Assembly (NCBI GenBank): GCA_947630285.1
Contig: CANRHD010000002.1
Span: 1-64,000 of the forward strand
Length of the DNA: 64,000 nucleotides
DNA from: an uncultured Clostridia bacterium
Lineage (GTDB): Bacteria; Bacillota; Clostridia; Oscillospirales; Acutalibacteraceae
Reading direction: 5' to 3'
Shown: positions 1-64,000 of the stretch, piece after piece
Position numbering within the stretch: position 1 is the first letter of the stretch
How the letters are laid out: each line of letters starts with the position of its first letter
Made by a program: the position numbers and the translations under genes
The notes under the pieces: model-generated
Database searches by the model: none
The model's input: the letters and a program-made list of their open reading frames with translations, nothing else
Told to the model about the DNA's origin: nothing

Positions 1-522
1 AGCTATATTTTTACTTATAAAGGAGAGTACTTTGCAGAAAGCGCAATTTGTGATATAATGAATACCTACGCAATAAGTACCGTGGATTATCTGTTCCTGC
101 CGGAGAGCGCAGGAAGCTGTGAAAGAATATTGGGCGGCTATCCCGTGAACAGGATTTACGCCTGTAATCCCGAAAAGCTTGAAGCCGTTTCGGATTTTTC
201 GGGGCTTAATAAAATCGACAAAAGCGTTATCTGTGAGGACGGTCTTGTTATAGGAATTGACAGGGACTTTGCCCAAATCGAATACGGGCGCACAAAGGTG
301 CTTATATCCTTTTCCGACAGTAACAGCTTTAAAGGCTTTGACTGCGACCTGCTTATCTGTAACGGCAAAATTCCCGACGGTGTGGGCTTTAAAAGCGCCG
401 TATCCTCGTGCGGAAAAAGGGGCTCGGCGCAGGGACACGAAAGCGATATATACTATGTCTGCGAAAGCGGAGAAGTATTTTTCACATTTGACGGCGATAA
501 AAATTTAAGGAGGGAAAATTGA
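1..522 (+). CDS. ComEC/Rec2-like competence protein, C-terminal part (partial)
   Basis: The frame is open from base 1, so only the last 173 residues are visible. The segment reads like the degenerate metallo-beta-lactamase-type domain that ends many ComEC DNA-uptake channels: a beta-strand ending DYLFLPE where active enzymes carry HxHxDH, then ILGGYPVNRIYAC and a KVLISFSDS strand. The metal-binding histidines are absent, so this part is probably not catalytic. The identification rests mainly on position: comEC followed directly by holA is a common Firmicute arrangement, and here the stop overlaps the holA start (TGATG). The membrane part of the protein lies outside the window. Confidence 0.6.
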   Translation, partial: SYIFTYKGEYFAESAICDIMNTYAISTVDYLFLPESAGSCERILGGYPVNRIYACNPEKLEAVSDFSGLNKIDKSVICEDGLVIGIDRDFAQIEYGRTKVLISFSDSNSFKGFDCDLLICNGKIPDGVGFKSAVSSCGKRGSAQGHESDIYYVCESGEVFFTFDGDKNLRREN

Positions 523-1577
523 TGCCCGAAATTAACGAAACCCAACTGAAAAACCAGATAAAAGAGCGTAAGTTTTCCCAATCGTATCTTATTTACGGAA
601 ACGAGCCGTATTTAAAACAGCACTACGCCGGACTGATAGCCAAAAAATGCGTTGCCGAGGGTATGGAGGGCTTTAATCTTAGGGAATTTGACTCGGAAAA
701 CGCCAACGATATTCAGGAGCTTATAGACTCCACCGACACCCTCCCCGTATTTTCCGACTACTGCTGTACGCTTATCAAGGATTTTCCGCTTGCCGCCATG
801 TATTCATCGGACAAAAAAAGGTTTGAGGCCTGGATAAAGGATATGCCCGATACAACCGTTGCGGTTTTTCGGCAGGATTCGGACGATATAAACCCGAAAA
901 AGGACGCAAAATGGAAAAGCGTTATCTCTTTGTTTTCAAAATACGGAAGCGTTTTGCGCTTTGATAGGCTCGATAGAACCTCGCTTTCCAAGACCGTTAT
1001 CGGAGGGCTTAAAAAACGGGGAGCGGAAATTGACCGTGACACGGCGTTTTATCTGATAGATACCGTGGGAAGCGACCTGAACATACTCCTCAACGAGGTT
1101 GAAAAGCTTGCAAGCTTTACACTCGGCGGTACGGTAACGAGAGAGGATATAGACAAAATCTGTATTAAATCGCTTGAGTCCAATATTTTTGACTTATCAA
1201 AAAGCCTGTTTTCCAAAAATCCGAAAAGGAGCTTTGAAATACTCGACAAGCTTTTAAAGGACAAGGAGAGGCCGGAAATGATACTCGGTGCGCTGGCAGG
1301 TAATTTTATTGATGTTTACAGGGCTAAGGCTTCGGTAGCGTCGGGAGAAAGCGCAGATTATTTGCAGGATATTTACAATTATAAGAATACGGGCTTTCGC
1401 CTGAGAAACGCCGCAAGGGACGCCTACGGCCTTGATATTCCGAGGGCGAGAAAATGTATCGCTCTGCTAAGCGAAGCCGACAGCCGTATAAAAATGCGTG
1501 TTATTGACGAGAGAACCGTGCTCGAAAGGCTTATTACCGAGCTTTACTATGTGATAAACGGCGGTGAAGCGCTATGA
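522..1577 (+). CDS. holA: DNA polymerase III subunit delta
   Basis: HolA is the clamp-loader subunit that opens the beta sliding clamp in the replisome. The protein has 351 residues, normal for the family, and starts with the usual pattern of a short helix followed by SYLIYGNEPYL, the strand-loop that begins the AAA+-like fold. The C-terminal helical collar region (residues ~220-350) includes IFDLSKSLF, typical of the family. I chose the ATG at 522, which overlaps the upstream TGA and has AAGGAGGG eight bases before it; a TTG three bases earlier would add one residue. Its own stop overlaps the next start (ATGA), so it is translationally coupled in an operon. Confidence 0.92.
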   Translation: MPEINETQLKNQIKERKFSQSYLIYGNEPYLKQHYAGLIAKKCVAEGMEGFNLREFDSENANDIQELIDSTDTLPVFSDYCCTLIKDFPLAAMYSSDKKRFEAWIKDMPDTTVAVFRQDSDDINPKKDAKWKSVISLFSKYGSVLRFDRLDRTSLSKTVIGGLKKRGAEIDRDTAFYLIDTVGSDLNILLNEVEKLASFTLGGTVTREDIDKICIKSLESNIFDLSKSLFSKNPKRSFEILDKLLKDKERPEMILGALAGNFIDVYRAKASVASGESADYLQDIYNYKNTGFRLRNAARDAYGLDIPRARKCIALLSEADSRIKMRVIDERTVLERLITELYYVINGGEAL

Positions 1578-2173
1578 TAAAAATTGACCGGGCCGTTATA
1601 GTTGAGGGAAAATACGATAAAATAAAGCTCTCCTCCCTCATTGACGCCGTCATTATCGAAACAGAGGGCTTCGGGATTTTCAAGGACAGGCAAAAGCAAA
1701 AGCTTATCAGAGCGTTAGCTGAAAAAAACGGCATAATCGTTATGACGGATTCGGACTCGGCCGGCTTTGTTATACGCTCGTTTTTAAGCTCGATTGTAAG
1801 CCCCGACAGGATCACGCATGTTTATATTCCCGACATACTCGGCAAGGAAAAAAGGAAGGACTCGCCGTCAAAAGAGGGAAAGCTCGGCGTTGAGGGTATG
1901 AGCGCCGAGATAATATCGGACGCTCTGAAAAAGGCCGGCATTACAAGTACAAGCATAAACGAGCCTGCCGCAAAGGTTACCAAAACGGATTTTTACAACG
2001 ACTCCATAAGCGGAAAAAGCAACAGCCTGAAAAGGAGAAAGGCTCTGTTAAAGCGCCTTGATTTGCCCGAAAACCTCAGCGCAAACGGACTGCTGAAGAT
2101 TATAAACGCCTATATGACCTACGACGATTACAAAAGGGCCGTAGATGAAATAAACTCGGAGGAAAAATTATGA
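1574..2173 (+). CDS. Toprim-domain protein, DUF4093/ribonuclease M5-like
   Basis: The 199-residue protein begins with a Toprim fold. The conserved glutamate is in VEGKYDK (Glu11) and the acidic DSD motif follows at residues 59-61. These residues bind Mg2+ in primases, topoisomerases and RNase M5, the enzyme that matures 5S rRNA. The C-terminal half resembles the DUF4093 extension seen in clostridial relatives. It overlaps holA by four bases (ATGA) and overlaps the next small gene in the same way, so the three genes form one translationally coupled unit. RNA or DNA processing is likely; RNase M5 activity itself is an inference. Confidence 0.75.
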   Translation: MIKIDRAVIVEGKYDKIKLSSLIDAVIIETEGFGIFKDRQKQKLIRALAEKNGIIVMTDSDSAGFVIRSFLSSIVSPDRITHVYIPDILGKEKRKDSPSKEGKLGVEGMSAEIISDALKKAGITSTSINEPAAKVTKTDFYNDSISGKSNSLKRRKALLKRLDLPENLSANGLLKIINAYMTYDDYKRAVDEINSEEKL

Positions 2174-2292
2174 AAAAATTTTTTAAGCTTGCGGCAGCGC
2201 TGATTTCTTTCGCCTTAACTGCCGTCTCGGTATCGGAGGCTTTAAAGAAAAAGGAAGAGTTAGAGCAATCCTTTAAAAGTCAAAAGCAATAA
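2170..2292 (+). CDS. 40-residue hydrophobic-helix microprotein
   Basis: This small open frame starts at an ATG overlapping the stop of the Toprim gene (ATGA) and has GGAGG eight bases upstream. The 40-residue product has a basic start (MKKFFK), one hydrophobic stretch (residues ~6-24) and a charged helical tail rich in Lys and Glu. This suits a single-pass membrane or secreted microprotein. I recognise no family. The ribosome site, the coupled start and the tight spacing (15 bases) to the next gene argue that it is translated. Confidence 0.6.
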   Translation: MKKFFKLAAALISFALTAVSVSEALKKKEELEQSFKSQKQ

Positions 2293-2307
2293 TAAAGGAG
2301 GGCGGAT

Positions 2308-3837
2308 ATGTTTTCAAAGGTTACAAGCATAGGTCTTTTCGGTATGGAATCTTACCGTGTCGAGGTTGAGGCGGACATCTCCGGAGGACTGCCGAGATTT
2401 GACATAGTGGGCTTACCCGACACGGCGGTAAGCGAATCACGGGAAAGGGTTCGCTCCGCAATGCACAACAGCGGTTTCGATTTCCCCGTTTCGAGGGTGA
2501 CAATAAACCTTGCGCCCGCCGACATAAAAAAAGAGGGCCCCGTTTACGATTTGCCGATTTTGATAGCCTTGCTAAAATCGACCTGCCAGCTAAATGCGGA
2601 CACCGACGGCTGTGCCTTTATAGGCGAGCTGTCCCTGAGCGGCGAGGTACACAGGATTAACGGCGTTCTCCCCATGGTAATAAGGGCGAAAAAGGAAAAT
2701 ATCAAAAAAATATTCATACCCTTTGAAAACCGCCGTGAGGGCGCTGTTGTTAAGGGAATTGAAATATATCCGGTTAAGAATGTTAAGCAGTTGCTTGAGC
2801 ATCTTAACGGAAAAGCCGAAATAGAGGCTGTGAGCGGCGATGACTATGTGGAAATGCTTGCGCCCCTGGACTTGCCCGATTTTTGCGATGTAAAGGGTCA
2901 GTACCAACCAAAAAGGGCGCTTGAGGTTGCGGCGGCCGGCGGTCATAATGTTCTTATGATAGGCCCTCCCGGTTCGGGGAAGAGCATGCTTGCAAAAAGG
3001 ATACCCTCCATACTGCCGGATATGACCTTTGAGGAGTCGCTTGACACAACCAACATATACTCCGTTTCGGGTAAACTGCCCGACGGCGTTTCCCTTATCA
3101 GGACAAGGCCGTTTCGCTCTCCGCACCACACCATTTCCCCTGCCGGACTTTCGGGCGGAGGTACGGTTCCGAGGCCGGGCGAAATATCGCTTGCACATAA
3201 CGGCGTGCTGTTTTTGGACGAGCTTCCCGAATTTACAAGGAGCTCGATGGAGATTTTAAGACAGCCCATTGAGGACGGCGCTATTACGATAGCGAGGGTT
3301 GCGGCGACATATTCTTACCCGTGCAGCGTAATGCTTGTGTGCGCCATGAACCCGTGTCCGTGCGGATATTTCGGCCACCCGTCAAAAAAATGCACCTGCC
3401 CTGCCGGCGCTCCTGCAAGGTATCTTTCAAAGGTGAGCGGCCCTCTGCTTGACAGAATTGACATTCATATAGAAGTGCCTGCCGTGAACTATGACGAGCT
3501 TTCCTCGAATATCAAGGAGGAATGTTCCGCAGAAATTAAAAAAAGAGTAAACGCCGCAAGGAAATTACAGCTCCAAAGGCTTGAGGGCACAGGCGTAAGC
3601 TGTAACGCCAAAATGAGCGCTCCGATTACAAAGAAATTCTGTCAGATGACCTCGGACGCTTCCGCAGTTTTGAAGAAGTCGTTTGACGCTCTCGGGCTCT
3701 CCGCCAGGGCGTACGACAAAATTTTAAGGGTTGCACGCACCGTTGCCGACCTCGATAAAAGCGATATTATTTCTTCCGACCACATTTTGGAGGCGGTACA
3801 GTACAGAAACCTTGACAGAAAATTTTGGAAGGCATAA
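2308..3837 (+). CDS. YifB/ComM family Mg chelatase-like AAA+ ATPase
   Basis: The 509-residue protein has the full YifB/ComM layout. An N-terminal Lon-like S5 fold starts MFSKVTSIGLFG, followed by the AAA+ core with Walker A GPPGSGKS (~residue 218), Walker B LFLDELPEF (~301) and the cysteine pairs NPCPCGYFGHP and CTCPAG that mark this subfamily, then a C-terminal helical domain. ComM is a branch-migration helicase that helps integrate transformed DNA, which fits the upstream ComEC-like gene. A ribosome site (AAAGGAGGG) precedes the ATG. A strong hairpin terminator follows the stop at once, ending this operon. Confidence 0.92.
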   Translation: MFSKVTSIGLFGMESYRVEVEADISGGLPRFDIVGLPDTAVSESRERVRSAMHNSGFDFPVSRVTINLAPADIKKEGPVYDLPILIALLKSTCQLNADTDGCAFIGELSLSGEVHRINGVLPMVIRAKKENIKKIFIPFENRREGAVVKGIEIYPVKNVKQLLEHLNGKAEIEAVSGDDYVEMLAPLDLPDFCDVKGQYQPKRALEVAAAGGHNVLMIGPPGSGKSMLAKRIPSILPDMTFEESLDTTNIYSVSGKLPDGVSLIRTRPFRSPHHTISPAGLSGGGTVPRPGEISLAHNGVLFLDELPEFTRSSMEILRQPIEDGAITIARVAATYSYPCSVMLVCAMNPCPCGYFGHPSKKCTCPAGAPARYLSKVSGPLLDRIDIHIEVPAVNYDELSSNIKEECSAEIKKRVNAARKLQLQRLEGTGVSCNAKMSAPITKKFCQMTSDASAVLKKSFDALGLSARAYDKILRVARTVADLDKSDIISSDHILEAVQYRNLDRKFWKA

Positions 3838-3880
3838 AAAATCCTCTCACGGTAATAGAGCCGTGGGAGGATTTTTTATT
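3836..3880. terminator. Bidirectional intrinsic terminator
   Basis: A stem of about 13 bp (AATCCTCTCACGG pairing with CCGTGGGAGGATT, one G-T pair) with A-tracts on one side and T-tracts on the other. It lies between the convergent yifB-like and ispE genes and can serve both. Confidence 0.9.
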
Positions 3881-3882
3881 GC

Positions 3883-4755
3883 TTATTCTTCCGTTATTTC
3901 TATTGAATTTTCACACGGTTTTGCCAGGAATACCCCGTCAAATTCCCGTTTGAGCCTTTCTGCGCATTTACAGGCGTCCTGCCCTTCCCTGAACACCCCG
4001 AAAACCGTAGGGCCAGAGCCGCTCATAAGCGCAAGGTCTGCGCCAAATTTTTTCATGGTAGTTTTAATGTGCGGACGGGCAGGCACTTCAATCACCTGCT
4101 CAAATACATTCGCCGCCTTACGGCACATGAGCTCATAATCCCCGGTTTTCATGGCGTAGAGCATTGTATTCCTGTCACAATGGCGTATTCTCGGCGCTTC
4201 GTCAATCTGCCTGTAAGCGTTCGGCGTCGATATATCCATATCGGGCTTGCAAAGCACAACAAAGCAGTTTTCAAGCTTCGGAAGCGGCGCAATTACACCG
4301 CCCGTCCCCATACACAGCGCCGTAGAGCCGTGCAGGGAAAACGGAACATCTGCGCCTACGCTTTCGCCTATCTCGCACAGCGTAAAAAGAGGCAGTTTTG
4401 TGTCAAACAGCCTGTTAAGCGCAAAAATGACCGCCGCCGCATCTGCGCTCCCCCCGGCAAGCCCTGCCGCCATGGGGATTTTTTTATCTATCTCTATTTC
4501 AATTCCGCAGTTGTTTTCAATATTGTTGTACTCAAAAAACGCCTTTGCCGCCTTGTAAGCAATGTTTTTCTCATTGACGGGCACTCTTTTATCGGCGCAG
4601 AGGATTTTAATTTTATCGCCCTTTATCAGGTCAACACGAACGCTGTCGCAGCAATCGACCGACTGCATAATCATAAAAAGGCTGTGATACCCGTTCGGAA
4701 GCGTTCCGGTGACATCGAGCATCAGATTTATTTTTGCCGCAGCTTTTACTTTCAT
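3883..4755 (-). CDS. ispE: 4-diphosphocytidyl-2-C-methyl-D-erythritol kinase
   Basis: IspE phosphorylates CDP-methylerythritol in the non-mevalonate isoprenoid pathway. The 290-residue protein begins MKVKAAAKINLMLDVTG, the classic IspE start. It carries the GHMP-kinase ATP loop PMAAGLAGGSADAAA (~residues 92-106) and the C-terminal motif MSGSGPTVFGVF. Its length is normal. It lies 36 bases downstream of the PHP phosphatase gene on the same strand, probably in one transcript, and converges on the yifB-like gene across a shared terminator. Confidence 0.95.
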   Translation of the reverse strand: MKVKAAAKINLMLDVTGTLPNGYHSLFMIMQSVDCCDSVRVDLIKGDKIKILCADKRVPVNEKNIAYKAAKAFFEYNNIENNCGIEIEIDKKIPMAAGLAGGSADAAAVIFALNRLFDTKLPLFTLCEIGESVGADVPFSLHGSTALCMGTGGVIAPLPKLENCFVVLCKPDMDISTPNAYRQIDEAPRIRHCDRNTMLYAMKTGDYELMCRKAANVFEQVIEVPARPHIKTTMKKFGADLALMSGSGPTVFGVFREGQDACKCAERLKREFDGVFLAKPCENSIEITEE

Positions 4756-4791
4756 AATGAATTTTAAGTGTTTTTCACTTTTTCCTTTCAG

Positions 4792-5604
4792 TTATTCGAT
4801 AGGCATAAGAATAGGCGTGCGCTTCTGAAAGAGGGTAAAATGCGTAAAGCCTGCCTGCTTCATGGCCGCATAAGCCTCGTCGATGCCTGCGGTTATATCC
4901 TCGGCAAAATGTGCGTCGGAGCCGAAGGTAACATATTTTCCGCCCAATTCCTTAAACCGCTTTACGGTTTCAACCTCGGGTGAAAGCTTGTTTATCGGCT
5001 GTCTGAGCCCGGCGGTGTTGATTTCAAGCGCCTTGTCCTTCTCAGCCAAGAGCGAGAGGATCTCGTCCACCTTTTCGCTGTAATCCTTTAAATCGACCTC
5101 TATGCCGGCCTTTATGTAAAAGTATCTCATGGGATAAGTGAGATGTGCGAGTATGTCAAACTGCCCCCACTTAACCATATTGTAAATCTCGGTTAAATAC
5201 TTTTCGGTATATTCTTTAACATTTTCCCTGTTATATCCGTCAAGGTGGCAAAAATCCTTTGTATGCCTGAGCGCATGGATAGAGCCCAAAACAACATCGC
5301 AGTCGTATTTTGAAAGAATATTCTCGGCAAGACTTTTGTTGTAATGGCCCTGAGCCAGTTCTATGCCCCGAAGAACCACCAGCTTGCCCCTGAAAGCGCA
5401 CTGAGCCTTTGTCACCTCAAAATATGACTGCATATAGCGCTTGTCATATTCCTCTTCGGTATATACATCGACCTCACAATGGTCTGTAAAGGCAATAGCC
5501 CTTACACCTGTCAGCTCCGCATGCTCGCAAATATACATAGCCGAGTGGTTGCCGTCGGGGGAGTTGTCCGTATGGACATGCATATCGACAAGTTTCTGAT
5601 ACAC
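4792..5604 (-). CDS. PHP-domain phosphatase, HisJ/histidinol-phosphatase type
   Basis: The 270-residue protein is a PHP-fold metallophosphoesterase. The first metal motif is DMHVHTDNS (HxH), then TDHCEVD, GSIHALRH and, near the C-terminus, GSDAHFAED. This matches the HisJ class that dephosphorylates histidinol phosphate. No other histidine genes are nearby, so the substrate is open. The start is a GTG at 5604: the preceding in-frame codon is a stop, and GGGAAG lies just upstream. The promoter should lie in the AT-rich stretch around 5610-5740. Confidence 0.8.
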   Translation of the reverse strand: MYQKLVDMHVHTDNSPDGNHSAMYICEHAELTGVRAIAFTDHCEVDVYTEEEYDKRYMQSYFEVTKAQCAFRGKLVVLRGIELAQGHYNKSLAENILSKYDCDVVLGSIHALRHTKDFCHLDGYNRENVKEYTEKYLTEIYNMVKWGQFDILAHLTYPMRYFYIKAGIEVDLKDYSEKVDEILSLLAEKDKALEINTAGLRQPINKLSPEVETVKRFKELGGKYVTFGSDAHFAEDITAGIDEAYAAMKQAGFTHFTLFQKRTPILMPIE

Positions 5605-5958
5605 TCAATCGCTTCCCTTTTGTATAAGTAATATATAATATATTAATATAGCATATTTTTTTATGAAGTTAAACCAAATTTCAAAAATTTTCAAAAATAT
5701 ATTTTTTTTAAGCTTAAATTGTGATAAAATATTTGCATATTTTTGACGATAGCGCACAATGCGCCCTACAGATTTTTTTGATATGATCTTGCGGAGTTTG
5801 ATACAAGCCCGCGGAAAAGCCAAAAGTGCGCTTGCGGTGTAATTTTTGCTTGCGGTGTAAAATGTACGCAGAGCGTGGCTTTATTTACAATCTTTTAATA
5901 AGATGAATTGAAATCGGGGTGTGTCCGCCCCCATAAGCAGGAATTTGGAGGGGATAGA
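5605..5958. other. Intergenic region between divergent genes
   Basis: AT-rich near 5605-5740, where the promoter of the PHP gene should lie. It contains a small GCGC-ACAAT-GCGC hairpin (5752-5764), the right half of the 54-bp repeat (to 5806), a repeat-associated tail shared with the copy at 6464, and two direct copies of GCTTGCGGTGTAA at about 5831 and 5848. No gene is visible here. Confidence 0.6.
5777..5846 (+). repeat. Right half of 54-bp cassette repeat (copy A)
   Basis: TGATATGATCTTGCGG followed by GTTTGATACAA matches the right half of the full repeats at 6464 and 7396. The left half is not recognisable. A tail after the repeat (CCAAAAGTGCGC) is also present downstream of the copy at 6464. 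This half copy forms the left boundary of the three-gene array. Confidence 0.65.
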
Positions 5959-6408
5959 ATGGTAATAAAGACATTTGATGAATACTATCGAGATGATTTG
6001 ATTTTCATGGTTTTACAGGCAAAAGATGCATTGGGAAGAAAGCCGACAATTAATGATGATTTATTGGATATAAAGGCAAATTACATAGATCGTGGCGATA
6101 TGTTTTGGATTGCGGTCGATGAAAATGACAGAGTGATCGGGTGCGTTGGATATTCTAAAATAGCCGGTACAACAGAAGCATTTCTCCATAGACTGTATGT
6201 TAAACCCGCTGAAAAGCATAAAGGAATAGGAACTGCACTTCTTAAGGCTGCCGAATCATCAATGCGTGATAATGGCGTAACCATATCAAAAGTTCATCTC
6301 GGCTCCCCAAAGGAGCAGTGGTTTGAATCCTATTCATTCTATCCAAAGAATGGGTATTATGAATATGAACCGAGATACATGAAAAAAGAATTGTATTCTC
6401 TTTGTTAA
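5959..6408 (+). CDS. GNAT-family N-acetyltransferase
   Basis: The 149-residue protein has the GNAT fold that transfers acetyl groups from acetyl-CoA. The acetyl-CoA loop is VKPAEKHKGIGTALL (motif A, ~residues 76-90), preceded by the strand ending HRLYV and followed by the C-terminal motif SFYPKNGYYEYE. The acceptor substrate cannot be read from sequence. The ATG at 5959 follows GGAGGGG with good spacing; an upstream in-frame ATG at 5908 lacks a site. It is the first of three single-gene units separated by 54-bp repeats. Its base composition is more AT-rich than the flanking core genes, suggesting transfer. Confidence 0.85.
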   Translation: MVIKTFDEYYRDDLIFMVLQAKDALGRKPTINDDLLDIKANYIDRGDMFWIAVDENDRVIGCVGYSKIAGTTEAFLHRLYVKPAEKHKGIGTALLKAAESSMRDNGVTISKVHLGSPKEQWFESYSFYPKNGYYEYEPRYMKKELYSLC

Positions 6409-6463
6409 AATGAGCAAACAGAAAACTCCTTACCGCCGACATGGTACAACAAGGCTTTTTCTG

Positions 6464-6517
6464 TTTGTATCAAAATCAGCAGGAACATAGATATGAACTT
6501 GCGGAATTTGATACAAA
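6464..6517 (+). repeat. 54-bp inverted-end cassette repeat (copy B, full)
   Basis: The ends are perfect 11-bp inverted repeats: TTTGTATCAAA at 6464-6474 and TTTGATACAAA at 6507-6517. The interior carries ATAGATATGAACTTGCGGAA. The copy at 7396 has the same length and layout. Similarity to copy A continues past the right end to about 6545. Confidence 0.85.
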
Positions 6518-6624
6518 GCCGATAAAAACCCAAAAGTGCGCCTTGTGGGATAGACTGATATCAAAACGGACGACGGGAAAGCGGTTCCCGGCTCCGCAAT
6601 AATAAGTATAGCGAGGTGATTTGA

Positions 6625-7365
6625 TTGAGGTATCCTAAAATGATTCTGTTCGACTATGGGCATACGCTTCTGTATGAGCCCGGTTGGGATACTGACAGAG
6701 GAAATGCGGAACTTTTGAAGTATGCCACAAAAAATCCTGATAACTGTACGCCGGATGATGTCAGAAAAGCGGCAGAGCTGGTTTTTGGAGAGCATATTGA
6801 AAATGTCCGTAAAATCGGGTACGATATTGGCGGTCAGATCGGCGATAGAGTGTTATATGAGTATCTTGGAATAGAGTTCTCTCTGACACCGCTTGAAATG
6901 GAAAAAGTTTTTTGGAATGGTGTCTCTATGGGTGCTATTATGCCGGAAGCTGATATAATGCTTGATTTTATCAATAAAAATGGTATAAGAAGTGCGGTGA
7001 TTAGTAATCTGCTGTGGTCGGGCGATGCTTTGTCAGAGCGGCTGAACAGATTGTTGCCGATGAATAAATTTGAATTTGTTATGACTTCCAGTGATTATAT
7101 TGTGCGAAAACCCAACCGCATTTTATTTGATATTGCCTTGCGCAAAGCCAAGCTATGTGCCGACGAGGTATGGTACTGCGGAGATGATCCGCAAGCAGAT
7201 ATTGAGGGTGCGGCGCAGGTCGGAATATATCCCGTTTGGTACGATAATGAGACGGAAAGGGAATATAAAGACCGTTCCAAAGAATCTGTACCCAAATGTG
7301 AACATCTACATATCCATGAGTGGCATGAAATGATGGATATATTGGGAAAAATCCAAGAAAAATAG
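6625..7365 (+). CDS. HAD-superfamily hydrolase with unusual motif I
   Basis: The 246-residue protein has the four HAD motifs. These are motif I FDYGHTL with nucleophile Asp10, motif II ISN in AVISNLLWSG, motif III lysine in VRKPNRILF and motif IV YCGDDPQAD. Residue 12 is Gly where phosphatases normally carry the general-acid Asp (DxD), so simple phosphatase chemistry is doubtful. I prefer the TTG start at 6625, seven bases after GAGGTG; the ATG at 6640 would still keep motif I. It is the middle unit of the repeat-separated array and is AT-richer than the core genes. Confidence 0.8.
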   Translation: MRYPKMILFDYGHTLLYEPGWDTDRGNAELLKYATKNPDNCTPDDVRKAAELVFGEHIENVRKIGYDIGGQIGDRVLYEYLGIEFSLTPLEMEKVFWNGVSMGAIMPEADIMLDFINKNGIRSAVISNLLWSGDALSERLNRLLPMNKFEFVMTSSDYIVRKPNRILFDIALRKAKLCADEVWYCGDDPQADIEGAAQVGIYPVWYDNETEREYKDRSKESVPKCEHLHIHEWHEMMDILGKIQEK

Positions 7366-7395
7366 AATTTATTTCTCCAATAAAGGCACTGACGA

Positions 7396-7449
7396 TTTGT
7401 ATCAAAATCACCGAAAATATAGATATGATCTTGCGGAATTTGATACAAA
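7396..7449 (+). repeat. 54-bp inverted-end cassette repeat (copy C, full)
   Basis: TTTGTATCAAA (7396-7406) and TTTGATACAAA (7439-7449) are perfect 11-bp inverted ends. Total length is 54 bp, the same as copy B. The interior includes ATAGATATGATCTTGCGGAA, nearly the same as copy B. Confidence 0.85.
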
Positions 7450-7490
7450 TCATTTACCCGATGAATAGGAGTTCCTGAGGAAGGAGAACC

Positions 7491-7976
7491 ATGATAAAAG
7501 AAATTGAGGAAAAAGATATTCCGGAATGTGTACAGGTTATCAGAAACAGTTTTATAACGGTTGCAAATGAATTCGGATTTTCTACGGATAATGCGCCGCG
7601 ATTTACGGCTTTTGCTATAAGTGCCGATAGGCTGAATTATCAATTAGAAATTGAACACAGGATCATGATTGCATTTTGCCTTGACAGTGGAAAAATAGTA
7701 GGGTACTATTCTTTGCTTTGGCAGGATAATCATCAATGTGAACTCAATAATTTATGTGTTCTTCCGGAGTATCGCCATGAGGGTATCGGCGCTGCTTTGC
7801 TGCACGATGCTTTTGACAGAGCCAAAAAAGAAAGATGCAAGAAAATCAACATCGGAATCGTAGAAGAGAATCAGGTTTTGCGAAAATGGTATGAAAATCA
7901 GGGCTTTCACCATATTGGCACGAAGAAGTTTGATTTCTTTCCTTTCACCTGCGGGTATATGGAAAAGGACTTGTGA
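7491..7976 (+). CDS. GNAT-family N-acetyltransferase
   Basis: The 161-residue GNAT protein has motif A VLPEYRHEGIGAALL (~residues 91-105) for acetyl-CoA binding, preceded by the strand CELNNLC and followed by VLRKWYENQGF, the usual beta6-alpha4 signature. The substrate is unknown. The ATG follows AAGGAG closely. It is the third unit of the cassette-like array: a full 54-bp repeat lies before it and a half repeat after it. It is not close in sequence to the first GNAT in the array, so the array is not a simple duplication. Confidence 0.87.
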   Translation: MIKEIEEKDIPECVQVIRNSFITVANEFGFSTDNAPRFTAFAISADRLNYQLEIEHRIMIAFCLDSGKIVGYYSLLWQDNHQCELNNLCVLPEYRHEGIGAALLHDAFDRAKKERCKKINIGIVEENQVLRKWYENQGFHHIGTKKFDFFPFTCGYMEKDL

Positions 7977-7989
7977 TTGCCATTTTTTG

Positions 7990-8020
7990 CTTGTATCAAA
8001 ATCGCAAAGAACATAGAGCC
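7990..8020 (+). repeat. Left half of 54-bp cassette repeat (copy D)
   Basis: CTTGTATCAAAATCGCAAAG followed by AACATAGA matches the left half of copies B and C. The right half is missing, and the lipoprotein ribosome site follows. With half copy A it bounds the array, as expected if flanking sites are hybrid junctions. Confidence 0.6.
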
Positions 8021-8042
8021 TTAGTTTTATAAAGGAGTCTTT

Positions 8043-8753
8043 ATGAAAAAAAGATTTACCGCCTGCGTTTTGGGTATTGTAATTTTGATATTGAGCGGAT
8101 GCTCGGCGCAAAGCGTTGAAAAACCGCTTGTCCTTTATAACGGCAGGTACTATAATTCTTATATATCGGAGGACTATACCTACAGCTCGTTTTGGTATCC
8201 GCTTAATGAAGCGGATATTACGGACACGGCATATTACTGCGGTAAGGGCGAAGATACGGAAAAGCTCGGCAAAGACGATGAAACGCCGATAAAAAGGTTT
8301 TCGGACAAGGGGCTTAAGATGTTCGTTTGCGTATCGGATTTTAACGGAGAATGGCTTTATCTTGACACGCAATACACTTTGCCATCGGTTTCGGGCGAAA
8401 ATATCGAAGAGGCGGTAATTATCGGGGACTCCTCGGAAAGTCCGGCAGAGCTTTACAATCAAAACCGCTGTATTTCAATTCGGGACGCCGACAAAATCGC
8501 CTGTGTTGCCGAAAGGTTCAACGAATTAAACGGCGGCGGTGAGCCTAAAGCCTATGAATTTAAAGAGATTGAAAATCCGGCGGAGCTTTACATTAAATTT
8601 AAGGATATAAATGCGCTGTATTATCTCTGCCTTGTGGGAAAAGCGGACTTAAACACGGTGTTCTATAATGCTCACGGTAAGCTCGACGGGTTTTACACGA
8701 TGTATGAGCAGGACAAATCCAATCCCTTTGGGGAATGGCTTAATATGCAATAA
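8043..8753 (+). CDS. Putative lipoprotein of unknown function
   Basis: The 236-residue product starts with a lipoprotein signal peptide: MKKRF, a hydrophobic core, and the lipobox LSGC (Cys20). It should be lipid-anchored on the outer face of the membrane. The mature part is acidic and Tyr-rich with no motif I recognise. An AAAGGAG site precedes the ATG. Base and codon use return here to that of the core genome, so the boundary of the accessory array is just upstream. Confidence 0.75.
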   Translation: MKKRFTACVLGIVILILSGCSAQSVEKPLVLYNGRYYNSYISEDYTYSSFWYPLNEADITDTAYYCGKGEDTEKLGKDDETPIKRFSDKGLKMFVCVSDFNGEWLYLDTQYTLPSVSGENIEEAVIIGDSSESPAELYNQNRCISIRDADKIACVAERFNELNGGGEPKAYEFKEIENPAELYIKFKDINALYYLCLVGKADLNTVFYNAHGKLDGFYTMYEQDKSNPFGEWLNMQ

Positions 8754-8778
8754 ATATTTTCAAAAAGGAGTTATAATT

Positions 8779-9048
8779 ATGCGTGCAATTTTAACGGTTG
8801 TGGGCCGTGATACGGTCGGTATACTTGCAAAAGTTTCCACCCTTTGTTCGGAATGTAATATTAATGTTATAGAGGTTTCACAGTCTATTTTACAGGATAT
8901 GTTCTGTATGATAATGCTTGTTGACGTTTCAAAGAGCAATGTTGAATTTACCCGTTTTGCGGCAAAATGCGATGAGCTCGGCAAACAGCTCGGCCTTTCC
9001 GTAAACGCCATGCATGAGGATATTTTCAATTCAATGCACAGAATATAA
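8779..9048 (+). CDS. ACT-domain protein, UPF0237 family
   Basis: The 89-residue protein is a single ACT domain, a ligand-sensing fold that usually binds amino acids. The start MRAILTVVGRDTVGILAKV is typical of UPF0237. The ATG at 8779 follows AAAAAGGAG; a longer in-frame extension upstream would overlap the lipoprotein gene and is unlikely. The partner UPF0210 gene follows 27 bases later, the conserved arrangement of these two families, so they probably act together. Confidence 0.92.
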   Translation: MRAILTVVGRDTVGILAKVSTLCSECNINVIEVSQSILQDMFCMIMLVDVSKSNVEFTRFAAKCDELGKQLGLSVNAMHEDIFNSMHRI

Positions 9049-9075
9049 CTCTGCGTGTGAAAGGACTTGGTATAT

Positions 9076-10431
9076 ATGATAAACACACACGATATACTTG
9101 AAACAATTAATATGATAAGAGAGGAAAACCTCGATATCCGCACAATCACCATGGGTATTTCCCTGCTTGACTGCGCCGACGGCGATATTGAAAAATCCTG
9201 CCGTAAGGTCTACGATAAAATTTGCTTCAAGGCGCAAAACCTTGTCAAAACGGGTGAGAATATCGAAAAAGAATACGGTATTCCCATTATCAACAAAAGA
9301 ATTTCCGTAACGCCCATTGCCATGGTTTCGGCGGCAAGCAACGGCGACCCTTTAAAATACGCAAAGGCGCTTGACAAAGCCGCAAAAGAAGTCGGCGTAA
9401 ACTTTTTGGGCGGATATTCCGCACTTGTGCAAAAGGGCTTTGCCTCGGGCGACGAGAGGCTTATCAGAAGCATACCCGAGGCCCTTGCCTCGACCGACAG
9501 AATATGCTCAAGCGTAAATATAGGCTCAACAAAAACGGGAATTAATATGGACGCCGTTGCGCTTATGGGTAAAATAGTAAAGGAGTCGGCACAGCTTACA
9601 AAGGATAAGGGGCTTGTAGGGCCGTCAAAGCTTGTGGTTTTCTGCAACGCTCCCGACGACAATCCGTTTATGGCAGGCGCTTTTCACGGCGCAGGAGAAC
9701 CCGAATGTGTTATAAATGTCGGGGTATCGGGCCCCGGAGTTGTAAGGGCGGCGCTTTCAAAAATTCCCGACGCAGATATAACCGAGGTTGCCGACACCGT
9801 CAAAAAGACGGCGTTTAAAATAACAAGGGTCGGTCAGCTTGTGGCCTCCGTGGCTTCGCAAAGGCTTAATGTGCCTTTCGGGATAGTTGACCTTTCGCTC
9901 GCCCCCACCCCTGCCGTAGGCGATTCCGTGGCGCATATTCTCGAAGAAATGGGGCTTGAAAAATGCGGCGCATGCGGAACGACCGCCTGCCTTGCGCTTT
10001 TAAACGACGCTGTTAAAAAGGGCGGCGTAATGGCTTCGTCCCATGTAGGCGGTCTTTCGGGAGCGTTTATCCCCGTATCGGAGGACGCAGGTATGATAGA
10101 CGCCGCAAGGAGCGGTTCGCTTTTGATTGAAAAGCTTGAGGCTATGACGGCGGTATGCTCGGTGGGACTTGATATGATAGCAATTCCCGGCGACACTCCT
10201 GCCGAGGTCATTTCCGGCATAATTGCGGACGAGGCGGCAATAGGTATGATAAACTCAAAGACCACCGCCGTAAGGGTTATTCCGGCAATAGGCAAAAAGG
10301 ACGGGGAAGAAATCGAGTTCGGCGGTCTGTTCGGAGTTTCCCCGATAATGAAGGTAAGCACGGCTTCGCCTGCGAAATTCATTAACAGAGGCGGCCGTAT
10401 TCCGGCGCCAATTCAAAGCCTCAAAAACTAA
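9076..10431 (+). CDS. UPF0210 (PFL-like) family protein
   Basis: The 451-residue protein matches UPF0210 in length and motifs: an N-terminal [12 protein letters not shown], then [21 protein letters not shown] and [17 protein letters not shown]. The family is widespread but its biochemical role is not settled. It is always linked to the UPF0237 ACT protein, present directly upstream here. I chose the ATG at 9076, ten bases after GAAAGGA; the TTG at 9067 would sit too close to that site. A weak hairpin terminator follows. Confidence 0.92.
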
Positions 10432-10432
10432 A

Positions 10433-10468
10433 GGCTTCCGCTTTGCCTTTCAAGGCGGAGCTTTTAAA
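10433..10468 (+). terminator. Probable intrinsic terminator
   Basis: An imperfect stem pairs TTCCGCTTTG with CAAGGCGGAG using G-T pairs, followed by CTTTTAAATATTTTAT. It lies just after the UPF0210 stop. Confidence 0.5.
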
Positions 10469-10495
10469 TATTTTATACGAAAAGAAGCAATTATT

Positions 10496-11869
10496 ATGTC
10501 AAACAAAGTAAACGATGAGCAACAGTATGAATTGTTGACCCAAACACCCATTCCGAAGCTTGTTTTGAAGCTTGGAATACCAACTACCATAAGTATGCTT
10601 GTCACCACCATTTACAATATGGCGGACACATATTTTGTAAGCAAAATCGGAACAAGCGCAAGCGGAGCGGTAGGCATTGTTTTCGGCCTTATGGCGATTA
10701 TTCAGGCCGTAGGCTTTTTGTTCGGTCACGGCTCGGGCAGTATAATTTCAAGAAAGCTCGGCGCAAGGGACACCGAGGTAGCCACAAAAATTGCCTCTAC
10801 CGGCTTTTATGTGTGCGTTTTGTGCGGAATTTTCATAAGCGTTTTCGGCCTTATTTTTATTACCCCTCTCATGAGGCTTTTCGGAAGCACGGACACCATA
10901 CTCCCCTATGCCAGGGAGTACGCAACATATATTTTACTTGCCTGCCCGTTTATGTGTGCAAGCTTCGTTATAAATAATATTTTAAGGTATGAGGGCAAGG
11001 CCGCATTTGCGATGATAGGCCTTGTTACGGGCGGTCTTATTAACATTTTCGGCGACTGGTTCCTGCTTGAAAAGGTGAAAATGGGAATAGCCGGCGCAGG
11101 TATTGCAACCGCCGTTTCGCAGTTTATAAGCTTTTGCATTTTGCTTTCCATGTTCATCAGCGGCAAAACGGTTTCAAAAATTAAAATTAAAAGGGTTTCG
11201 TTCGGGAAAGAATACCTCGGCAACATAATTACGACAGGCTTCCCGAGCCTTGTCAGGCAGGGACTTGCCTCCATATCCACCATGGTATTAAACGGATATG
11301 CCGGCAACTACGGCAACGACGCCGCCATTGCTGCCATGACGATAGTAAACAGAATATGCTTCCTCATTTTCGCCGTAGGCCTCGGAATAGGTCAGGGATT
11401 TCAGCCCGTGTCGGCATTCAACTACGGTGCAAAGAAGTACAGGAGGGTCAGGAACTCGTACTATTTCACCCTCTTTGTAGGCGAAATAATGCTCGGCATA
11501 ATGGCCGTTATAGGTATGATTATTTCCGGCAGACTTATACAGGTTTTCAGGGACGACCCGGAGGTTATTTCGGTCGGCACCGTTGCGTTAAGGGCACAGC
11601 TTATTGCGCTGTTCTTCCAGCCGCTGTGCGTATGCACAAATATGCTTTTCCAAAGTATAGGCAAAAACGCTTCCGCCACATTCCTTGCCACGCTCAGAAG
11701 CGGTCTTGCTTTTATCCCGATAATAGTTATTATGACAAAGCTTTGGGGTCTTTCGGGCGTTGAATATGCGCAAACCGTGGCAGACATTATTACCTTTGCC
11801 GTTTCTCTGCCGTTTACCGTTGTATTTTTCAAAAAACTGCCTAAAACGGATATGGACGAAAGCCCATAA
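10496..11869 (+). CDS. MATE-family multidrug/Na+ antiporter
   Basis: The 457-residue integral membrane protein has about twelve hydrophobic segments arranged as two six-helix halves, as in MATE exporters that expel cationic compounds in exchange for Na+ or H+. The N-terminal TQTPIPKLVLKLGIPTTISM and the loop ISRKLGARDTE are typical of the family. The ribosome site before the ATG at 10496 is weak (AAAAGAAG). The substrate is unknown. Confidence 0.9.
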   Translation: MSNKVNDEQQYELLTQTPIPKLVLKLGIPTTISMLVTTIYNMADTYFVSKIGTSASGAVGIVFGLMAIIQAVGFLFGHGSGSIISRKLGARDTEVATKIASTGFYVCVLCGIFISVFGLIFITPLMRLFGSTDTILPYAREYATYILLACPFMCASFVINNILRYEGKAAFAMIGLVTGGLINIFGDWFLLEKVKMGIAGAGIATAVSQFISFCILLSMFISGKTVSKIKIKRVSFGKEYLGNIITTGFPSLVRQGLASISTMVLNGYAGNYGNDAAIAAMTIVNRICFLIFAVGLGIGQGFQPVSAFNYGAKKYRRVRNSYYFTLFVGEIMLGIMAVIGMIISGRLIQVFRDDPEVISVGTVALRAQLIALFFQPLCVCTNMLFQSIGKNASATFLATLRSGLAFIPIIVIMTKLWGLSGVEYAQTVADIITFAVSLPFTVVFFKKLPKTDMDESP

Positions 11870-11926
11870 ATATTATTCTCCGTATAATATAAGCTTAAAA
11901 ATTTGTTCTTAGGAAAGGTTATTTCT

Positions 11927-12829
11927 ATGTGGTTTTGGTTTTCTATAATCGCTTTGCTTTGCTGGAGCGGTTCGGATCTTTTTTCAAAAATAGGCTGTGC
12001 CGACGCAAGGGACAAATACAGCCACTATAAAATGGTAACCGCCGTAGGCGTTGTAATGGGTCTGCATGCGGCGTATGAAATATTTATTTCGGGGGTCGGC
12101 ATTAACCTTGCGGCGATTTTAAAATATCTCCCCGTATCTGCGCTCTACATACTTTCAATGGCAATAGGATATATCGGGCTTCGCTATATCGAGCTCTCGA
12201 TTTCCTCGCCCATATGCAATTCCTCGGGCGCTTTGGTTGCGGTTCTCTGCATAATCACGGGGGACAAGCTTGCAGGGCCGCAGTACATTGCGGTTGCGCT
12301 TGTTTGCCTGGGCGTTATAGGGCTCGGCTTTGTTGAGGCAAACGAGGACGATGAGCTTCGTAAGCTAAGGCAGGAAAAGGCAAATTACAAGTACTCAAAA
12401 TCTGCGCTTGCGATAATACTGCCTTTAATATACTGCCTGCTTGACGCCCTGGGAACATTTGCCGACAGCATTGTACTTGAAACGCTTGACGAAGATGTCG
12501 CCAATGTAGCGTATGAGCTGACATTTTTGGTATGCGGTATAGCTTCGTTCATTTATGTAAAGTTTATAAAAAAGCAAAAGTATTTTCCGAAAGCGGAAGC
12601 TCCCAAATATATCGGCGCCTGCTTTGAAACGGCAGGTCAGTTTGCGTATATCTATGCGTTGGGAGATGAGGAGCATGTCGCCATGGCCGCACCTATCATC
12701 TCTGCTTACTGCCTTGCCTCCGTTATCTGGAGCAGAATTTTCCTTAAGGAAAAGCTGTCCGTTAAGCACTATATAACCATAGCGGTCGCCATTGTGGGCA
12801 TAGTTATACTCGGTATTTACGACGCATAA
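11927..12829 (+). CDS. EamA/DMT-type transporter
   Basis: The 300-residue membrane protein has about ten transmembrane segments in two repeated five-helix halves, as in the drug/metabolite transporter superfamily. Signature stretches include RYIELSISSPICN and the matching C-terminal APIISAYCLASVIWSRIFL, the second copy of the same helix pattern. I chose the ATG at 11927, eight bases after AGGAAAGG, over a TTG 24 bases upstream. A terminator follows the stop. The substrate is unknown. Confidence 0.82.
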   Translation: MWFWFSIIALLCWSGSDLFSKIGCADARDKYSHYKMVTAVGVVMGLHAAYEIFISGVGINLAAILKYLPVSALYILSMAIGYIGLRYIELSISSPICNSSGALVAVLCIITGDKLAGPQYIAVALVCLGVIGLGFVEANEDDELRKLRQEKANYKYSKSALAIILPLIYCLLDALGTFADSIVLETLDEDVANVAYELTFLVCGIASFIYVKFIKKQKYFPKAEAPKYIGACFETAGQFAYIYALGDEEHVAMAAPIISAYCLASVIWSRIFLKEKLSVKHYITIAVAIVGIVILGIYDA

Positions 12830-12853
12830 AAATACCGACAGAAAATATAAAAT

Positions 12854-12900
12854 TTACAGGGAATCCTCTCCGGGGGGTTCCCTGTAATCTTATTTTTTAT
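12854..12900 (+). terminator. Intrinsic terminator after the EamA gene
   Basis: A perfect 10-bp stem, TTACAGGGAA with TTCCCTGTAA, followed by TCTTATTTTTTATT. Confidence 0.88.
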
Positions 12901-12936
12901 TAATGCTAATATCACATACTTTTCAGCTGACCGAAG

Positions 12937-12962
12937 CTCCCGATACGGGAGTCTTTTATTTT
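12937..12962 (+). terminator. Second short hairpin with T-tract
   Basis: A CTCCCG-ATA-CGGGAG hairpin followed by TCTTTTATTTT. It may back up the preceding terminator or end a short unseen transcript. Confidence 0.5.
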
Positions 12963-12970
12963 GCAAAGAA

Positions 12971-13286
12971 ACGGAGCGGACAGGCTAAGTCCGCTCCGAC
13001 AGTGTGTAGAAAAAGTATGTGTCACTTGGCAATATGCACAAAAGTAGTAAGATTATGTGGAACCCCCGGCGAGGGTTCCCCACCGAAAAACAGTCCACCG
13101 GACTGTTTTTCGCCCCTCCTGCGCTTTTTTGAGTATAAGAATTTCGCAGTCTGCGGACTGCGCCGGGGGCGTTGCCCCTCGACCCCACCGCCTTTTGAAA
13201 AAGGCGGACGAAAACTTTTGACATTTTGCTATCGCAAAACAGTTTGTCAACAGGCTGACGGAGCGGACAGGTTAAGTCCGCTCCGA
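12971..13286 (+). repeat. Hairpin-duplicating dispersed element, copy 1
   Basis: The core (13000-13257) starts GTGTAGAAAAAGTATG and ends CAGGCTG. It is bracketed by two copies of a 29-base palindrome (12971-12999 and 13258-13286; stem CGGAGCGGAC/GTCCGCTCCG) that differ at one loop base. The core folds into several hairpins, including one of about 13 bp around AAAAACAGTCC/GGACTGTTTTT. Near-identical cores occur around 18.5, 29.0 and 63.4 kb. Open frames on both strands here follow the repeat, not a gene. It fills the gap between the EamA gene and the phosphoesterase gene. Confidence 0.9.
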
Positions 13287-13302
13287 AACTTTAGATATAA
13301 AC

Positions 13303-14913
13303 TTATTTCATTTTCTTTCCGAATTTAATCTGATTGACTATGAAGCCGCAGGCAACAACCAAAATTAGCGGAATAAACAGTATTATTATTGCAAGCAACG
13401 CTATGATTATAACGGGCAGTCCCTTGTTGCTCTTTATTGTCCGCTCCGGCTTTTCCTCGGCAGGTACGGGGCCCTGCTCGCCCTCTTCGTAAAACGGCAT
13501 TATATCAAGCTGAGTGTCGTAGGCAGGTATTCCCCTGTTGTGAATAAGCGGCTCGGCAAAATCATAGAGGCTGTCGGAAACCTTGATAAGCTTGCGTACC
13601 TTGATGTGCAGAACATCGAGGACGGAATCTATTATGCTTATAAGTCCCATTGCGATTTTATACTGCGGTTCGTCCGGATTGTAAAGGTTTTCGCCGCCGT
13701 AAAGGTTAAGCACCATTTTTATTATAAAATCAAGCACGCTGTCATCTTTAATTGCGGCATAATCCTCTTTTTTAAGACCCGTTTCCTTTCTTGTCCACTT
13801 GGCCACTGTTCCGATTTTAAGCTTATTTATAATCTTTGCAAAGGGCTTTATAAGCCAGCCGTATTTATAAATTACCTTTTCCTTAATGCTCATGGCGGTT
13901 ACCATATTCGCAAAGGTTTCGGTATCGCCTGCCGCCGCCTTAACCATATCGACTATCATACCCGAAAGCTGATACGCCAGGTATTCTTTCATGGTCTTTC
14001 CGCCCATATCAAGGTCGGGCTTCTCGGTTATAAAATCGGTGCTTGTTTTTACCTTTTTGCTGTCCGGGTCAAGGATTACCGTCCTTATAGTTCCGGGGTA
14101 GCCTATGGGCGAGGCCGTAGCTATGGTATAGAAGGTGTTTCCCCTCTTTGAAACTATCTTGTCAATGCTGTGGATATGGGTGTGTCCCGTAAGCATAAAC
14201 TGCATGCCCAGGTCGGCAAACTGCTCACGGCGAATGTCAAAGTCGCCGAACATATCGTTTTTACCTATAAGCGCATAAATGGGCGACGGGGAAATCATCG
14301 GGTGATGCGTCATCGAAAGTATAAATTCTCCGTTTGCCCTCGCCTTTTCGACCTCCTGCTTTATCCAGTTAAAGCAATCGTCGGAAACGCCGCTCTTGCC
14401 GGAAAGGTTCTTGTCGTCATTAATTGCAAGAAGCCTGTAGCCGTCGGCAAGCTTTATCGAGTAGGACATACTCGGCATATGTACGCTCTGTGCCTGGTCG
14501 GGTCCGAATTCACGGTACATTTCAAACAGGTCCTCACGCCTTGCGGCAGGAATATCGACCTTTTCATCACCCCTGTAGGCGTAGGTTTTTCCGTCGTCCT
14601 GGAAATCATGGGTAGCGGTTAAAACGAATACCCTTTTCCCCGATTTTTTAAGGTCACGGAGCATTTCGATAAATTCCCTGTGAGAATCAAAATCCCCGTT
14701 TGTTGTGGTGTCGCCCGAAAGCAGTACTATATCGGTTCTGTTATCCTTTTTTATCTGCTCAAATGCGGCCTTCAGAACCTCCTCGGCGCTTGCAAGCAAA
14801 AGCTGGCTTTTTGAATTCCCCTTGTCGTAAGCCTTGCCCTCTGTGCCGAGCTTTTTTGAATAATAATGTGTATCGGTTATGACCGTTACGGTCAACGGAG
14901 CTCTGTTTGCCAT
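13303..14913 (-). CDS. Calcineurin-like metallophosphoesterase with C-terminal membrane anchor
   Basis: The 536-residue protein carries the metallophosphoesterase motifs in order: TDTHY, LSGDTTTNGD, TATHDF, MTHHPM and GHTHIHS. They coordinate two metal ions and hydrolyse phosphoesters. The middle region (~300-480) is not recognised. Near the C-terminus a strongly hydrophobic stretch (IIIALLAIIILFIPLILV) should anchor the protein in the membrane. It lies 24 bases downstream of thrS with an AAAGGGTGA site, so it may be cotranscribed with it. Its 3' end abuts the dispersed element. Confidence 0.85.
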   Translation of the reverse strand: MANRAPLTVTVITDTHYYSKKLGTEGKAYDKGNSKSQLLLASAEEVLKAAFEQIKKDNRTDIVLLSGDTTTNGDFDSHREFIEMLRDLKKSGKRVFVLTATHDFQDDGKTYAYRGDEKVDIPAARREDLFEMYREFGPDQAQSVHMPSMSYSIKLADGYRLLAINDDKNLSGKSGVSDDCFNWIKQEVEKARANGEFILSMTHHPMISPSPIYALIGKNDMFGDFDIRREQFADLGMQFMLTGHTHIHSIDKIVSKRGNTFYTIATASPIGYPGTIRTVILDPDSKKVKTSTDFITEKPDLDMGGKTMKEYLAYQLSGMIVDMVKAAAGDTETFANMVTAMSIKEKVIYKYGWLIKPFAKIINKLKIGTVAKWTRKETGLKKEDYAAIKDDSVLDFIIKMVLNLYGGENLYNPDEPQYKIAMGLISIIDSVLDVLHIKVRKLIKVSDSLYDFAEPLIHNRGIPAYDTQLDIMPFYEEGEQGPVPAEEKPERTIKSNKGLPVIIIALLAIIILFIPLILVVACGFIVNQIKFGKKMK

Positions 14914-14937
14914 AATATCACCCTTTCACATTGTATT

Positions 14938-16851
14938 TCAGTTTAAAGCCTTGGTTTTAATCTCTTTGTCAAGCTGTTCGATAATCTCCGAAACGGACTT
15001 TGAGCCTATATCGCCCTCGCCCCTTTTTCTGACGGAAACGGTTTTTTCCTCAACCTCTCTGTCACCGATTACAAGCATATAATTGATTTTTTGAAGCTGA
15101 GCCTCACGGATTTTGTAGCCGATCTTTTCGCTCCTGTCGTCCACTTCAACCCTTATGCCGTGCTTTTCAAGCTCCGCCTTAATTTCGTATGCCCTTTCGT
15201 GGTGGCGGTCGGCAATGGGAAGAAGCTTAACCTGTACCGGTGACAGCCAAAGTGGGAACGCCCCTGCGAAATGCTCTGTAATAACCCCGATAAACCTTTC
15301 GACAGAGCCGAACACAACACGGTGAATCATAACAGGACAATGCTTTTCGCCGTCGGCGCCCGTGTATTCAAGGCCAAAGCGCCCCGGGAGCTGGTAGTCA
15401 AGCTGAATTGTGCCGCACTGCCAGGTTCTGCCCAGCGAGTCCTCGATGTGGAAATCCAGCTTCGGCCCGTAAAATGCGCCGTCTCCCTCGTTTATAATAT
15501 ATGTTTTTCCAACGGAAGTAATTGCGTCGGCAAGGGCTTTTGTCGCTATCTCCCAATCCTCCTCGGAACCGATGTGATCCTCGGGCATGGTGGAAAGCTC
15601 AATGGTATAAGGCAGGCCGAAAAGCGAATATACCTCGTCGAACAACTGCGCTATTCTTACAACCTCGTCCCTTATCTGCTCGGGCGCCAAAAGTATGTGG
15701 GCGTCGTCCTGCGTAAAACAGCGCACACGGAACAGGCCGTGAAGAGCGCCCGAAAGCTCGTTCCTGTGAACCTTGCCAAGCTCCCCGTAACGCAGAGGAA
15801 GCTCCCTGTAGGAATGGGGCTCCAAATCATATACAAGAATTGAGCCGGGACAGTTCATGGGCTTTATGGCAAAATCCTCGTCGTCTATCACGGTCGTATA
15901 CATATCGTCGTGGTAATGCTCCCAATGCCCCGATGTCTCCCAAAGACTGCGCCTCATAATCTGCGGAGTCGATATTTCAAGATAGTCCCATTTTTTGTGA
16001 ACCTCATGCCAATAATCTATAAGCGTGTTGCGAAGAACCATACCCTTAGGCAGGAAGAACGGCATACCCGGAGCCTCGTCCCTAAGAGCGAAAAGCCCCA
16101 ATTCTCTGCCCAATTTGCGGTGGTCTCTTTTCTTCGCCTCCTCTATTCTTGCAAGATGCTCCTCAAGCTCCGACTGCTTTGGAAAAGCTATGCCGTAAAT
16201 CCTCTGGAGCATTTTATTTTTTTCGTCGCCCCTCCAATAAGCGCCCGTGCAGGAGGTCAGCTTGAATGCCTTAACCGCACCGGTTGACATAATATGAGGG
16301 CCGGCGCACAGCTCGTTAAAATCGCCCTGCCTGTAGAATGTGATTTTTTCGCCCTTGTCCGCATGCTCCTTTATAAGCTCGTACTTGTAAATCTCGCCGT
16401 TTTCCGTGAAATAATCAAGCGCTTTCTGCGGCTCCATTTCATATTTTTCAAGCGGTATATTTTCTTTTACTATTTTTTTCATTTCCGCTTCGATTTTCTC
16501 CAAAACATCAGGAGTAAAAACGGTTTCGGAGTCAAAATCATAGTAAAAACCGTTGTCGATAGCCGGGCCTATTGCAAGCTTTGTTTCGGGGTAAAGGCGT
16601 TTAACCGCCTGTGCAAGTATATGCGAGGCAGTGTGCCAAAAAGTCTTTTTGCCGTCAATATCCTCGCCGAATGTTACAATTTCGACCGAGCAATCCTCAT
16701 TGACGGGAGTTCTTAAATCGCAGTATTCGCCGTTAATCCTGCCGCCTACCGCCGCCTTGTAAAGCCCCATACCTATGGACTTTGCTATCTCGGCAACGGT
16801 AACGCCGTTTTCAAACTCTCTCACATCGTCTTTTAAGCTTACTTTAACCAT
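14938..16851 (-). CDS. thrS: Threonyl-tRNA synthetase
   Basis: ThrS charges tRNA-Thr and edits mischarged serine. The 637-residue protein shows the TGS domain at the N-terminus, the editing domain with HTASHILAQAV, the class II core with the zinc-site KPMNCPG and motif 2 RVRCFTQDDAHI, and the C-terminal anticodon-binding domain. Length is normal. I chose the ATG at 16851 (MVKVSLKD), placed after AAAGGAG; an upstream in-frame ATG at 16869 covers that site. A T-box leader precedes the gene and should control it by the charging state of tRNA-Thr. Confidence 0.97.
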   Translation of the reverse strand: MVKVSLKDDVREFENGVTVAEIAKSIGMGLYKAAVGGRINGEYCDLRTPVNEDCSVEIVTFGEDIDGKKTFWHTASHILAQAVKRLYPETKLAIGPAIDNGFYYDFDSETVFTPDVLEKIEAEMKKIVKENIPLEKYEMEPQKALDYFTENGEIYKYELIKEHADKGEKITFYRQGDFNELCAGPHIMSTGAVKAFKLTSCTGAYWRGDEKNKMLQRIYGIAFPKQSELEEHLARIEEAKKRDHRKLGRELGLFALRDEAPGMPFFLPKGMVLRNTLIDYWHEVHKKWDYLEISTPQIMRRSLWETSGHWEHYHDDMYTTVIDDEDFAIKPMNCPGSILVYDLEPHSYRELPLRYGELGKVHRNELSGALHGLFRVRCFTQDDAHILLAPEQIRDEVVRIAQLFDEVYSLFGLPYTIELSTMPEDHIGSEEDWEIATKALADAITSVGKTYIINEGDGAFYGPKLDFHIEDSLGRTWQCGTIQLDYQLPGRFGLEYTGADGEKHCPVMIHRVVFGSVERFIGVITEHFAGAFPLWLSPVQVKLLPIADRHHERAYEIKAELEKHGIRVEVDDRSEKIGYKIREAQLQKINYMLVIGDREVEEKTVSVRKRGEGDIGSKSVSEIIEQLDKEIKTKALN

Positions 16852-16867
16852 AAATTTTTCTCCTTTC

Positions 16868-17115
16868 AAAAAGAAAAAGCATTCCGTCCCAAAACAAAAG
16901 GGATGAAATGCTCATAATTACATTCCACGGTTCCACCCGTATTGCGAAAAATTCGCCGCTCAAAAAACCTTAACGCGGTTACACGGAATATCTTAATCAA
17001 CGCTTTCGATATTCACTCGGGAGCGGTATCCTGCCGTGCCTTTTAATTCCGTTACAGCCATGCGAAATCTCTCTTAAAAAAGGCGTCGGCTATCATTCTC
17101 CGTCAAAGCTTTTAA
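16868..17115 (-). promoter_or_regulatory. T-box leader (tRNA-Thr responsive)
   Basis: Read on the minus strand, the leader has the T-box signature GGGTGGAACCGTGG (complement near 16924-16938), which pairs with the tRNA acceptor end. It is followed by a terminator stem GCATTTCATCCC/GGGACGGAATGC and a T-rich run just before the ribosome site. The upstream stem I region contains an ACC triplet (complement 17025-17027) that could be the Thr specifier. T-boxes allow read-through when uncharged tRNA is bound. Confidence 0.9.
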
Positions 17116-17126
17116 ATATTAAAATA

Positions 17127-17155
17127 ATTTTATACCTTTTAAATGCCAAAGTCAA
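17127..17155 (-). promoter_or_regulatory. Predicted promoter for the thrS leader
   Basis: Minus-strand TTGACT (-35) and TAAAAT (-10) separated by 17 bases, just upstream of the T-box leader. Confidence 0.65.
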
Positions 17156-17167
17156 GACGAAAAAGAG

Positions 17168-17890
17168 TTAATTTTCGGCGTCCGATTTTACCGAGGACTT
17201 TATCCTTTCGCCGACACGCCCTGCAAAGCCGTTGATTTTATCCCTGTTCCTGTAAAGCAAATACATGGCGATTATATCAAGTATCACAAGCAGGGCTATT
17301 AAAAAGTAATTATGAGAAAGAATATAGCGGCCTACGGCGCACATCATAAACATCTGAACGCTGGAGCCGAGATACACGCCGACAAAGTATTTTAAAGGCG
17401 ATATTTTTGTAGCGGACGCCGCATACGGAATAATTCCGTTAGGCATTACGGGTACCATAAAGCACAGAATAATAGCGACAAACGGGTCGCCCTTGTTCAA
17501 AAATTTAAGCGCCTTTTGAAGCTTCTGCTGACTGAAGAAGTCGCTTTGCATACGCCTGCCGAATAAGAATATGACTATATTTGCAAATACGAACGACATA
17601 TGGCAGGTTATATAGCTTTTAATAAAGCCGTATGCCATACCTCCGGCTATCTCGATAGGGGCGCCGGGCAAAACTATCGACACCACCTGAACGGCCTGAA
17701 GCAGGAAAAGATAAATCAGGCCCTTCCACTTTCCGCTCTGGGTCAAAAAAGCCTCTATCTGCGCTTCGTCTCCGCTTTTCAAGGCCGCCCAGAGTCCGGG
17801 CGCCAAGGGTACAAACGCCTTATAGAAAAGCAGTATAAAGGCGGCGAAAACTATAACATATATAAATGCTTTGAGTACTTTCTTTTTCAT
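17168..17890 (-). CDS. VTT-domain (TVP38/DedA-like) membrane protein
   Basis: The 240-residue protein has about five to six hydrophobic segments and the VTT/SNARE-associated core: LPGAPIEIAGGMAYG followed by the second re-entrant region FMVPVMPNGIIPYAASAT. Members are membrane proteins linked to lipid scrambling and envelope homeostasis. I chose the ATG at 17890 (MKKKVLKAF) with GGGAG upstream; a TTG-started extension to 17959 has no site. Its promoter and function are not otherwise clear. It lies upstream of the thrS transcription unit on the same strand. Confidence 0.85.
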   Translation of the reverse strand: MKKKVLKAFIYVIVFAAFILLFYKAFVPLAPGLWAALKSGDEAQIEAFLTQSGKWKGLIYLFLLQAVQVVSIVLPGAPIEIAGGMAYGFIKSYITCHMSFVFANIVIFLFGRRMQSDFFSQQKLQKALKFLNKGDPFVAIILCFMVPVMPNGIIPYAASATKISPLKYFVGVYLGSSVQMFMMCAVGRYILSHNYFLIALLVILDIIAMYLLYRNRDKINGFAGRVGERIKSSVKSDAEN

Positions 17891-18023
17891 AAAAACTCCC
17901 TGCATATAATATTTGCCCGATTTATGTAAACAGTATAACACTATTATAAAAAAAGTCAATTTAACCGATAAAACCGACCGATGCGGATTCGGCTGAAATA
18001 AAATTGTTTTGCTCTAAAAGAAA

Positions 18024-18041
18024 ACAGTCCACCGGAAAACT
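18024..18041 (+). repeat. Possible remnant of the dispersed element
   Basis: AAACAGTCCACCGGA matches one arm of the conserved 13-bp stem in the dispersed element. Only this short piece is present, so it could be coincidence or a decayed copy. Confidence 0.3.
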
Positions 18042-18091
18042 TAAAATGAATATCCCCGTTAAATCATTAATATAATTTACGGGGTGATGCT

Positions 18092-18391
18092 ATGAACTGT
18101 TGTATTACGGACCTTTGCGAAAAGGAAATTATCAACTTAAAGGACGGCTCAAGGCTCGGCAGTGTAAACGATGTGGAAATCGACACTTGCACGGGTAAGC
18201 TTATAGCAATAATAATTTGCGCCAAATCCAAGCTTTTCGGCTTGGGCGGCAAGGAGGAGGACTTGAGAATTTGCTGGGATCAAATCGAGGTAATCGGCGA
18301 CGACACGATACTTGTCAATATTGACTGTCCGCCGACATATCGCCCGAAGCCTAAGGGCGGCTTGCTGTCCTCGGTGTTCAGAGAGGGTTAA
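18092..18391 (+). CDS. YlmC/YmxH-family PRC-barrel protein
   Basis: The 99-residue protein matches the YlmC/YmxH family of small PRC-barrel proteins from spore formers: CITDLCEKEIINLKDGSRLG, then DVEIDTCTGKL and an ICWDQIEVIGDDTILV strand near the C-terminus. The role is not established; the family is associated with sporulation gene sets. The ATG at 18092 follows GGGGTGAT. A terminator-type hairpin after the stop has been split by the dispersed element, leaving one copy at each side of it. Confidence 0.88.
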   Translation: MNCCITDLCEKEIINLKDGSRLGSVNDVEIDTCTGKLIAIIICAKSKLFGLGGKEEDLRICWDQIEVIGDDTILVNIDCPPTYRPKPKGGLLSSVFREG

Positions 18392-18399
18392 TACTGTTA

Positions 18400-18704
18400 C
18401 AAGGCTGAAGCTTCAGCCTTTCAGCCTGTCGATAAACTGTTTTGCAATAGCAAAATGTCTAAAAGTTTTTGTCCGTCTTTTTTCAAAAAGACGGTGGGGT
18501 CGAGGGGCAAAGCCCTCGGCGCAGTCCGCAGACTGCGAAACACCTGTGCTTCAAAAAGCGCAGGAGGGGCGCAAAACAGTCCGGCGGACTGTTTTGCGGT
18601 GGGGAACCCACGCATGGGGTTCACCATAATCTTACTCCTTTTGTGCATATTGCAAAGTGACACATACTTTTTCTACAAACTGCAAGGCTGAAACTTCAGC
18701 CTTT
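18400..18704 (-). repeat. Hairpin-duplicating dispersed element, copy 2 (reverse)
   Basis: Reverse orientation relative to copies 1, 3 and 4; the core is at 18422-18682. The flanking palindromes (18400-18421 and 18683-18704) are AAGGCTGAAGCTTCAGCCTT and AAGGCTGAAACTTCAGCCTT, differing at one loop base. The right one is followed by TTTTATATT and is a normal terminator for the upstream plus-strand gene. Stem changes relative to copy 1 are compensated on the other arm (for example CCGTC/GACGG for CCGCC/GGCGG). Confidence 0.9.
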
Positions 18705-18755
18705 TTTATATTGCAAATTTCTTAATTTTAGCTTATTATATATCGGGTGAATAAA

Positions 18756-19511
18756 ATGTCTGATATACAGGAAAGCGAACTGCTCAAGAAGAGATTTACC
18801 GAGCTTTCGGACAGGGCAAAATCTCGGTGGAAAACGGTTTATTCGGATTTTCTGAATCTTGAACAGCAGAATATTTTAAACTCGATATATTACAGCACGG
18901 GCGTCAGGCTCTTTGGCGGCTATGAGGGCGCAGAGCGAAAAATCGCCTGCTTCGGGAACGACGACGAGGAAACAGTTATTTCCGGCCTGCCGATTGCCTG
19001 TATTGAAATTTCCCCTCTCGCCCGAAAATTTGCCGATAAGCTCAGCCACAGGGATTTTTTAGGCGCTCTTATGAGCCTTGGAATAAAAAGGGAAACCCTT
19101 GGCGATATAATAGTTTATGATAACAACGGCTATGTATTCTGCCTTGATAAAATCAGCAGATATATTATTGACAATCTCAGCTCGATAAAGCACACTTCGG
19201 TAAAATGCACGCAGGTTTCCTCCCCTCCGTCCGAATGTGTTTCTCTGCCCGACGAGGAAAGCATAATTGCCGCCTCTTTGAGAATTGACGCTCTCATAGC
19301 CGCTGTTTTTAAGCTTTCACGCTCTAAGGTAACCCCTCTGTTTGTTCAGGGCAAGGTGTTTGTTTCGGGCAAGCAGATTGCGAACTCCTCATACAACTTA
19401 AACGAGGGCGATATTGTTTCCGTAAGAGGGTTCGGCAGGTTCATTTTCTGCGGAACTTCGGGAAAGACAAAAAAGGACAGGCTGAAAATCAATGTAAGGA
19501 TTTTTAAATAA
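18756..19511 (+). CDS. ylmH: YlmH-like S4-domain RNA-binding protein
   Basis: The 251-residue protein resembles YlmH, encoded near division genes in Gram-positives and linked to ribosome function. The C-terminal S4 RNA-binding domain is clear: RIDALIAAVFKLSRSKV, LFVQGKVFVSGK and NLNEGDIVSVRGFGRF. The N-terminal part (LLKKRFTELSDRA, then FGGYEGAERKIACF) is the family's usual domain. I chose the ATG at 18756, seven bases after GGGTG; a GTG at 18747 is inside that site. A dispersed element lies directly upstream. Confidence 0.88.
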   Translation: MSDIQESELLKKRFTELSDRAKSRWKTVYSDFLNLEQQNILNSIYYSTGVRLFGGYEGAERKIACFGNDDEETVISGLPIACIEISPLARKFADKLSHRDFLGALMSLGIKRETLGDIIVYDNNGYVFCLDKISRYIIDNLSSIKHTSVKCTQVSSPPSECVSLPDEESIIAASLRIDALIAAVFKLSRSKVTPLFVQGKVFVSGKQIANSSYNLNEGDIVSVRGFGRFIFCGTSGKTKKDRLKINVRIFK

Positions 19512-19575
19512 ATTCAACCTTGATTTTTAAAATAAAGCGATAAAAATTCGGCTGTGGTTTTATAAAATTGACAGA

Positions 19576-19604
19576 TTGACAAATCAGGCTATAAATTGTA
19601 TAAT
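19576..19604 (+). promoter_or_regulatory. Consensus sigma-A promoter without a following gene
   Basis: TTGACA, a 17-base spacer, then TATAAT: a perfect match to the housekeeping consensus. A further TTGACA lies about 10 bases upstream. The nearest downstream coding or tRNA gene is more than 400 bases away. Confidence 0.8.
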
Positions 19605-19610
19605 TTACAG

Positions 19611-19695
19611 GCGTTTAAAATTCATGTGCCGTCAATGCGGAAAATTATTCTCCGCCTGAAACAGCCGACTGAATTTTAAAACGGATTTTTGATTT
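19611..19695 (+). ncRNA. Candidate small RNA of about 85 nt
   Basis: Starting about seven bases after a perfect promoter, the sequence closes a long stem: CGTTTAAAATTCA (19612-19624) pairs with TGAATTTTAAAACG (19670-19683) with one bulged base. It encloses an inner hairpin GCGGA/TCCGC (19637-19655). ATTTTTGATTTT follows, which could end transcription. No ribosome site or frame is present. I do not recognise a known RNA family. Confidence 0.5.
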
Positions 19696-20000
19696 TGAGA
19701 TAAGCTGTTATTTTGAATAGACTTTTGCTCTTGGGATAAGCTGTAATTTTTGTATAGACTTTCACCTTTTGAAACAGCTTTTGGCTTTGAAATGGGATTT
19801 TTGCTTTTAAAAGTATTTTTTAACTTTTGTATAAGCTTTTTGACTTTTGAATAAGCTTTTTTACTTTATAATTTTTGACCTTATAATTTTTGGCTTTAAA
19901 ATAAGATTTTACTATAGATATAAGCTTTTAACCTTTTTAGGTGAAATTTTTGATTTTTAAAACAAATCTTTTGACCTTTGAATAAAATTTTACTTCCTAT
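19690..20000 (+). repeat. Degenerate T-rich tandem-like repeats
   Basis: The plus strand is dominated by T with few C, with recurring ATAAGCTTTT and TTGACTTTTGAATAAG motifs. ATAAGCT or close variants occur at about 19700, 19736, 19831, 19851, 19901 and 19920, partly at 20-base spacing. The units are too diverged for an exact period. Confidence 0.55.
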
Positions 20001-20034
20001 CATAATCTTTTCGGATTTTTATCCGACTTAATAA

Positions 20035-20110
20035 CGGGGTGTAGCGCAGTTGGTAGCGCGCTTGCTTTGGGAGCAAGATGCCGCAGGTTCGAATCCTGTC
20101 ACTCCGACCA
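20035..20110 (+). tRNA. tRNA-Pro (TGG)
   Basis: A full cloverleaf: acceptor CGGGGTG pairs with CACTCCG (one G-T-type pair), anticodon stem CTTGC/GCAAG with loop TTTGGGA giving anticodon TGG, T-arm GCAGG-TTCGAAT-CCTGT, and an encoded CCA end. It reads proline CCN codons. Confidence 0.96.
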
Positions 20111-20152
20111 ATAAATATCCCCCGGCTTAGCCAGGGGATATTTATTGTTTTC
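20111..20152 (+). terminator. Intrinsic terminator after tRNA-Pro
   Basis: A perfect 12-bp stem, ATAAATATCCCC with GGGGATATTTAT, followed by TGTTTT. Confidence 0.88.
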
Positions 20153-20235
20153 GGAAAAAGGCGGCCGAAAGCTTTTAATATTTATAATTGAAGAAAAAAT
20201 AACTCAAATTTTCTGTGTGCCGCACAAATTTTAAC

Positions 20236-20264
20236 TTGTATTCGTTCCTGTTCAGAGTTACAAT
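20236..20264 (+). promoter_or_regulatory. Predicted promoter for the PfkB/GH32 pair
   Basis: TTGTAT and TACAAT separated by 17 bases, about 70 bases upstream of the kinase start. Confidence 0.45.
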
Positions 20265-20333
20265 AACGGCAGAAAGATTATTGTCGGTTATGGCAGATAT
20301 GCTTTTGCCGCAGAAAAAGCAGGTGAATATGGA

Positions 20334-21302
20334 ATGAAAAAATTTGACATAACGGCTCTTGGGGAGCTGTTGATAGACTTCACGGCGGACGGGTCGCTTA
20401 GCGAACAGGGCAACCGACTTTTTGAGGCTAACCCCGGCGGTGCGCCGTGCAATGTGCTTGCGATGCTTCAAAAATTGGGCAGGCATACGGCGTTTATCGG
20501 AAAGGTCGGGAACGATTTTTTCGGAGAAATGCTGAAAGATACTGTGCGCAAAACGGGCATTAACACGGACAATCTGCTTACGGACGACAAGACGCCGACT
20601 ACCCTCGCCTTTGTGCATACCGCTCCGGACGGCGACAGAAGCTTTTCCTTTTACAGAGATCCCGGTGCGGATATGATGCTCCGTTCAGATGAAATCGACC
20701 TGGAATTAATTGAAAACACCAAGATATTTCATTTCGGCACGCTCTCCATGACGGACCCGAATGTTGAGGCCGCAACGAAAACGGCAACACAGGCCGCCAA
20801 GCGGTACGGTGCGCTTGTTTCGTTTGACCCGAATTTCCGTCCTCCGCTTTGGAAAAATACCGATATGGCAAGGGAAAAGATACTGTACGGCTTGAGCCAA
20901 TGCGATATTCTTAAAATATCCGACGATGAGATAGCCTTTTTGACGGGTGCAGACGACGCTGACGCAGGTATCAATATTATTCGCAAAAAATTTGACATAC
21001 CTCTTATCTGCGCCACTATGGGCAAAAAGGGCAGTAAAGCATATTACGGGAATTTTTCCGTATATCGGGAAACCTTCCTTGATATAAACACGGTGGAAAC
21101 CACAGGCGCAGGCGACACTTTTATGGCGTGCGTGCTTGACGCTGTTCTGGAAAACGGAGTTGACGACTTTGACGAAAAAAAGCTGTACGATATGCTGACC
21201 TTTGCAAATGCTGCGGCGTCTATTATCACAACACGCCGAGGTGCGCTGAAGGCGATGCCGGAAAAGGCGGAGGTCTTGAGCTTTTTAGCCGAACGCATAT
21301 GA
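20334..21302 (+). CDS. PfkB-family carbohydrate kinase, probable fructokinase
   Basis: The 322-residue protein has the ribokinase/PfkB layout: the substrate-binding N-terminus ALGELLIDFTADG with NPGGAPCNV, and the C-terminal catalytic signature TTGAGDTFMACVLDAV, whose Asp is the general base. It fits a fructokinase making fructose 6-phosphate. The GH32 gene 36 bases downstream supports this, because that enzyme releases fructose from sucrose or fructans. The ATG follows AGGTGA. Confidence 0.88.
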   Translation: MKKFDITALGELLIDFTADGSLSEQGNRLFEANPGGAPCNVLAMLQKLGRHTAFIGKVGNDFFGEMLKDTVRKTGINTDNLLTDDKTPTTLAFVHTAPDGDRSFSFYRDPGADMMLRSDEIDLELIENTKIFHFGTLSMTDPNVEAATKTATQAAKRYGALVSFDPNFRPPLWKNTDMAREKILYGLSQCDILKISDDEIAFLTGADDADAGINIIRKKFDIPLICATMGKKGSKAYYGNFSVYRETFLDINTVETTGAGDTFMACVLDAVLENGVDDFDEKKLYDMLTFANAAASIITTRRGALKAMPEKAEVLSFLAERI

Positions 21303-21338
21303 TAATTTGATACACTTTAATTGATAACGGGTTAAATT

Positions 21339-22415
21339 ATGAAGCGATTTTTATATCATTTTGAGCCTAAATACGGCTGGATTAACGATCCTAACGGTTT
21401 AATTTATTTTAAAGGCAAATATCACGCCTTTTTCCAGCACAATCCAAAGGAGCCCAAATGGGGACCTATGCACTGGGGCCATGCTGTCAGCGATGATTTA
21501 ATTCATTGGGAGGAATTGCCTGTAGCGCTCAGGCCCGATATGTATTACGAAAATGACGGCGGCTGTTTTTCGGGGAGCGCAGTAGAAAAAGACGGAATTA
21601 TGTATTTGTTCTACACTTCGGTATCGTACAGGTACGGTCAGGCTCAGTCCGTTGCGACAAGCGAGGACGGAATTAACTTTAAAAAATACGAGGGCAACGC
21701 GATAATTAAACAGCCTCCCTGCGACGGCGGCAAAGATTTCAGAGATCCGAAGGTTACTTTTATCGACGGAAAATACTATATGGTTATCGGTTCGGGAAAG
21801 GACGGCACAGGTAAGGTACTGCTTTATAAATCGGAAAATTTGCTTGATTGGGAATACATAGGCGTTCTATACGAAAACAGGGACTTCGGAAAGGTATTTG
21901 AGTGTCCCGACTTCTTTAAAATAGGCGAAAATTATGTGCTGATGTTCAGCAAAATGATACCCGATATGAATAAAACTCAATTTATCATAGGAGATTTTGA
22001 CGGGGAAAGGTTTTATCCCCAATCTTTTCAATCGCCCGAAAACGGGCCGCAGTTTTACGCCCCTCAAACCTTTTCGGACAACGACGGGCGCAGGATTTTA
22101 ATCGCCTGGTTTTATAACTGGGAGAAAAAGCCCGACCCGAAATGCACCTTTGCCGGCGCATTGACTGTTCCGAGAGAGGTGAAAATATATGACGGAAAAA
22201 TTCACCTGTTTCCCGTTGAGCAAGCCTATCCCCTGCTGAACCGTGAGGACAAATCGGTAAAAATTTGCAGGGACAAGGTGATAATGCGAGGCGCAAAGCC
22301 GTACCAAAAATTGTGCTATAAGGGCGATGTAAAAAGCGTTCATATACTTCGGGACGAAAAAGCGCTTGAAGTATTTATAAACGGCGGCGAGGCTTCATAT
22401 TCGTATTGGATTTAA
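21339..22415 (+). CDS. GH32 beta-fructosidase, short form
   Basis: GH32 enzymes cleave beta-fructofuranosides such as sucrose, sucrose 6-phosphate and fructans. The five-bladed propeller motifs are present: WINDPNG with the nucleophile Asp (~residue 16), FRDPK and FECPDFF with the acid/base Glu. No signal peptide is seen, so the enzyme is probably cytoplasmic. At 358 residues it is clearly shorter than the usual 450-500; the C-terminal beta-sandwich is reduced to a short stretch ending ALEVFINGGEASYSYWI. The ribosome site is weak. It pairs with the upstream fructokinase. No transporter for the sugar is in the neighbourhood. Confidence 0.9.
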   Translation: MKRFLYHFEPKYGWINDPNGLIYFKGKYHAFFQHNPKEPKWGPMHWGHAVSDDLIHWEELPVALRPDMYYENDGGCFSGSAVEKDGIMYLFYTSVSYRYGQAQSVATSEDGINFKKYEGNAIIKQPPCDGGKDFRDPKVTFIDGKYYMVIGSGKDGTGKVLLYKSENLLDWEYIGVLYENRDFGKVFECPDFFKIGENYVLMFSKMIPDMNKTQFIIGDFDGERFYPQSFQSPENGPQFYAPQTFSDNDGRRILIAWFYNWEKKPDPKCTFAGALTVPREVKIYDGKIHLFPVEQAYPLLNREDKSVKICRDKVIMRGAKPYQKLCYKGDVKSVHILRDEKALEVFINGGEASYSYWI

Positions 22416-22416
22416 A

Positions 22417-22446
22417 GCATATAAATTTTCATTGGAATTTATGCTC
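22417..22446 (+). terminator. Weak hairpin after GH32
   Basis: AGCATATAAATT can pair with AATTTATGCT around a short loop, but no clean T-tract follows. Confidence 0.35.
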
Positions 22447-22476
22447 ACAAAAATTAAAAATAAAAAATTCAGATAA

Positions 22477-22516
22477 CTCCGACGCAGGCATTTTGCTGTT
22501 TGCGGCGGAGTTTTTT
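22477..22516 (+). terminator. Intrinsic terminator
   Basis: CTCCGACGCA pairs with TGCGGCGGAG with one mismatch, followed by TTTTTT. It ends the fructose operon before hsp20. Confidence 0.85.
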
Positions 22517-22622
22517 AAGGACTGATTTTTATTTTCCGTTCGTCGGCGGCATACCGCAGGACGGAATATATATTAAAAAAATCGGGTATAATAAAATACA
22601 AAATATTTGGAGGTATTTTATT

Positions 22623-23081
22623 ATGTTTGAGCTTAGACCCTATCGCAGGCACAGCAACGAAATCGCTTTCAACCCCTTTAACGATATAGCGGAGTTTGAA
22701 AGAAAATTCTTTAACGAGCCGTTCGGATATTTTTTCCGCAACGGGGACATTGCGGAATTTAAGACGGATATTACCGACGAGGGCGATCATTACACCTTAG
22801 AGGCGGATTTGCCGGGCTTCGACAAGAAGGATATTCACCTTGACATCTCGGACAACACGCTTACAATCGACGCAGAGCGGCACTCGGAGCACGAGGAAAA
22901 GGACAAAAAGCAAAAGTATGTCCGTGTAGAACGCTCCTATGGAAAATACAGCCGTCAATTTGACATTTCGGGGATAGATTCGGAAGCTATCAAGGCAAAA
23001 TACGAAAACGGCGTTCTGCGCCTGACCCTGCCCAAAAAGCAGGAAACCCTCCCCGAAGCAAAGCATTTGGAAATCGAATAA
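22623..23081 (+). CDS. Hsp20/alpha-crystallin small heat-shock protein
   Basis: The 152-residue chaperone binds unfolding proteins without ATP. The alpha-crystallin domain (~residues 45-140) contains EADLPGFDKKDIHLDISDNTL, here recognised from ADLPGF and DNTLTI, and the terminal GVLRLTLPKK strand; the extreme C-terminus resembles the IxI anchoring tail (LEIE). The ATG at 22623 follows GGAGG nine bases upstream. A TATAAT box at 22587-22592 may belong to its promoter. I see no CIRCE-type inverted repeat. Confidence 0.93.
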   Translation: MFELRPYRRHSNEIAFNPFNDIAEFERKFFNEPFGYFFRNGDIAEFKTDITDEGDHYTLEADLPGFDKKDIHLDISDNTLTIDAERHSEHEEKDKKQKYVRVERSYGKYSRQFDISGIDSEAIKAKYENGVLRLTLPKKQETLPEAKHLEIE

Positions 23082-23092
23082 GACGGGCGGTT

Positions 23093-23227
23093 GCTAATTT
23101 CGCAGACGGCGGAGAAATAACAAAAGAAGTCATAATAGCCTACAAACAACAACTCCTTGCCAAAGGTTACGCTGCAAGGAGCGTCAATTTGATGCCGGCA
23201 AGTATGAACAGCTTCTTTTCACTTTGA
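23093..23227 (+). pseudogene. Tyrosine-recombinase fragment (core-binding domain)
   Basis: A 44-codon frame reads like the N-terminal SAM-like domain of a site-specific integrase: EITKEVIIAYKQQLLAKGY, then AARSVNLM and MNSFFSL, ending in a stop. There is no start codon or catalytic domain. It appears to be the stump of an integrated element whose remainder was lost or replaced. Confidence 0.6.
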
Positions 23228-23367
23228 TAGATAATTCGGCATTCGATAACCGTCACCCGAAAACTCTGCTTGCAGTCGTGCTGGCACTTCCTGCAAAGCT
23301 CGTTGTAAGTGATACGGTTTCGCTCATTGAGAAACAGCGCCCATTCCTGTTTCCGCTTTTTGCTCAT
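23167..23367 (-). pseudogene. Small cysteine-containing mobile-element frame, chimeric end
   Basis: The frame starts MSKKRKQEWALFLNERNRI and contains LCRKCQHDCKQSF, a cysteine-rich motif seen in small proteins of conjugative elements. Its last ~20 residues are antisense to the integrase fragment, so the original 3' end has probably been lost. Not certain to be expressed. Confidence 0.35.
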
Positions 23368-23628
23368 TCTCGGCACACAGGCACCACCACCTTTCCGTTT
23401 TGCCGGGGAATAAGAACCTGTCAAGGGTCTTCGACCGCTTTGCGGCTTACGCCCTTGACAGAACCTTGTTTTGGGTGTGTTTTACAGCCGAAATAGAAAA
23501 AGCCCTTGCTTTCCGTAAATTCTCGGGGCGATTTTGGAGCATTTGTTCCTCTGTAACCGCCTTTGAAAGCAAGGGCTATGTATTTGTATTTAGTTGTAGC
23601 CATACGCCTTTATGTGATGTTTGGGGAA

Positions 23629-23672
23629 GAAAAAAGCGTCTACTTTCAATGCTGAAAATAGACGCTTTGAAA
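23629..23672 (-). terminator. Terminator of the R-M operon
   Basis: On the minus strand, AAAGCGTCTA pairs perfectly with TAGACGCTTT and is followed by TTTCTTCC. It lies just after the methyltransferase stop. Confidence 0.8.
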
Positions 23673-23693
23673 AAATAAGCTTATTTGTTATCT

Positions 23694-25184
23694 CTACATA
23701 TTGCAAAGTTGTATTAAATCATTACACGGTACATTTGCAAGTTCTTTTGGTTCAATCTTTTTCAATCCTCCACCATAAACACGACCTTCTTCTTCAATTT
23801 CATCTCCGTTGATTTCCCTTAAAGTTTCCCAAATTCTATAAACAGATCTTGGATTACTATTTATAGCTCTTTGTAAATTTTCTTTCGGATAAAGCATTAA
23901 ATACGAATTAGTAACAATTGCTTCAGATAGGTTCAGTATAAAACGTATAGGCGAGCCATTATCATTGCTTCTACCCATATATGAACAAAGAAAATATGTT
24001 GCATTTCTCTGCTCTTGCCAGTACCATTTTTTTCGGCTCTTGCATAAGTATTTTTTGCTCGTTTTTTCAAGGCCTTGTTGCAAATAATTCCACGTTGCAG
24101 GGTAATTTTTCATTATTTCTTGCTCTGATAATTCGCAATCCAGTAAAAAATACTGCTGTTCAATTTTTGGCATTCCTCTACCGTCTGAATCAATAAAGTC
24201 AGTTTTCAAATATCTTGGGCTTGGTAAAATAGGCTTAATAAATGTTGTATCAATCCCCAATTCTTCAATTTGCTTTTTATTCAAAATAAAGAAGCTGTTA
24301 TCCCCAGTCGCAAGACCTCGCTTTATCTCAAAGAAGTCTCCCAGTGTTGTATCAGTAATGCCCTCCGTTCGAGTTGCCTTAACAGGGAAACGTGTCCATT
24401 TTCGTTCATTTAACAAGTCTGATTTTTTTATTCTTTTGCTTTGCTGTGGATTATCGTGTGAACCGCCAAAAGAAAACTCTACTTCGTAATCATTATCAAC
24501 AACTTCATTTTTGAACCAGACTACACAAGATGAAACTAATGCATCAGAAAACATTGAATTAATTGGATTATATCGGTGTATTCTAAGCAAATGAACGTGT
24601 TGAAGTAAATATTTCTTTATAGCATTGCCATAATTCACATCCATAAATTCGCTCGGAATGAGCCAACCACAAATAGCGTTTGGAGCAAGCCACTTATGTG
24701 TTAGTAGCATAAAATGGCAATATAAACCTGCCAAGCCAGATAAGGATATTCCGGTTTCTTCTTTTTCTGAACGAATTAATAATGCTTTGTAATCCTGTGT
24801 CAAATAATGGTGGCGGACATACGGAGGGTTTGTTATGATAAAATTGTATTTTTGAGTCGGCGTTTCTTTTGAAAAATCGTTATTAATTAAGTTAATTCCA
24901 AAATCTGCCCACAACAACTTTGCACATTCAAAATAATCAGCATCCAGTTCAATTCCAGTAGCTGTTTGAATATTGAAATTCTTAGCTTCACTCAAAAGGG
25001 CAGAATAAAACGCACCACTTCCCAAAAACGGTTCCAAGAATGTTATTTCATTCGTTGGTAAAATAGACAGTCCATAGGATACAATCTCTTTGGCAAGATT
25101 GCTCGGAGTTGAAAATTGTCCAAACTTGCGACGTTCCTCAATGTCTTTACTATTATCCACTGTCTCTTGCATTGAGCAACGCAT
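23694..25184 (-). CDS. Type II N6-adenine DNA methyltransferase (Eco57I/TaqI-like)
   Basis: This is a gamma-class N6-adenine methyltransferase. It has the FxGxG AdoMet motif in FLEPFLGSGAF (motif I), an acidic TGIELDADYF (motif II) and the catalytic NPPY in IITNPPYVRHHY (motif IV). The opening RRKFGQFSTP is the usual motif X. The C-terminal half is a target-recognition region. It should protect DNA from the endonuclease encoded upstream. I set the start at the ATG 25184, just after the endonuclease stop; other starts nearby are possible, and none has an ideal ribosome site. The region is AT-rich compared with the core genome. Confidence 0.87.
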   Translation of the reverse strand: MRCSMQETVDNSKDIEERRKFGQFSTPSNLAKEIVSYGLSILPTNEITFLEPFLGSGAFYSALLSEAKNFNIQTATGIELDADYFECAKLLWADFGINLINNDFSKETPTQKYNFIITNPPYVRHHYLTQDYKALLIRSEKEETGISLSGLAGLYCHFMLLTHKWLAPNAICGWLIPSEFMDVNYGNAIKKYLLQHVHLLRIHRYNPINSMFSDALVSSCVVWFKNEVVDNDYEVEFSFGGSHDNPQQSKRIKKSDLLNERKWTRFPVKATRTEGITDTTLGDFFEIKRGLATGDNSFFILNKKQIEELGIDTTFIKPILPSPRYLKTDFIDSDGRGMPKIEQQYFLLDCELSEQEIMKNYPATWNYLQQGLEKTSKKYLCKSRKKWYWQEQRNATYFLCSYMGRSNDNGSPIRFILNLSEAIVTNSYLMLYPKENLQRAINSNPRSVYRIWETLREINGDEIEEEGRVYGGGLKKIEPKELANVPCNDLIQLCNM

Positions 25185-25198
25185 TGTCTCCAATGAAG

Positions 25199-26164
25199 TC
25201 AAATTCCTAATTGTTCCATATCGCATATACGGTGCTCCCATATCCAATCAATCCCTTCCGCTGCTTCATAACCTAAATAACCAGAATCAAAATAGCCACA
25301 CAAAAAAAGCGAATAAGAAACATCGTCACCGTAGGTGTTTCTCAATTGTTGCATTTTCACCGCTTCTTCTTTGCGACGCTTATTCACATTTGTAAAATCT
25401 CCTGCTGATTTTGCTTCTAATAATAGTGGCATATCCCCACTCTTTGCGGAAAGAGGCATAATTGCAACATCAACTGGTATATTAACAGTTTCGCCTTGCG
25501 TTCCTGCGACATACACAGGTACATTGGTGTGAAAAGAGAAAGAACCAGGCAACATATCATTGTAACAAGCTCCATTTGTTACCAACGAATAGCCTTTACT
25601 TTCCAGTAACTTAGTTATGACTGCAAGTTGCCTTTTTTCTTGAGCATTACGTATAATAGGGTCGGCAACGGCACCGCAAAGTCTATCCGCCACTATAGTA
25701 GACGATCGCATTATTTCATCTTCTTCTGGTGGTCGTTTTTCAGACAACCATGTGAATATATCTGGGTCAACCATTTTAATGATGGTATCGGAAATGCTTC
25801 GTAGCTCTTCAAATAGTTTTTCCTTGCTCATCCTTGGTGAAACATGAGGATTTTCAGAATCCTCCATATTCTGTATAAGGCTTTTAGAAACACCTGCAAG
25901 CCCAACCAATCTATCTCTTGCGATTGGCGGACACGTGGACATTCTCAATATAGGTAGCACTTCGGGGTATTTTTGTAGTATCGCCGGAGAAACATCATTT
26001 AAATAATTTGTTGTCTTTAAGGCCTCTTCGACACTTTTAGAAGTTAAAATACGAGTTTCTCTAAAAGCTTTAGGTGCAAAATCCATAAACCATTCATTGT
26101 ATAGGTCTACAGACTTAATGATGTCTTGTTTCCACAAATATGGCTTATCATAATTAATGCCCAT
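25199..26164 (-). CDS. Type II restriction endonuclease, probable XamI family
   Basis: The 321-residue protein lies between a small regulator and a DNA methyltransferase, the position of a restriction enzyme. Near the C-terminus it has a PD-(D/E)xK-type site: VDVAIMPL, then LLLEAKSAGDFTNVNKRR (E-A-K). Overall it resembles my recollection of the XamI family, whose members cut GTCGAC; that family assignment needs a profile search. I chose the ATG at 26164 (MGINYDKPYLW), eleven bases after the regulator stop. Confidence 0.72.
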   Translation of the reverse strand: MGINYDKPYLWKQDIIKSVDLYNEWFMDFAPKAFRETRILTSKSVEEALKTTNYLNDVSPAILQKYPEVLPILRMSTCPPIARDRLVGLAGVSKSLIQNMEDSENPHVSPRMSKEKLFEELRSISDTIIKMVDPDIFTWLSEKRPPEEDEIMRSSTIVADRLCGAVADPIIRNAQEKRQLAVITKLLESKGYSLVTNGACYNDMLPGSFSFHTNVPVYVAGTQGETVNIPVDVAIMPLSAKSGDMPLLLEAKSAGDFTNVNKRRKEEAVKMQQLRNTYGDDVSYSLFLCGYFDSGYLGYEAAEGIDWIWEHRICDMEQLGI

Positions 26165-26174
26165 GTTGCTGTAC

Positions 26175-26381
26175 CTACCTTTTTTCTTGTATTTCAATAA
26201 TATCATCAAATCCGCAACCAAGAGCGGCAGTAACTTTAGCAAGTGTCTCTACTGAAACTGTTTCGTTCTTTCCCATCTTAGCAAGTACACTTGTGCTGAT
26301 GCCAGCTTTTTTTCGCATTTCGGTCTTTGTAATACCCTTATCTATAAGTAATTTCCATAACCTATTATAGCTAAATGTCAT
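26175..26381 (-). CDS. XRE-type HTH regulator, possible controller protein
   Basis: The 68-residue protein is a single Cro/C1-type helix-turn-helix: LLIDKGITKTEMRKKAGIST, then VLAKMGKNETVSVETLAKV. Small XRE proteins encoded directly before a restriction enzyme are often C-proteins, which delay endonuclease expression until the methyltransferase has protected the genome. That is the likely role here. It starts the three-gene minus-strand operon, with its promoter probably in the AT-rich stretch just above 26381. Confidence 0.82.
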   Translation of the reverse strand: MTFSYNRLWKLLIDKGITKTEMRKKAGISTSVLAKMGKNETVSVETLAKVTAALGCGFDDIIEIQEKR

Positions 26382-26679
26382 TTATCAACCCTCCAGCTCG
26401 ATAAAAATCCAAATATGTTATAGCACAAATTCGTTCGATTGTCAATACCTTGTCAGCGAACACGAATATAATATTCGGTTTCCTGGCTTCACACCCCTTC
26501 GACTATACTGCTGACTTTATGACTTCTTGAACACCTGCTGAAAAGGAAAAGCCGCCATCGGTTGACAGCGGCAATTCCCTGTTAAACGGGTATCAGTTGT
26601 AAATCAAGTCGTTGTAAACGACCTCTGCGGCTCGGTTGTGGATATTGTTCATAGCCTGCACCACACCATATCCGCCATA
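26382..26679. other. Upstream region of R-M operon with frame remnant
   Basis: AT-rich near 26382-26480, probably the R-M promoter region. Then a minus-strand frame without start (about 26593-26679) reads GGYGVVQAMNNIHNRAAEV and stops. It begins exactly where the 63-bp repeat ends and looks like the tail of a broken gene. No function recognised. Confidence 0.45.
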
Positions 26680-26742
26680 CTGTCAAGGCTAAAGACTTTA
26701 CAGCGTTTTTCCTGTTCTGCCGAGCGGAAATTTGGGATTTAC
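26680..26742 (-). repeat. 63-bp stop-codon-associated repeat (copy A)
   Basis: Matches the copy at 28110 over 63 columns without gaps, with nine differences by eye. On the minus strand it begins with the stop codon of the GNAT gene and ends CTTGACAG. The shared core is AATCCCAAA, CCGCTCGGC and GCTGTAAAG. Confidence 0.8.
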
Positions 26743-27173
26743 AGCCATTGTATAAAGGCTGTTTTATCGTGTGTGTTATATCCCGCATTTTCATAAAATT
26801 TGAGAGTGTCTTCACTTTTTGAACCCGTTAACAGCATCATCTTGTAGCAATTCTCATTTTGGGCAATTTCCTTTGCAAAATTCAAACAAGCCGTTGCGAA
26901 GCCCTTTTTTCTGTGATCCTTGTCGGTGATAACATTTTCAATCAGGGCATACGGGCGCTGTTCATGCGTCAGGTTCGGAATAATGACGCATACGCAGGAG
27001 GATATTATACTACCGTTTTCTTGGGCTACAATTATATGATGATTTTTATCGTTTAATATACTTTTCCAAATATCGGCCGTTTTTCCGTCCTTTTCGGGGA
27101 AAGGGTTGTCGTGCAGCTGCATATAAAGCCGCAAAAGTCCGTCAAAATCATTCTCAGTAATTTCCCGTATCAC
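26739..27173 (-). CDS. GNAT-family N-acetyltransferase
   Basis: The 144-residue acetyltransferase has motif A VITDKDHRKKGFATACL for acetyl-CoA binding, preceded by RPYALIEN and followed by KFYENAGYNTHDKTAF at the C-terminus. The substrate is unknown. The likely start is the GTG at 27173, six bases after AAAGGAGG; a longer frame to 27209 would place that site inside the gene. Its stop codon lies inside a 63-bp repeat that recurs at the Nudix gene stop. Confidence 0.85.
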   Translation of the reverse strand: MIREITENDFDGLLRLYMQLHDNPFPEKDGKTADIWKSILNDKNHHIIVAQENGSIISSCVCVIIPNLTHEQRPYALIENVITDKDHRKKGFATACLNFAKEIAQNENCYKMMLLTGSKSEDTLKFYENAGYNTHDKTAFIQWL

Positions 27174-27290
27174 TGCAATTCCTCCTTTTAATTCCTTTAC
27201 CTCAGCCACCCTGTGAATTGGGGCTAAATACGCCGTTTAACAAACTTAGGGCTTATACTCAGAGCGTTTACGCCGGGAATATTTAAAAAT

Positions 27291-28094
27291 TTATTGACTG
27301 TTGTAATTTTTTAAAACAGATTGAAATTGCCTGTCGGCTCGCTGAGCAAAGTTTTTCGGTGTAGATACTTGGCTCATAAGTCCTATGTTCTTCCATGTCG
27401 CAGTCCAAATCAGATACGGTTCAAGCCGTAATATATCTTTTACTTTTAAATGACAGCCGTCCCGAACAAGCAGGCCGTCTTGTGCCATACGCTTTGCATC
27501 AAAATATAATCTTGCGCCGGTAAGATATTCTGCGTCAGCGTCCATTACAATTTTTCCCTGTTGTTTAGAGTTCACGACAATTTCTCCGGTAACACCGCCG
27601 CCAAACATTATATAGTCGCTAAAATCAGGCGGATCTCCAAGTTGTATTCCAATAGGCTGTTCTTCCGTATAGACTTTTTCGGTTTTGAGTAAATTCCAAC
27701 TTTTTAACATTCCGTCGTGTTTTATCAAATCCCAACAGTTCATTGGCGTGCTGTGCACTAAAACAGACGGCTCGTAATTACGAAGAACAGGCTCGTTATA
27801 TCCATGACCTTTGTAATGCTCTTTTGCGAAGTTAAGATCAGCTTCAGACATAACTAAAAGTGCGTTTTTCCTGTTTGCCTCGCAAAAGCCTATGAAATCG
27901 CCAACCGCCATTTTCCATTCTTTGTATTTATATCTACTTATCTTTACAGTATAAGCGCAACCGTTGTTACTTCCGCACATTTGCTGATAATCAAGGCTTT
28001 CCGTAAGCATTAAAATTCTCCACGAACAGTCATATCCGTGTCCCGTAATAGGATTTATATTGTTTTCGGATAACTTATCAACTCGATAAAGCAT
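27291..28094 (-). CDS. Uncharacterised protein with possible ADP-ribosyltransferase-like fold
   Basis: The 267-residue protein is not a family I can name with certainty. The middle, VLVHSTPMNCWDLIKHDG, then PDFSDYIMFGGG and GARLYFDAKRM with a final EPYLIWTA, recalls the histidine-strand-helix pattern of the KptA/ART fold (RNA 2'-phosphotransferases, ADP-ribosyltransferases, DarT). The N-terminal ~95 residues contain YDCSWRILMLTESLDY. No signal peptide or membrane segment. GAAGGAAG precedes the ATG. It lies between the Nudix and GNAT genes on the same strand. An NAD-linked defence or toxin role is only a hypothesis. Confidence 0.6.
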   Translation of the reverse strand: MLYRVDKLSENNINPITGHGYDCSWRILMLTESLDYQQMCGSNNGCAYTVKISRYKYKEWKMAVGDFIGFCEANRKNALLVMSEADLNFAKEHYKGHGYNEPVLRNYEPSVLVHSTPMNCWDLIKHDGMLKSWNLLKTEKVYTEEQPIGIQLGDPPDFSDYIMFGGGVTGEIVVNSKQQGKIVMDADAEYLTGARLYFDAKRMAQDGLLVRDGCHLKVKDILRLEPYLIWTATWKNIGLMSQVSTPKNFAQRADRQFQSVLKNYNSQ

Positions 28095-28109
28095 TTTAAA
28101 ATCTTCCTT

Positions 28110-28172
28110 CTGTCAAGTTCAAAGCCTTTACAGCTTTTTCTCTGTTATGCCGAGCGGAAGTTTGGGATTTAC
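28110..28172 (-). repeat. 63-bp stop-codon-associated repeat (copy B)
   Basis: Same repeat as at 26680, ungapped. On the minus strand it begins with the Nudix gene stop and ends directly before the ribosome site of the next gene. Confidence 0.8.
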
Positions 28173-28690
28173 TTTTCAAACAATCCCTCCGCTATGAGCA
28201 ATTCAAGGACTCGTGCCTCACGCTCAAACATCGCCTGATCATACGGGCTTTGCGTCACATTGCGGTTTTTCTTAATTGCGACATTCGGTTCAACATATTC
28301 CAAGGTATAATCCTCATTCGCCTCATAATCGTCGAGCTCCTGTGCGCCAACCTCATCGGCCGTTTCGCAAAGATAGTAATAGTTGTCCTGAATAAAGCAC
28401 TCCGTTTCGGACATATAACTTTTTTCAATTCTATGCACATATCCGTACTCTTTGACCGTATCGGGCTTTACGATTAAACCCGATTCTTCACGGGTTTCCC
28501 TGATCATTGCGTCAACGGGACTCTCTCCGTCCTCAATCCCTCCGCCCGGGAACTTGTAGTAATCATATTTAACGCTGTGAACCATTGCGACTCTTTTGCC
28601 CTTGATAATGACGCTCCTCGCCGAGTTGCGGACAAATGAATGTGTGCATTTATCATAGTCCTTTTTGTCCATTTCAAACAGCAATCTCAT
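28169..28690 (-). CDS. Nudix hydrolase
   Basis: The 173-residue protein has a complete Nudix box, GGGIEDGESPVDAMIRETRE followed by ESGL, which binds Mg2+ and hydrolyses nucleoside diphosphates linked to another moiety. It could clean oxidised nucleotides or hydrolyse ADP-ribose-type compounds. The ATG at 28690 has GGAGG upstream; the longer frame to 28747 is not supported. It is the first gene of the minus-strand set with the ART-like and GNAT genes. Its stop lies in a 63-bp repeat. Confidence 0.92.
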   Translation of the reverse strand: MRLLFEMDKKDYDKCTHSFVRNSARSVIIKGKRVAMVHSVKYDYYKFPGGGIEDGESPVDAMIRETREESGLIVKPDTVKEYGYVHRIEKSYMSETECFIQDNYYYLCETADEVGAQELDDYEANEDYTLEYVEPNVAIKKNRNVTQSPYDQAMFEREARVLELLIAEGLFEK

Positions 28691-28735
28691 AGTAACCTCC
28701 GTTATAATAAACGGCGATTTGCCGAATTTTTTAAT

Positions 28736-28763
28736 ATTATAGCACATTCTAAACGAAATTCAA
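28736..28763 (-). promoter_or_regulatory. Predicted promoter for the Nudix set
   Basis: On the minus strand TTGAAT and TATAAT lie 16 bases apart, with an extended -10 TGC before TATAAT. Confidence 0.6.
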
Positions 28764-28819
28764 AGCGTCGGCGAAAGTTGTATGATAAAATCGGACACAT
28801 AAAGCTGTAAGAAATGAAA

Positions 28820-29133
28820 ACGGCAGGGCATTGCTAACCCTGCCGTCAGAGTGTAGAAAAAGTATGTTTCACTTGGCAATATGCACAAAAGGAGTAAGCT
28901 TATGGTGAACCCCCGGCGAGGGTTCCCCACCGAAAAACAGTCCACCGGACTGTTTTTCGCCCCTCCTGCGCTTTTTTGAGTATAAGAATTTCGCAGTCTG
29001 CGGACTGCGACGGGGGCTTTGCCCCTCGACCCCACCGCCTTTTGTAAAAGGCGGGCGAAAACTTTGGAAATTTTGCTATCGCAAAACAGTATATCGACAG
29101 GCTGACGGCAGGGCATTGCGAACCCTGCCGTCA
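28820..29133 (+). repeat. Hairpin-duplicating dispersed element, copy 3
   Basis: The core (28849-29104) is very close to copy 1. Flanking 29-base palindromes (28820-28848 and 29105-29133; stem ACGGCAGGG/CCCTGCCGT) differ at a single loop base. Here the element lies between divergent genes, so the duplicated hairpin need not be a terminator. The core has AAAAGGAG followed by ATG at 28902, with a 25-codon frame. It fills most of the 538-base gap between the Nudix gene and the next gene. Confidence 0.9.
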
Positions 29134-29228
29134 TTTTCTGTATAAAAGCAGTGGGAAAAGTTACAGTTCTATGCTATAATAAATTAATAAAGCGAAAAGG
29201 GATAATAATTTTTCGGGAGGCTGTCGAT

Positions 29229-30611
29229 ATGGACGAAACAAACTATCAATATAAAATCGGTAGCGGAAAACTGCCGATAATTCTCTCTTTTATTATGTCC
29301 GCTGTTTTCGGTGGGGTCGCTTTTTGGCTGTATCATACCGAAAACGGAGCTTTTATCCTCTTGGCGTTCCTTTTTTCACTTACTTTCCTCGTATTTTTGC
29401 TGTCGGTTTACCGCTTTTTCTTCTACAAGGTGCTGATAGGCGTCAATGGCTTTTACTATCAGACGAGGCCCGGCAACGGGAAGCATTACTCATATTCCGA
29501 AGTGGAAAAAGCGTGGGTAAGCTCCGGGAGATCGCAGGACGGTTCGGAGGACAGCTATTGCAATATTTCCTTTTATAACAGAGCAGTCATACGCTTTATG
29601 TTTTATGCTACGGACGAAGAGGCGGTCGATTACCTGATTGAGCATGCAACGGCGGCAAAAGCGCCCGAAGCGGCAAACGAACAGGAAGCTTACAGAATCG
29701 ACGGCAAATATCTCGGCAAAGCCCGAATGGTAGGCGGAATTTTTATTCTCATAATCTTATTTGTCATGGATTATATTATGGCGAAAACCTTTGAACTTTG
29801 GTTCCTGCTTATTCCCGGCACGGTTTTGGCGTTTTTTGTTCTTCTGTACCTCATTTTGAATTATTATTGTTTCAGGGTGGAAATCGGCAAAGACGGGTTT
29901 TACTGTCGTACTACCCCGTGGAACGGGCGGTATTATGCCTACAGCGAAATTGCTTCCTGCCGAAAAGTCAGAAAAACGGTATACCGACACGGACATTCGG
30001 GAGGCCCGAAAACTAACTATTATTTCTTTTTTGAGTTCACATGCGCAGACGGAAAAAAGCGGCGTTTTCTATTTGAAGAACCGATTTACGGGCACGAAAT
30101 CCAAGCGCTGAAGGAGCGGATTGAACAGGCGCAAAATTCAAGCGCCGAAAGAGCGGACAGAACGGGTGCAAAATCAAAGAGGAACAAAATGACGAAAAAC
30201 AACAGATTTTTGGGACTTATCTTTACAGGCGCCCTTCGCATAATGGGAATTGCCTCTTTGATTGCAGGGCTTGGGCTTATATTCAGCGGAGTGCGTAATT
30301 ATGCCGAGCAAAATACACCGTTCGGCGTCAAAGATTTAATAGCATTTCTTGTATGCGGCTTGATATTTGCCGTAATAGGATTTTTCCTCTCGGGCGCATG
30401 GGCGTTGATAGGGCGTATACGCAGAAAAGGAGAGCCCCCGGAAGAGGAAATCCTGCCGCCGGAGGAATATGAAGATGCGGAAGAAACAGAAACAGAGACA
30501 GAGACAGACGGGAACCGTTGGACAGTAGTTTCAATTATAATCCGCATTGCAGCAATCGCTCTCATTCTCGGCTATATCTTTTTGTCCGTTTACTTAAAAA
30601 AATCCGCCTGA
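29229..30611 (+). CDS. Integral membrane protein with internally duplicated domain
   Basis: The 460-residue protein has two similar units, each a pair of transmembrane helices followed by a soluble domain: IGVNGFYYQTRPGNGKHYSY in the first and IGKDGFYCRTTPWNGRYYAY in the second. The soluble parts look like small PH-like beta domains, an inference. Two more helices (~330-400) follow, then a Glu/Thr-rich segment (EEETETETE-type) and a final helix. No family name is certain. GGGAGG lies eight bases before the ATG at 29229. A TATAAT box at about 29174 may be its promoter. A shared terminator separates it from the tRNA gene. Confidence 0.7.
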   Translation: MDETNYQYKIGSGKLPIILSFIMSAVFGGVAFWLYHTENGAFILLAFLFSLTFLVFLLSVYRFFFYKVLIGVNGFYYQTRPGNGKHYSYSEVEKAWVSSGRSQDGSEDSYCNISFYNRAVIRFMFYATDEEAVDYLIEHATAAKAPEAANEQEAYRIDGKYLGKARMVGGIFILIILFVMDYIMAKTFELWFLLIPGTVLAFFVLLYLILNYYCFRVEIGKDGFYCRTTPWNGRYYAYSEIASCRKVRKTVYRHGHSGGPKTNYYFFFEFTCADGKKRRFLFEEPIYGHEIQALKERIEQAQNSSAERADRTGAKSKRNKMTKNNRFLGLIFTGALRIMGIASLIAGLGLIFSGVRNYAEQNTPFGVKDLIAFLVCGLIFAVIGFFLSGAWALIGRIRRKGEPPEEEILPPEEYEDAEETETETETDGNRWTVVSIIIRIAAIALILGYIFLSVYLKKSA

Positions 30612-30658
30612 TGATTTTTGGCGAGCAACGGAGAGAAAAAAGTAAAGAAATAAATAAG

Positions 30659-30692
30659 TAAAAAATCCGAGGTCTTGAAACCTCGGATTTTT
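30659..30692. terminator. Bidirectional intrinsic terminator
   Basis: A perfect 12-bp stem, AAAAATCCGAGG with CCTCGGATTTTT, between the convergent membrane-protein and tRNA-Ala genes. Confidence 0.9.
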
Positions 30693-30767
30693 GGTGGACC
30701 TGAAGGGGTTCGAACCCTCGACCTCTGCGTTGCGAACGCAGCGCTCTCCCAGCTGAGCTACAAGCCC
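30692..30767 (-). tRNA. tRNA-Ala (CGC)
   Basis: Minus-strand cloverleaf: acceptor GGGCTTG/CAGGTCC with the G3-U70 pair that identifies alanine tRNAs, anticodon arm CTGCG-TTCGCAA-CGCAG (anticodon CGC), T-arm GAGGG-TTCGAAC-CCCTT and an encoded CCA. It reads GCG. Confidence 0.95.
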
Positions 30768-30921
30768 ATATATAAAATTTTGCAGGAATTTGGTATAACC
30801 TCACCCATTTAAAGCCGACAAAATATAACGCCTGCTTTTGCTTTCACAAAAAAGCATTACTATTTTAACTCTAATGCTCCGTTAAGTCAACCTGTTTAAA
30901 GAAAAAATTTTTAAAGTAAAA

Positions 30922-30950
30922 TTGCCAAAACGACCGGATTGTGATAAAAT
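30922..30950 (+). promoter_or_regulatory. Predicted promoter for the PAP2-like gene
   Basis: TTGCCA and TAAAAT separated by 17 bases, about 45 bases upstream of the start. Confidence 0.55.
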
Positions 30951-30995
30951 AGTAAACCATTATATCAATCACCTATGAAAGGTGGTTGGAATGTA

Positions 30996-31310
30996 TTGGA
31001 TATTCAATATATTTTAGCGCTTCAGAATTTAAGAGAGGCTATGGGCGGAGTTTTAAATGAATTTTTCGTCCAGATAAGCGATCTCTCATACGGCATTTTT
31101 ATTTGGATGCTTGCGTGTATCTTATTTTGGGGCGTTGACAAAAAGGGAGGCAGGTTCTTATTTCTGAACATTGGCTTTTCCCGGATAGGTATGGCGCTGA
31201 CCTTTGCGGAGCTTATCCTCTTTATTGTAATCTATCCGCTCTGCTTCTCAAAAATTGAAAGCATGGCAAATAACCGACAGGCAAAACTACAGGCGAACAA
31301 AGCACAATAA
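30996..31310 (+). CDS. Truncated PAP2-like membrane protein
   Basis: The 104-residue product resembles only the N-terminal part of a PAP2 lipid phosphatase: LDIQYILALQNLREAMGGV, then two hydrophobic helices. The catalytic motifs (KxxxxxxRP, PSGH, SRxxxxxH) are absent. I chose the TTG at 30996 because the family typically starts MDIQY and AAAGGTGG lies upstream; an ATG at 30975 has no site. It could be a decayed gene or a small membrane protein in its own right. The sequence after the stop shows no continuation of the enzyme. Confidence 0.55.
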   Translation: MDIQYILALQNLREAMGGVLNEFFVQISDLSYGIFIWMLACILFWGVDKKGGRFLFLNIGFSRIGMALTFAELILFIVIYPLCFSKIESMANNRQAKLQANKAQ

Positions 31311-31338
31311 ATAATTGTTTACTGCCGCAAAATGTATT

Positions 31339-32103
31339 TTAACAAATTAAGCTTCCCGTGTTTACGAGAAGCTTAATTTTTATTGTCATCTTTTGCGCCG
31401 TTTCATAAATGGCCTGCGCTATTGCCTCGGCGTAATCTTCAAGATTTTTATCAAAAAGCTTATTGTCGTTTTTATCCGTGATAAAGCCCATTTCGACAAG
31501 ACAGCTCGGCATTTTCGTATTTCTGTTTACATAGTAATCCTTGTCCTTGCCGCTTATATAGCCCGTTTTAACTCCCCTGTTTTTGGAAATTCCGACCTTG
31601 TCAACGGCATTTAAGATATTTTCCGCAAGGCTGTTGTCGGTCTTGGACGGTTCGCTGTTTACCCATATTTCAACGCCGTTTCCGCTTTCGGCGCTGTTCC
31701 TGTGGAGTGCGACAAATAAGTCCGCCCTGCTCTTGTTTGCCTTTTTGCACCTGTCGCTAAGGCTTATGTAGCTGTCGTCCTCCCTTGTCATAACGGTTTT
31801 TATCCCCTTTGCCTCAAGCTGTGTTTTTACAAGCTGTGCAAGCCTTAGGTTGTCGTCCTTTTCCAGTCTGTCGCCGAGAGAGGCGCCCATATCCTTTCCG
31901 CCGTGTCCTGCATCTATGCAGACAACGGGTTCTTTTTTTAATACATTACCGATATTGCCGGACTGCGAAAATCCGCTTAAAACAAAGTAAACGCCCAATA
32001 TACTGCCGGTTACAATTACGGCTAAAATCAGATAAGTCCTTTTTGACGATTTATTTTTATTTTTTCCGCTGTATTTTAAATGTCTGTTAAAATTTTTTCT
32101 CAC
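31339..32103 (-). CDS. N-acetylmuramoyl-L-alanine amidase (Amidase_3)
   Basis: The 254-residue enzyme cuts the bond between muramic acid and the stem peptide of peptidoglycan. Zinc-site motifs are in order: CIDAGHGGKDMGA, the second Glu in the DRLEKDD region, FVALHRNSA and CLVEMGFI with the catalytic Glu. An N-terminal hydrophobic segment (~residues 22-46) is a signal anchor, so it works outside the membrane. The start is GTG at 32103, with AGGAGG upstream. The last ~12 codons run through a hairpin that serves as terminator for the convergent gene, a dual use of the sequence. Confidence 0.92.
   Translation of the reverse strand: MRKNFNRHLKYSGKNKNKSSKRTYLILAVIVTGSILGVYFVLSGFSQSGNIGNVLKKEPVVCIDAGHGGKDMGASLGDRLEKDDNLRLAQLVKTQLEAKGIKTVMTREDDSYISLSDRCKKANKSRADLFVALHRNSAESGNGVEIWVNSEPSKTDNSLAENILNAVDKVGISKNRGVKTGYISGKDKDYYVNRNTKMPSCLVEMGFITDKNDNKLFDKNLEDYAEAIAQAIYETAQKMTIKIKLLVNTGSLIC
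31344..31386 (+). terminator. Intrinsic terminator overlapping the amidase 3' end
   Basis: A perfect 12-bp stem, AAATTAAGCTTC with GAAGCTTAATTT, followed by TTATTG in the plus direction. It ends the PAP2-like gene and lies within the last codons of the convergent amidase gene. Confidence 0.85.
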
Positions 32104-32224
32104 TTTAGGATTACCTCCTAATAAAAGTATTTTTATTTTAATAAAATTATAACAGATAGGGCGATATTTTTGTTAATACGCTATTTCACAAGTCTTAAAA
32201 TTTTGTAACTTTTTTGTTAATATG

Positions 32225-32263
32225 ATAAAAAACCGTCGAAGCCTTAAAGACCTCGGCGGTTAA
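32225..32263 (-). terminator. Terminator after the antiporter gene
   Basis: On the minus strand AACCGCCGAGG pairs with CTTCGACGGTT with mismatches, followed by TTTTATC. Confidence 0.7.
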
Positions 32264-32282
32264 ATTACAAATTAATATTTAC

Positions 32283-33305
32283 TTAAAACGGAAGATACCC
32301 CATTGAGGAATTTGTTACAAGCACGGCAACATAGCCTATATAAAGGCAAATCATCAGCGCACCCTGCCAGCGGCTGAGCTTTTTGAAAATAATAGTCGGG
32401 ATAATAGCAATTAAAATTACCAGAAGGCAGATTATTACATCGAGATAAGCAGACTGTTTGCCTACGGGCAGAGAACCGTTTGAAATAAAGGCGCATATCG
32501 GTAAAATAAGCGTAAGGTCGATTATATTTGCGCCTATGATATTGCCGATTGAAAGCTCCGACTGTTTTTTAACGATAGCGGTTATGGTTGTTACAAGCTC
32601 CGGCAGAGAAGTGCCGACCGCAATAATCGTTACGCCGATAATCGCTTCCGAAACGCCCAAATGCCTTGCAATCACGGTGCCGTCGTCAACAAGCAAATCC
32701 GCACCGACAACAATACCTGCCGCACCGATAATAAACTTTATAATGTTTTTTAAAAGCGCTTTGCCGTTTACATCGGGCTTGCCGTCGCCGTCCTCGTCAA
32801 TTATGGACGCCTTGCCGGTGATAATATTCTCTATCATAAATATTGCAAATATGGCGATAAGCACAATGCTCTCGGCAACGGAAAGGCTTAAATTATTGGC
32901 AAGTATGCTAAGCGCAGCAACGGCGGCTATCATCAGCATACCCTTAAAGGCAACCTCTTTCCTCTTGACGAAAGCGGGCATACAGAGTATGGAGATACTC
33001 ATTATCAAGCCAACATTTGCGGTAACAGAGCCAACGGCGTTGCCTATCGCCATATCATTTTGCCCCTTGGAGGCGGCAATGGCGGAAACGATAAGCTCCG
33101 GGAGCGTTGTGGCGAAGCTTACCACGGTTGCGCCAATTATGAATTTAGGTATTCCGGTTGCCTCGGCTATCCAGGTTGCGGCGTCAACAAAGATGTCGCC
33201 TCCCTTGACTATAAAGAAAAGTCCGAGAATAAACATAATAATTACATATATCATATTCTCGCCGGGGATTGAAAGAAGCGAAGCTACAGTCTGCGATATG
33301 TTCAT
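32283..33305 (-). CDS. Ca2+/Na+ antiporter, CaCA family
   Basis: The 340-residue membrane protein has two inverted halves with the diagnostic alpha repeats: VVSFATTLPELIVS with GNAVGSVTANVG in the first half and IIAVGTSLPELVTT with GNIIGANIIDLT in the second. The acidic residues in these repeats bind Ca2+. It exchanges Na+ (or K+/H+) for Ca2+. A central acidic loop contains DEDGDGKPD, resembling a Ca2+-binding loop. CGGAGGA precedes the ATG. A promoter is visible upstream. Confidence 0.92.
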   Translation of the reverse strand: MNISQTVASLLSIPGENMIYVIIMFILGLFFIVKGGDIFVDAATWIAEATGIPKFIIGATVVSFATTLPELIVSAIAASKGQNDMAIGNAVGSVTANVGLIMSISILCMPAFVKRKEVAFKGMLMIAAVAALSILANNLSLSVAESIVLIAIFAIFMIENIITGKASIIDEDGDGKPDVNGKALLKNIIKFIIGAAGIVVGADLLVDDGTVIARHLGVSEAIIGVTIIAVGTSLPELVTTITAIVKKQSELSIGNIIGANIIDLTLILPICAFISNGSLPVGKQSAYLDVIICLLVILIAIIPTIIFKKLSRWQGALMICLYIGYVAVLVTNSSMGYLPF

Positions 33306-33342
33306 TAAACATCCTCCGTGTTTTGAAATAATTAACTTTAAA

Positions 33343-33371
33343 ATATTAACACATTGTTAATTTTTAGTCAA
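33343..33371 (-). promoter_or_regulatory. Predicted promoter for the antiporter gene
   Basis: On the minus strand TTGACT and TAATAT separated by 17 bases, about 40 bases upstream of the start codon. Confidence 0.7.
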
Positions 33372-33450
33372 ACGGCGCAGACAAACTCTATGCCGTTTGT
33401 TTAATAAATATGTTATAGTACATCAAAAAATGAAAGTATTTGTTTAAGCA

Positions 33451-33505
33451 GAATAATTAAAGGCGCAAATCAGGCTTTAATTATTCCCACTGCGCCTTTA
33501 TTATT
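33451..33505 (-). terminator. Overlapping hairpins after fhs
   Basis: Two perfect but mutually exclusive stems: GAATAATTAAAG with CTTTAATTATTC (33451-33462/33475-33486), and TAAAGGCGCA with TGCGCCTTTA (33458-33467/33491-33500). The second is flanked by T-rich sequence on both strands and could end the purine operon. Confidence 0.6.
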
Positions 33506-33523
33506 TATGTTTTTAAGCGTCGG

Positions 33524-35200
33524 TTAAAACAAGCCGGAAATTTTGCCGTTTTCGTCAACATCAATTTTTTCGGCGGCCGGCGATTTCGGAAGCCCCGGCA
33601 TAGTCATAATATCGCCCGTAAGCACGACTATAAACCCGGCGCCTGCGGATATTTTAACATTCTTAACGGTTACGGTGAAATGTTCGGGCGCACCGAGCTT
33701 TGTCGGGTCGTCGGAGAAGCTGTACTGCGTTTTTGCAATACATACCGGGCATTTGCCGAAGCCGAGAGCCTCAAGCTGTGCTATCTGCTTTTTGGCGTTT
33801 GGCATAACGGTAATTCCGTCGCCGCCGTAAATCTTTTTGACGACAGCTTCGATTTTTTCCTCGATTGACAGATCGCTGTCGTATGAGAAAGTAAAATCGC
33901 CTTTTTCCTCCTCGCAGAGACGGACAACCTCTTTTGCAAGCTCCTCTCCGCCTTTTCCGCCCTCTGCCCAAACTGTTGAAAGGACGGTATTTACACCGAG
34001 CTCACGGCATTTTTCGATTATAAAATCTATCTCCCTGTCGGTGTCGGTAGGAAATCTGTTTACCGCCACAACGCAGGGAAGCTTATACACATTTTTAATG
34101 TTTGAAACATGGCGCAGGAGATTGGGTATTCCCTTTTCAAGCGCATTGATATCCTCTGTGTTAAGCTCTTTTTTATCAAGTCCGCCGTGCATTTTAAGCG
34201 CCCTTACCGTTGCGACAACTACAACCGCATCGGGTGTGAGGCCGGCCATACGGCACTTTATATCAAGGAATTTTTCAGCGCCCAAATCTGCGCCGAAGCC
34301 TGCCTCCGTAACGGCGTAATCGCCCATTTTCATAGCCATTTTTGTTGCGATTACCGAGTTACAGCCGTGCGCAATATTTGCAAACGGTCCGCCGTGGACA
34401 AATGCCGGAGTACCCTCAAGCGTCTGAACAAGGTTCGGTTTAAGCGCATCTTTTAAAAGCGCCGTCATAGCGCCTACGGCTTTTAAATCGCCTGCGGTTA
34501 CGGGCTTGTCGTCATAAGTATAGCCTACGATTATTCTTGAAAGTCTTTCCTTTAAATCCCTGATTGAATTTGCAAGGCAGAAAACCGCCATAATTTCCGA
34601 AGCAACGGTAATGTCAAAGCCGTCCTCTCTCGGCGTTCCGTTTACCCTGCCGCCGAGTCCGTCGGTTATGAAACGAAGCTGGCGGTCGTTCATATCAACA
34701 CAGCGCTTCCATGTTATTTTTCTGACATCAATGCCGAGGCTGTTGCCCTGCTGAATGTGGTTATCGAGCATAGCGGCAAGCAAATTGTTGGCCGCACCTA
34801 TGGCGTGAAAATCTCCCGTGAAATGAAGATTGATATCCTCCATGGGAACTACCTGCGCATAGCCGCCGCCTGCCGCACCGCCCTTTACGCCGAAAACAGG
34901 GCCGAGAGACGGTTCTCTCAATGCAACGACTACATCTTTGCCTATTCTCTTTAAGCCGTCGGCAAGTCCAATGGTCGTTGTGGTCTTGCCCTCGCCGGCA
35001 GGCGTGGGGGTAATGGCGGTGACAAGTATAAGCCTGCCGTCCTTCTTTTTGCTTTCGCTGAGCAGAGCAAGGTCAACCTTTGCCTTGTAATTGCCGTACT
35101 GCTCTATGTACTTTTCGTCAACATGAGCGGTCTTTGCAATTTCCGTTATGTGCTTCATTTTGCACTGCTGAGCAATTTCAATATCCGTAAGGTATGCCAT
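33524..35200 (-). CDS. fhs: Formate-tetrahydrofolate ligase
   Basis: Fhs makes 10-formyl-tetrahydrofolate from formate, ATP and THF. The 558-residue protein has the P-loop [10 protein letters not shown] (~residue 67), followed by [19 protein letters not shown] and a C-terminal [20 protein letters not shown], all family hallmarks. It is the last gene of the purine operon, where its product feeds the two formyl-transfer steps (PurN and the AICAR formyltransferase). It starts at ATG 35200 after AAAGGAG, 14 bases from purL. Confidence 0.97.
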
Positions 35201-35214
35201 AATATTTTGCTCCT

Positions 35215-38200
35215 TTATTTAAAATATTTAACTGCGGCCTCAAACATCTTAATATCATAATTGCCGGGAACATTTTTGTAAAGCCCCGAGCCTACCCGTT
35301 CGCTGTGTCCCATTTTTCCGAACACCCTGCCGTCGGGCGAGGTGATGCCCTCTATGGCGAACATAGAGTCGTTCGGATTAAACTGAACATCGTCCGTAGC
35401 GTTGCCGGAAAGGTCAACATACTGCGTAGCTATCTGACCGTTTTCGGCAAGCTCTTTTATAAGCTGTGCAGGGGCTAAAAATCTGCCCTCTCCGTGTGAT
35501 ATGGGAACGGAATAGACATCGCCGACGCTTGTCAGCGACAGCCACGGAGATTTATTGGAAGCAATTCTTGTTCTTACTATTTTAGACTGGTGCCGTGCAA
35601 TAGTATTGAATGTAAGCGTGGGGCAGTTTTCATCGGTGTCGATAATTTTGCCGTAGGGCACAAGACCGAGCTTGATAAGCGCCTGGAAGCCGTTGCAGAT
35701 ACCGCACATAAGCCCGTCACGCTTTTCAAGCAAATCGGTTACCCCGTCCTTTACCGCCGCATTTCTGAAAAACGCCGTGATAAATTTGCCGCTTCCGTCG
35801 GGCTCGTCGCCGCCGGAAAATCCGCCCGGAATAAATACCATCTGCGCCGTTTTGAGCTTGTCGGCAAACTCCTCTACGCTTGACTGAATTGCCGATGAGC
35901 TTAAGTTTTTGATAACTATTATCTCCGGCTGAGCGCCTGCGTCACGAACAGCCTTTGCGCTGTCATATTCGCAGTTTGTGCCGGGAAATGCTGGAATAAG
36001 TACCTTGGGCTTAGCACATTTCACCGCAGGCGAGGGATAACTCTGTACCTTGTAGGAGAAGTTTTCAAGTTTTTTGGGCTCTTTGGTAATATTGCAGGAA
36101 TATACCTTTTCGAGCCTGTCCTCGTAAAGGCCGTTAATCTCTTGCGCCGTTACGCTTTCGCCCGAATATTCAAGCGTCTGTTCGGCGGTGATTTCGCCGA
36201 CAACATCAAGCCCGTCGGCGTCGCTTACCTCCAATAGGAACGAGGCGTAGCTGTAGCCGAAAATATTATTAAGGGAACAATTTTCGTTAAACTTAAATCC
36301 GAAGCCGTTACCCATACACATTTTAATTACAGCTTCGGCTATACCGCCGAGACCCGGAGTGTAGCAGGAAACCGCCTTTCCGCTTTTGATAAGCCCGTTC
36401 ACCTTTTCAAACACGCTTAAAAGCGATGCGGTATCGGGAAGCCCGTCGCAATTATATTCGGGCTTTATGATTACAAGCTTATTCCCGGCCTTTTTAAATT
36501 CGGGAGAAATAATATCGTCCGTTTTGGCGGTAGTTACCGCAAAGGATACAAGCGTGGGCGGAACATCAAGCTTCTCAAACGAACCGCTCATCGAGTCCTT
36601 GCCGCCGATTGAGCCTATCTGAAGCTCCTTTTGCGCCTCAAAAGCGCCGAGAAGAGCAGCAAGGGGCTTGCCCCAGCGTTTGCCGTCGTGACCGGGCTTT
36701 TCAAAGTATTCCTGGAAAGTGAGATAGACATCTTCAAAGTCTGCGCCGGCGGCTATCAGCTTGCAGACCGATTCAACAACGGCGAGATATGCTCCGTGAT
36801 ACGGACTTTTTTCCGTAATAAAGGGGTTGTAGCCCCATGCCATAAGCGAGCAGTTGTCGGTGTGCTTTTCTTCAACGCTGATTTTCTGAACCATAGCCTG
36901 TATGGGCGTTCTCTGATTTTTGCCGCCGAACGGCATAAGAACCGTTCCTGCGCCGATAGTGGAGTCAAAGCGCTCGGAAAGCCCTCTCTTTGAACAGATA
37001 TTCAAATCGGAAGCCACAGCCTTAATATTGTCGGTAAAGCTTCCGCTTATTTTCCTATCAAAGGCCTTGGGTTTTTCGGGAGTTACCGAAATATGCTTTT
37101 GCGCTCCGTTGGAATTGAGAAATTCCCTGCTTATATCAACTATTTTGTTACCGTTCCAATTCATGGTAAGACGGGGTTCGGACTTAACCTCGGCAACGGG
37201 GGTAGCTTCAAGGTTTTCTTTTTGTGCAAGAGCCAAAAACGCCTCTACGCTCTCCTTTTCGACAACAACCGCCATTCTTTCCTGCGATTCGGAAATTGCA
37301 AGCTCCGTGCCGTCAAGTCCGTCATATTTTTTGGGTACCGAGTTAAGGTCTATCTCCAGACCGTCGGCAAGTTCGCCTATCGCAACCGATACGCCGCCTG
37401 CGCCGAAATCGTTACAGCGCTTAATCATAAGGCAGGCTTCCTTGTTTCTGAAAAGCCTTTGCAGTTTTCTTTCCTCAGGTGCGTTGCCCTTTTGAACCTC
37501 TGCGCCGCAGGTTTCTACGGAGTGGGCGTTATGCGCCTTTGACGAACCCGTTGCACCGCCTATTCCGTCACGGCCCGTTCTGCCGCCCAAAAGTATTACT
37601 ATATCGCCGGGAGCCGGAACCTCACGCCTGACATTTTCCTCGGGTGCGGCGGCGATTACTGCGCCGATTTCCATTCTTTTTGCGGCATAACCGGGGTGAT
37701 ATATCTCGTCAACTATGCCCGTGGCAAGTCCTATCTGGTTGCCGTATGACGAATAGCCTGCCGCAGCGGTGGTGACAAGCTTTCTCTGCGGAAGCTTTCC
37801 CGGAATGGTGTCGCTTACGGGTACCGTCGGGTCTGCCGCACCCGTAACACGCATTGCGCCGTAAACATAGCTTCTGCCCGAAAGCGGATCCCGTATAGCT
37901 CCGCCTATGCAGGTGGCCGCACCGCCGAAGGGTTCTATTTCGGTCGGGTGATTGTGCGTTTCGTTCTTAAACAGCAACAGCCACGGCTCTTTTACGCCGT
38001 CCGCCTCAATTTCTATTTTTACGGTGCAGGCGTTGATTTCCTCCGACTCGTCAAGCTTATCGAGCTTTCCGTGAGCCTTCAGATATTTGACCGCAACCGT
38101 CGCCAAATCCATAAGGCATACGGGCTTTGTTCTGCCGAGCTCCCTGCGGACGGCAAGGTAATCCTCATACGCTCTCTGCAAAAGCCCGTCCTCAAATTTC

Positions 38201-38901
38201 ACATCGTCAATAACGGTTAAAAATGTCGTGTGGCGGCAGTGATCCGACCAATAGGTATCTATCATACGGATTTCCGTTAAAGTGGGATCCCTGTGTTCCG
38301 ATTTAAAATAGTCCTGACAGAATTTAATGTCGTCATTGTCCATTGCCAGCGCATATTTTTCCACAAAATCGGCAAGCTCGCTGTCGGAATAGCCGTTAAA
38401 GCCGTCAAGCGTTTTTACCCTTTCGGGTATATCGTAATCCGCCTTTAAGGTTTCAAAGCTGTCAAGAGTCGCCTCCCTCGCCTCAACGGGATTTATAACA
38501 TATTTTTTGATTTCATCTATATCTTCCTGTGTTAAATCGCCGTAAAGCGCATAGACCTTGGCGGAGCGGATTATGGGTCTGTCGCCCTGCGAAATTATCT
38601 GTATGCACTGCGCCGCCGAGTCCGCCCTCTGGTCAAACTGACCCGGAAGATACTCCACCGCAAAAACCTCTGCATTATCCGTTTCAATTTCAGCAGAAGC
38701 GATGTCAAGCTGAGGCTCCGAAAAAACGGTTTTGACGGCGTAATCGAACAGCTCTTTTGTAATGTTTTCGGCGTCGTAACGGTTTATAATGCGAACGCCC
38801 GTTAAATTTTTAATACCGAGAAGATTTTTTGCATCGTTTAACAATGCCTTTGCTTCATTTGCAAGTTCTTTTTTCTTTTCAACGAAAATTCTGTAAACCA
38901 A
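35215..38901 (-). CDS. purL: Phosphoribosylformylglycinamidine synthase, single-chain
   Basis: PurL converts FGAR to FGAM with glutamine and ATP, the fourth purine step. At 1228 residues it is the fused long form. It has an N-terminal PurS-like part, the synthetase core with [20 protein letters not shown] and a second half with [10 protein letters not shown]-terminal glutaminase domain has the nucleophile Cys in [11 protein letters not shown] and ISHGEGRF. The long single-chain form is typical of some Clostridia and Bacteroidetes. The start is TTG at 38901 with AAGGAGGG nine bases before; purD ends four bases upstream of it, so the two are coupled. Confidence 0.95.
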
Positions 38902-38905
38902 GCCG

Positions 38906-40174
38906 TTATCCCTCCTTGCAGTTCAATGCCCTTTTGCCTATATCACGGCGGTAATAGGCGTTTTCAAAGCGTATCTTCGAAACCTCATTGTATGAAGCTT
39001 CAACGGCCTCTTTCAGGGTATCTCTGACCTGAGTGACGCCCAAAACCCGTCCTCCGTTTGTCAAAAGCCTGCCGTCCTCAAGCTTTGCGCCTGCGACAAA
39101 CACGCTTTTTGCCGTTTCCTCGGGCATAGTTATCTCGAAGCCCTTTTCATACTTAACGGGATAGCCCTGCGAAGCCATAATAACACAGCATGCGCTTTTT
39201 TTAGAGAATTTGACCTCGCACTCGGAAAGCTTTTCATTGGTAACGGCCATCATAACCGTGAGCAAATCGCTTTCAAGCAGAGGCAAAACCACCTGTGTTT
39301 CCGGGTCGCCGAAACGGCAGTTATACTCTATTACCTTGGGGCCGTTTTCGGTCAGCATCAGCCCGAAATACAAACAGCCCTTAAAGGTTCTGCCCTCGTT
39401 TTTCATAGCCTTTACGGTGGGCAGGAAGATTTTTTCCATACACTCGTCAGCTATCTCCTCTGTGTAATACGGGTTGGGCGCAACCGTTCCCATTCCGCCC
39501 GTGTTAAGTCCCGTATCGTTGTCGCCGGCACGCTTATGATCCATGGACGAAATCATGGGAACGACCGTTTTGCCGTCGGTAAAGGATAAAACGGAAACCT
39601 CGGGGCCGGTTAAAAATTCCTCAATAACTATCTTATCTCCGCTTTTTCCGAACTGCTTGTCCCTCATAATCGAAATAACGGCGTCCTTTGCCTGCTCACG
39701 GGTAGCTGCGATAATAACGCCCTTTCCGAGCGCAAGGCCGTCCGCCTTTACTACGGTGGGGATAGGACAGCTCTCTACATATTTGAGAGCCTCGTCGGCG
39801 TCGGAAAACACCTCGTACTGCGCCGTGGGAATACCGTACTTTTTCATAAGCTGTTTTGAAAACACCTTACTGCCCTCTATAACAGCGGCGTTTTTCCTCG
39901 GACCGAAGCAGGCTATGCCCTTTTCCTCAAGAGCGTCCACACAGCCCATAACCAAAGGGTCGTCGGGCGCCACTACCGCATAATCGACGCTGTTTTTGAC
40001 TGCAAAATCGACTATCCTCTCTATATCCGTAGCGCCTATATCTACAAGCGTTGCGTCGTTTGCCATACCGCCGTTGCCCGGAAGCGCAAATATTTCGCTT
40101 ACCTGCCTGTTCTCTTTAATTTTTTTAATTATAGCGTGTTCCCTGCCGCCGCCGCCGACAACTAATACTTTCAT
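38906..40174 (-). CDS. purD: Phosphoribosylamine-glycine ligase
   Basis: PurD joins phosphoribosylamine and glycine in the second purine step. The 422-residue ATP-grasp enzyme starts MKVLVVGGGGREHAI, has the lysine region VVKADGLALGKGVI and the metal-binding stretch FNCRFGDPETQ-type (here YNCRFGDPETQVVLPLL). Length is normal. GAGGT precedes the ATG. It is followed closely by purL. Confidence 0.97.
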   Translation of the reverse strand: MKVLVVGGGGREHAIIKKIKENRQVSEIFALPGNGGMANDATLVDIGATDIERIVDFAVKNSVDYAVVAPDDPLVMGCVDALEEKGIACFGPRKNAAVIEGSKVFSKQLMKKYGIPTAQYEVFSDADEALKYVESCPIPTVVKADGLALGKGVIIAATREQAKDAVISIMRDKQFGKSGDKIVIEEFLTGPEVSVLSFTDGKTVVPMISSMDHKRAGDNDTGLNTGGMGTVAPNPYYTEEIADECMEKIFLPTVKAMKNEGRTFKGCLYFGLMLTENGPKVIEYNCRFGDPETQVVLPLLESDLLTVMMAVTNEKLSECEVKFSKKSACCVIMASQGYPVKYEKGFEITMPEETAKSVFVAGAKLEDGRLLTNGGRVLGVTQVRDTLKEAVEASYNEVSKIRFENAYYRRDIGKRALNCKEG

Positions 40175-40189
40175 TGCTTTTACCTCTTA

Positions 40190-41374
40190 TTAATGATGGA
40201 ATAATCTCATACCCGTAAACGCCATTGCGATGTTGTATTTGTCACAGCACTCAATAACTGCGTCGTCACGGATTGAGCCGCCCGGCTCGGCTATGTACTT
40301 TACGCCGGAGCGGTGCGCTCTTTCGATATTATCGGAAAACGGGAAGAAAGCGTCGGAGCCCAGAGCAACATTATCCTTTGTCGCAAGGTATGCCGCCTGC
40401 TCCTCCTTGGTGAAGGGCTCGGGTCTTTCGGTAAAATATTTCTGCCAAACGCCCGGTGCGCAGACATCTTCTTCGTTCTGATTAATGTAGCCGTCGATAA
40501 CATTATCCCTGTCGGGTCTGCCTATATCGTCCCTGAAAGGCAGGTTTATAACCTTGTCGGCCTGACGCAGGAACCATGTGTCCGCCTTTGTGCCGGCGAG
40601 CCTTGTGCAATGTATTCTTGACTGCTGGCCCGCACCTACGCCTATGGCCTGGCCGTCAACCGCATAGCAGACGGAATTTGACTGCGTATATTTAAGCGTG
40701 ATAAGCGCAACTATAAGGTCACGGACTGCGCTTTCGGGCATATCCTTGTTAGCCGTAACTATATTTGAAAGAAGCTCTTTGTCTATTTTAAAATTATTTC
40801 TGCCCTGTTCAAAGGTAATGCCGAAAACCTGCTTATGCTCCTGCGGCGCCGGAACATAGTCGGGGTCGATTTTTACTATATTGTAATTGCCTTTTCTCTT
40901 GGATTTTAAAATCTCAAGCGCCTCCGGCTCATATCCGGGGGCGATAATTCCGTCGGAAACCTCTCTTTTAATCATTTTTGCGGTGGTAACATCGCATATA
41001 TCGGAAAGCGCAACCCAGTCGCCGAACGAGCACATTCTGTCTGTACCCCTCGCACGGGCGTAAGCGCAGGCGAGCGCAGAGGAGTCAAGGTCCTCAATAT
41101 CGTCTACAAAGCAGGCCTTTTTAAGAGTGTCGGAAAGCGGTATGCCGACAGCCGCAGAAGTGGGGCTTACATGCTTAAACGAGGTTACCGCCGGAAGCCC
41201 GAGAGCCTCTTTAAGCTCCTTTACAAGCTGCCATGAGTTAAATGCGTCGAGAAAGTTTATATATCCGGGTCTTCCGCAAAGTATTTCAATGGGAAGCTCG
41301 CTGCCGTCGTGCATATAGATTTTTGAAGGCTTTTGATTAGGGTTACAGCCGTATTTAAGTTCAAATTCTTTCAT
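40190..41374 (-). CDS. purH: AICAR formyltransferase, stand-alone (PurH C-terminal domain type)
   Basis: The 394-residue protein matches the AICAR transformylase half of PurH: ELKYGCNPNQKPSKIY, SFKHVSPTSAA (with the catalytic Lys-His) and NSVCYAVDGQAIGVGAGQQS, with FFPFSDNIERA near the end. The MGS-like IMP cyclohydrolase domain is absent. It transfers a formyl group from 10-formyl-THF to AICAR. The cyclisation step is encoded by the PurO-type gene directly upstream (11 bases). GAGGG precedes the ATG. Confidence 0.93.
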   Translation of the reverse strand: MKEFELKYGCNPNQKPSKIYMHDGSELPIEILCGRPGYINFLDAFNSWQLVKELKEALGLPAVTSFKHVSPTSAAVGIPLSDTLKKACFVDDIEDLDSSALACAYARARGTDRMCSFGDWVALSDICDVTTAKMIKREVSDGIIAPGYEPEALEILKSKRKGNYNIVKIDPDYVPAPQEHKQVFGITFEQGRNNFKIDKELLSNIVTANKDMPESAVRDLIVALITLKYTQSNSVCYAVDGQAIGVGAGQQSRIHCTRLAGTKADTWFLRQADKVINLPFRDDIGRPDRDNVIDGYINQNEEDVCAPGVWQKYFTERPEPFTKEEQAAYLATKDNVALGSDAFFPFSDNIERAHRSGVKYIAEPGGSIRDDAVIECCDKYNIAMAFTGMRLFHH

Positions 41375-41384
41375 TTTAATTCCC

Positions 41385-42101
41385 TCACTTATTTTTATTT
41401 ACTATTCTTGAAGTGTATTTGCCTGTCTGAATATCAATATATCTTACAAAGAGCGACACCTTGTTGTCCCCGTTGAGATTTTCCCAAATAAGCTGTGTAA
41501 GCTCGTCAATGCCGACATCGGGAAGCTCTAAGGTCTTCGGCTCGCCCTCGAAGCTCGGGAGAGGATTGCCCTCTCGGCTGTATGTGTGGATAAACTTTGC
41601 CCTGCCGCTTACGGGATTTGAATAGGCGTAAGTATATCTTTGGCAGGAGCTTGCGTCGCCCTCGGCCGATTTAAGGATTGACAAAGCGTAATTCATTTCG
41701 CCGTTATCAATATGAATAATGCCGGAAATTCTCGGAGTGTAGTTTGGGGCGTCGTCCTCAAACTCCCTTGTACGCAGGGACTGTTCAAAGGTCATCTGCT
41801 TATCCATAAGCTCATAAATCGTATCGGTCTGGTCGCCGTTTGTGACAATGGTTTTATTGCCAAGCACCCTTACGGGAGCGTAAATTATAAGATGCGGATC
41901 GACCATTTTCGACTCGTCAAAAGCCTGAGTGCGTATGCCCTCGCCGTCCTCAACGAACACACGGTTTCTGCTGTTTTCGCTCCTGCCCATTATAAAATAA
42001 GCAGTAACCGCCTTTTTGCCGTCCGCACTTTTGCCGATTATAATTCCTCTGCCGTGATACGCCAGGGAATTAAGCTCTTCTTTGATAGATTTGATTTCCA
42101 T
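41385..42101 (-). CDS. purO: IMP cyclohydrolase, archaeal PurO type
   Basis: The 238-residue protein resembles the PurO family that closes FAICAR to IMP, best known from archaea: LAYHGRGIIIGKSADGK, then YFIMGRSENSRNRVF and GNKTIVTNGDQTDTI. It is unrelated to the N-terminal domain of ordinary bacterial PurH. Its place next to a transformylase lacking that domain supports the assignment: together they replace bifunctional PurH. AGGGG lies upstream of the ATG. Confidence 0.9.
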   Translation of the reverse strand: MEIKSIKEELNSLAYHGRGIIIGKSADGKKAVTAYFIMGRSENSRNRVFVEDGEGIRTQAFDESKMVDPHLIIYAPVRVLGNKTIVTNGDQTDTIYELMDKQMTFEQSLRTREFEDDAPNYTPRISGIIHIDNGEMNYALSILKSAEGDASSCQRYTYAYSNPVSGRAKFIHTYSREGNPLPSFEGEPKTLELPDVGIDELTQLIWENLNGDNKVSLFVRYIDIQTGKYTSRIVNKNK

Positions 42102-42128
42102 AAGTACAAGCCCCTTTTAATATTTGAT

Positions 42129-42740
42129 TTATTTTGAAATAATTTGTCCGCAAACCTTTTCAACAGCCTTTGGGAGAATAATCCACTCGGCGTTTTCCAT
42201 AACTCTTCTCTGTAGGGTTTCCGGGGTGTCGCCCTCCTCAACCTCAACAGCCTTCTGCATTATAATTTCGCCGCCGTCGGGTATCTCGTTTACATAGTGA
42301 ACGGTTGCGCCCGTAACCTTAACGCCTTTTTCAAGCGCCGCCCTGTGCACACGAAGCCCGTAAAAGCCCTCGCCGCAAAACGACGGTATCAGCGACGGGT
42401 GGACATTTAAAATCCTTTTTTCGTAACGGGAGGTAAATTCTGCGCTTAAAATCGACATAAAGCCGGCAAGGACTATTAAATCAATACCGTTTTCGTCAAG
42501 TATTGAGATTATTCCGTCCTCGAAAGCCTCCTGAGAGCCGAGCTGTTTTTTAAGCACGGTAAATGTTTTTATACCTGCGTTCCTCGCCCTTGCGAGCGCA
42601 TAGGCGTCTGCGTTATTTGATATTACAAGCTCGATTTTTCCGCTTGTGATAATACCGCTGTTTTGGGCGTCTATAAGCGCCTGCAAATTTGTGCCGCCGC
42701 CCGATACCAAAACAGCTATTTTAGCCTTTTTGCCCGTCAA
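42129..42740 (-). CDS. purN: Phosphoribosylglycinamide formyltransferase
   Basis: PurN formylates GAR using 10-formyl-THF. The 203-residue enzyme shows IAVLVSGGGTNLQALID at the N-terminus, the catalytic region AGFMSIL and NVHPSLIPSF with the Asn-His pair, and TGATVHYVNEIPDGG with the catalytic Asp near GG. The start is most likely the TTG at 42740, seven bases after AGGAGGT; upstream codons in frame would overlap the transporter gene without a site. It overlaps the end of that gene by 20 bases. Confidence 0.94.
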   Translation of the reverse strand: MTGKKAKIAVLVSGGGTNLQALIDAQNSGIITSGKIELVISNNADAYALARARNAGIKTFTVLKKQLGSQEAFEDGIISILDENGIDLIVLAGFMSILSAEFTSRYEKRILNVHPSLIPSFCGEGFYGLRVHRAALEKGVKVTGATVHYVNEIPDGGEIIMQKAVEVEEGDTPETLQRRVMENAEWIILPKAVEKVCGQIISK

Positions 42741-43341
42741 CCTTTTTACCTCCTGCCATAGACAGCAGCGGAAGCAACATTCCGCCTGCCGAATTTCCCA
42801 ATATAACAAGCCATATAAACACGAACGCCTTTAAGGAAACTATGCCCGAAACCGCAAAATAAAACATATCCGCAACAGAGTGTTCGTAGCCGCTTAATAT
42901 GAAAACCGGTATGCACAGTAAAATCCCCAAAGGGGTTTTGTTCTTTTTAAAAATATCGACCGCCAAATATATGAGTATTCCGCAGAAAAACGCCCTTATA
43001 AGCGTTTGGGGGATTTCCTGCTCAAGCTTTAAACTGCAAGCGTCAAAGCCCGCCTGACGAAGCTTGGGTACGGCATACGCCAAAGCGTAACCGCAGACGG
43101 TTGTAGCCGTGACATTGCCCAGAAGCCCCGTAAACAGAACCGAAAGCTCCTGTTTGGTGTGCTTTTCGGGTATGTAGCATATCTTGCCCGTATATAGGGA
43201 ATAGCCCTGATAGCAAATGCAAACCAACGCCACCGTAAAAAGCAGAGAGCCCACATACTTGTTGTCGCAGGAGAGGTAAACGGCTCCGCCTATTGAAATA
43301 AGCACGCCTGCAAAAATACCGTTAATTATCTGTTTCAGCAT
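42721..43341 (-). CDS. Formate/nitrite transporter family protein
   Basis: The 206-residue protein has about six transmembrane helices and FNT-type features: an N-terminal [12 protein letters not shown], the region [33 protein letters not shown] and a final [15 protein letters not shown] channels move formate, nitrite or hydrosulfide. In this operon, between purM and purN and with fhs at the end, formate uptake for 10-formyl-THF synthesis is the natural role. The ATG overlaps the purM stop. Shorter than the typical 250-280 residues. Confidence 0.85.
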
Positions 43342-44378
43342 ATCTCTATCTTACTTTCCGATTTAATAATTTCGCCTATAATGTATGCGTCCTGGCCGTT
43401 TGCCTTTAAAATTTCAAGCGCTCTGTCGGCGTCCTGCTTTGCAACCGTTATGCTCATACCGACGCCCATATTAAAGGTGTTGAACATATCCCTTTCGTCT
43501 ATGCCGCCCTTCTTTGCAATCAAAGCAAAAATCGGCAAAACCTTTACGGCGCTTCGCTCTATCCTTGCACACAGGCCGTCGGGAATACTTCTGGGTATAT
43601 TCTCGTAAAATCCGCCGCCCGTGATATGGGAAATTCCCTTTACCGAAAGCTCGGAAAGCAAAGCAAGGACGGGTTTTACATAGATTTTGGTGGGCGTCAG
43701 GAGCGTTTCGCCTATCGACCTGCCGCCAAGGCAGTCCACGGGGGATTTAATATCGCTGTTTTCAACATCGAACACCTTTCTCACAAGGGAAAATCCGTTT
43801 GAATGAACGCCGCTTGAGGGAAGCGCAATTATAACATCGCCCTCGCACATTGTCTTGTTGTCGATGATTTTTGACTTGTCAACAACGCCCGTACAGTAGC
43901 CTGCAAGGTCATATTCGTCGATGGGATAAAAGCCGGGCATCTCGGCGGTTTCTCCGCCTATCAGCGCCGCACCCGACTGCACACAGCCGTCGCACACGCC
44001 CTTTACGATGTCGGCAATCTTTTCCGGTACATTCTTGCCGCAGGCTATGTAATCGAGGAAGAATAAAGGCTTTGCCCCACAGCAGATAATATCGTTTACG
44101 CACATCGCAACGCAGTCGATGCCGACGGTATCGTGCCTGTCCATCAAAAAGGCAAGCTTCAGCTTTGTGCCGACGCCGTCCGTTCCGCTTACAAGCACGG
44201 GTCTTGTTATGCCTGTGAGGTCAAGCTCAAAAAGTCCGCCGAAGCCGCCGACATCGGAGCAAACCGACGGGGTTATCGTAGAGGCTATGTGCTTTTTCAT
44301 AAGCTCCACAGCCCTGTAGCCGGCCGTAATATCAACGCCTGCCGCCGCATAAACATCTGATTTAGAATTGTTGTTCAT
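43335..44378 (-). CDS. purM: Phosphoribosylformylglycinamidine cyclo-ligase
   Basis: PurM closes the imidazole ring to AIR with ATP. The 347-residue protein has [40 protein letters not shown] and the [20 protein letters not shown] block, plus [12 protein letters not shown], all standard. I use the ATG at 44378 (MNNNSKSD) behind AAAGGAA; the longer frame to 44429 overlaps purF. It lies four bases after the purF stop. Confidence 0.96.
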
Positions 44379-44382
44379 AGTC

Positions 44383-45807
44383 TTATTCCTTTCCGTTCCA
44401 GCAATATGTGCAAAGCTCGTCGGGGTCAAGCCCTATCGCCTCGATTATGCCCTCAAGGCTCTGAAATTCAAGCGACGCCAAATGAAGCTTTTCGCAGATA
44501 TTGGCCCTTAATTTTTTTCCTCTTTGAGTTGAGGAGTCAGCATATTCTTCTATGTAGTCAAAGCCCTTTTCGCCCTCAAGCTCTACTATAACTCTTCTGG
44601 CGATAAGCTCCATTTCGCTTGTAGCCCTTGAAAAGTTAAGGTACTTACAGCCGTACATGATAGGCGGACAGGCGGAACGCATATGAACGGATTTTGCTCC
44701 GCTTTCGTAGAGGAAATCAACCGTTTCTTTAAGCTGTGTACCCCTTACTATGGAGTCATCGACAAACAGAAGGTTTTTCCCCACTATCAGTTCCTTTACG
44801 GGAATTTGCTTCATTTTTGCGATTTTATTTCTTTCGGACTGGTTTGTGGGCATAAAGCTTCTCGCCCAGGTGGGAGTGTATTTTATAAACGCCCTTGCAA
44901 AAGGTATTCCGCTTTCGTTTGAATAGCCTATTGCGTGGGGCGTGCCGGAATCGGGTACGCCGCCTATGTAGTCAACGCCCTTGCACACGCCGGACTCTGC
45001 ATCGGTCTTAGCCATAATTCTGCCGTTGTCATAGCGCATTTTCTCAACATTTACGCCCTCGTAGGTAGAGGTCGGATAGCCGTAATAGCTCCATAAAAAC
45101 GCACATATTTTTTTCTTTTTGCCGGGCTGTTTAAGCTGTTTTATTTCATCGGGGGTAATTTCGACTATCTCCCCCGGTCCCAATTCCTTTAAAAACTCAT
45201 AGCCCAATTTTTCATAGGCAAAGGACTCAAACGAAACGGCGAACCCGTCCTCGTTTTTGCCGATTTGAATGGGCAGTCTTCCGAACTTATCCCTTGCGGC
45301 GATAATAGAGCCCGTCTGCGTAAGCACAAGTATCGAAGCGGTGCCGTCAATCACCCTCTGCGCAAATTCCAAGCCGCTTAGAAAATCGCCCTTTAAGCTT
45401 ATGAGAGCGGCGACAAGCTCGTTTGAGTTTACCTTTCCGCCCGTCATTGCATCAAAGTGGCCGCAATCGTTTATAAGATATTTTTCAATAAGGTATTCGG
45501 AATTATTTATTATACCCACCGTGCAAATTGCGTAAGTGCCTATCCTTGAGCGTATGAGCAGGGGCTGGGGATCGGTGTCGCTGATACAGCCTATTGCCGA
45601 AGTGCCCTTCATCTCCTCAAGCACATGCTCGAACTTTGTGCGGAAAGGAGCGTTTTCTATATTATGAATTTTCCTCTGCAAGCCTATTTCCTTATCATAG
45701 GCCGCAAGCCCTCCCCTGCGTGTACCAAGATGAGAATGGTAATCTACGCCGAAGAAAACATCTAACATACAGTCTTTTTTTGAAGCTATTCCGAAAAATC
45801 CACCCAT
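44383..45807 (-). CDS. purF: Amidophosphoribosyltransferase-like protein lacking Cys1
   Basis: PurF makes phosphoribosylamine from PRPP and glutamine, the first purine step. The 474-residue protein has the Ntn-type N-terminal domain and a PRTase domain with the PRPP loop [13 protein letters not shown]. The cysteines of the structural Fe-S cluster are present: ACPPIMYGC and the terminal LCTYCWNGK. However, it begins MGGFFGI, where PurF normally exposes a catalytic Cys1 (MCGI/CGVFG). The glutaminase nucleophile seems missing, so it may use ammonia, or the assignment needs refinement. It is the only PurF-like gene in this operon. Confidence 0.8.
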
Positions 45808-45843
45808 TTGAAATTACCGCCTTTTGAAAATAAAAATGATTTA

Positions 45844-46332
45844 TTAAAGTCTTTGCCCGATGCCTGCGTCCTTTTCAAGGACGGCGTCAGCGTCGGACTT
45901 CCTTTTTTTATCAAGCCTTGCGGCAAGCTCTCCGTCCTCCACGGCAAGTATCTGAGCGCACAGAAGCGCCGCATTTGCGCCGCCGTTTATCGCAACCGCG
46001 GCTACGGGTATGCCCGTTGGCATCTGCACCGTTGAAAGCAGAGCGTCCATACCGTCAAGAACCGATGATTTGCAGGGTATTCCTATTACCGGCAGGGTAG
46101 TGTTTGCGGCTATCGCCCCTGCAAGGTGAGCCGCCATACCTGCCGCCGCTATAATACAGCCAAAGCCGTTTTTCCTTGCATTAACGGCAAAATCCCTTGC
46201 CTGTTCAGGCGTTCTGTGCGCAGAATAGACATGAACCTCAAAGGGAATTTCCAAAGCTTTTAAAGTATCCGCAGCTTTTTTTATAACGGGAAGATCGGAA
46301 TCGCTTCCCATAACTATACCGACTTTTTTCAT
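45844..46332 (-). CDS. purE: N5-carboxyaminoimidazole ribonucleotide mutase
   Basis: PurE moves the carboxyl group to make CAIR in purine synthesis. The 162-residue protein starts MKKVGIVMGSDSDLPVI, with the SAHRTPEQ active-site loop and AAGMAAHLAGAIAA, a normal class I PurE. The ATG at 46332 follows AGGAGG. It is the first gene after the ZTP riboswitch. No purK is visible in the window; the class I type would usually need it. Confidence 0.96.
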   Translation of the reverse strand: MKKVGIVMGSDSDLPVIKKAADTLKALEIPFEVHVYSAHRTPEQARDFAVNARKNGFGCIIAAAGMAAHLAGAIAANTTLPVIGIPCKSSVLDGMDALLSTVQMPTGIPVAAVAINGGANAALLCAQILAVEDGELAARLDKKRKSDADAVLEKDAGIGQRL

Positions 46333-46370
46333 AGTTTTGCCTCCTGAAAAAATATGTATAAAATCTAAAA

Positions 46371-46480
46371 GGGCACACTCATTCACAAAGAGAATAAGTG
46401 TGCCCAGACGGTCGGCTAAAAATTCTCTGTTCCAGCGTGGTGCCCCACTTTTTTCCGTCAGTTGCAGAGAACTGAATATA
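46371..46480 (-). promoter_or_regulatory. ZTP (pfl) riboswitch with terminator, purine operon
   Basis: On the minus strand the leader has the ZTP aptamer landmarks: CAACTGACGG (complement 46455-46464), a GTGGGGCACCAC hairpin, GCTGGAACAG and the conserved AGCCGACCGTCTGGGCA (complement 46401-46417). The GGGCACACT part then forms a terminator stem with AGTGTGCCC, followed by TTTTAGATTTT. Aptamer and terminator overlap, so ligand binding should prevent termination. ZTP/ZMP rises when 10-formyl-THF is short, which fits control of an operon ending in fhs. Confidence 0.88.
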
Positions 46481-46497
46481 ATAAAATTTGTATCCTT

Positions 46498-46527
46498 ATT
46501 CTATCATATTAAAGCGAAATGTGTCAA
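46498..46527 (-). promoter_or_regulatory. Predicted promoter of the purine operon
   Basis: On the minus strand TTGACA and TAGAAT separated by 18 bases, just upstream of the riboswitch. Confidence 0.6.
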
Positions 46528-46666
46528 CAAATTGCTTGATTTATTGACATAAATTTTTATCTTAAAACAGGGTCTGTTTTTGTGCTTATTTCACAGTGAT
46601 TTTTTTGCACGGGTAAAATTTTAACGCCCGATGAAAACAAGCTTCCAAAACAGCGCCGATTGCCGT

Positions 46667-48412
46667 TTAACTGTTGTTCTTAAACTGTAAATTGTATAAA
46701 TCCGCATATATTCCGCCGAGCTTCAGTAATTGCTCGTGACTGCCCTGCTCGGCAATTTTTCCGTTTGCCACAACGGCGATTTCATCGGCGTTCTTTATGG
46801 TTGAAAGCCTGTGCGCCACAACAAGCGTAGTTCTGCCCACACACAGATCGTCAAGCGCCTTTTGTATGAGTATTTCGGTTGTGTTGTCAAGTGCGCTTGT
46901 CGCCTCGTCCAAAATAAGTATGGGGGGATTTTTTAAAAACACCCTGGCAATGGAAAGCCTTTGCTTCTGTCCGCCCGAAAGCCTTATTCCCCTCTCGCCT
47001 ATACGGGTTTCGTAGCCGTTGGGCAGGGTCATAATATAGTCGTGAATATTCGCCCTTTTTGCCGCTTCGGTAATTTCCTCATCACTTGCGTCAAGCCTGC
47101 CGTACCTTATATTTTCCCTGACGGACGAGTTAAAGAGATAGACATCTTGCTGTACTATGCCTATGTTTTTCCTGAGCGATTCGAGGGTGAAGCTGTGAAT
47201 TTCCCTGCCGTCTATTAAAATCTGACCCTCGGTGACATCGTAAAAATGGGGAATTAAATGGCATATTGTCGTTTTGCCTCCGCCCGACGGCCCCACAAGA
47301 GCAAACTTTTTGCCCTTGGGAATGTCAAGCTGTATGTTGTCAAGCACATCGTTTTTGCCGTCGTATGCGTGCGTTACGCCCCTAAACTCGATATGGCCCT
47401 CAATCGTTTCAACATCGACGGCGTTTTCGCTGTCCCTTTCCGGCTCTGCGTCCATAATATCAATAAACCTCTCAAAGCCCGTAACGCCGTTTTGGTACTG
47501 CTCCATAAAGCCTATTAAGGTTGTGACGGGTGAAATAAATATGTTTATCGAAACTATAAACGCCGAGTAATCGCCCAGCTTAATCGAACCGCTGTATAGG
47601 AATAGCCCTCCTGCGATAAGCACTACAACATTAAAAATATCGGTGATAAAGGTGTTGACGGAATGGAACTGCCCCATGGCCTTATAGGCGTCTTTCCTTG
47701 CCCTGACAAATTTCCTGTTGCCCTTTTCAAACTTTTCTTTTTCCTTTTCGGAATTGTTAAAGGCCTTTGTAACCCTTATGCCGGAAATACTGCTTTCAAG
47801 CGAGGCGTTGATCTCGGCAACGGAGGTGCGGCTGTCCATAAACGCCTTTTTCATCTTTTTACGCAACGCCGCCGAAACGCCTATCAAAAACGGAACGCAG
47901 GAAAAGACTATAAGCGTAAGGTAAATGTTTATGGTGCTCAAATATATAAACGAGATTATTATGGAAACGGTTGAAATAATGAGATTTTCCGGGCCGTGGT
48001 GTGCAAGCTCGCTTATATCCATAAGGTCGTTGGTCATTCTTGACATTATTTTGCCCGTTTCGTGATTGTCGTAAAAGCTGAACGGCAATGCCTCAAGCTT
48101 TGAAAACATATCGGAACGCATCTGCGCCTGCATTCTTACGCCCATTACATGGCCGTAATACTGCACAAAATAGTTTAAAAGCATCTTGACAAAATAGAGC
48201 CCCAAAAGCACAAGCCCGAAAATCACTATAAGCTTATACTTTCTGTCGGGTATGAAGTCGTTGAGCATTTTCCTTGTCAGCACGGGATAGACTATCCCTA
48301 TCAGCGAGAGCGACATTGTCGCCGCCATATCGCATAGAAACAGCTTCATATGCGGTTTGTAATAAGATAAAAAACGCCTTAAAAGATGCTTGCCTTGCTT
48401 TTCGCTTTTCAT
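46667..48412 (-). CDS. ABC exporter, fused membrane and ATPase domains
   Basis: The 581-residue half-transporter has six N-terminal transmembrane helices and a C-terminal nucleotide-binding domain with Walker A GPSGGGKTT, the signature LSGGQKQR, Walker B ILILDEATSALD and the H-loop VVAHRLST. It should act as a homodimeric exporter of a lipid, peptide or drug; the substrate is not evident. AAGGTGA precedes the ATG. It follows the PfkB kinase gene by 17 bases and may be cotranscribed with it. Confidence 0.92.
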   Translation of the reverse strand: MKSEKQGKHLLRRFLSYYKPHMKLFLCDMAATMSLSLIGIVYPVLTRKMLNDFIPDRKYKLIVIFGLVLLGLYFVKMLLNYFVQYYGHVMGVRMQAQMRSDMFSKLEALPFSFYDNHETGKIMSRMTNDLMDISELAHHGPENLIISTVSIIISFIYLSTINIYLTLIVFSCVPFLIGVSAALRKKMKKAFMDSRTSVAEINASLESSISGIRVTKAFNNSEKEKEKFEKGNRKFVRARKDAYKAMGQFHSVNTFITDIFNVVVLIAGGLFLYSGSIKLGDYSAFIVSINIFISPVTTLIGFMEQYQNGVTGFERFIDIMDAEPERDSENAVDVETIEGHIEFRGVTHAYDGKNDVLDNIQLDIPKGKKFALVGPSGGGKTTICHLIPHFYDVTEGQILIDGREIHSFTLESLRKNIGIVQQDVYLFNSSVRENIRYGRLDASDEEITEAAKRANIHDYIMTLPNGYETRIGERGIRLSGGQKQRLSIARVFLKNPPILILDEATSALDNTTEILIQKALDDLCVGRTTLVVAHRLSTIKNADEIAVVANGKIAEQGSHEQLLKLGGIYADLYNLQFKNNS

Positions 48413-48429
48413 TTTTTCACCTTTTGCTT

Positions 48430-49329
48430 TTATTTAATAAAATCTCCGTAAAAGTTTTTGATATATTCGTCTATATCCTCTCTTTTTGCCTTGAGAGGGC
48501 CGGGTGTTTCCATTTTAAGAGAAACCGCCGCCGCCGAGCGCAGAAGAGATGTTTTTATATCAGACGAGAGCCTTTCGTTCATATATGCGGCAAAGGTCGT
48601 GTCGCCCCTGCCCGTTCTGCCGCTTAAATTCCTCGCCCTTATGGGACAGGTATAAATTTCCTCACCACCGTATGCCAAAACCTCGGTATTATGTGTGATT
48701 ATAACCTCCTTTGCGCCCCACCCGTACAATTTTTTTGCGGCCTCTCTGCGGTCGGAGGTACCTGTCATTATCTCCGCCTCCGCCGCATCTGTTTTAAGAA
48801 AATGTATGTACGGGAGCATTTCATACTTGCTTTCCCAATCCTCAAAGAACATTTTTCCGCTGTTTCTGTCGCCTCGGCGCAGGCAGGCCTGAACATCGAG
48901 CGCAACCTTTCCCCTTTTTGCGCACTCCTTTATCATATCGTTTGGGAAATCCCCGTAAATAAGCCCTGCAAAATGATAAATTTCTCCGCTGATATTCTGC
49001 GGTATATCGGAAATGTCAAAAGGGTCCCCGAACGAAAGGCACCGTGTATTTCTCCTCTCCTTGTCGGGGGTAAGGTACACATTTTTCATGGTGGTGGAAT
49101 TTTCGCACTCGACGGCGTAAATATCCTTTTTGTCTATGGTAAACTCCTCAAGCCTTTTGTAATCCTTTTTTGCGAGCTTGGTGACTGCCGCAACCCTGTG
49201 GCCGAGAGCATGGGCGCAGGCGGAGGAATAAAGCACCGCACCGCCGCAGACAAATGCGCCTTTACCCGTACAGTCTATATTGTTATCCATTGAAATATGT
49301 CCTATAATAATGCTCCGATAATGCTCCAT
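48430..49329 (-). CDS. PfkB-family sugar kinase
   Basis: The 299-residue protein has the PfkB fold with GRTGRGDTTFAAYM as the catalytic signature (GxGD) and an N-terminal GHISMDNNI. Many family members phosphorylate sugars or nucleosides at a hydroxymethyl group; this one resembles the inositol/sugar kinase branch but the substrate is not determined. The signature reads GRGD where the family most often has GAGD. GGGGAG lies before the ATG. It is the third gene in a minus-strand set after the PI-PLC-like and MBL genes. Confidence 0.8.
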   Translation of the reverse strand: MEHYRSIIIGHISMDNNIDCTGKGAFVCGGAVLYSSACAHALGHRVAAVTKLAKKDYKRLEEFTIDKKDIYAVECENSTTMKNVYLTPDKERRNTRCLSFGDPFDISDIPQNISGEIYHFAGLIYGDFPNDMIKECAKRGKVALDVQACLRRGDRNSGKMFFEDWESKYEMLPYIHFLKTDAAEAEIMTGTSDRREAAKKLYGWGAKEVIITHNTEVLAYGGEEIYTCPIRARNLSGRTGRGDTTFAAYMNERLSSDIKTSLLRSAAAVSLKMETPGPLKAKREDIDEYIKNFYGDFIK

Positions 49330-49342
49330 TGCTTTTCTCCCC

Positions 49343-50029
49343 TTAAATTATATATGTTTTCATCTCTTGAGCCACGGTTATGTTTTTAAAGCCCTCAAGC
49401 ACCCTCGTCGGGTCAAAGGAGGCTGAAAGATGCGTCGCTATTATTTCGGCGCCGTACTTTTCGGCGAGCTCCTTTGCCTGCCCGACGGTCATATGAGGCC
49501 CTTTGAAGCTTTCCGGCTTTGAGCAATCCGCCAAAACGGTATCGCTCAGCCGCAGGCATTTTAAAACATTTTCGTTATACACGGTATCCCCGGTATATGA
49601 AAGCGTTTTTTCGCCCCTGACGATTATTGCGTAATCGTTCGAGGTATGCTCCATTTTTAAGAAATTGAGGGTCATACTGCCTGCTTTTATTTCGGTATTT
49701 TCGTCAATATCCCTAACCTTGAAATTGGGGTGCGAAAACAGCAGTCTGTACCAAGCCGTATCCTCCCTGTGAACATAGATATTAACGCTGTGGTTCAGCT
49801 CCTCCAGAAGATAGCGAAACGGCAACAGGTCGCTTGTGTGGTCGTAGTGAAGATGCGATATAAATATATGCCGCACCTCTCTTATATCGGTAAGCGCCAT
49901 GAGCCTTGAAAGCGTTCCGCTCCCCATATCCATAACAAGCAAATCGCCCCTGTTTTTAACAAGGTATCCGCTTGCACAGCCTGTTGCGTTCGGGTAAGGG
50001 CCGTATTTGCCCAAAACGGTCAGTTCCAT
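49343..50029 (-). CDS. Metallo-beta-lactamase-fold hydrolase
   Basis: The 228-residue protein is an MBL-fold hydrolase with the full zinc motif HISHLHYDHTSDL (HxHxDH) and later TSNDYAIIV, LSYTGDT and ATHLSAS. It resembles RNase Z-like and phosphodiesterase members. It starts inside the stop of the PI-PLC-like gene (10-base overlap) with GGAGGG upstream, so the two are translated together and may work on the same phosphodiester substrate. Confidence 0.88.
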   Translation of the reverse strand: MELTVLGKYGPYPNATGCASGYLVKNRGDLLVMDMGSGTLSRLMALTDIREVRHIFISHLHYDHTSDLLPFRYLLEELNHSVNIYVHREDTAWYRLLFSHPNFKVRDIDENTEIKAGSMTLNFLKMEHTSNDYAIIVRGEKTLSYTGDTVYNENVLKCLRLSDTVLADCSKPESFKGPHMTVGQAKELAEKYGAEIIATHLSASFDPTRVLEGFKNITVAQEMKTYII

Positions 50030-50919
50030 TTAAGTCCCTCCGAAAATTCGTCGGCAAGCTCTTGCTTTACCGTGTTTTTCAAAAGATTTAGCCGTAAAAT
50101 CAATTCGCATTTCATATAGTCCCGGGTCATAAAATCGCCTGCTATAATATTCGCCTGTTTAAGATATTCGGGAGTACGGGCGATTTTGTCTATTATCTCT
50201 CCAAAGTACGGGCGAAGCCGCATATCAAGCAGTTCGGGCGCTTTAACGCCTATTTCCGTTGAGGGGTTCGGCGTCTGCTGAGTCTGGAACCAATAGAGGC
50301 CGTCCGTATGGCAGGTATCAAAAAAATCCGTGGCGTGATTTTTAAAATTTTCCGCTTTCATACCATTGATTTTTTTGTCCCAGGGCAAAATCTGCTTGCA
50401 GTTTTTGCTGAATTTATAGCTTTGCGCCTCGTTTATCAAAATATATCTTTTGCCCGACTTCCTTATATCGCCCAAGGTGACATCGCCTATGTTTTCAAAT
50501 TCGCAGAAGGCGTTTTTTGAAGGCTCTATGTACTTTTCAAGCAAAGCGTTCACCTTATCCGGGTCCGCCCTGTATTTCAGCGTTACAGGTCCGAATTGCT
50601 GGGGCTGATATTCCCTTATATCAAGCAAAAGAAATTCGCCCGGATACAAGTCCAAAACGCTCTTAATGCTTTTAAGGGCGTTTTCAAAGAGATCTCCCTT
50701 TGTGACGCCGTGGGCAAGGTAAATTGCGCCCTGCCTTGATTGGTTCAGCCGCAGGCAAAACTGCCTGACGCCGTATTCAAACTGTGTTTTCAGGTCGTCC
50801 GACTGACATTTTGCAAGCTTTTTCATTGAATAGCTTCCGGCGTTGTGAGCGCCCGGAATAACAATTTCGTTAAGCTTGGCGGAATCCCTGATAAATGACA
50901 TCCACCCGGTATAAATCAT
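50020..50919 (-). CDS. PI-PLC X-domain-like protein
   Basis: The 299-residue protein resembles bacterial phosphatidylinositol-specific phospholipase C. It opens WMSFIRDSAKLNEIVIPGAH, with the first catalytic His in PGAHNAGSYS, and continues with GVRQFCLRL and AIYLAHG, where the second His would be. No signal peptide is present, so a secreted lipase is unlikely unless exported otherwise. The conserved Asp after GxR in most relatives appears to be replaced (GVRQFCLR), which could alter activity. It is the first gene of the minus-strand set, divergent from the PHP/GH cluster. Confidence 0.75.
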   Translation of the reverse strand: MIYTGWMSFIRDSAKLNEIVIPGAHNAGSYSMKKLAKCQSDDLKTQFEYGVRQFCLRLNQSRQGAIYLAHGVTKGDLFENALKSIKSVLDLYPGEFLLLDIREYQPQQFGPVTLKYRADPDKVNALLEKYIEPSKNAFCEFENIGDVTLGDIRKSGKRYILINEAQSYKFSKNCKQILPWDKKINGMKAENFKNHATDFFDTCHTDGLYWFQTQQTPNPSTEIGVKAPELLDMRLRPYFGEIIDKIARTPEYLKQANIIAGDFMTRDYMKCELILRLNLLKNTVKQELADEFSEGLKWN

Positions 50920-51012
50920 TTTGACGCCCCTTTTCTTTTTTATATTGATTATAATACCACATATCTACTTTTTTTACAATAAATCAATTTTTAAATTATG
51001 TATTATGCCGAA

Positions 51013-51041
51013 TTGACCGTAGGTTTAAATTTTGATAAAAT
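51013..51041 (+). promoter_or_regulatory. Predicted promoter of the glycan cluster
   Basis: TTGACC and TAAAAT separated by 17 bases, about 35 bases upstream of the PHP gene start. Confidence 0.6.
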
Positions 51042-51077
51042 TGTTTTGTAGTAAGCCTTTGTATCGGAGGGGCGGAT

Positions 51078-52097
51078 ATGAAAAAGATTTTACTCTCGCA
51101 GCAGAGCGAAAACCTGAAATATTACAAGGCAAATTTGCACTGTCATTCCACAATCTCGGACGGCAGGAAAACGCCCGAACAGCTCAAAGAGGATTACAAA
51201 GCTCACGGCTACAGCATACTTGCGATAACAGACCATGAAGTTTTTATTCCGCACGGGGATTTAAGCGACAGCGATTTTCTTATGCTGGGCGGATATGAAA
51301 TAGAGGCGAGCGGTTTGGGCTCAAAGACCTGCCACCTGTGTTTTATTGCGGAAAGCGAAAGCACGGACGAACAGGTCTGCTTCAGCCCCTCATACCTATG
51401 GGGCAACGCTAAGAAGAACAGCAAATATGCCAAGGTAAACAAAAAAGAGAGTATGCTTTACAGGAAATACACGGATAGGGGCATCAAAAAGCTGATAAAA
51501 ACGGGTCAAAAGCACGGCTTTTTCGTAACATACAATCACCCTACCTGGAGCCTTGAGAGCTACCCCGAATACACAAGGTGCACGGGCGCAAACGCCATGG
51601 AGATCACAAACTACGGCTGCGCTGTGTGCGGATATGACGACGACAACGGCCACGCATACGACGATATGCTCCGAGCAGGCGGAAAGCTTTACTGTATTTC
51701 CACCGACGACAACCACAATGTTTTCCCCGACTCTTCGCCCGACTGCGACTCCTACGGCGGTTATATTATGATAGCCTCTCCCTCCTTAAAATACGGCGAT
51801 GTTATCAAGGCGCTTAAAAGCGGAGCGTTTTATTCGTCTACTGGGACGAACATACACACGGGCCCAGAAATAAAAAGCATTGTGCTTGACGGCAACGAGG
51901 TGACCGTTAAGACGAGCGATGCAAGGAGCATTTCCTACATTCCCTGCTCGCGCGACTGTCAGATAAAAAATGCGGCGCACTCGCAAAGCATAAACGAAGC
52001 GAAATTCAAGGTGAAAGAAAGCGAAAAATTTTTCAGAATAACGGTGTGCGATCTGTACGGCTATAAGGCTTATTCAAACGCCTATTTTTTAAAATGA
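51078..52097 (+). CDS. PHP-domain metallophosphoesterase
   Basis: The 339-residue protein has the PHP motifs KANLHCHSTISDG (HxH), AITDHEVF, YNHPTWS and STDDNHNV, so it should hydrolyse a phosphate ester with a metal centre. The last ~80 residues form a separate beta-rich domain. The substrate is unknown; it differs from the HisJ-type PHP protein at 4.8 kb. GGAGGGG precedes the ATG. As first gene of the plus-strand glycan operon, it may dephosphorylate a sugar or inositol phosphate. Confidence 0.82.
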   Translation: MKKILLSQQSENLKYYKANLHCHSTISDGRKTPEQLKEDYKAHGYSILAITDHEVFIPHGDLSDSDFLMLGGYEIEASGLGSKTCHLCFIAESESTDEQVCFSPSYLWGNAKKNSKYAKVNKKESMLYRKYTDRGIKKLIKTGQKHGFFVTYNHPTWSLESYPEYTRCTGANAMEITNYGCAVCGYDDDNGHAYDDMLRAGGKLYCISTDDNHNVFPDSSPDCDSYGGYIMIASPSLKYGDVIKALKSGAFYSSTGTNIHTGPEIKSIVLDGNEVTVKTSDARSISYIPCSRDCQIKNAAHSQSINEAKFKVKESEKFFRITVCDLYGYKAYSNAYFLK

Positions 52098-52120
52098 TTA
52101 CATAAAAACGGGGTGTTAAT

Positions 52121-53485
52121 ATTAAAATCACGGTAATAGGCGGAGGCGGAGTCCGCTCTATGTTCCTGGCAAAAAGCATAGCGCAAAAATCAAAGGCGCT
52201 TTATATTGACGAGCTGGTTTTTCAGGACATAAACGAAACGAAACTTAATATTTACGGAAAGATGGCAAAGCAGGTCGCCTTCAGGCTCAATCCGCAGCTT
52301 AAATTTGTTTTGACGGGCGACCCCGTGGACGCATTGCGAAACGCCGACTATGTTATAACCACAATAAGGGTCGGTGAAGATGAAATGAGAGTGCGTGACG
52401 AAAGAATTGCGCTGTCATACGGCGTTCTCGGTCAGGAAACTACGGGAGCCGCCGGATTTTCCTTTGCCATGAGGAGCATACCTGCACTCAAAGAATACTG
52501 CGAAATTATAAAAAAATACTCCAGTCCTTGTGTAAAGGTGTTTAACTTTACAAACCCTGCCGGCGTTGTATCACAGGCGCTCAGGGATATGGGCTATGAT
52601 TTTACCTACGGTATCTGCGACGCCCCGTCGGGTATGCTCAGAAGCTTTGCCAAGCTCTATAATACAGACCCCGTCAACATTACGGGCGAATGTTACGGGC
52701 TCAACCACCTGTCGTTTTTCAACAGCATTAAGCTGTGCGGAAAGGAAATTCTGCCGGAGCTTATAGAAAACGACGAGGCGTACAGAAAAACCGATATGCG
52801 TTATTTTGACAAAGAGCTTCTTCGTCAGCGCAAAAGCATATTAAACGAATATCTCTATTACTTTTATTACCGTGAAAAGGCCGTGGAAAATATTTTAAAA
52901 AGCCCAAAGACCAGAGGCGAGCTGATATGCGAGGTCAACAAAAATATGACCGCAGAGCTTTCAAAAATGAATGTAGAAAATGATTTTGACGCCTGCCTTG
53001 ACATCTTCTGCAAATGGTACGGCGTTCGGGAAAGCAATTATATGGCGGAGGAAACGGGCATAAGGAAAAACTCCGACTGGCATTTTGACATATACGGGGA
53101 AGACGACGGCGGCTACGCCGGAGTGGCGCTCGAATACATAAAGAACGCCCAGAGCGGCACCAAGGGCACAATGATAATGTGCATACCCAATAACGGCGCT
53201 GTCGAGGGGCTTTCCGACGATGATGTTATTGAGGTGAGCTGTGATGTTTCAAAGGACGGCTGTACCGCACACAAATTCGGCAGGGTTGACGAACAGAACC
53301 TTGAAATAATAAGGCGTGTTAAGATATACGAACGCCTCGCTTCAAAGGCAATAAGGGAAAAAGACAGGCAGGCGGCCGTTGAGGCGCTGACCCTGCACCC
53401 TCTTGTAAATTCCTATTCATTGGCATGCGGACTTACGGAAAAATACATAGAGCTTAACCGAAAATATACGGGAGAATGGAAATAA
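52121..53485 (+). CDS. GH4 glycosidase with apparent ATT start
   Basis: GH4 enzymes cleave alpha- or beta-glycosides by an NAD+- and metal-dependent redox mechanism. The Rossmann loop IKITVIGGGGVRSM is encoded upstream of the first ATG (52160), which would delete it. The frame before that ATG has no ATG, GTG or TTG in a useful place, but ATT at 52121 follows GGGGTG with suitable spacing, so I start there (454 residues). The metal-site Cys in GICDAPSGM and the His in GLNHLSF are present. It lies 23 bases from the PHP gene and before a sugar symporter. Confidence 0.82.
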   Translation: MKITVIGGGGVRSMFLAKSIAQKSKALYIDELVFQDINETKLNIYGKMAKQVAFRLNPQLKFVLTGDPVDALRNADYVITTIRVGEDEMRVRDERIALSYGVLGQETTGAAGFSFAMRSIPALKEYCEIIKKYSSPCVKVFNFTNPAGVVSQALRDMGYDFTYGICDAPSGMLRSFAKLYNTDPVNITGECYGLNHLSFFNSIKLCGKEILPELIENDEAYRKTDMRYFDKELLRQRKSILNEYLYYFYYREKAVENILKSPKTRGELICEVNKNMTAELSKMNVENDFDACLDIFCKWYGVRESNYMAEETGIRKNSDWHFDIYGEDDGGYAGVALEYIKNAQSGTKGTMIMCIPNNGAVEGLSDDDVIEVSCDVSKDGCTAHKFGRVDEQNLEIIRRVKIYERLASKAIREKDRQAAVEALTLHPLVNSYSLACGLTEKYIELNRKYTGEWK

Positions 53486-53506
53486 ATCTGCGAGAAGGTG
53501 ATTTTT

Positions 53507-54967
53507 ATGAGCGATGAAAAAGAAATCCGCTATGTGGGCATTAAAGAGAATGTTGCATACGGTCTTGCGTGCGCAGGTCAAAACTTCGGTTACAACCTGG
53601 TAGCCGGCGGATATATGCTGCTGTTTTTTACAAAGGTCTTCGGTCTGCCCGAAAATGCGGTATCATTTATGATACTTGTGCTGGGCATATGGGACACCGT
53701 AAACGATCCGCTTATGGGCGCTGTCGTTGACAAAACACGGACGAGGTTCGGAAAACTGCGCCCGTATCTTATTTTCGTTCCGCTTCCGCTTTCCGTCTTT
53801 ACAATACTGCTGTTTGCAGGCCCCGTAATTTTGCAGGATGTAAAAACCACGGCGATAAAAATTATATATATGTATGTTTCCTATTTCCTGTGGGAATTTT
53901 TCTACACGATAGGGGATATACCCTTTTGGGGCATGAGTGCGGCGATAAGCCCCTCGCCGTCCGACAGGACAAGGGCTATTTCCTCGGCGAGATTTACCAC
54001 CGGACTTATCGGCGGACTTTCCACCACGCTGTTGGTCGTTTTAATGGATTTAAGCAACAACGGCATTATAGGACTTTCGCTTTCCCAGGTATTTCTGCTT
54101 TTGGCCGTTATAGCGGCAACTGTGGGCATGGGTCTGTTTTCGCTTGCCGGTATATGCACAAGGGAAAGAGTCGTTCAATCCGTCAAGGAGCCGAGCGTTT
54201 TAGAGGGCTTTAAGCTGATGGTTAAAAACAAGCCCCTGTTTATAATTATAATTTCAAATGTTATCGGTTCTGTAAGCGGTCTGTCCGGCGTGTTCGCAAC
54301 ATATTACTATTCGGAGGTCATCGAGCTAAACTCCCTTACGCTGTTAATCTCCCTGCCCGGTACAATATTGGGCTTTATTACATATTTGCTCATTCCGAAG
54401 CTCAAAGCGAGGTTTGACAACAGGCAGATTATTTTCCTAAACGGCTTTAGCAGGCTTATAGTCGGAACGGCCGTTTTCCTGATAGGATTTAAAAGCTTTA
54501 CGAATTACTATGTCGTCATTCCCCTGCTGATGGTTCAGAACCTTGTTTTCAGCTTCTTCAACACCGTAAATTCGGTTATTCCCACCGAGATGATAGGCGA
54601 TACGGTTGACTATATGGAATGGAAAACAGGCGAGAGGAACGAGGGCGTTTCGTTTTCCGTTTTAACCTTTGTAGGCAAGCTTACCGGTTCTGTTTCAACC
54701 TCAATCGGCGCCGCAATTCTGCCCTTGATAGGGCTTTCGTTCAAGACTGTGCAATCGGGCGGCACAATAACCGTTAAGGGCGCAAACACGGATCTGTATA
54801 TCTGGGCCCTGTTTACGCTTATCCCCCATATTCTCGGTCTTATTTCCCTTGTCCCGTATATCTGGTATAACCTTACGGGCGAAAATCTTAAAAAAATTAG
54901 AGAGGATTTAAGGCTTCGCCACGAACAGCTTTCAACCCAAATGTCGGGAGGTAACGCAGATGCTTGA
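53507..54967 (+). CDS. GPH-family glycoside/pentoside/hexuronide cation symporter
   Basis: The 486-residue membrane protein has about twelve transmembrane segments and GPH features such as LGIWDTVNDPLMGAVVDKTRTRFGK near the N-terminus, here recognised from NDPLMGAVVDKTRTRFG and RPYLIF. GPH carriers import glycosides with Na+ or H+. It is the only sugar importer in the glycan cluster, so the hydrolases that lack signal peptides probably act on what it brings in. The ATG at 53507 follows AAGGTGA. It overlaps the next gene by eight bases. Confidence 0.93.
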   Translation: MSDEKEIRYVGIKENVAYGLACAGQNFGYNLVAGGYMLLFFTKVFGLPENAVSFMILVLGIWDTVNDPLMGAVVDKTRTRFGKLRPYLIFVPLPLSVFTILLFAGPVILQDVKTTAIKIIYMYVSYFLWEFFYTIGDIPFWGMSAAISPSPSDRTRAISSARFTTGLIGGLSTTLLVVLMDLSNNGIIGLSLSQVFLLLAVIAATVGMGLFSLAGICTRERVVQSVKEPSVLEGFKLMVKNKPLFIIIISNVIGSVSGLSGVFATYYYSEVIELNSLTLLISLPGTILGFITYLLIPKLKARFDNRQIIFLNGFSRLIVGTAVFLIGFKSFTNYYVVIPLLMVQNLVFSFFNTVNSVIPTEMIGDTVDYMEWKTGERNEGVSFSVLTFVGKLTGSVSTSIGAAILPLIGLSFKTVQSGGTITVKGANTDLYIWALFTLIPHILGLISLVPYIWYNLTGENLKKIREDLRLRHEQLSTQMSGGNADA

Positions 54968-55577
54968 TAACAGATGTCCTAAATGCGGCAAAAAACTGAG
55001 TATTTTTTATTTAAAGCAGGAGTGTCCCGGCTGCGGCGCAAATATTCTCTATTACAACCTTGACGAAAGGCTCAGGGCGGACGCCGAAGACGCCCGGGCG
55101 CAGGTCGAGGCGTTTAACCGCTTCTCAAATATGATAAAGACCTCGTCGGTCGGCTCGCTTCTTCAGATAATACGGCTTGTACTGTTCTTTACGCCGCTGG
55201 GGTCAATGTGCCTTACCATGTTTAATATAAACGGCAGGGGCGTAAGCCTTATCTCATTGATAAAGGAAATTATCGGCGGAGGCTTCAGCATGGGCGCTCT
55301 GACCGCAGATACGCCGTATTTTCTTTCGGTACTTACAATGGTATTTATAATTCTGCTTTCGCTTGCGGAAATTATTTCAAGCCTTTTCAGCGCAGGGAAA
55401 AACGGGCTTAAAAGGAATATCGCCTTTTCTGCGGTAAACCTTGCCGTGTTTTTATCGCTTTCGGCGGCGGTACTGATTCTCGGGGGAACGCCCGGTATAG
55501 GCTTTGCCGTTACGCTTTTTATTTATCTTATCTGTGATTTTCTTCACTTTGCAGTTAATAAAAAAATCAACGCATAA
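54960..55577 (+). CDS. Zinc-ribbon membrane protein
   Basis: The 205-residue protein starts with a zinc ribbon (RCPKCGKKLS, then QECPGCGANI), followed by an acidic helix and about four hydrophobic segments (~residues 62-195). The family is not identified. It overlaps the symporter gene by eight bases and precedes the mannosidase gene by twelve, so it is part of the glycan operon. A sensing, assembly or stress role is possible, but nothing in the sequence decides. Confidence 0.65.
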   Translation: MLDNRCPKCGKKLSIFYLKQECPGCGANILYYNLDERLRADAEDARAQVEAFNRFSNMIKTSSVGSLLQIIRLVLFFTPLGSMCLTMFNINGRGVSLISLIKEIIGGGFSMGALTADTPYFLSVLTMVFIILLSLAEIISSLFSAGKNGLKRNIAFSAVNLAVFLSLSAAVLILGGTPGIGFAVTLFIYLICDFLHFAVNKKINA

Positions 55578-55589
55578 GGAGCAGACAGT

Positions 55590-58500
55590 ATGCCGAAGAA
55601 AAAAATATATACCGTTGCGACGGCTCACCTTGACACGGTATGGAGCTGGGACCTTGAAGAGACGATAGAAAAATATCTGTATAACACACTTACGGATAAT
55701 TTCAGGCTGTTTGAAAAATATCCGAGCTATACTTTTTCTTTTGAGGGCTCGTACAGATACGAGCTTATGAAGGAATACTATCCCGAGCTGTTTGAAAAAA
55801 TGAAAGAGTATATCAAAAAGGGAAGATGGCATGTCTGCGGCTCCGCTTTTGAAAACGGAGATGTAAATATCCCCTCTCCCGAAGCGCTCATAAGGAATAT
55901 ACTTATAGGAAATTCGTATTTTGAAAAGGAGTTCGGCGAGCGTTCAAAGGATATTTTCCTGCCCGACTGCTTCGGCTTCGGCTTTGCGTTGCCGAGCATT
56001 GCGCACCACTGCAATCTTTTGGGCTTTACCACCCAAAAATTAGCCTGGGGAAGCGCATACAAAATACCTTTTGACATAGGCAGATGGCAGGGCGTTGACG
56101 GCAAAGAAATATACGCCTGCCTGAACCCTCACGATTATAATTATTCTTTCAGGAAGCTTCGTGACTGGGATTTTTTACTCGACAAGCTAAAGGAAAACGA
56201 AAAGTACGGCCTCGATTTAACCTGCGTTTTCCACGGCACCGGCGACAGGGGCGGAGCGCCCAAGGAAAAATCGGTTAAATTCACGCAAAAGCAGGCCGAA
56301 AAGAACGGCGACAGCGATATTGAAATACATTGCGCCTTTGCCGATGAGATTTTCAGGGATATAGACGAGGGCTTTACCCCCGAACAAAAAGCGGCTCTGC
56401 CCGTTTGGAAAAACGAGCTTGTTATGACTAACCACGCCGTCGGCGGCTACACCTCAAGGAGCGTCGGTAAGCGTTGGAACAGGCGCTGTGAAGAGCTTGC
56501 CGACCTTGCGGAGCGTGCCGGAGTAATTTCGGAATATCTCGGCGTTTCCGACTACAACAGGCAGGCGCTCACACGCTCCTGGAAAAGGTTTATAGCGCAC
56601 CAGTTCCACGACGATATACCGGGCACCTCCTGCCAAAGGGTATATAAGCGTTCCTGGAACGACTACGCAATGTCCGCAAACCAGTTTAAAAACGAGCTTG
56701 AGGCCTCCGTTTCCTCAATATCTTTGCTTCTCGACACCTCTTGGTGCGAGGGCAGAGCCGTTTGCGTATTCAACCCCGTCGAGGCTCGGCGAAACGGCGC
56801 AGTAAGCCTTACGCTTAACGGCATAAAGGGCGAATTTGTAAGAGTTTTTGACAGGGACGGGAACGAGACAACGGCACAGTCAAAAAGACTTTCGGACGGC
56901 GGCACGCAGATAATTTTCTGCGCCGATATGCCGTCTTTGGGCGTTAAAATTTACGATATAAGAGAAAGCGATATACCTTGCCGGGCGCACTCGGAGCTTG
57001 AAGTCGGCAAAAATATGCTTTCAAACTCCAAGTACACGGTTAAGCTCAACAGGAACGGAGATATAACCTCCGTTAAGGATAAAAGCCTCGGCAACATCGA
57101 GCTTTTGAAAGAGCCTGTGAGCCTCGGCCTTTTCAGGTACACGGGGTCAAAGGACTGGCCGGCATGGGAAATGAATTACAGCCAGGCCGCAAAGCAGGCG
57201 GATTATATCCCGGAAGCGGTCAATTCGGAAATTATCGAAAACGGCAAGGCGAGAGTTGCCGTAAAGGTTACGCAAAAGCACGGCAAAAGCACATTTGAAA
57301 ATATCATAGCGCTTACCGACAACGGCAAGTGCGTAGAGGTGTATTCGGAAATTGAATGGCAGTCCTTAAAGACCATGGCAAAGCAAAAATTTGCCTTTAC
57401 CTGCGCCGATAAAAAGGCGAGCTTTGACCTGGGTCTCGGCGTAATAGAGCGTGGGAATATGAACGAAACCCTCTTTGAGGTTCCTGCACAAAAATGGGCG
57501 GATATAACCGACAGCGACGGCTCTTACGGCGTTTCGGTAATAAGCGAATGTAAATACGGCTGGGATAAATTCAACGACAACACCCTGCGCCTTACGGTTC
57601 TGCACACGCCCGAAAAGAACTATAAAATAGACTCTATGCAGTCGTTTATGGATCTTGGGCTTAACAGATATTCCTTTGCGATTTTCAGCCATTCGGGAAA
57701 AGTCGGCGCACAGACCCAGCTTGCCGCCAGGGAGTTTGTCACCCCCTTGACGGCATATGAATGTCAAAAGCACGGCGGCGTTTTGGCAGGCGAATACAGC
57801 TTTTGCGATGTTTCCGACAACGGCGTTATTATCCGTGCCGTAAAGAAAGCGGAAAACACGGACGAAATTATCGTAAGGCTTAACGAGGGTGAAAACAGGC
57901 ATATTGAAAATTTCACCCTGTCGCTCGGCGGAGGCGTTGAAAGCGCAAGGGAGATTTATGCCGACGAGGAGGAACTGCGTCCGGCAGGCGTTGTCGGGTC
58001 AAAATTGGTTTGCAGTTTTAAGCCGTATGAAATAAAAAGCTTTGCCCTAAAGCTTAAAAAGCCCTCCTTTGCGGCCGAAAAGGCGGCGAGCAGACCCGTT
58101 GCCGTGGATTTTGACAAGAAATTCATAACAAGGCAAAACGAAAAGGGCGATTTTCTTTTAAACATTCCCTATGAGATTATTCCCGAAAAAATAAACGCCT
58201 GCGGCGTGCAATTCACAATTAAAAAGGACTCTTATAACGCCGTTTTGGCAAAGGGGCAAAAAATTAAGCTCTCTCCCGGCAGTAAAAGGCTTTTGATTTT
58301 GTGCGCCTCTCTGAGAAACGACAAGAGCGTTGAATTTAAGGCGGACGGTACTGTTAAAAAAGCGCAAATTAATTCTATGACCGAGCGCTTTGCTCGCTGG
58401 GATTTATACGATTTCGGCGAAACCGCCTATATAAAGGACGGAAAGCTCGGCTGGGAGGCCACGCACGCCCACAGTATGAGCGGAAATGATATAATAGCAA

Positions 58501-58778
58501 AAAGCCTCTGCTTTTACATAGAGGAGATTGAAACAGACGGCTGTAACGAGGTTACCCTGCCCTGCGACGGCGATATTATTATACTTGCCGTCAGCGAAGC
58601 TTTTGAAAGCGGCGCAAGGCTTGTAAGCGAGGTCTTTGACAAGGTTGAAAACAGGCGTCCGTTTAAGTTTGAGTTGACAGACATCGAGCTTAAGGCTTAC
58701 AAAAAGCTTAAAAAGCGCCGCTACCTCAACGACAAGGACCATTTTATAAGGGACAACGGCAGGGGCGCCGATTACTGA
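55590..58778 (+). CDS. GH38-type alpha-mannosidase
   Basis: GH38 enzymes hydrolyse alpha-mannosidic bonds. The 1062-residue protein has the zinc-site opening TAHLDTVWSW (HxDxxW), the nucleophile region FLPDCFGFGFALPS, and HQFHDDIPGTSC with another zinc ligand. The long C-terminal beta-rich part is usual. No signal peptide, so the substrate is probably imported first. GGAG lies before the ATG. It fits breakdown of mannose-containing glycans together with the GH4, GH43 and GH31 genes. Confidence 0.9.
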   Translation: MPKKKIYTVATAHLDTVWSWDLEETIEKYLYNTLTDNFRLFEKYPSYTFSFEGSYRYELMKEYYPELFEKMKEYIKKGRWHVCGSAFENGDVNIPSPEALIRNILIGNSYFEKEFGERSKDIFLPDCFGFGFALPSIAHHCNLLGFTTQKLAWGSAYKIPFDIGRWQGVDGKEIYACLNPHDYNYSFRKLRDWDFLLDKLKENEKYGLDLTCVFHGTGDRGGAPKEKSVKFTQKQAEKNGDSDIEIHCAFADEIFRDIDEGFTPEQKAALPVWKNELVMTNHAVGGYTSRSVGKRWNRRCEELADLAERAGVISEYLGVSDYNRQALTRSWKRFIAHQFHDDIPGTSCQRVYKRSWNDYAMSANQFKNELEASVSSISLLLDTSWCEGRAVCVFNPVEARRNGAVSLTLNGIKGEFVRVFDRDGNETTAQSKRLSDGGTQIIFCADMPSLGVKIYDIRESDIPCRAHSELEVGKNMLSNSKYTVKLNRNGDITSVKDKSLGNIELLKEPVSLGLFRYTGSKDWPAWEMNYSQAAKQADYIPEAVNSEIIENGKARVAVKVTQKHGKSTFENIIALTDNGKCVEVYSEIEWQSLKTMAKQKFAFTCADKKASFDLGLGVIERGNMNETLFEVPAQKWADITDSDGSYGVSVISECKYGWDKFNDNTLRLTVLHTPEKNYKIDSMQSFMDLGLNRYSFAIFSHSGKVGAQTQLAAREFVTPLTAYECQKHGGVLAGEYSFCDVSDNGVIIRAVKKAENTDEIIVRLNEGENRHIENFTLSLGGGVESAREIYADEEELRPAGVVGSKLVCSFKPYEIKSFALKLKKPSFAAEKAASRPVAVDFDKKFITRQNEKGDFLLNIPYEIIPEKINACGVQFTIKKDSYNAVLAKGQKIKLSPGSKRLLILCASLRNDKSVEFKADGTVKKAQINSMTERFARWDLYDFGETAYIKDGKLGWEATHAHSMSGNDIIAKSLCFYIEEIETDGCNEVTLPCDGDIIILAVSEAFESGARLVSEVFDKVENRRPFKFELTDIELKAYKKLKKRRYLNDKDHFIRDNGRGADY

Positions 58779-58808
58779 TAAATTCACTTCGGAAAGGCAA
58801 CGGCAATT

Positions 58809-59657
58809 ATGAAAAAATCGGATATTAATATACGGGACCCTTTTGTGCTCTCGGAAAACGGAAAATATTATCTTTACGGCACAAGGGCTGAAAACTTCGG
58901 CAGACACACGGGCGGATTTGATGTCTATGTTTCCGACGACCTTGAAAATTGGAGTGGGGCGCACGAGTGCTTTAACTCCCGTGAAAACGGACTTGACAAA
59001 GAGGTAAACTGGGCACCCGAGGTACACAAATACAAGGGTAAATACTATATGTTCGCCACCTTTACGAGGGAATGCGGATTAAGAGGTACTTTTGTGCTTT
59101 CCGCCTCCTCCCCTCTCGGCCCGTTTACGCCCCACAGCGACGGCGCCGTAACACCAAAGGAATGGGAATGTCTTGACGGCACTCTCTACATAGAAAACGG
59201 CGAGCCTTATCTCGTTTTCCCTCACGAGCATACGCAGATTATTGACGGCGCCATGTGCTATATAAAATTAAGCGGCGATTTAAAGCACAGCGTGGGCGAA
59301 CCCGTTACGCTGTTCAGAGCCTCCGACCCCGTATGGGTAAAAAAACGGGACGCTTTAACGCACTACATTACTGACGGTCCTTTTATGTTCAGGACTAAAG
59401 ACGGAGTTCTGCTGATGATTTGGTCAACCTTTATAGAAGGAAAATACGCCGAATGTGTCGTCAGGTTCAACGGCGGCAGTATTAAGGGCGATTTTGAGCA
59501 TTTAGAGCCTTTAATTGACAACGACGGCGGCCACGGAATGATTTTTAAAGCGGAAAACGGGCTTTATCTTACTTTCCATACGCCTAACAAAACGAATTTT
59601 GAGCGCCCCGAATTTATAAGGCTCAAGGACTGCGGCGCTCATTTGGAAAAAATATAA
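58809..59657 (+). CDS. GH43-like glycosidase
   Basis: The 282-residue five-bladed propeller protein shows the GH43 pattern: NIRDPFVLSENGKYYLYGT with the general-base Asp, then VNWAPEVHKYKGKYYMFAT and ECLDGTLYIENGEPYLVF. It is close to the subgroup active on arabinofuranosides or xylosides, but the substrate cannot be told. No signal peptide. GGAAAGG lies upstream. It is 30 bases after the GH38 gene. Confidence 0.85.
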   Translation: MKKSDINIRDPFVLSENGKYYLYGTRAENFGRHTGGFDVYVSDDLENWSGAHECFNSRENGLDKEVNWAPEVHKYKGKYYMFATFTRECGLRGTFVLSASSPLGPFTPHSDGAVTPKEWECLDGTLYIENGEPYLVFPHEHTQIIDGAMCYIKLSGDLKHSVGEPVTLFRASDPVWVKKRDALTHYITDGPFMFRTKDGVLLMIWSTFIEGKYAECVVRFNGGSIKGDFEHLEPLIDNDGGHGMIFKAENGLYLTFHTPNKTNFERPEFIRLKDCGAHLEKI

Positions 59658-59672
59658 TCAGAGGGTTTTTAT

Positions 59673-60620
59673 ATGGCATATTTGTTTGTTCATTTCAGAG
59701 AAAAGCTGACCGTTGACGGCGAGCAGGTACATTTTTCGGTTAGCAGGGACGGTTTTAACTGGGAAATGCTCAACGACGGCAAGCCCGTTATCACCTGCGA
59801 CAAGGGTACCGGCGGCTGCCGTGACATTGAAATAGTCAGAATAAACGAGGGCGGTTTTGTAATCCTTACAACCGACCTGTGCATTGTAAAACATATGGAC
59901 GAAAATCATAATGTTGACTGGAAAAAGATAAATTCCTCAACAAGCAAGTACCTCTCGCTTTGGCGAAGCGACGACCTTGTTAATTTTTCACAGCAGGAGC
60001 TTATATTTATGGGCAGGGACGATTTCGGCTGTCTTTGGGCGCCCGAGGTATGCTTTGACGAGGAGCATAAAGAGTACCTTGTTCATTGGGGTTCAACTGT
60101 AAAGGAAGATAACTTTACACATATGGCGATATACTGTTGCGTCACAAAGGACTTTAAAAGCTTTTCCGAACCGAAGCTTTTGTTTGAAAAGGACAACGAA
60201 ATACTTGATTCCCACATTGTTAAGCACGGAAACCGCTATCATCTGTTTTACAAAAATTCGAGCAATCCGGCAATGAATATGCACAGCGTTTCAAAAGACG
60301 GCATTTACGGCGAATATGTAAACGACGGGGATTTTGAAAACTATATGGCGTCGCTCGAACGCCCCGGCTCATACGAAGCGCCGACCACCTATATCCTCCC
60401 CGACGGCAGGTGGTGCCTTATGCTGGATTTTTTCGGCTGTGAGAGGGAAAAAATGGGCTATGTGCCCTTTGTCTCAAAGGAGGCCGGCGACGCACATTTT
60501 GAGCTTTCGAGGGATAAATTCACCTTTCCCTACGGCTTTAAGCACGGCCATGCAATCAACATTACGGACGAAGAATACGAGCGGCTGAAAAAGAGCTTTC
60601 CGAACAGTCAACCGTATTAA
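59673..60620 (+). CDS. GH43-like five-bladed propeller glycosidase
   Basis: The 315-residue protein is another five-bladed propeller: CRDIEIVRINEGGFVILT, then FGCLWAPEVCFDEEHKEYL and ILDSHIVKHGNRYHLFY, with SYEAPTTYILPDGRW near the end. The acidic residues fit glycosidase chemistry, and the architecture is like GH43 and related families. The substrate is unknown. It is not closely similar to the preceding GH43-like protein, so this is not a recent duplication. The start at 59673 is supported by GAGGG upstream. Confidence 0.75.
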   Translation: MAYLFVHFREKLTVDGEQVHFSVSRDGFNWEMLNDGKPVITCDKGTGGCRDIEIVRINEGGFVILTTDLCIVKHMDENHNVDWKKINSSTSKYLSLWRSDDLVNFSQQELIFMGRDDFGCLWAPEVCFDEEHKEYLVHWGSTVKEDNFTHMAIYCCVTKDFKSFSEPKLLFEKDNEILDSHIVKHGNRYHLFYKNSSNPAMNMHSVSKDGIYGEYVNDGDFENYMASLERPGSYEAPTTYILPDGRWCLMLDFFGCEREKMGYVPFVSKEAGDAHFELSRDKFTFPYGFKHGHAINITDEEYERLKKSFPNSQPY

Positions 60621-60662
60621 AAATCAAGGCGATATTCAATATTAAGAAAAGGGGTATTAAAA

Positions 60663-63083
60663 ATGAGCGATTATTTTGACGCATTTAAAATCAAATGCTC
60701 GCCTGTGGCAAAGGAAAAATGCACCGTTGTTTCGGGCAACACGAGAATTACGGTATTAACGCCGTCGCTTGTCCGTGTTGAGAACACATCGAACGGCATT
60801 TTCTGCAACAAGCCCACTCAGGCGGTATGGTTCAGGGATTTTGACGAGCCTGAGTTTGAAAAAACACAGCAGGGCAATACCGTAGTCATAAAAACCGAAA
60901 AGGCCGAGTTTTGCTATAATACCGAAGCCGAGAAAATGGAGTATATAAAGCTTGCCGATTCAAGAGTTGTAAAAGATTACAAATCGGGCAATTTAAAAGG
61001 CACAAGAAGAACCCTTGACCAAACCTTCGGGCCGGTAAGCCTGGGCGACGGCATAATTTCAAAAAACGGCGTCGCTATACTTGACGACAGCAAAACCCTT
61101 GTAATTGACGAAAACGCCCAAATTGTACCCAGAAAGAGCAAGGGAAAGGATATTTACTATTTTGCTTACGGCTACGAGTACCGTGAAGCCGTGAGGGACT
61201 TTTTTAATCTGACGGGACACGCTCCGCTTGTTCCGAGGTTTGCGCTGGGGAATTGGTGGTCAAGATACAAAGCGTACACACAGCAGGAATATATTGACCT
61301 TATGCAGAGGTTTATTGACGAAGAAATCCCCATAACCGTCGCCACCGTCGATATGGACTGGCATTGGGTTGACATCGTGGGGAAATTCGGCAAGCAGGCA
61401 AAAATCAACGACAGCCATACGCTCATCCAAAAATATTACGACGCCATTTCGAGAGGCGGCTGGACGGGCTACAGTTGGAATACCGACCTTTTCCCCGACC
61501 CCAAGGGCTTCCTTGACTGGCTCCACAGCAAAAATTTCAAGGTGACGCTTAATCTTCACCCTGCGACGGGAGTGCGTTGGTTTGAGGATAAGTACGGAGA
61601 ATTTTCCCGTTTTATGGGCGACGACCCGAAACAGGGAAAGCATTATTTCTTTGACATTACCGACAAAAAATTTACAGAGGCCTATTTCAGTATTCTGCAT
61701 AAGCCCATGCAGGACGACGGCGTAAACTTCTGGTGGATAGACTGGCAGCAAGGAAAAAAGACGAATACCCCGGGGCTTGATCCGCTTTGGGCGCTCAACC
61801 ATTATCATTCAATGGATATAGCAAGGGAGTCGGACAGGCGGCCTCTTATACTTTCGAGGTTTGCCGAGGCAGGCTCGCACCGCTATCCCCTGGGCTTTTC
61901 GGGTGATACCGCACAGAACTGGAGTTCGCTTAAATTTCAGCCGTATTTCACCGCAACCGCCTCTAACATAGGCTATACCTGGTGGAGCCATGACATAGGC
62001 GGTCACCATATGGGCAAAAAGGACGACGAGCTTTATACACGGTGGGTACAGTACGGAATTTTCAGCCCGGTGAACAGGCTTCACTCCTCCTCAAACGAGT
62101 TTATGGGCAAGGAACCGTGGAAGTACAATAAATTTACCGAAAAGGCCGCAGTTGACGCCCTGCGCCTGCGCCACAGAATGATACCCTACATATATACCAT
62201 GAACTACCGCACCCATCACGACGGGGTTGCGCTGTGCGAGCCCATGTATTACCGTTACCCGAAAGAAAAAGACGCCTACGGCTGTCCGAACGAATACTTT
62301 TTCGGCTCGGAGCTTATTGCCGCCCCGATAACCGAACCCAAGAACAAAAAGACAAATCTTGCAGGCGTGGAGGTATGGCTTCCCGAGGGCAGATATACCG
62401 ACATATTCACAGGCAGAATATACAAGGGCAAGGGGAAAATTAAAATGTTCCGAGACTGCTCCTCTATCCCCGTGCTTGCAAAAGAGGGCGCAATTATTCC
62501 ACTTAGTGTAAACTACAGAACGAACGACAGCAAAAATCCCGACAGCCTTGAGTTGCTCATATACAGGGGGAACAACAAATTCTCAATGTACGAGGACGAC
62601 GGCGAAACCATGAACTTTGAAAAAGGCGAATATGCGTTTACCGATTATGAAGTTAAGGAAAGCGATACCGGCGTGGAATTTACGATAAGCCCCGCCGCCG
62701 GCGACGCAGGTGTTCTCCCCGAAGCAAGAAGCTATAAGCTTTCCTTTAAGGATATAGTCTGCGCCGACGCCTCGGTTTATATTAACGGCGAACCTGCGCA
62801 GGCGGAAATTTTAAAGGGCAAAACGCTCTGCCTGTGCGTTAAAGGGATCAAGCCTGCGGACTCGGTAAGGGTAGAGCTTAAAAATGTCAGGGTTGCCGAC
62901 AACGGCGACAAAAAGCAGAATTTGATTGAGCTTATTTCAAAATTCCAGGGCAATAACAACAAAAAGGCAATTAATTTCGATATGTTTGTTAAACGCCTGG
63001 GAGCGCTTCCGCCGTCCCTGCCGGCATGCTTTACACAGCCCATTAAGGAAATAGAGAAAATGCACAGCTTTGAAATTAAATAA
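60663..63083 (+). CDS. GH31 alpha-glycosidase
   Basis: The 806-residue protein has the GH31 architecture: an N-terminal beta-sandwich, the barrel with FALGNWWSRYKAYT and TVDMDWHW, the nucleophile Asp in FWWIDWQQG and the acid/base Asp in GFSGDTAQNWSSL. The C-terminal sandwich contains YEDDGETMNFE. Family members act on alpha-glucosides or alpha-xylosides. The gene closes the glycan operon, and one of the duplicated hairpins (with a T-tract) follows. No signal peptide. AAAAGGGG precedes the ATG. Confidence 0.92.
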   Translation: MSDYFDAFKIKCSPVAKEKCTVVSGNTRITVLTPSLVRVENTSNGIFCNKPTQAVWFRDFDEPEFEKTQQGNTVVIKTEKAEFCYNTEAEKMEYIKLADSRVVKDYKSGNLKGTRRTLDQTFGPVSLGDGIISKNGVAILDDSKTLVIDENAQIVPRKSKGKDIYYFAYGYEYREAVRDFFNLTGHAPLVPRFALGNWWSRYKAYTQQEYIDLMQRFIDEEIPITVATVDMDWHWVDIVGKFGKQAKINDSHTLIQKYYDAISRGGWTGYSWNTDLFPDPKGFLDWLHSKNFKVTLNLHPATGVRWFEDKYGEFSRFMGDDPKQGKHYFFDITDKKFTEAYFSILHKPMQDDGVNFWWIDWQQGKKTNTPGLDPLWALNHYHSMDIARESDRRPLILSRFAEAGSHRYPLGFSGDTAQNWSSLKFQPYFTATASNIGYTWWSHDIGGHHMGKKDDELYTRWVQYGIFSPVNRLHSSSNEFMGKEPWKYNKFTEKAAVDALRLRHRMIPYIYTMNYRTHHDGVALCEPMYYRYPKEKDAYGCPNEYFFGSELIAAPITEPKNKKTNLAGVEVWLPEGRYTDIFTGRIYKGKGKIKMFRDCSSIPVLAKEGAIIPLSVNYRTNDSKNPDSLELLIYRGNNKFSMYEDDGETMNFEKGEYAFTDYEVKESDTGVEFTISPAAGDAGVLPEARSYKLSFKDIVCADASVYINGEPAQAEILKGKTLCLCVKGIKPADSVRVELKNVRVADNGDKKQNLIELISKFQGNNNKKAINFDMFVKRLGALPPSLPACFTQPIKEIEKMHSFEIK

Positions 63084-63111
63084 TTGAGCATACAGTTAAA
63101 CAAATATTTAA

Positions 63112-63708
63112 CGGCGCAGAGTTAAAACCGCTCTGCGCCGTAGTGTATAGAAAAAGTATATGTCACTTGGCAATATGCACAAAAAGGAGTAAGATTATGG
63201 GAACCCCCGGCGAGGGTTCCCCACCGAAAAACAGTCCACCGGACTGTTTTTCGCCCCTCCTGCGCTTTTAAGGCGAGGGGAGCCGAACACACACCGGTTT
63301 TCAACGGCGGATTTACGCCCATGCTGTGTCATCGCCCTTGACAATACGACAGTATTTTCTTCGGACGCTTCCTTGCCTGAACGCAAATCCGCTCGGTGAA
63401 AACTGCTTTGCACTTAACGCAGAGCTATTTTTCGTGTGATTTTGCGTGCGGACGAGGAAGCCTTGCTGACGCAAGGCAACGAGGAGAAGCGTAAAAGCGC
63501 CGAAAAGAGTCTGCGTGAAGCGGCGTGTGTTCGGCTCCCTTCGCCTTAAGGACAGGTTTTTCGCAGTCTGCGGACTGCGACGGGGGCTTTGCCCCTCGAC
63601 CCTACCGTCTTTTTGAAAAAAGACGGACAAAAACTTTTAAACATTTTATTATTGAAAAACAGTTCCTCGACAGACTGCGGCGCAGAGTTTAAAACAACTC
63701 TGCGCCGT
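63112..63708 (+). repeat. Hairpin-duplicating dispersed element, copy 4 (interrupted)
   Basis: Without its 282-bp insertion, the copy is about the same length as copies 1-3. Its flanks are the palindromes with stem CGGCGCAGAG/CTCTGCGCCG at about 63112-63140 and 63678-63707; they differ only in the loop. The right one is followed by TCCGTTTTT and works as a terminator. The core carries a small deletion after the conserved ATG. It fills the 650-base gap between GH31 and the next gene. Confidence 0.88.
63268..63549. mobile_element. 282-bp MITE-like insertion nested in copy 4
   Basis: Ends are about 30-bp inverted repeats: TTAAGGCGAGGGGAGCCGAA at the left, and its near-complement GGCTCCCTTCGCCTTAA at the right. 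It interrupts the core between CGCTTTT and TTTTTCGCAG, which are contiguous (with a short spacer) in the other copies. No coding capacity. It probably belongs to a non-autonomous transposon family mobilised in trans. Confidence 0.8.
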
Positions 63709-63740
63709 CCGTTTTTATATAAACCGTTTTGCCGTATTTA

Positions 63741-64000
63741 TTATTTTGCCGCTGTATCTTCCAGCTTAAATTCCGCAAATATCGGGAAATGGTCGGAGGG
63801 ATAAACGCCGTCGTATGTATCGGTAACGACCTTATAATCCTCAACCTTAATGCCTGTTTTTGAAATCATAAAGTAGTCTAAGCACTCATGGTCAAGGTCT
63901 TTTCCGAAGTCTTGGAAAGTGCAGGAGATCATGGGATTTTCAAGCTGATATTTTGCGTCGAGGAAATCCTTGGTGACATTTTTGTATGTGGTGCTATCCT
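63741..64000 (-). CDS. Endonuclease/exonuclease/phosphatase-family protein, C-terminal part (partial)
   Basis: Reads into the window from the right; the frame is open to the edge. The visible C-terminus has HECLDYFMIS and the terminal SDHFPIFAEF, the Asp-His pair typical of the EEP fold (exonuclease III, DNase I, sphingomyelinase-like phosphatases). The N-terminus and true start lie outside. The substrate is unknown. It converges on GH31, and the duplicated hairpins lie between the two. Confidence 0.78.
   Translation of the reverse strand, partial: DSTTYKNVTKDFLDAKYQLENPMISCTFQDFGKDLDHECLDYFMISKTGIKVEDYKVVTDTYDGVYPSDHFPIFAEFKLEDTAAK

Follow-up and report, generated by a model that had tools for sequence, protein, structure and literature searches.

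The four related repeats in the DNA analysed here are copies of a short, dispersed, multi-copy element, a MITE without a transposase gene, which inserts at inverted repeats, many of them intrinsic terminators, and abuts the feet of the stem. The stem-loop is present once at sites without the element and twice at sites with it, and the length of the repeat follows the length of the hairpin. The matches between the two flanks of a copy, the position of the hairpin feet at the element and the single hairpin at element-free orthologous sites make it virtually certain that the hairpin was duplicated by the insertion. Judged from the sequences of the ends and from the target behaviour, the mobilising enzyme is very probably of the IS1182 type. 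The complete reading, a gene-less MITE moved by an IS1182-family DDE transposase that would attack the 5' feet of a putative extruded hairpin, is considered likely.

Copies of the element in the window and in the genome

The window, the whole stretch of 64,000 nucleotides that was analysed, corresponds to positions 1-64000 of contig C2 of genome G000 (2.03 Mb, 33 contigs). The four copies that the original prediction had placed in it were confirmed by direct reading and were also recovered as repeat families, and each was indeed bracketed by two near-identical hairpins found with that copy only. All bodies begin with CAG and end with CTG. Copy 1 (locus L003, plus strand) has a body of 258 bp (13000-13257) between a left hairpin at 12971-12999, the 29-nt duplicated target, and a right hairpin at 13258-13286. 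Copy 2 (L035) lies on the minus strand with a body of 261 bp (18422-18682); the hairpin at 18400-18421 adjoins its right end, and that at 18683-18704 adjoins its left end and is followed by a T-tract. Copy 3 (L001, plus strand) has a body of 258 bp (28847-29104), with hairpins at 28820-28846 (27 nt; the next two letters, CA, match as well) and 29105-29131. Copy 4 (L053, plus strand) is longer, with a body of 537 bp (63141-63677) between hairpins at 63112-63140 and 63678-63707, and is interrupted internally by an insertion of about 280 bp (roughly 63270-63549) with long inverted ends of its own. ORFs of at least 100 aa overlap the window copies and were not taken as genes. In Rfam, the one window copy that was searched had just one match, below the threshold and to an unrelated RNA. 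The window also contains a 67-nt direct repeat unrelated to the MITE (6451-6517 and 7383-7449; 82% identical, 932 bases apart).

A search of G000 with the core, in which 40 of 124 candidates were scored, yielded at least 40 full-length copies among those scored; the remaining 22 rows were matches of 28-29 nt, all except one of them to an internal inverted repeat. Because only part of the candidates had been scored, the left-end pattern was searched as well. With up to 3 mismatches it occurred at 50 places, and the 13 new ones were added, giving 53 loci in total, 48 of which have both ends (no more than 800 bp apart). G000 may hold additional copies. An autonomous copy was looked for among the 13 new loci and rejected, as eight were two-ended MITE variants and five had a left end only. 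In L041, L045 and L046 the left end continues into other sequence, and L042 and L048 have no recognised right end.

The bodies of the 48 two-ended copies range from 109 to 576 bp, and 40 of them measure 250-262 bp. Three bodies of 109 bp (L043, L049 and L050) have both ends but no middle part, two measure 302-303 bp (L047, L052) and three 535-576 bp (L044, L051, L053). The terminal inverted repeats are short and imperfect (CAGTGTGTAGA versus CAGCCTGTCGA; pattern CAG..TGT.GA). The 40 full-length copies differ from each other by 9% on average and from the consensus by 3-10%, so the family is not young in G000.

Some features of the element deserve separate mention. Three copies, L053, L044 and L051, carry the insertion of about 280 bp, with its long inverted ends, at one internal position, which indicates that the composite probably moved as one unit; that short and composite versions have the same ends suggests that the ends alone suffice. 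The inner part of the MITE, positions about 58-220 (28904-29066 in the window, for example), is widespread in the genus without MITE ends. A search with the whole element gave matches in 33 of 59 relatives, and many of these cover the inner part only, which may be a repeat module of greater age that has been taken up by elements with different ends. In L052 the right-hand hairpin is followed by ACAGTGTAG. These nine letters are identical to those with which the element starts and may be a remnant of a tandem copy that was lost.

Duplication of the hairpin at the insertion site

The left and right flanks of each two-ended copy were compared, with a local score of at least 14 counted as a match and mispaired flanks used as the control. 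The flanks matched over about 19-40 nt in 38 of the 48 copies of G000, compared with 5 of 2256 mispaired combinations, and in most of the 38 the repeat began at the last base of the element and stopped at its first. A separate hairpin finder was applied to each flank alone and scored at least 9 on both sides of 30 of the 48 copies (shuffled flanks: 95% quantile 8.1, maximum 11.4). In all of these 30 clear two-hairpin copies the foot of the stem lay 0-2 nt from the element. The length of the repeat was correlated with the span of the hairpin (r=0.88 for 32 copies with repeats of 19-40 nt). In L004, which belongs to the 38, the repeat is 23 nt long and AT-rich and does not form a good hairpin. 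Paired hairpins had been thought to differ only in the loop, which is not true of the genome as a whole: the stem changes too, for example in L007, L015, L017, L028 and L031. The two hairpins were letter-identical in 3 of the 35 pairs compared, and 4-nt loop indels were seen between the paired hairpins of L021, L023 and L029.

The copies without a long hairpin repeat, 10 of 48 in G000 and 4 of 13 in other species, count against the reading given above. Seven of the ten in G000 have exact repeats at the junction, of 4, 4, 6, 7, 7, 8 and 11 nt; six of these contain no letters other than A and T, and the seventh is TTTT. Mispaired flanks share at least 4 nt in 89 and at least 6 nt in 16 of 2256 cases, so the two 4-nt repeats are weak. 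No junction repeat was found in L027, L032 and L050.

Six relatives were compared, of which G001 was the closest (88% identity in the longest match), and element-free sites were looked for in 20 of its stretches, 397 kb in all. Flank matches were obtained for 13 of the 48 loci, and ten were inspected, the weak matches of L011, L019 and L023 being left out. No element and one hairpin were present in G001 at six of them: L003 and L001 (window copies 1 and 3), L020, L025, L012 and L030. The hairpin was weakened at L001 and had a different sequence at L030, and at L012 and L030 the alignment covered the right flank only. The site of L051, a short-repeat copy, was empty with no hairpin seen, while the site of L027, which has no repeat in G000, carried a single terminator-like hairpin. 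At L008 and L035 other sequence was present at the corresponding place. Two hairpins without an element were found at none of the ten sites inspected, and the single hairpin expected of empty orthologous sites was thus recovered.

Twenty further loci contained 13 two-ended copies, from four other species of the genus, L109 being counted twice. Matching flanks were present in nine: L097, L099, L102 and L103 of G006, L104-L106 of G061, L108 of G035 and the plus-strand copy of L109 in G001. L098, L101, L107 and the second copy in L109 had no matching flanks. The hairpin pairs of L097, L099 and L106 are letter-identical, and from their sequences these insertions look recent. Matching hairpins at most other insertions had been anticipated, and they were found in G000 (38/48), in the other species (9/13) and at intact IS copies elsewhere. 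The flank, empty-site and other-species results therefore agree with insertion at a palindrome and duplication of the whole hairpin, as the original prediction had it.

In 17 of the 30 clear cases the right-hand hairpin was followed by a T-rich stretch, and in 20 of the 30 an A-rich stretch preceded the left-hand hairpin. In many cases at least one of the neighbouring genes thus seems to keep a terminator, which would make hairpin sites cheap places to land.

IS1182-family relatives and the search for a transposase

A transposase gene whose presence follows the family, as had been hoped for, was not found within the 39 genomes of the genus. The IS1182 transposase model gave no protein above the cut-off in any of them, G000 included, and neither the DUF772 nor the IS1182 model had a match in G000. 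DUF772 was present in 3 of the 39 genomes in a profile scan; the DUF772 proteins of G030 and G010 were considered as mobilisers and rejected, as they had no convincing MITE-like ends. The ORFs between two inverted MITE copies in G001 revealed no transposase by eye. Twelve stretches of G009, G061, G001, G012, G035, G020 and G031 gave weak matches to the ends. Since neither the element nor its host carries an IS1182-type gene, the MITE is not filed as a member of the IS1182 family, only as a probable client of it; the mobilising transposase was presumably lost from, or never binned with, the G000 genome.

One genome of the genus, G031, encodes a truncated N-terminal fragment of an IS1182-type transposase (NF033551, E=1.6e-39, below the whole-protein cut-off). 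The fragment starts just inside TCAGCCTGTCGAAAAA, and this sequence is immediately preceded by the hairpin AGCACGCTTTCGCGTGCT. The exact right end of the MITE consensus, TCAGCCTGTCGA, is identical over twelve letters to this IS1182-linked end and similar to ends in G237, G198, G154, G073 and Sutcliffiella. The matching ends have the form CAG..TGTCGA.

When the fragment was searched against 295 genomes of the order, 30 had matches. Thermocaproicibacter melissae (G237) contains eight copies of one IS, 1526 bp long, all of which abut hairpins. In six of them (L157-L162) a whole hairpin of 20-33 nt is repeated, identically and in direct orientation, on either side of the IS. The other two, L156 on the chromosome and the copy on plasmid pTVN, have hairpins B/A and A/B, which are exact reciprocals, as expected from recombination between two IS copies. 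Plasmid pTVN (NZ_CP101828.1; L163/L183), with hairpins reciprocal to those of L156, has the appearance of a circle excised from the chromosome, or able to integrate into it, through such IS-IS recombination.

A hairpin repeat was also found in 6 of 12 further single loci (L164-L175). L164, L165, L166, L170 and L171 have identical hairpins on both sides, and in L169 (G048:C44) the right hairpin corresponds exactly to the reverse complement of the left one, as is visible in the loop. Two observations from this set speak against the preferred reading: the hairpins at the two ends differ within L167 and within L168, and L172, in which no right end was recognised, has a single hairpin, on the left. 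The ends of L173-L175 are of another type, TGTTGACAAA. Identical 30-nt hairpins flank an element on a plasmid of Sutcliffiella horikoshii, a member of the Bacilli (L181). The left end of the element on a Subdoligranulum variabile plasmid (L182) abuts a hairpin, the right end lying outside the stretch. In a second batch of 20 loci, a hairpin was seen by eye next to the left end of five partial CAG-type elements (L196, L197, L200, L202 and L203), and nine loci (L189-L193, L195, L198, L199 and L201) were without recognisable ends and were excluded from the end and hairpin counts. The outer base pair was 0-2 nt from the edge of the repeat in 14 IS hairpin repeats. Ten transposases passed the cut-off of the IS1182 model, seven of them from elements with a whole-hairpin repeat, and all six tried against Pfam contained DUF772 and DDE domains. 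The MITE and intact CAG-ended elements of the IS1182 family thus have inverted-repeat targeting in common.

Among nine IS with TGTTGACAAA ends, an exact 5-nt repeat inside paired arms was found in three, L174 (8/12 pairs), L175 (12/12) and L188 (7/12). The exact repeats of L173 and L186 (6 nt) and of L194 (4 nt) go with arms that pair poorly, and no exact repeat is present in L184, L185 or L187. Several edge positions were tried and the best was retained, a procedure biased towards matches, and as a general claim a loop mode for these IS is weak. In a tree of 20 transposase sequences of at least 300 aa, the 13 CAG-type sequences fell on one side of a branch (100/99); since the CAG-type labels were given from the terminal sequences, the tree shows that termini follow phylogeny and does not represent independently scored target modes. 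We tentatively consider, as a possibility for which the odds are less than even, that IS1182-type transposases read structure and that their sub-lineages differ in where they cut one and the same kind of hairpin target. On this view, cutting at both 5' feet by CAG-ended elements would double the whole hairpin, cutting in the loop by TGTTGACAAA-ended elements would double a 5-nt loop (seen most clearly in L175, followed by L174 and L188), and IS1272 would cut in such a way that the hairpin is lost. If this were true, DNA structure would set the length of the target duplication, which could then be dialled by hairpin design.

Mechanism, alternatives and relation to known systems

In the proposed mechanism, an IS1182-family DDE transposase would act in trans on the MITE ends. 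The target hairpin would extrude as a cruciform and be attacked by the transposase at its 5' feet, after which each single-stranded hairpin would be copied by gap repair. A route of this kind, with nicking of a cruciform and fill-in, fits the anatomy of the duplicated hairpins; attack at the 5' feet of the putative cruciform, taken as a separate point, is moderately favoured.

The doubled hairpins could in principle have pre-existed as double terminators, or travel with the element, which would merely lie between them. Tandem terminators do occur in bacteria, and the pairs of most old copies are not letter-identical. The hairpins are copy-specific, however, G001 has a single one at six element-free orthologous sites, and the pairs at recent IS copies are letter-identical, which leaves this explanation barely credible. 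If instead the element inserted at or in a hairpin and the polymerase switched template between the palindromic arms, the second hairpin would be a product of copying during or after repair. Palindromic arms invite such switching, and the reverse-complement hairpin of L169, together with the 4-nt loop indels of L021, L023 and L029, hints that the arms re-pair during repair. The inverted loop is confined to one locus, however, while the six T. melissae copies and L164, L165, L166, L170, L171 and L181 have identical direct repeats with the feet at both edges, which is what simple staggered joining gives. Copying during repair is therefore regarded as rather unlikely, and duplication by the insertion itself is preferred.

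With regard to the enzyme, some copies of G006 and G061 (L097, L099 and L106) look recent, yet the 39 genomes of the genus contain no IS1182 transposase above the cut-off and no intact gene of this type. This counts against an IS1182-type mobiliser and would suit an unrelated transposase, the similar ends and targets being convergent or derived from a distant ancestor. Such an origin is decidedly unlikely in view of the twelve-letter identity with an IS1182-linked end from the same genus, the ends of several IS, which are similar on either side, and the same unusual target behaviour in IS1182-family elements. Hairpins might also be duplicated by a reverse transcriptase or by an integrase of the Cas1 type, as in casposons or CRISPR; CRISPR integration duplicates a palindromic repeat, and G000 has one Cas1 match (C1:186121-186795; L204). 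The surrounding ORFs read as the C-terminus of Cas9, Cas2 and Csn2, which we take to be an ordinary type II-A CRISPR set. No Cas1 gene lies within the element, reverse transcriptase PF00078 had no match in G000, and the IS relatives with the same behaviour carry a DDE transposase, so that this route appears exceedingly improbable. The likeness to CRISPR repeat duplication drawn in the original prediction is accordingly retained as an analogy only; the Cas1 match sits among ORFs that read as a CRISPR set, and the element ends point to an IS1182-family DDE transposase.

Most DDE transposons produce a short target duplication of a length fixed by the enzyme. That of the MITE is variable, about 19-40 nt, and follows the hairpin, so that the shape of the target sets the amount duplicated. 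In CRISPR spacer acquisition and in casposons, staggered integration by Cas1 likewise duplicates a long, partly palindromic repeat; the MITE, unlike these, uses a set of unrelated hairpins across the genome. The IS relatives fit the IS1182 family in general by the transposase model and by their domains. A review table reportedly gives direct repeats of 0-60 bp for IS1182, and curators may already be aware of long IS1182 repeats.

According to two papers on staphylococcal members of the family, the hairpin target is lost without target duplication in the case of IS1272 (PMC5678879), and part of the hairpin is lost in the case of TnSha1 (PMC4923244). The MITE resembles both elements in its inverted-repeat targets of unrelated sequence, several of them terminators, which points to reading of structure and not of sequence, and in the transposase family, of which the MITE is a probable client. 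It differs in that its target hairpin is duplicated whole. Both papers cite Siguier et al. 2015 for some IS1182 members targeting palindromes, and Wan et al. 2017 drew duplication of a whole stem-loop, by the route proposed above, as a hypothetical branch (Fig. 13, pathway b; PMC5678879), IS1272 itself following a different one. MITEPye1 of Paracoccus yeei, an IS1182-type MITE, is likewise small, gene-less and mostly intergenic, with IS1182-type ends; in the part of PMC11578231 that describes it, it has 4-bp direct repeats and 1-3 chromosomal copies, unlike the about 50 places and whole-hairpin repeats found here. ISPsy8 and ISRm22 share palindromic, extragenic targets with the MITE, but by the account given in the relevant part of PMC1525189 they insert in REP palindromes with repeats of 0, 2, 3 or 6 bp, being sequence-specific and cutting inside the palindrome. 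Palindrome targeting by the IS1182 family, hairpin loss with IS1272 and an IS1182-type MITE with 4-bp repeats are thus already in print. No published report of whole-hairpin target duplication by an IS1182 element was found in a search that left aside ISfinder, the main IS reviews, preprints and most subscription papers, and no claim is made that it is unreported.

The outcome of the hypothetical branch of Wan et al. 2017 is now seen in dozens of natural insertions, together with element-free sites and with letter-identical repeats around intact IS copies in a named organism. With these insertions, empty sites and intact IS at hand, recognition of a hairpin or cruciform by a DDE enzyme becomes directly testable. 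Matched tandem terminators may be transposon footprints, which is a warning for annotators. For the element, the duplication represents a means of inserting next to genes that often preserves a terminator.
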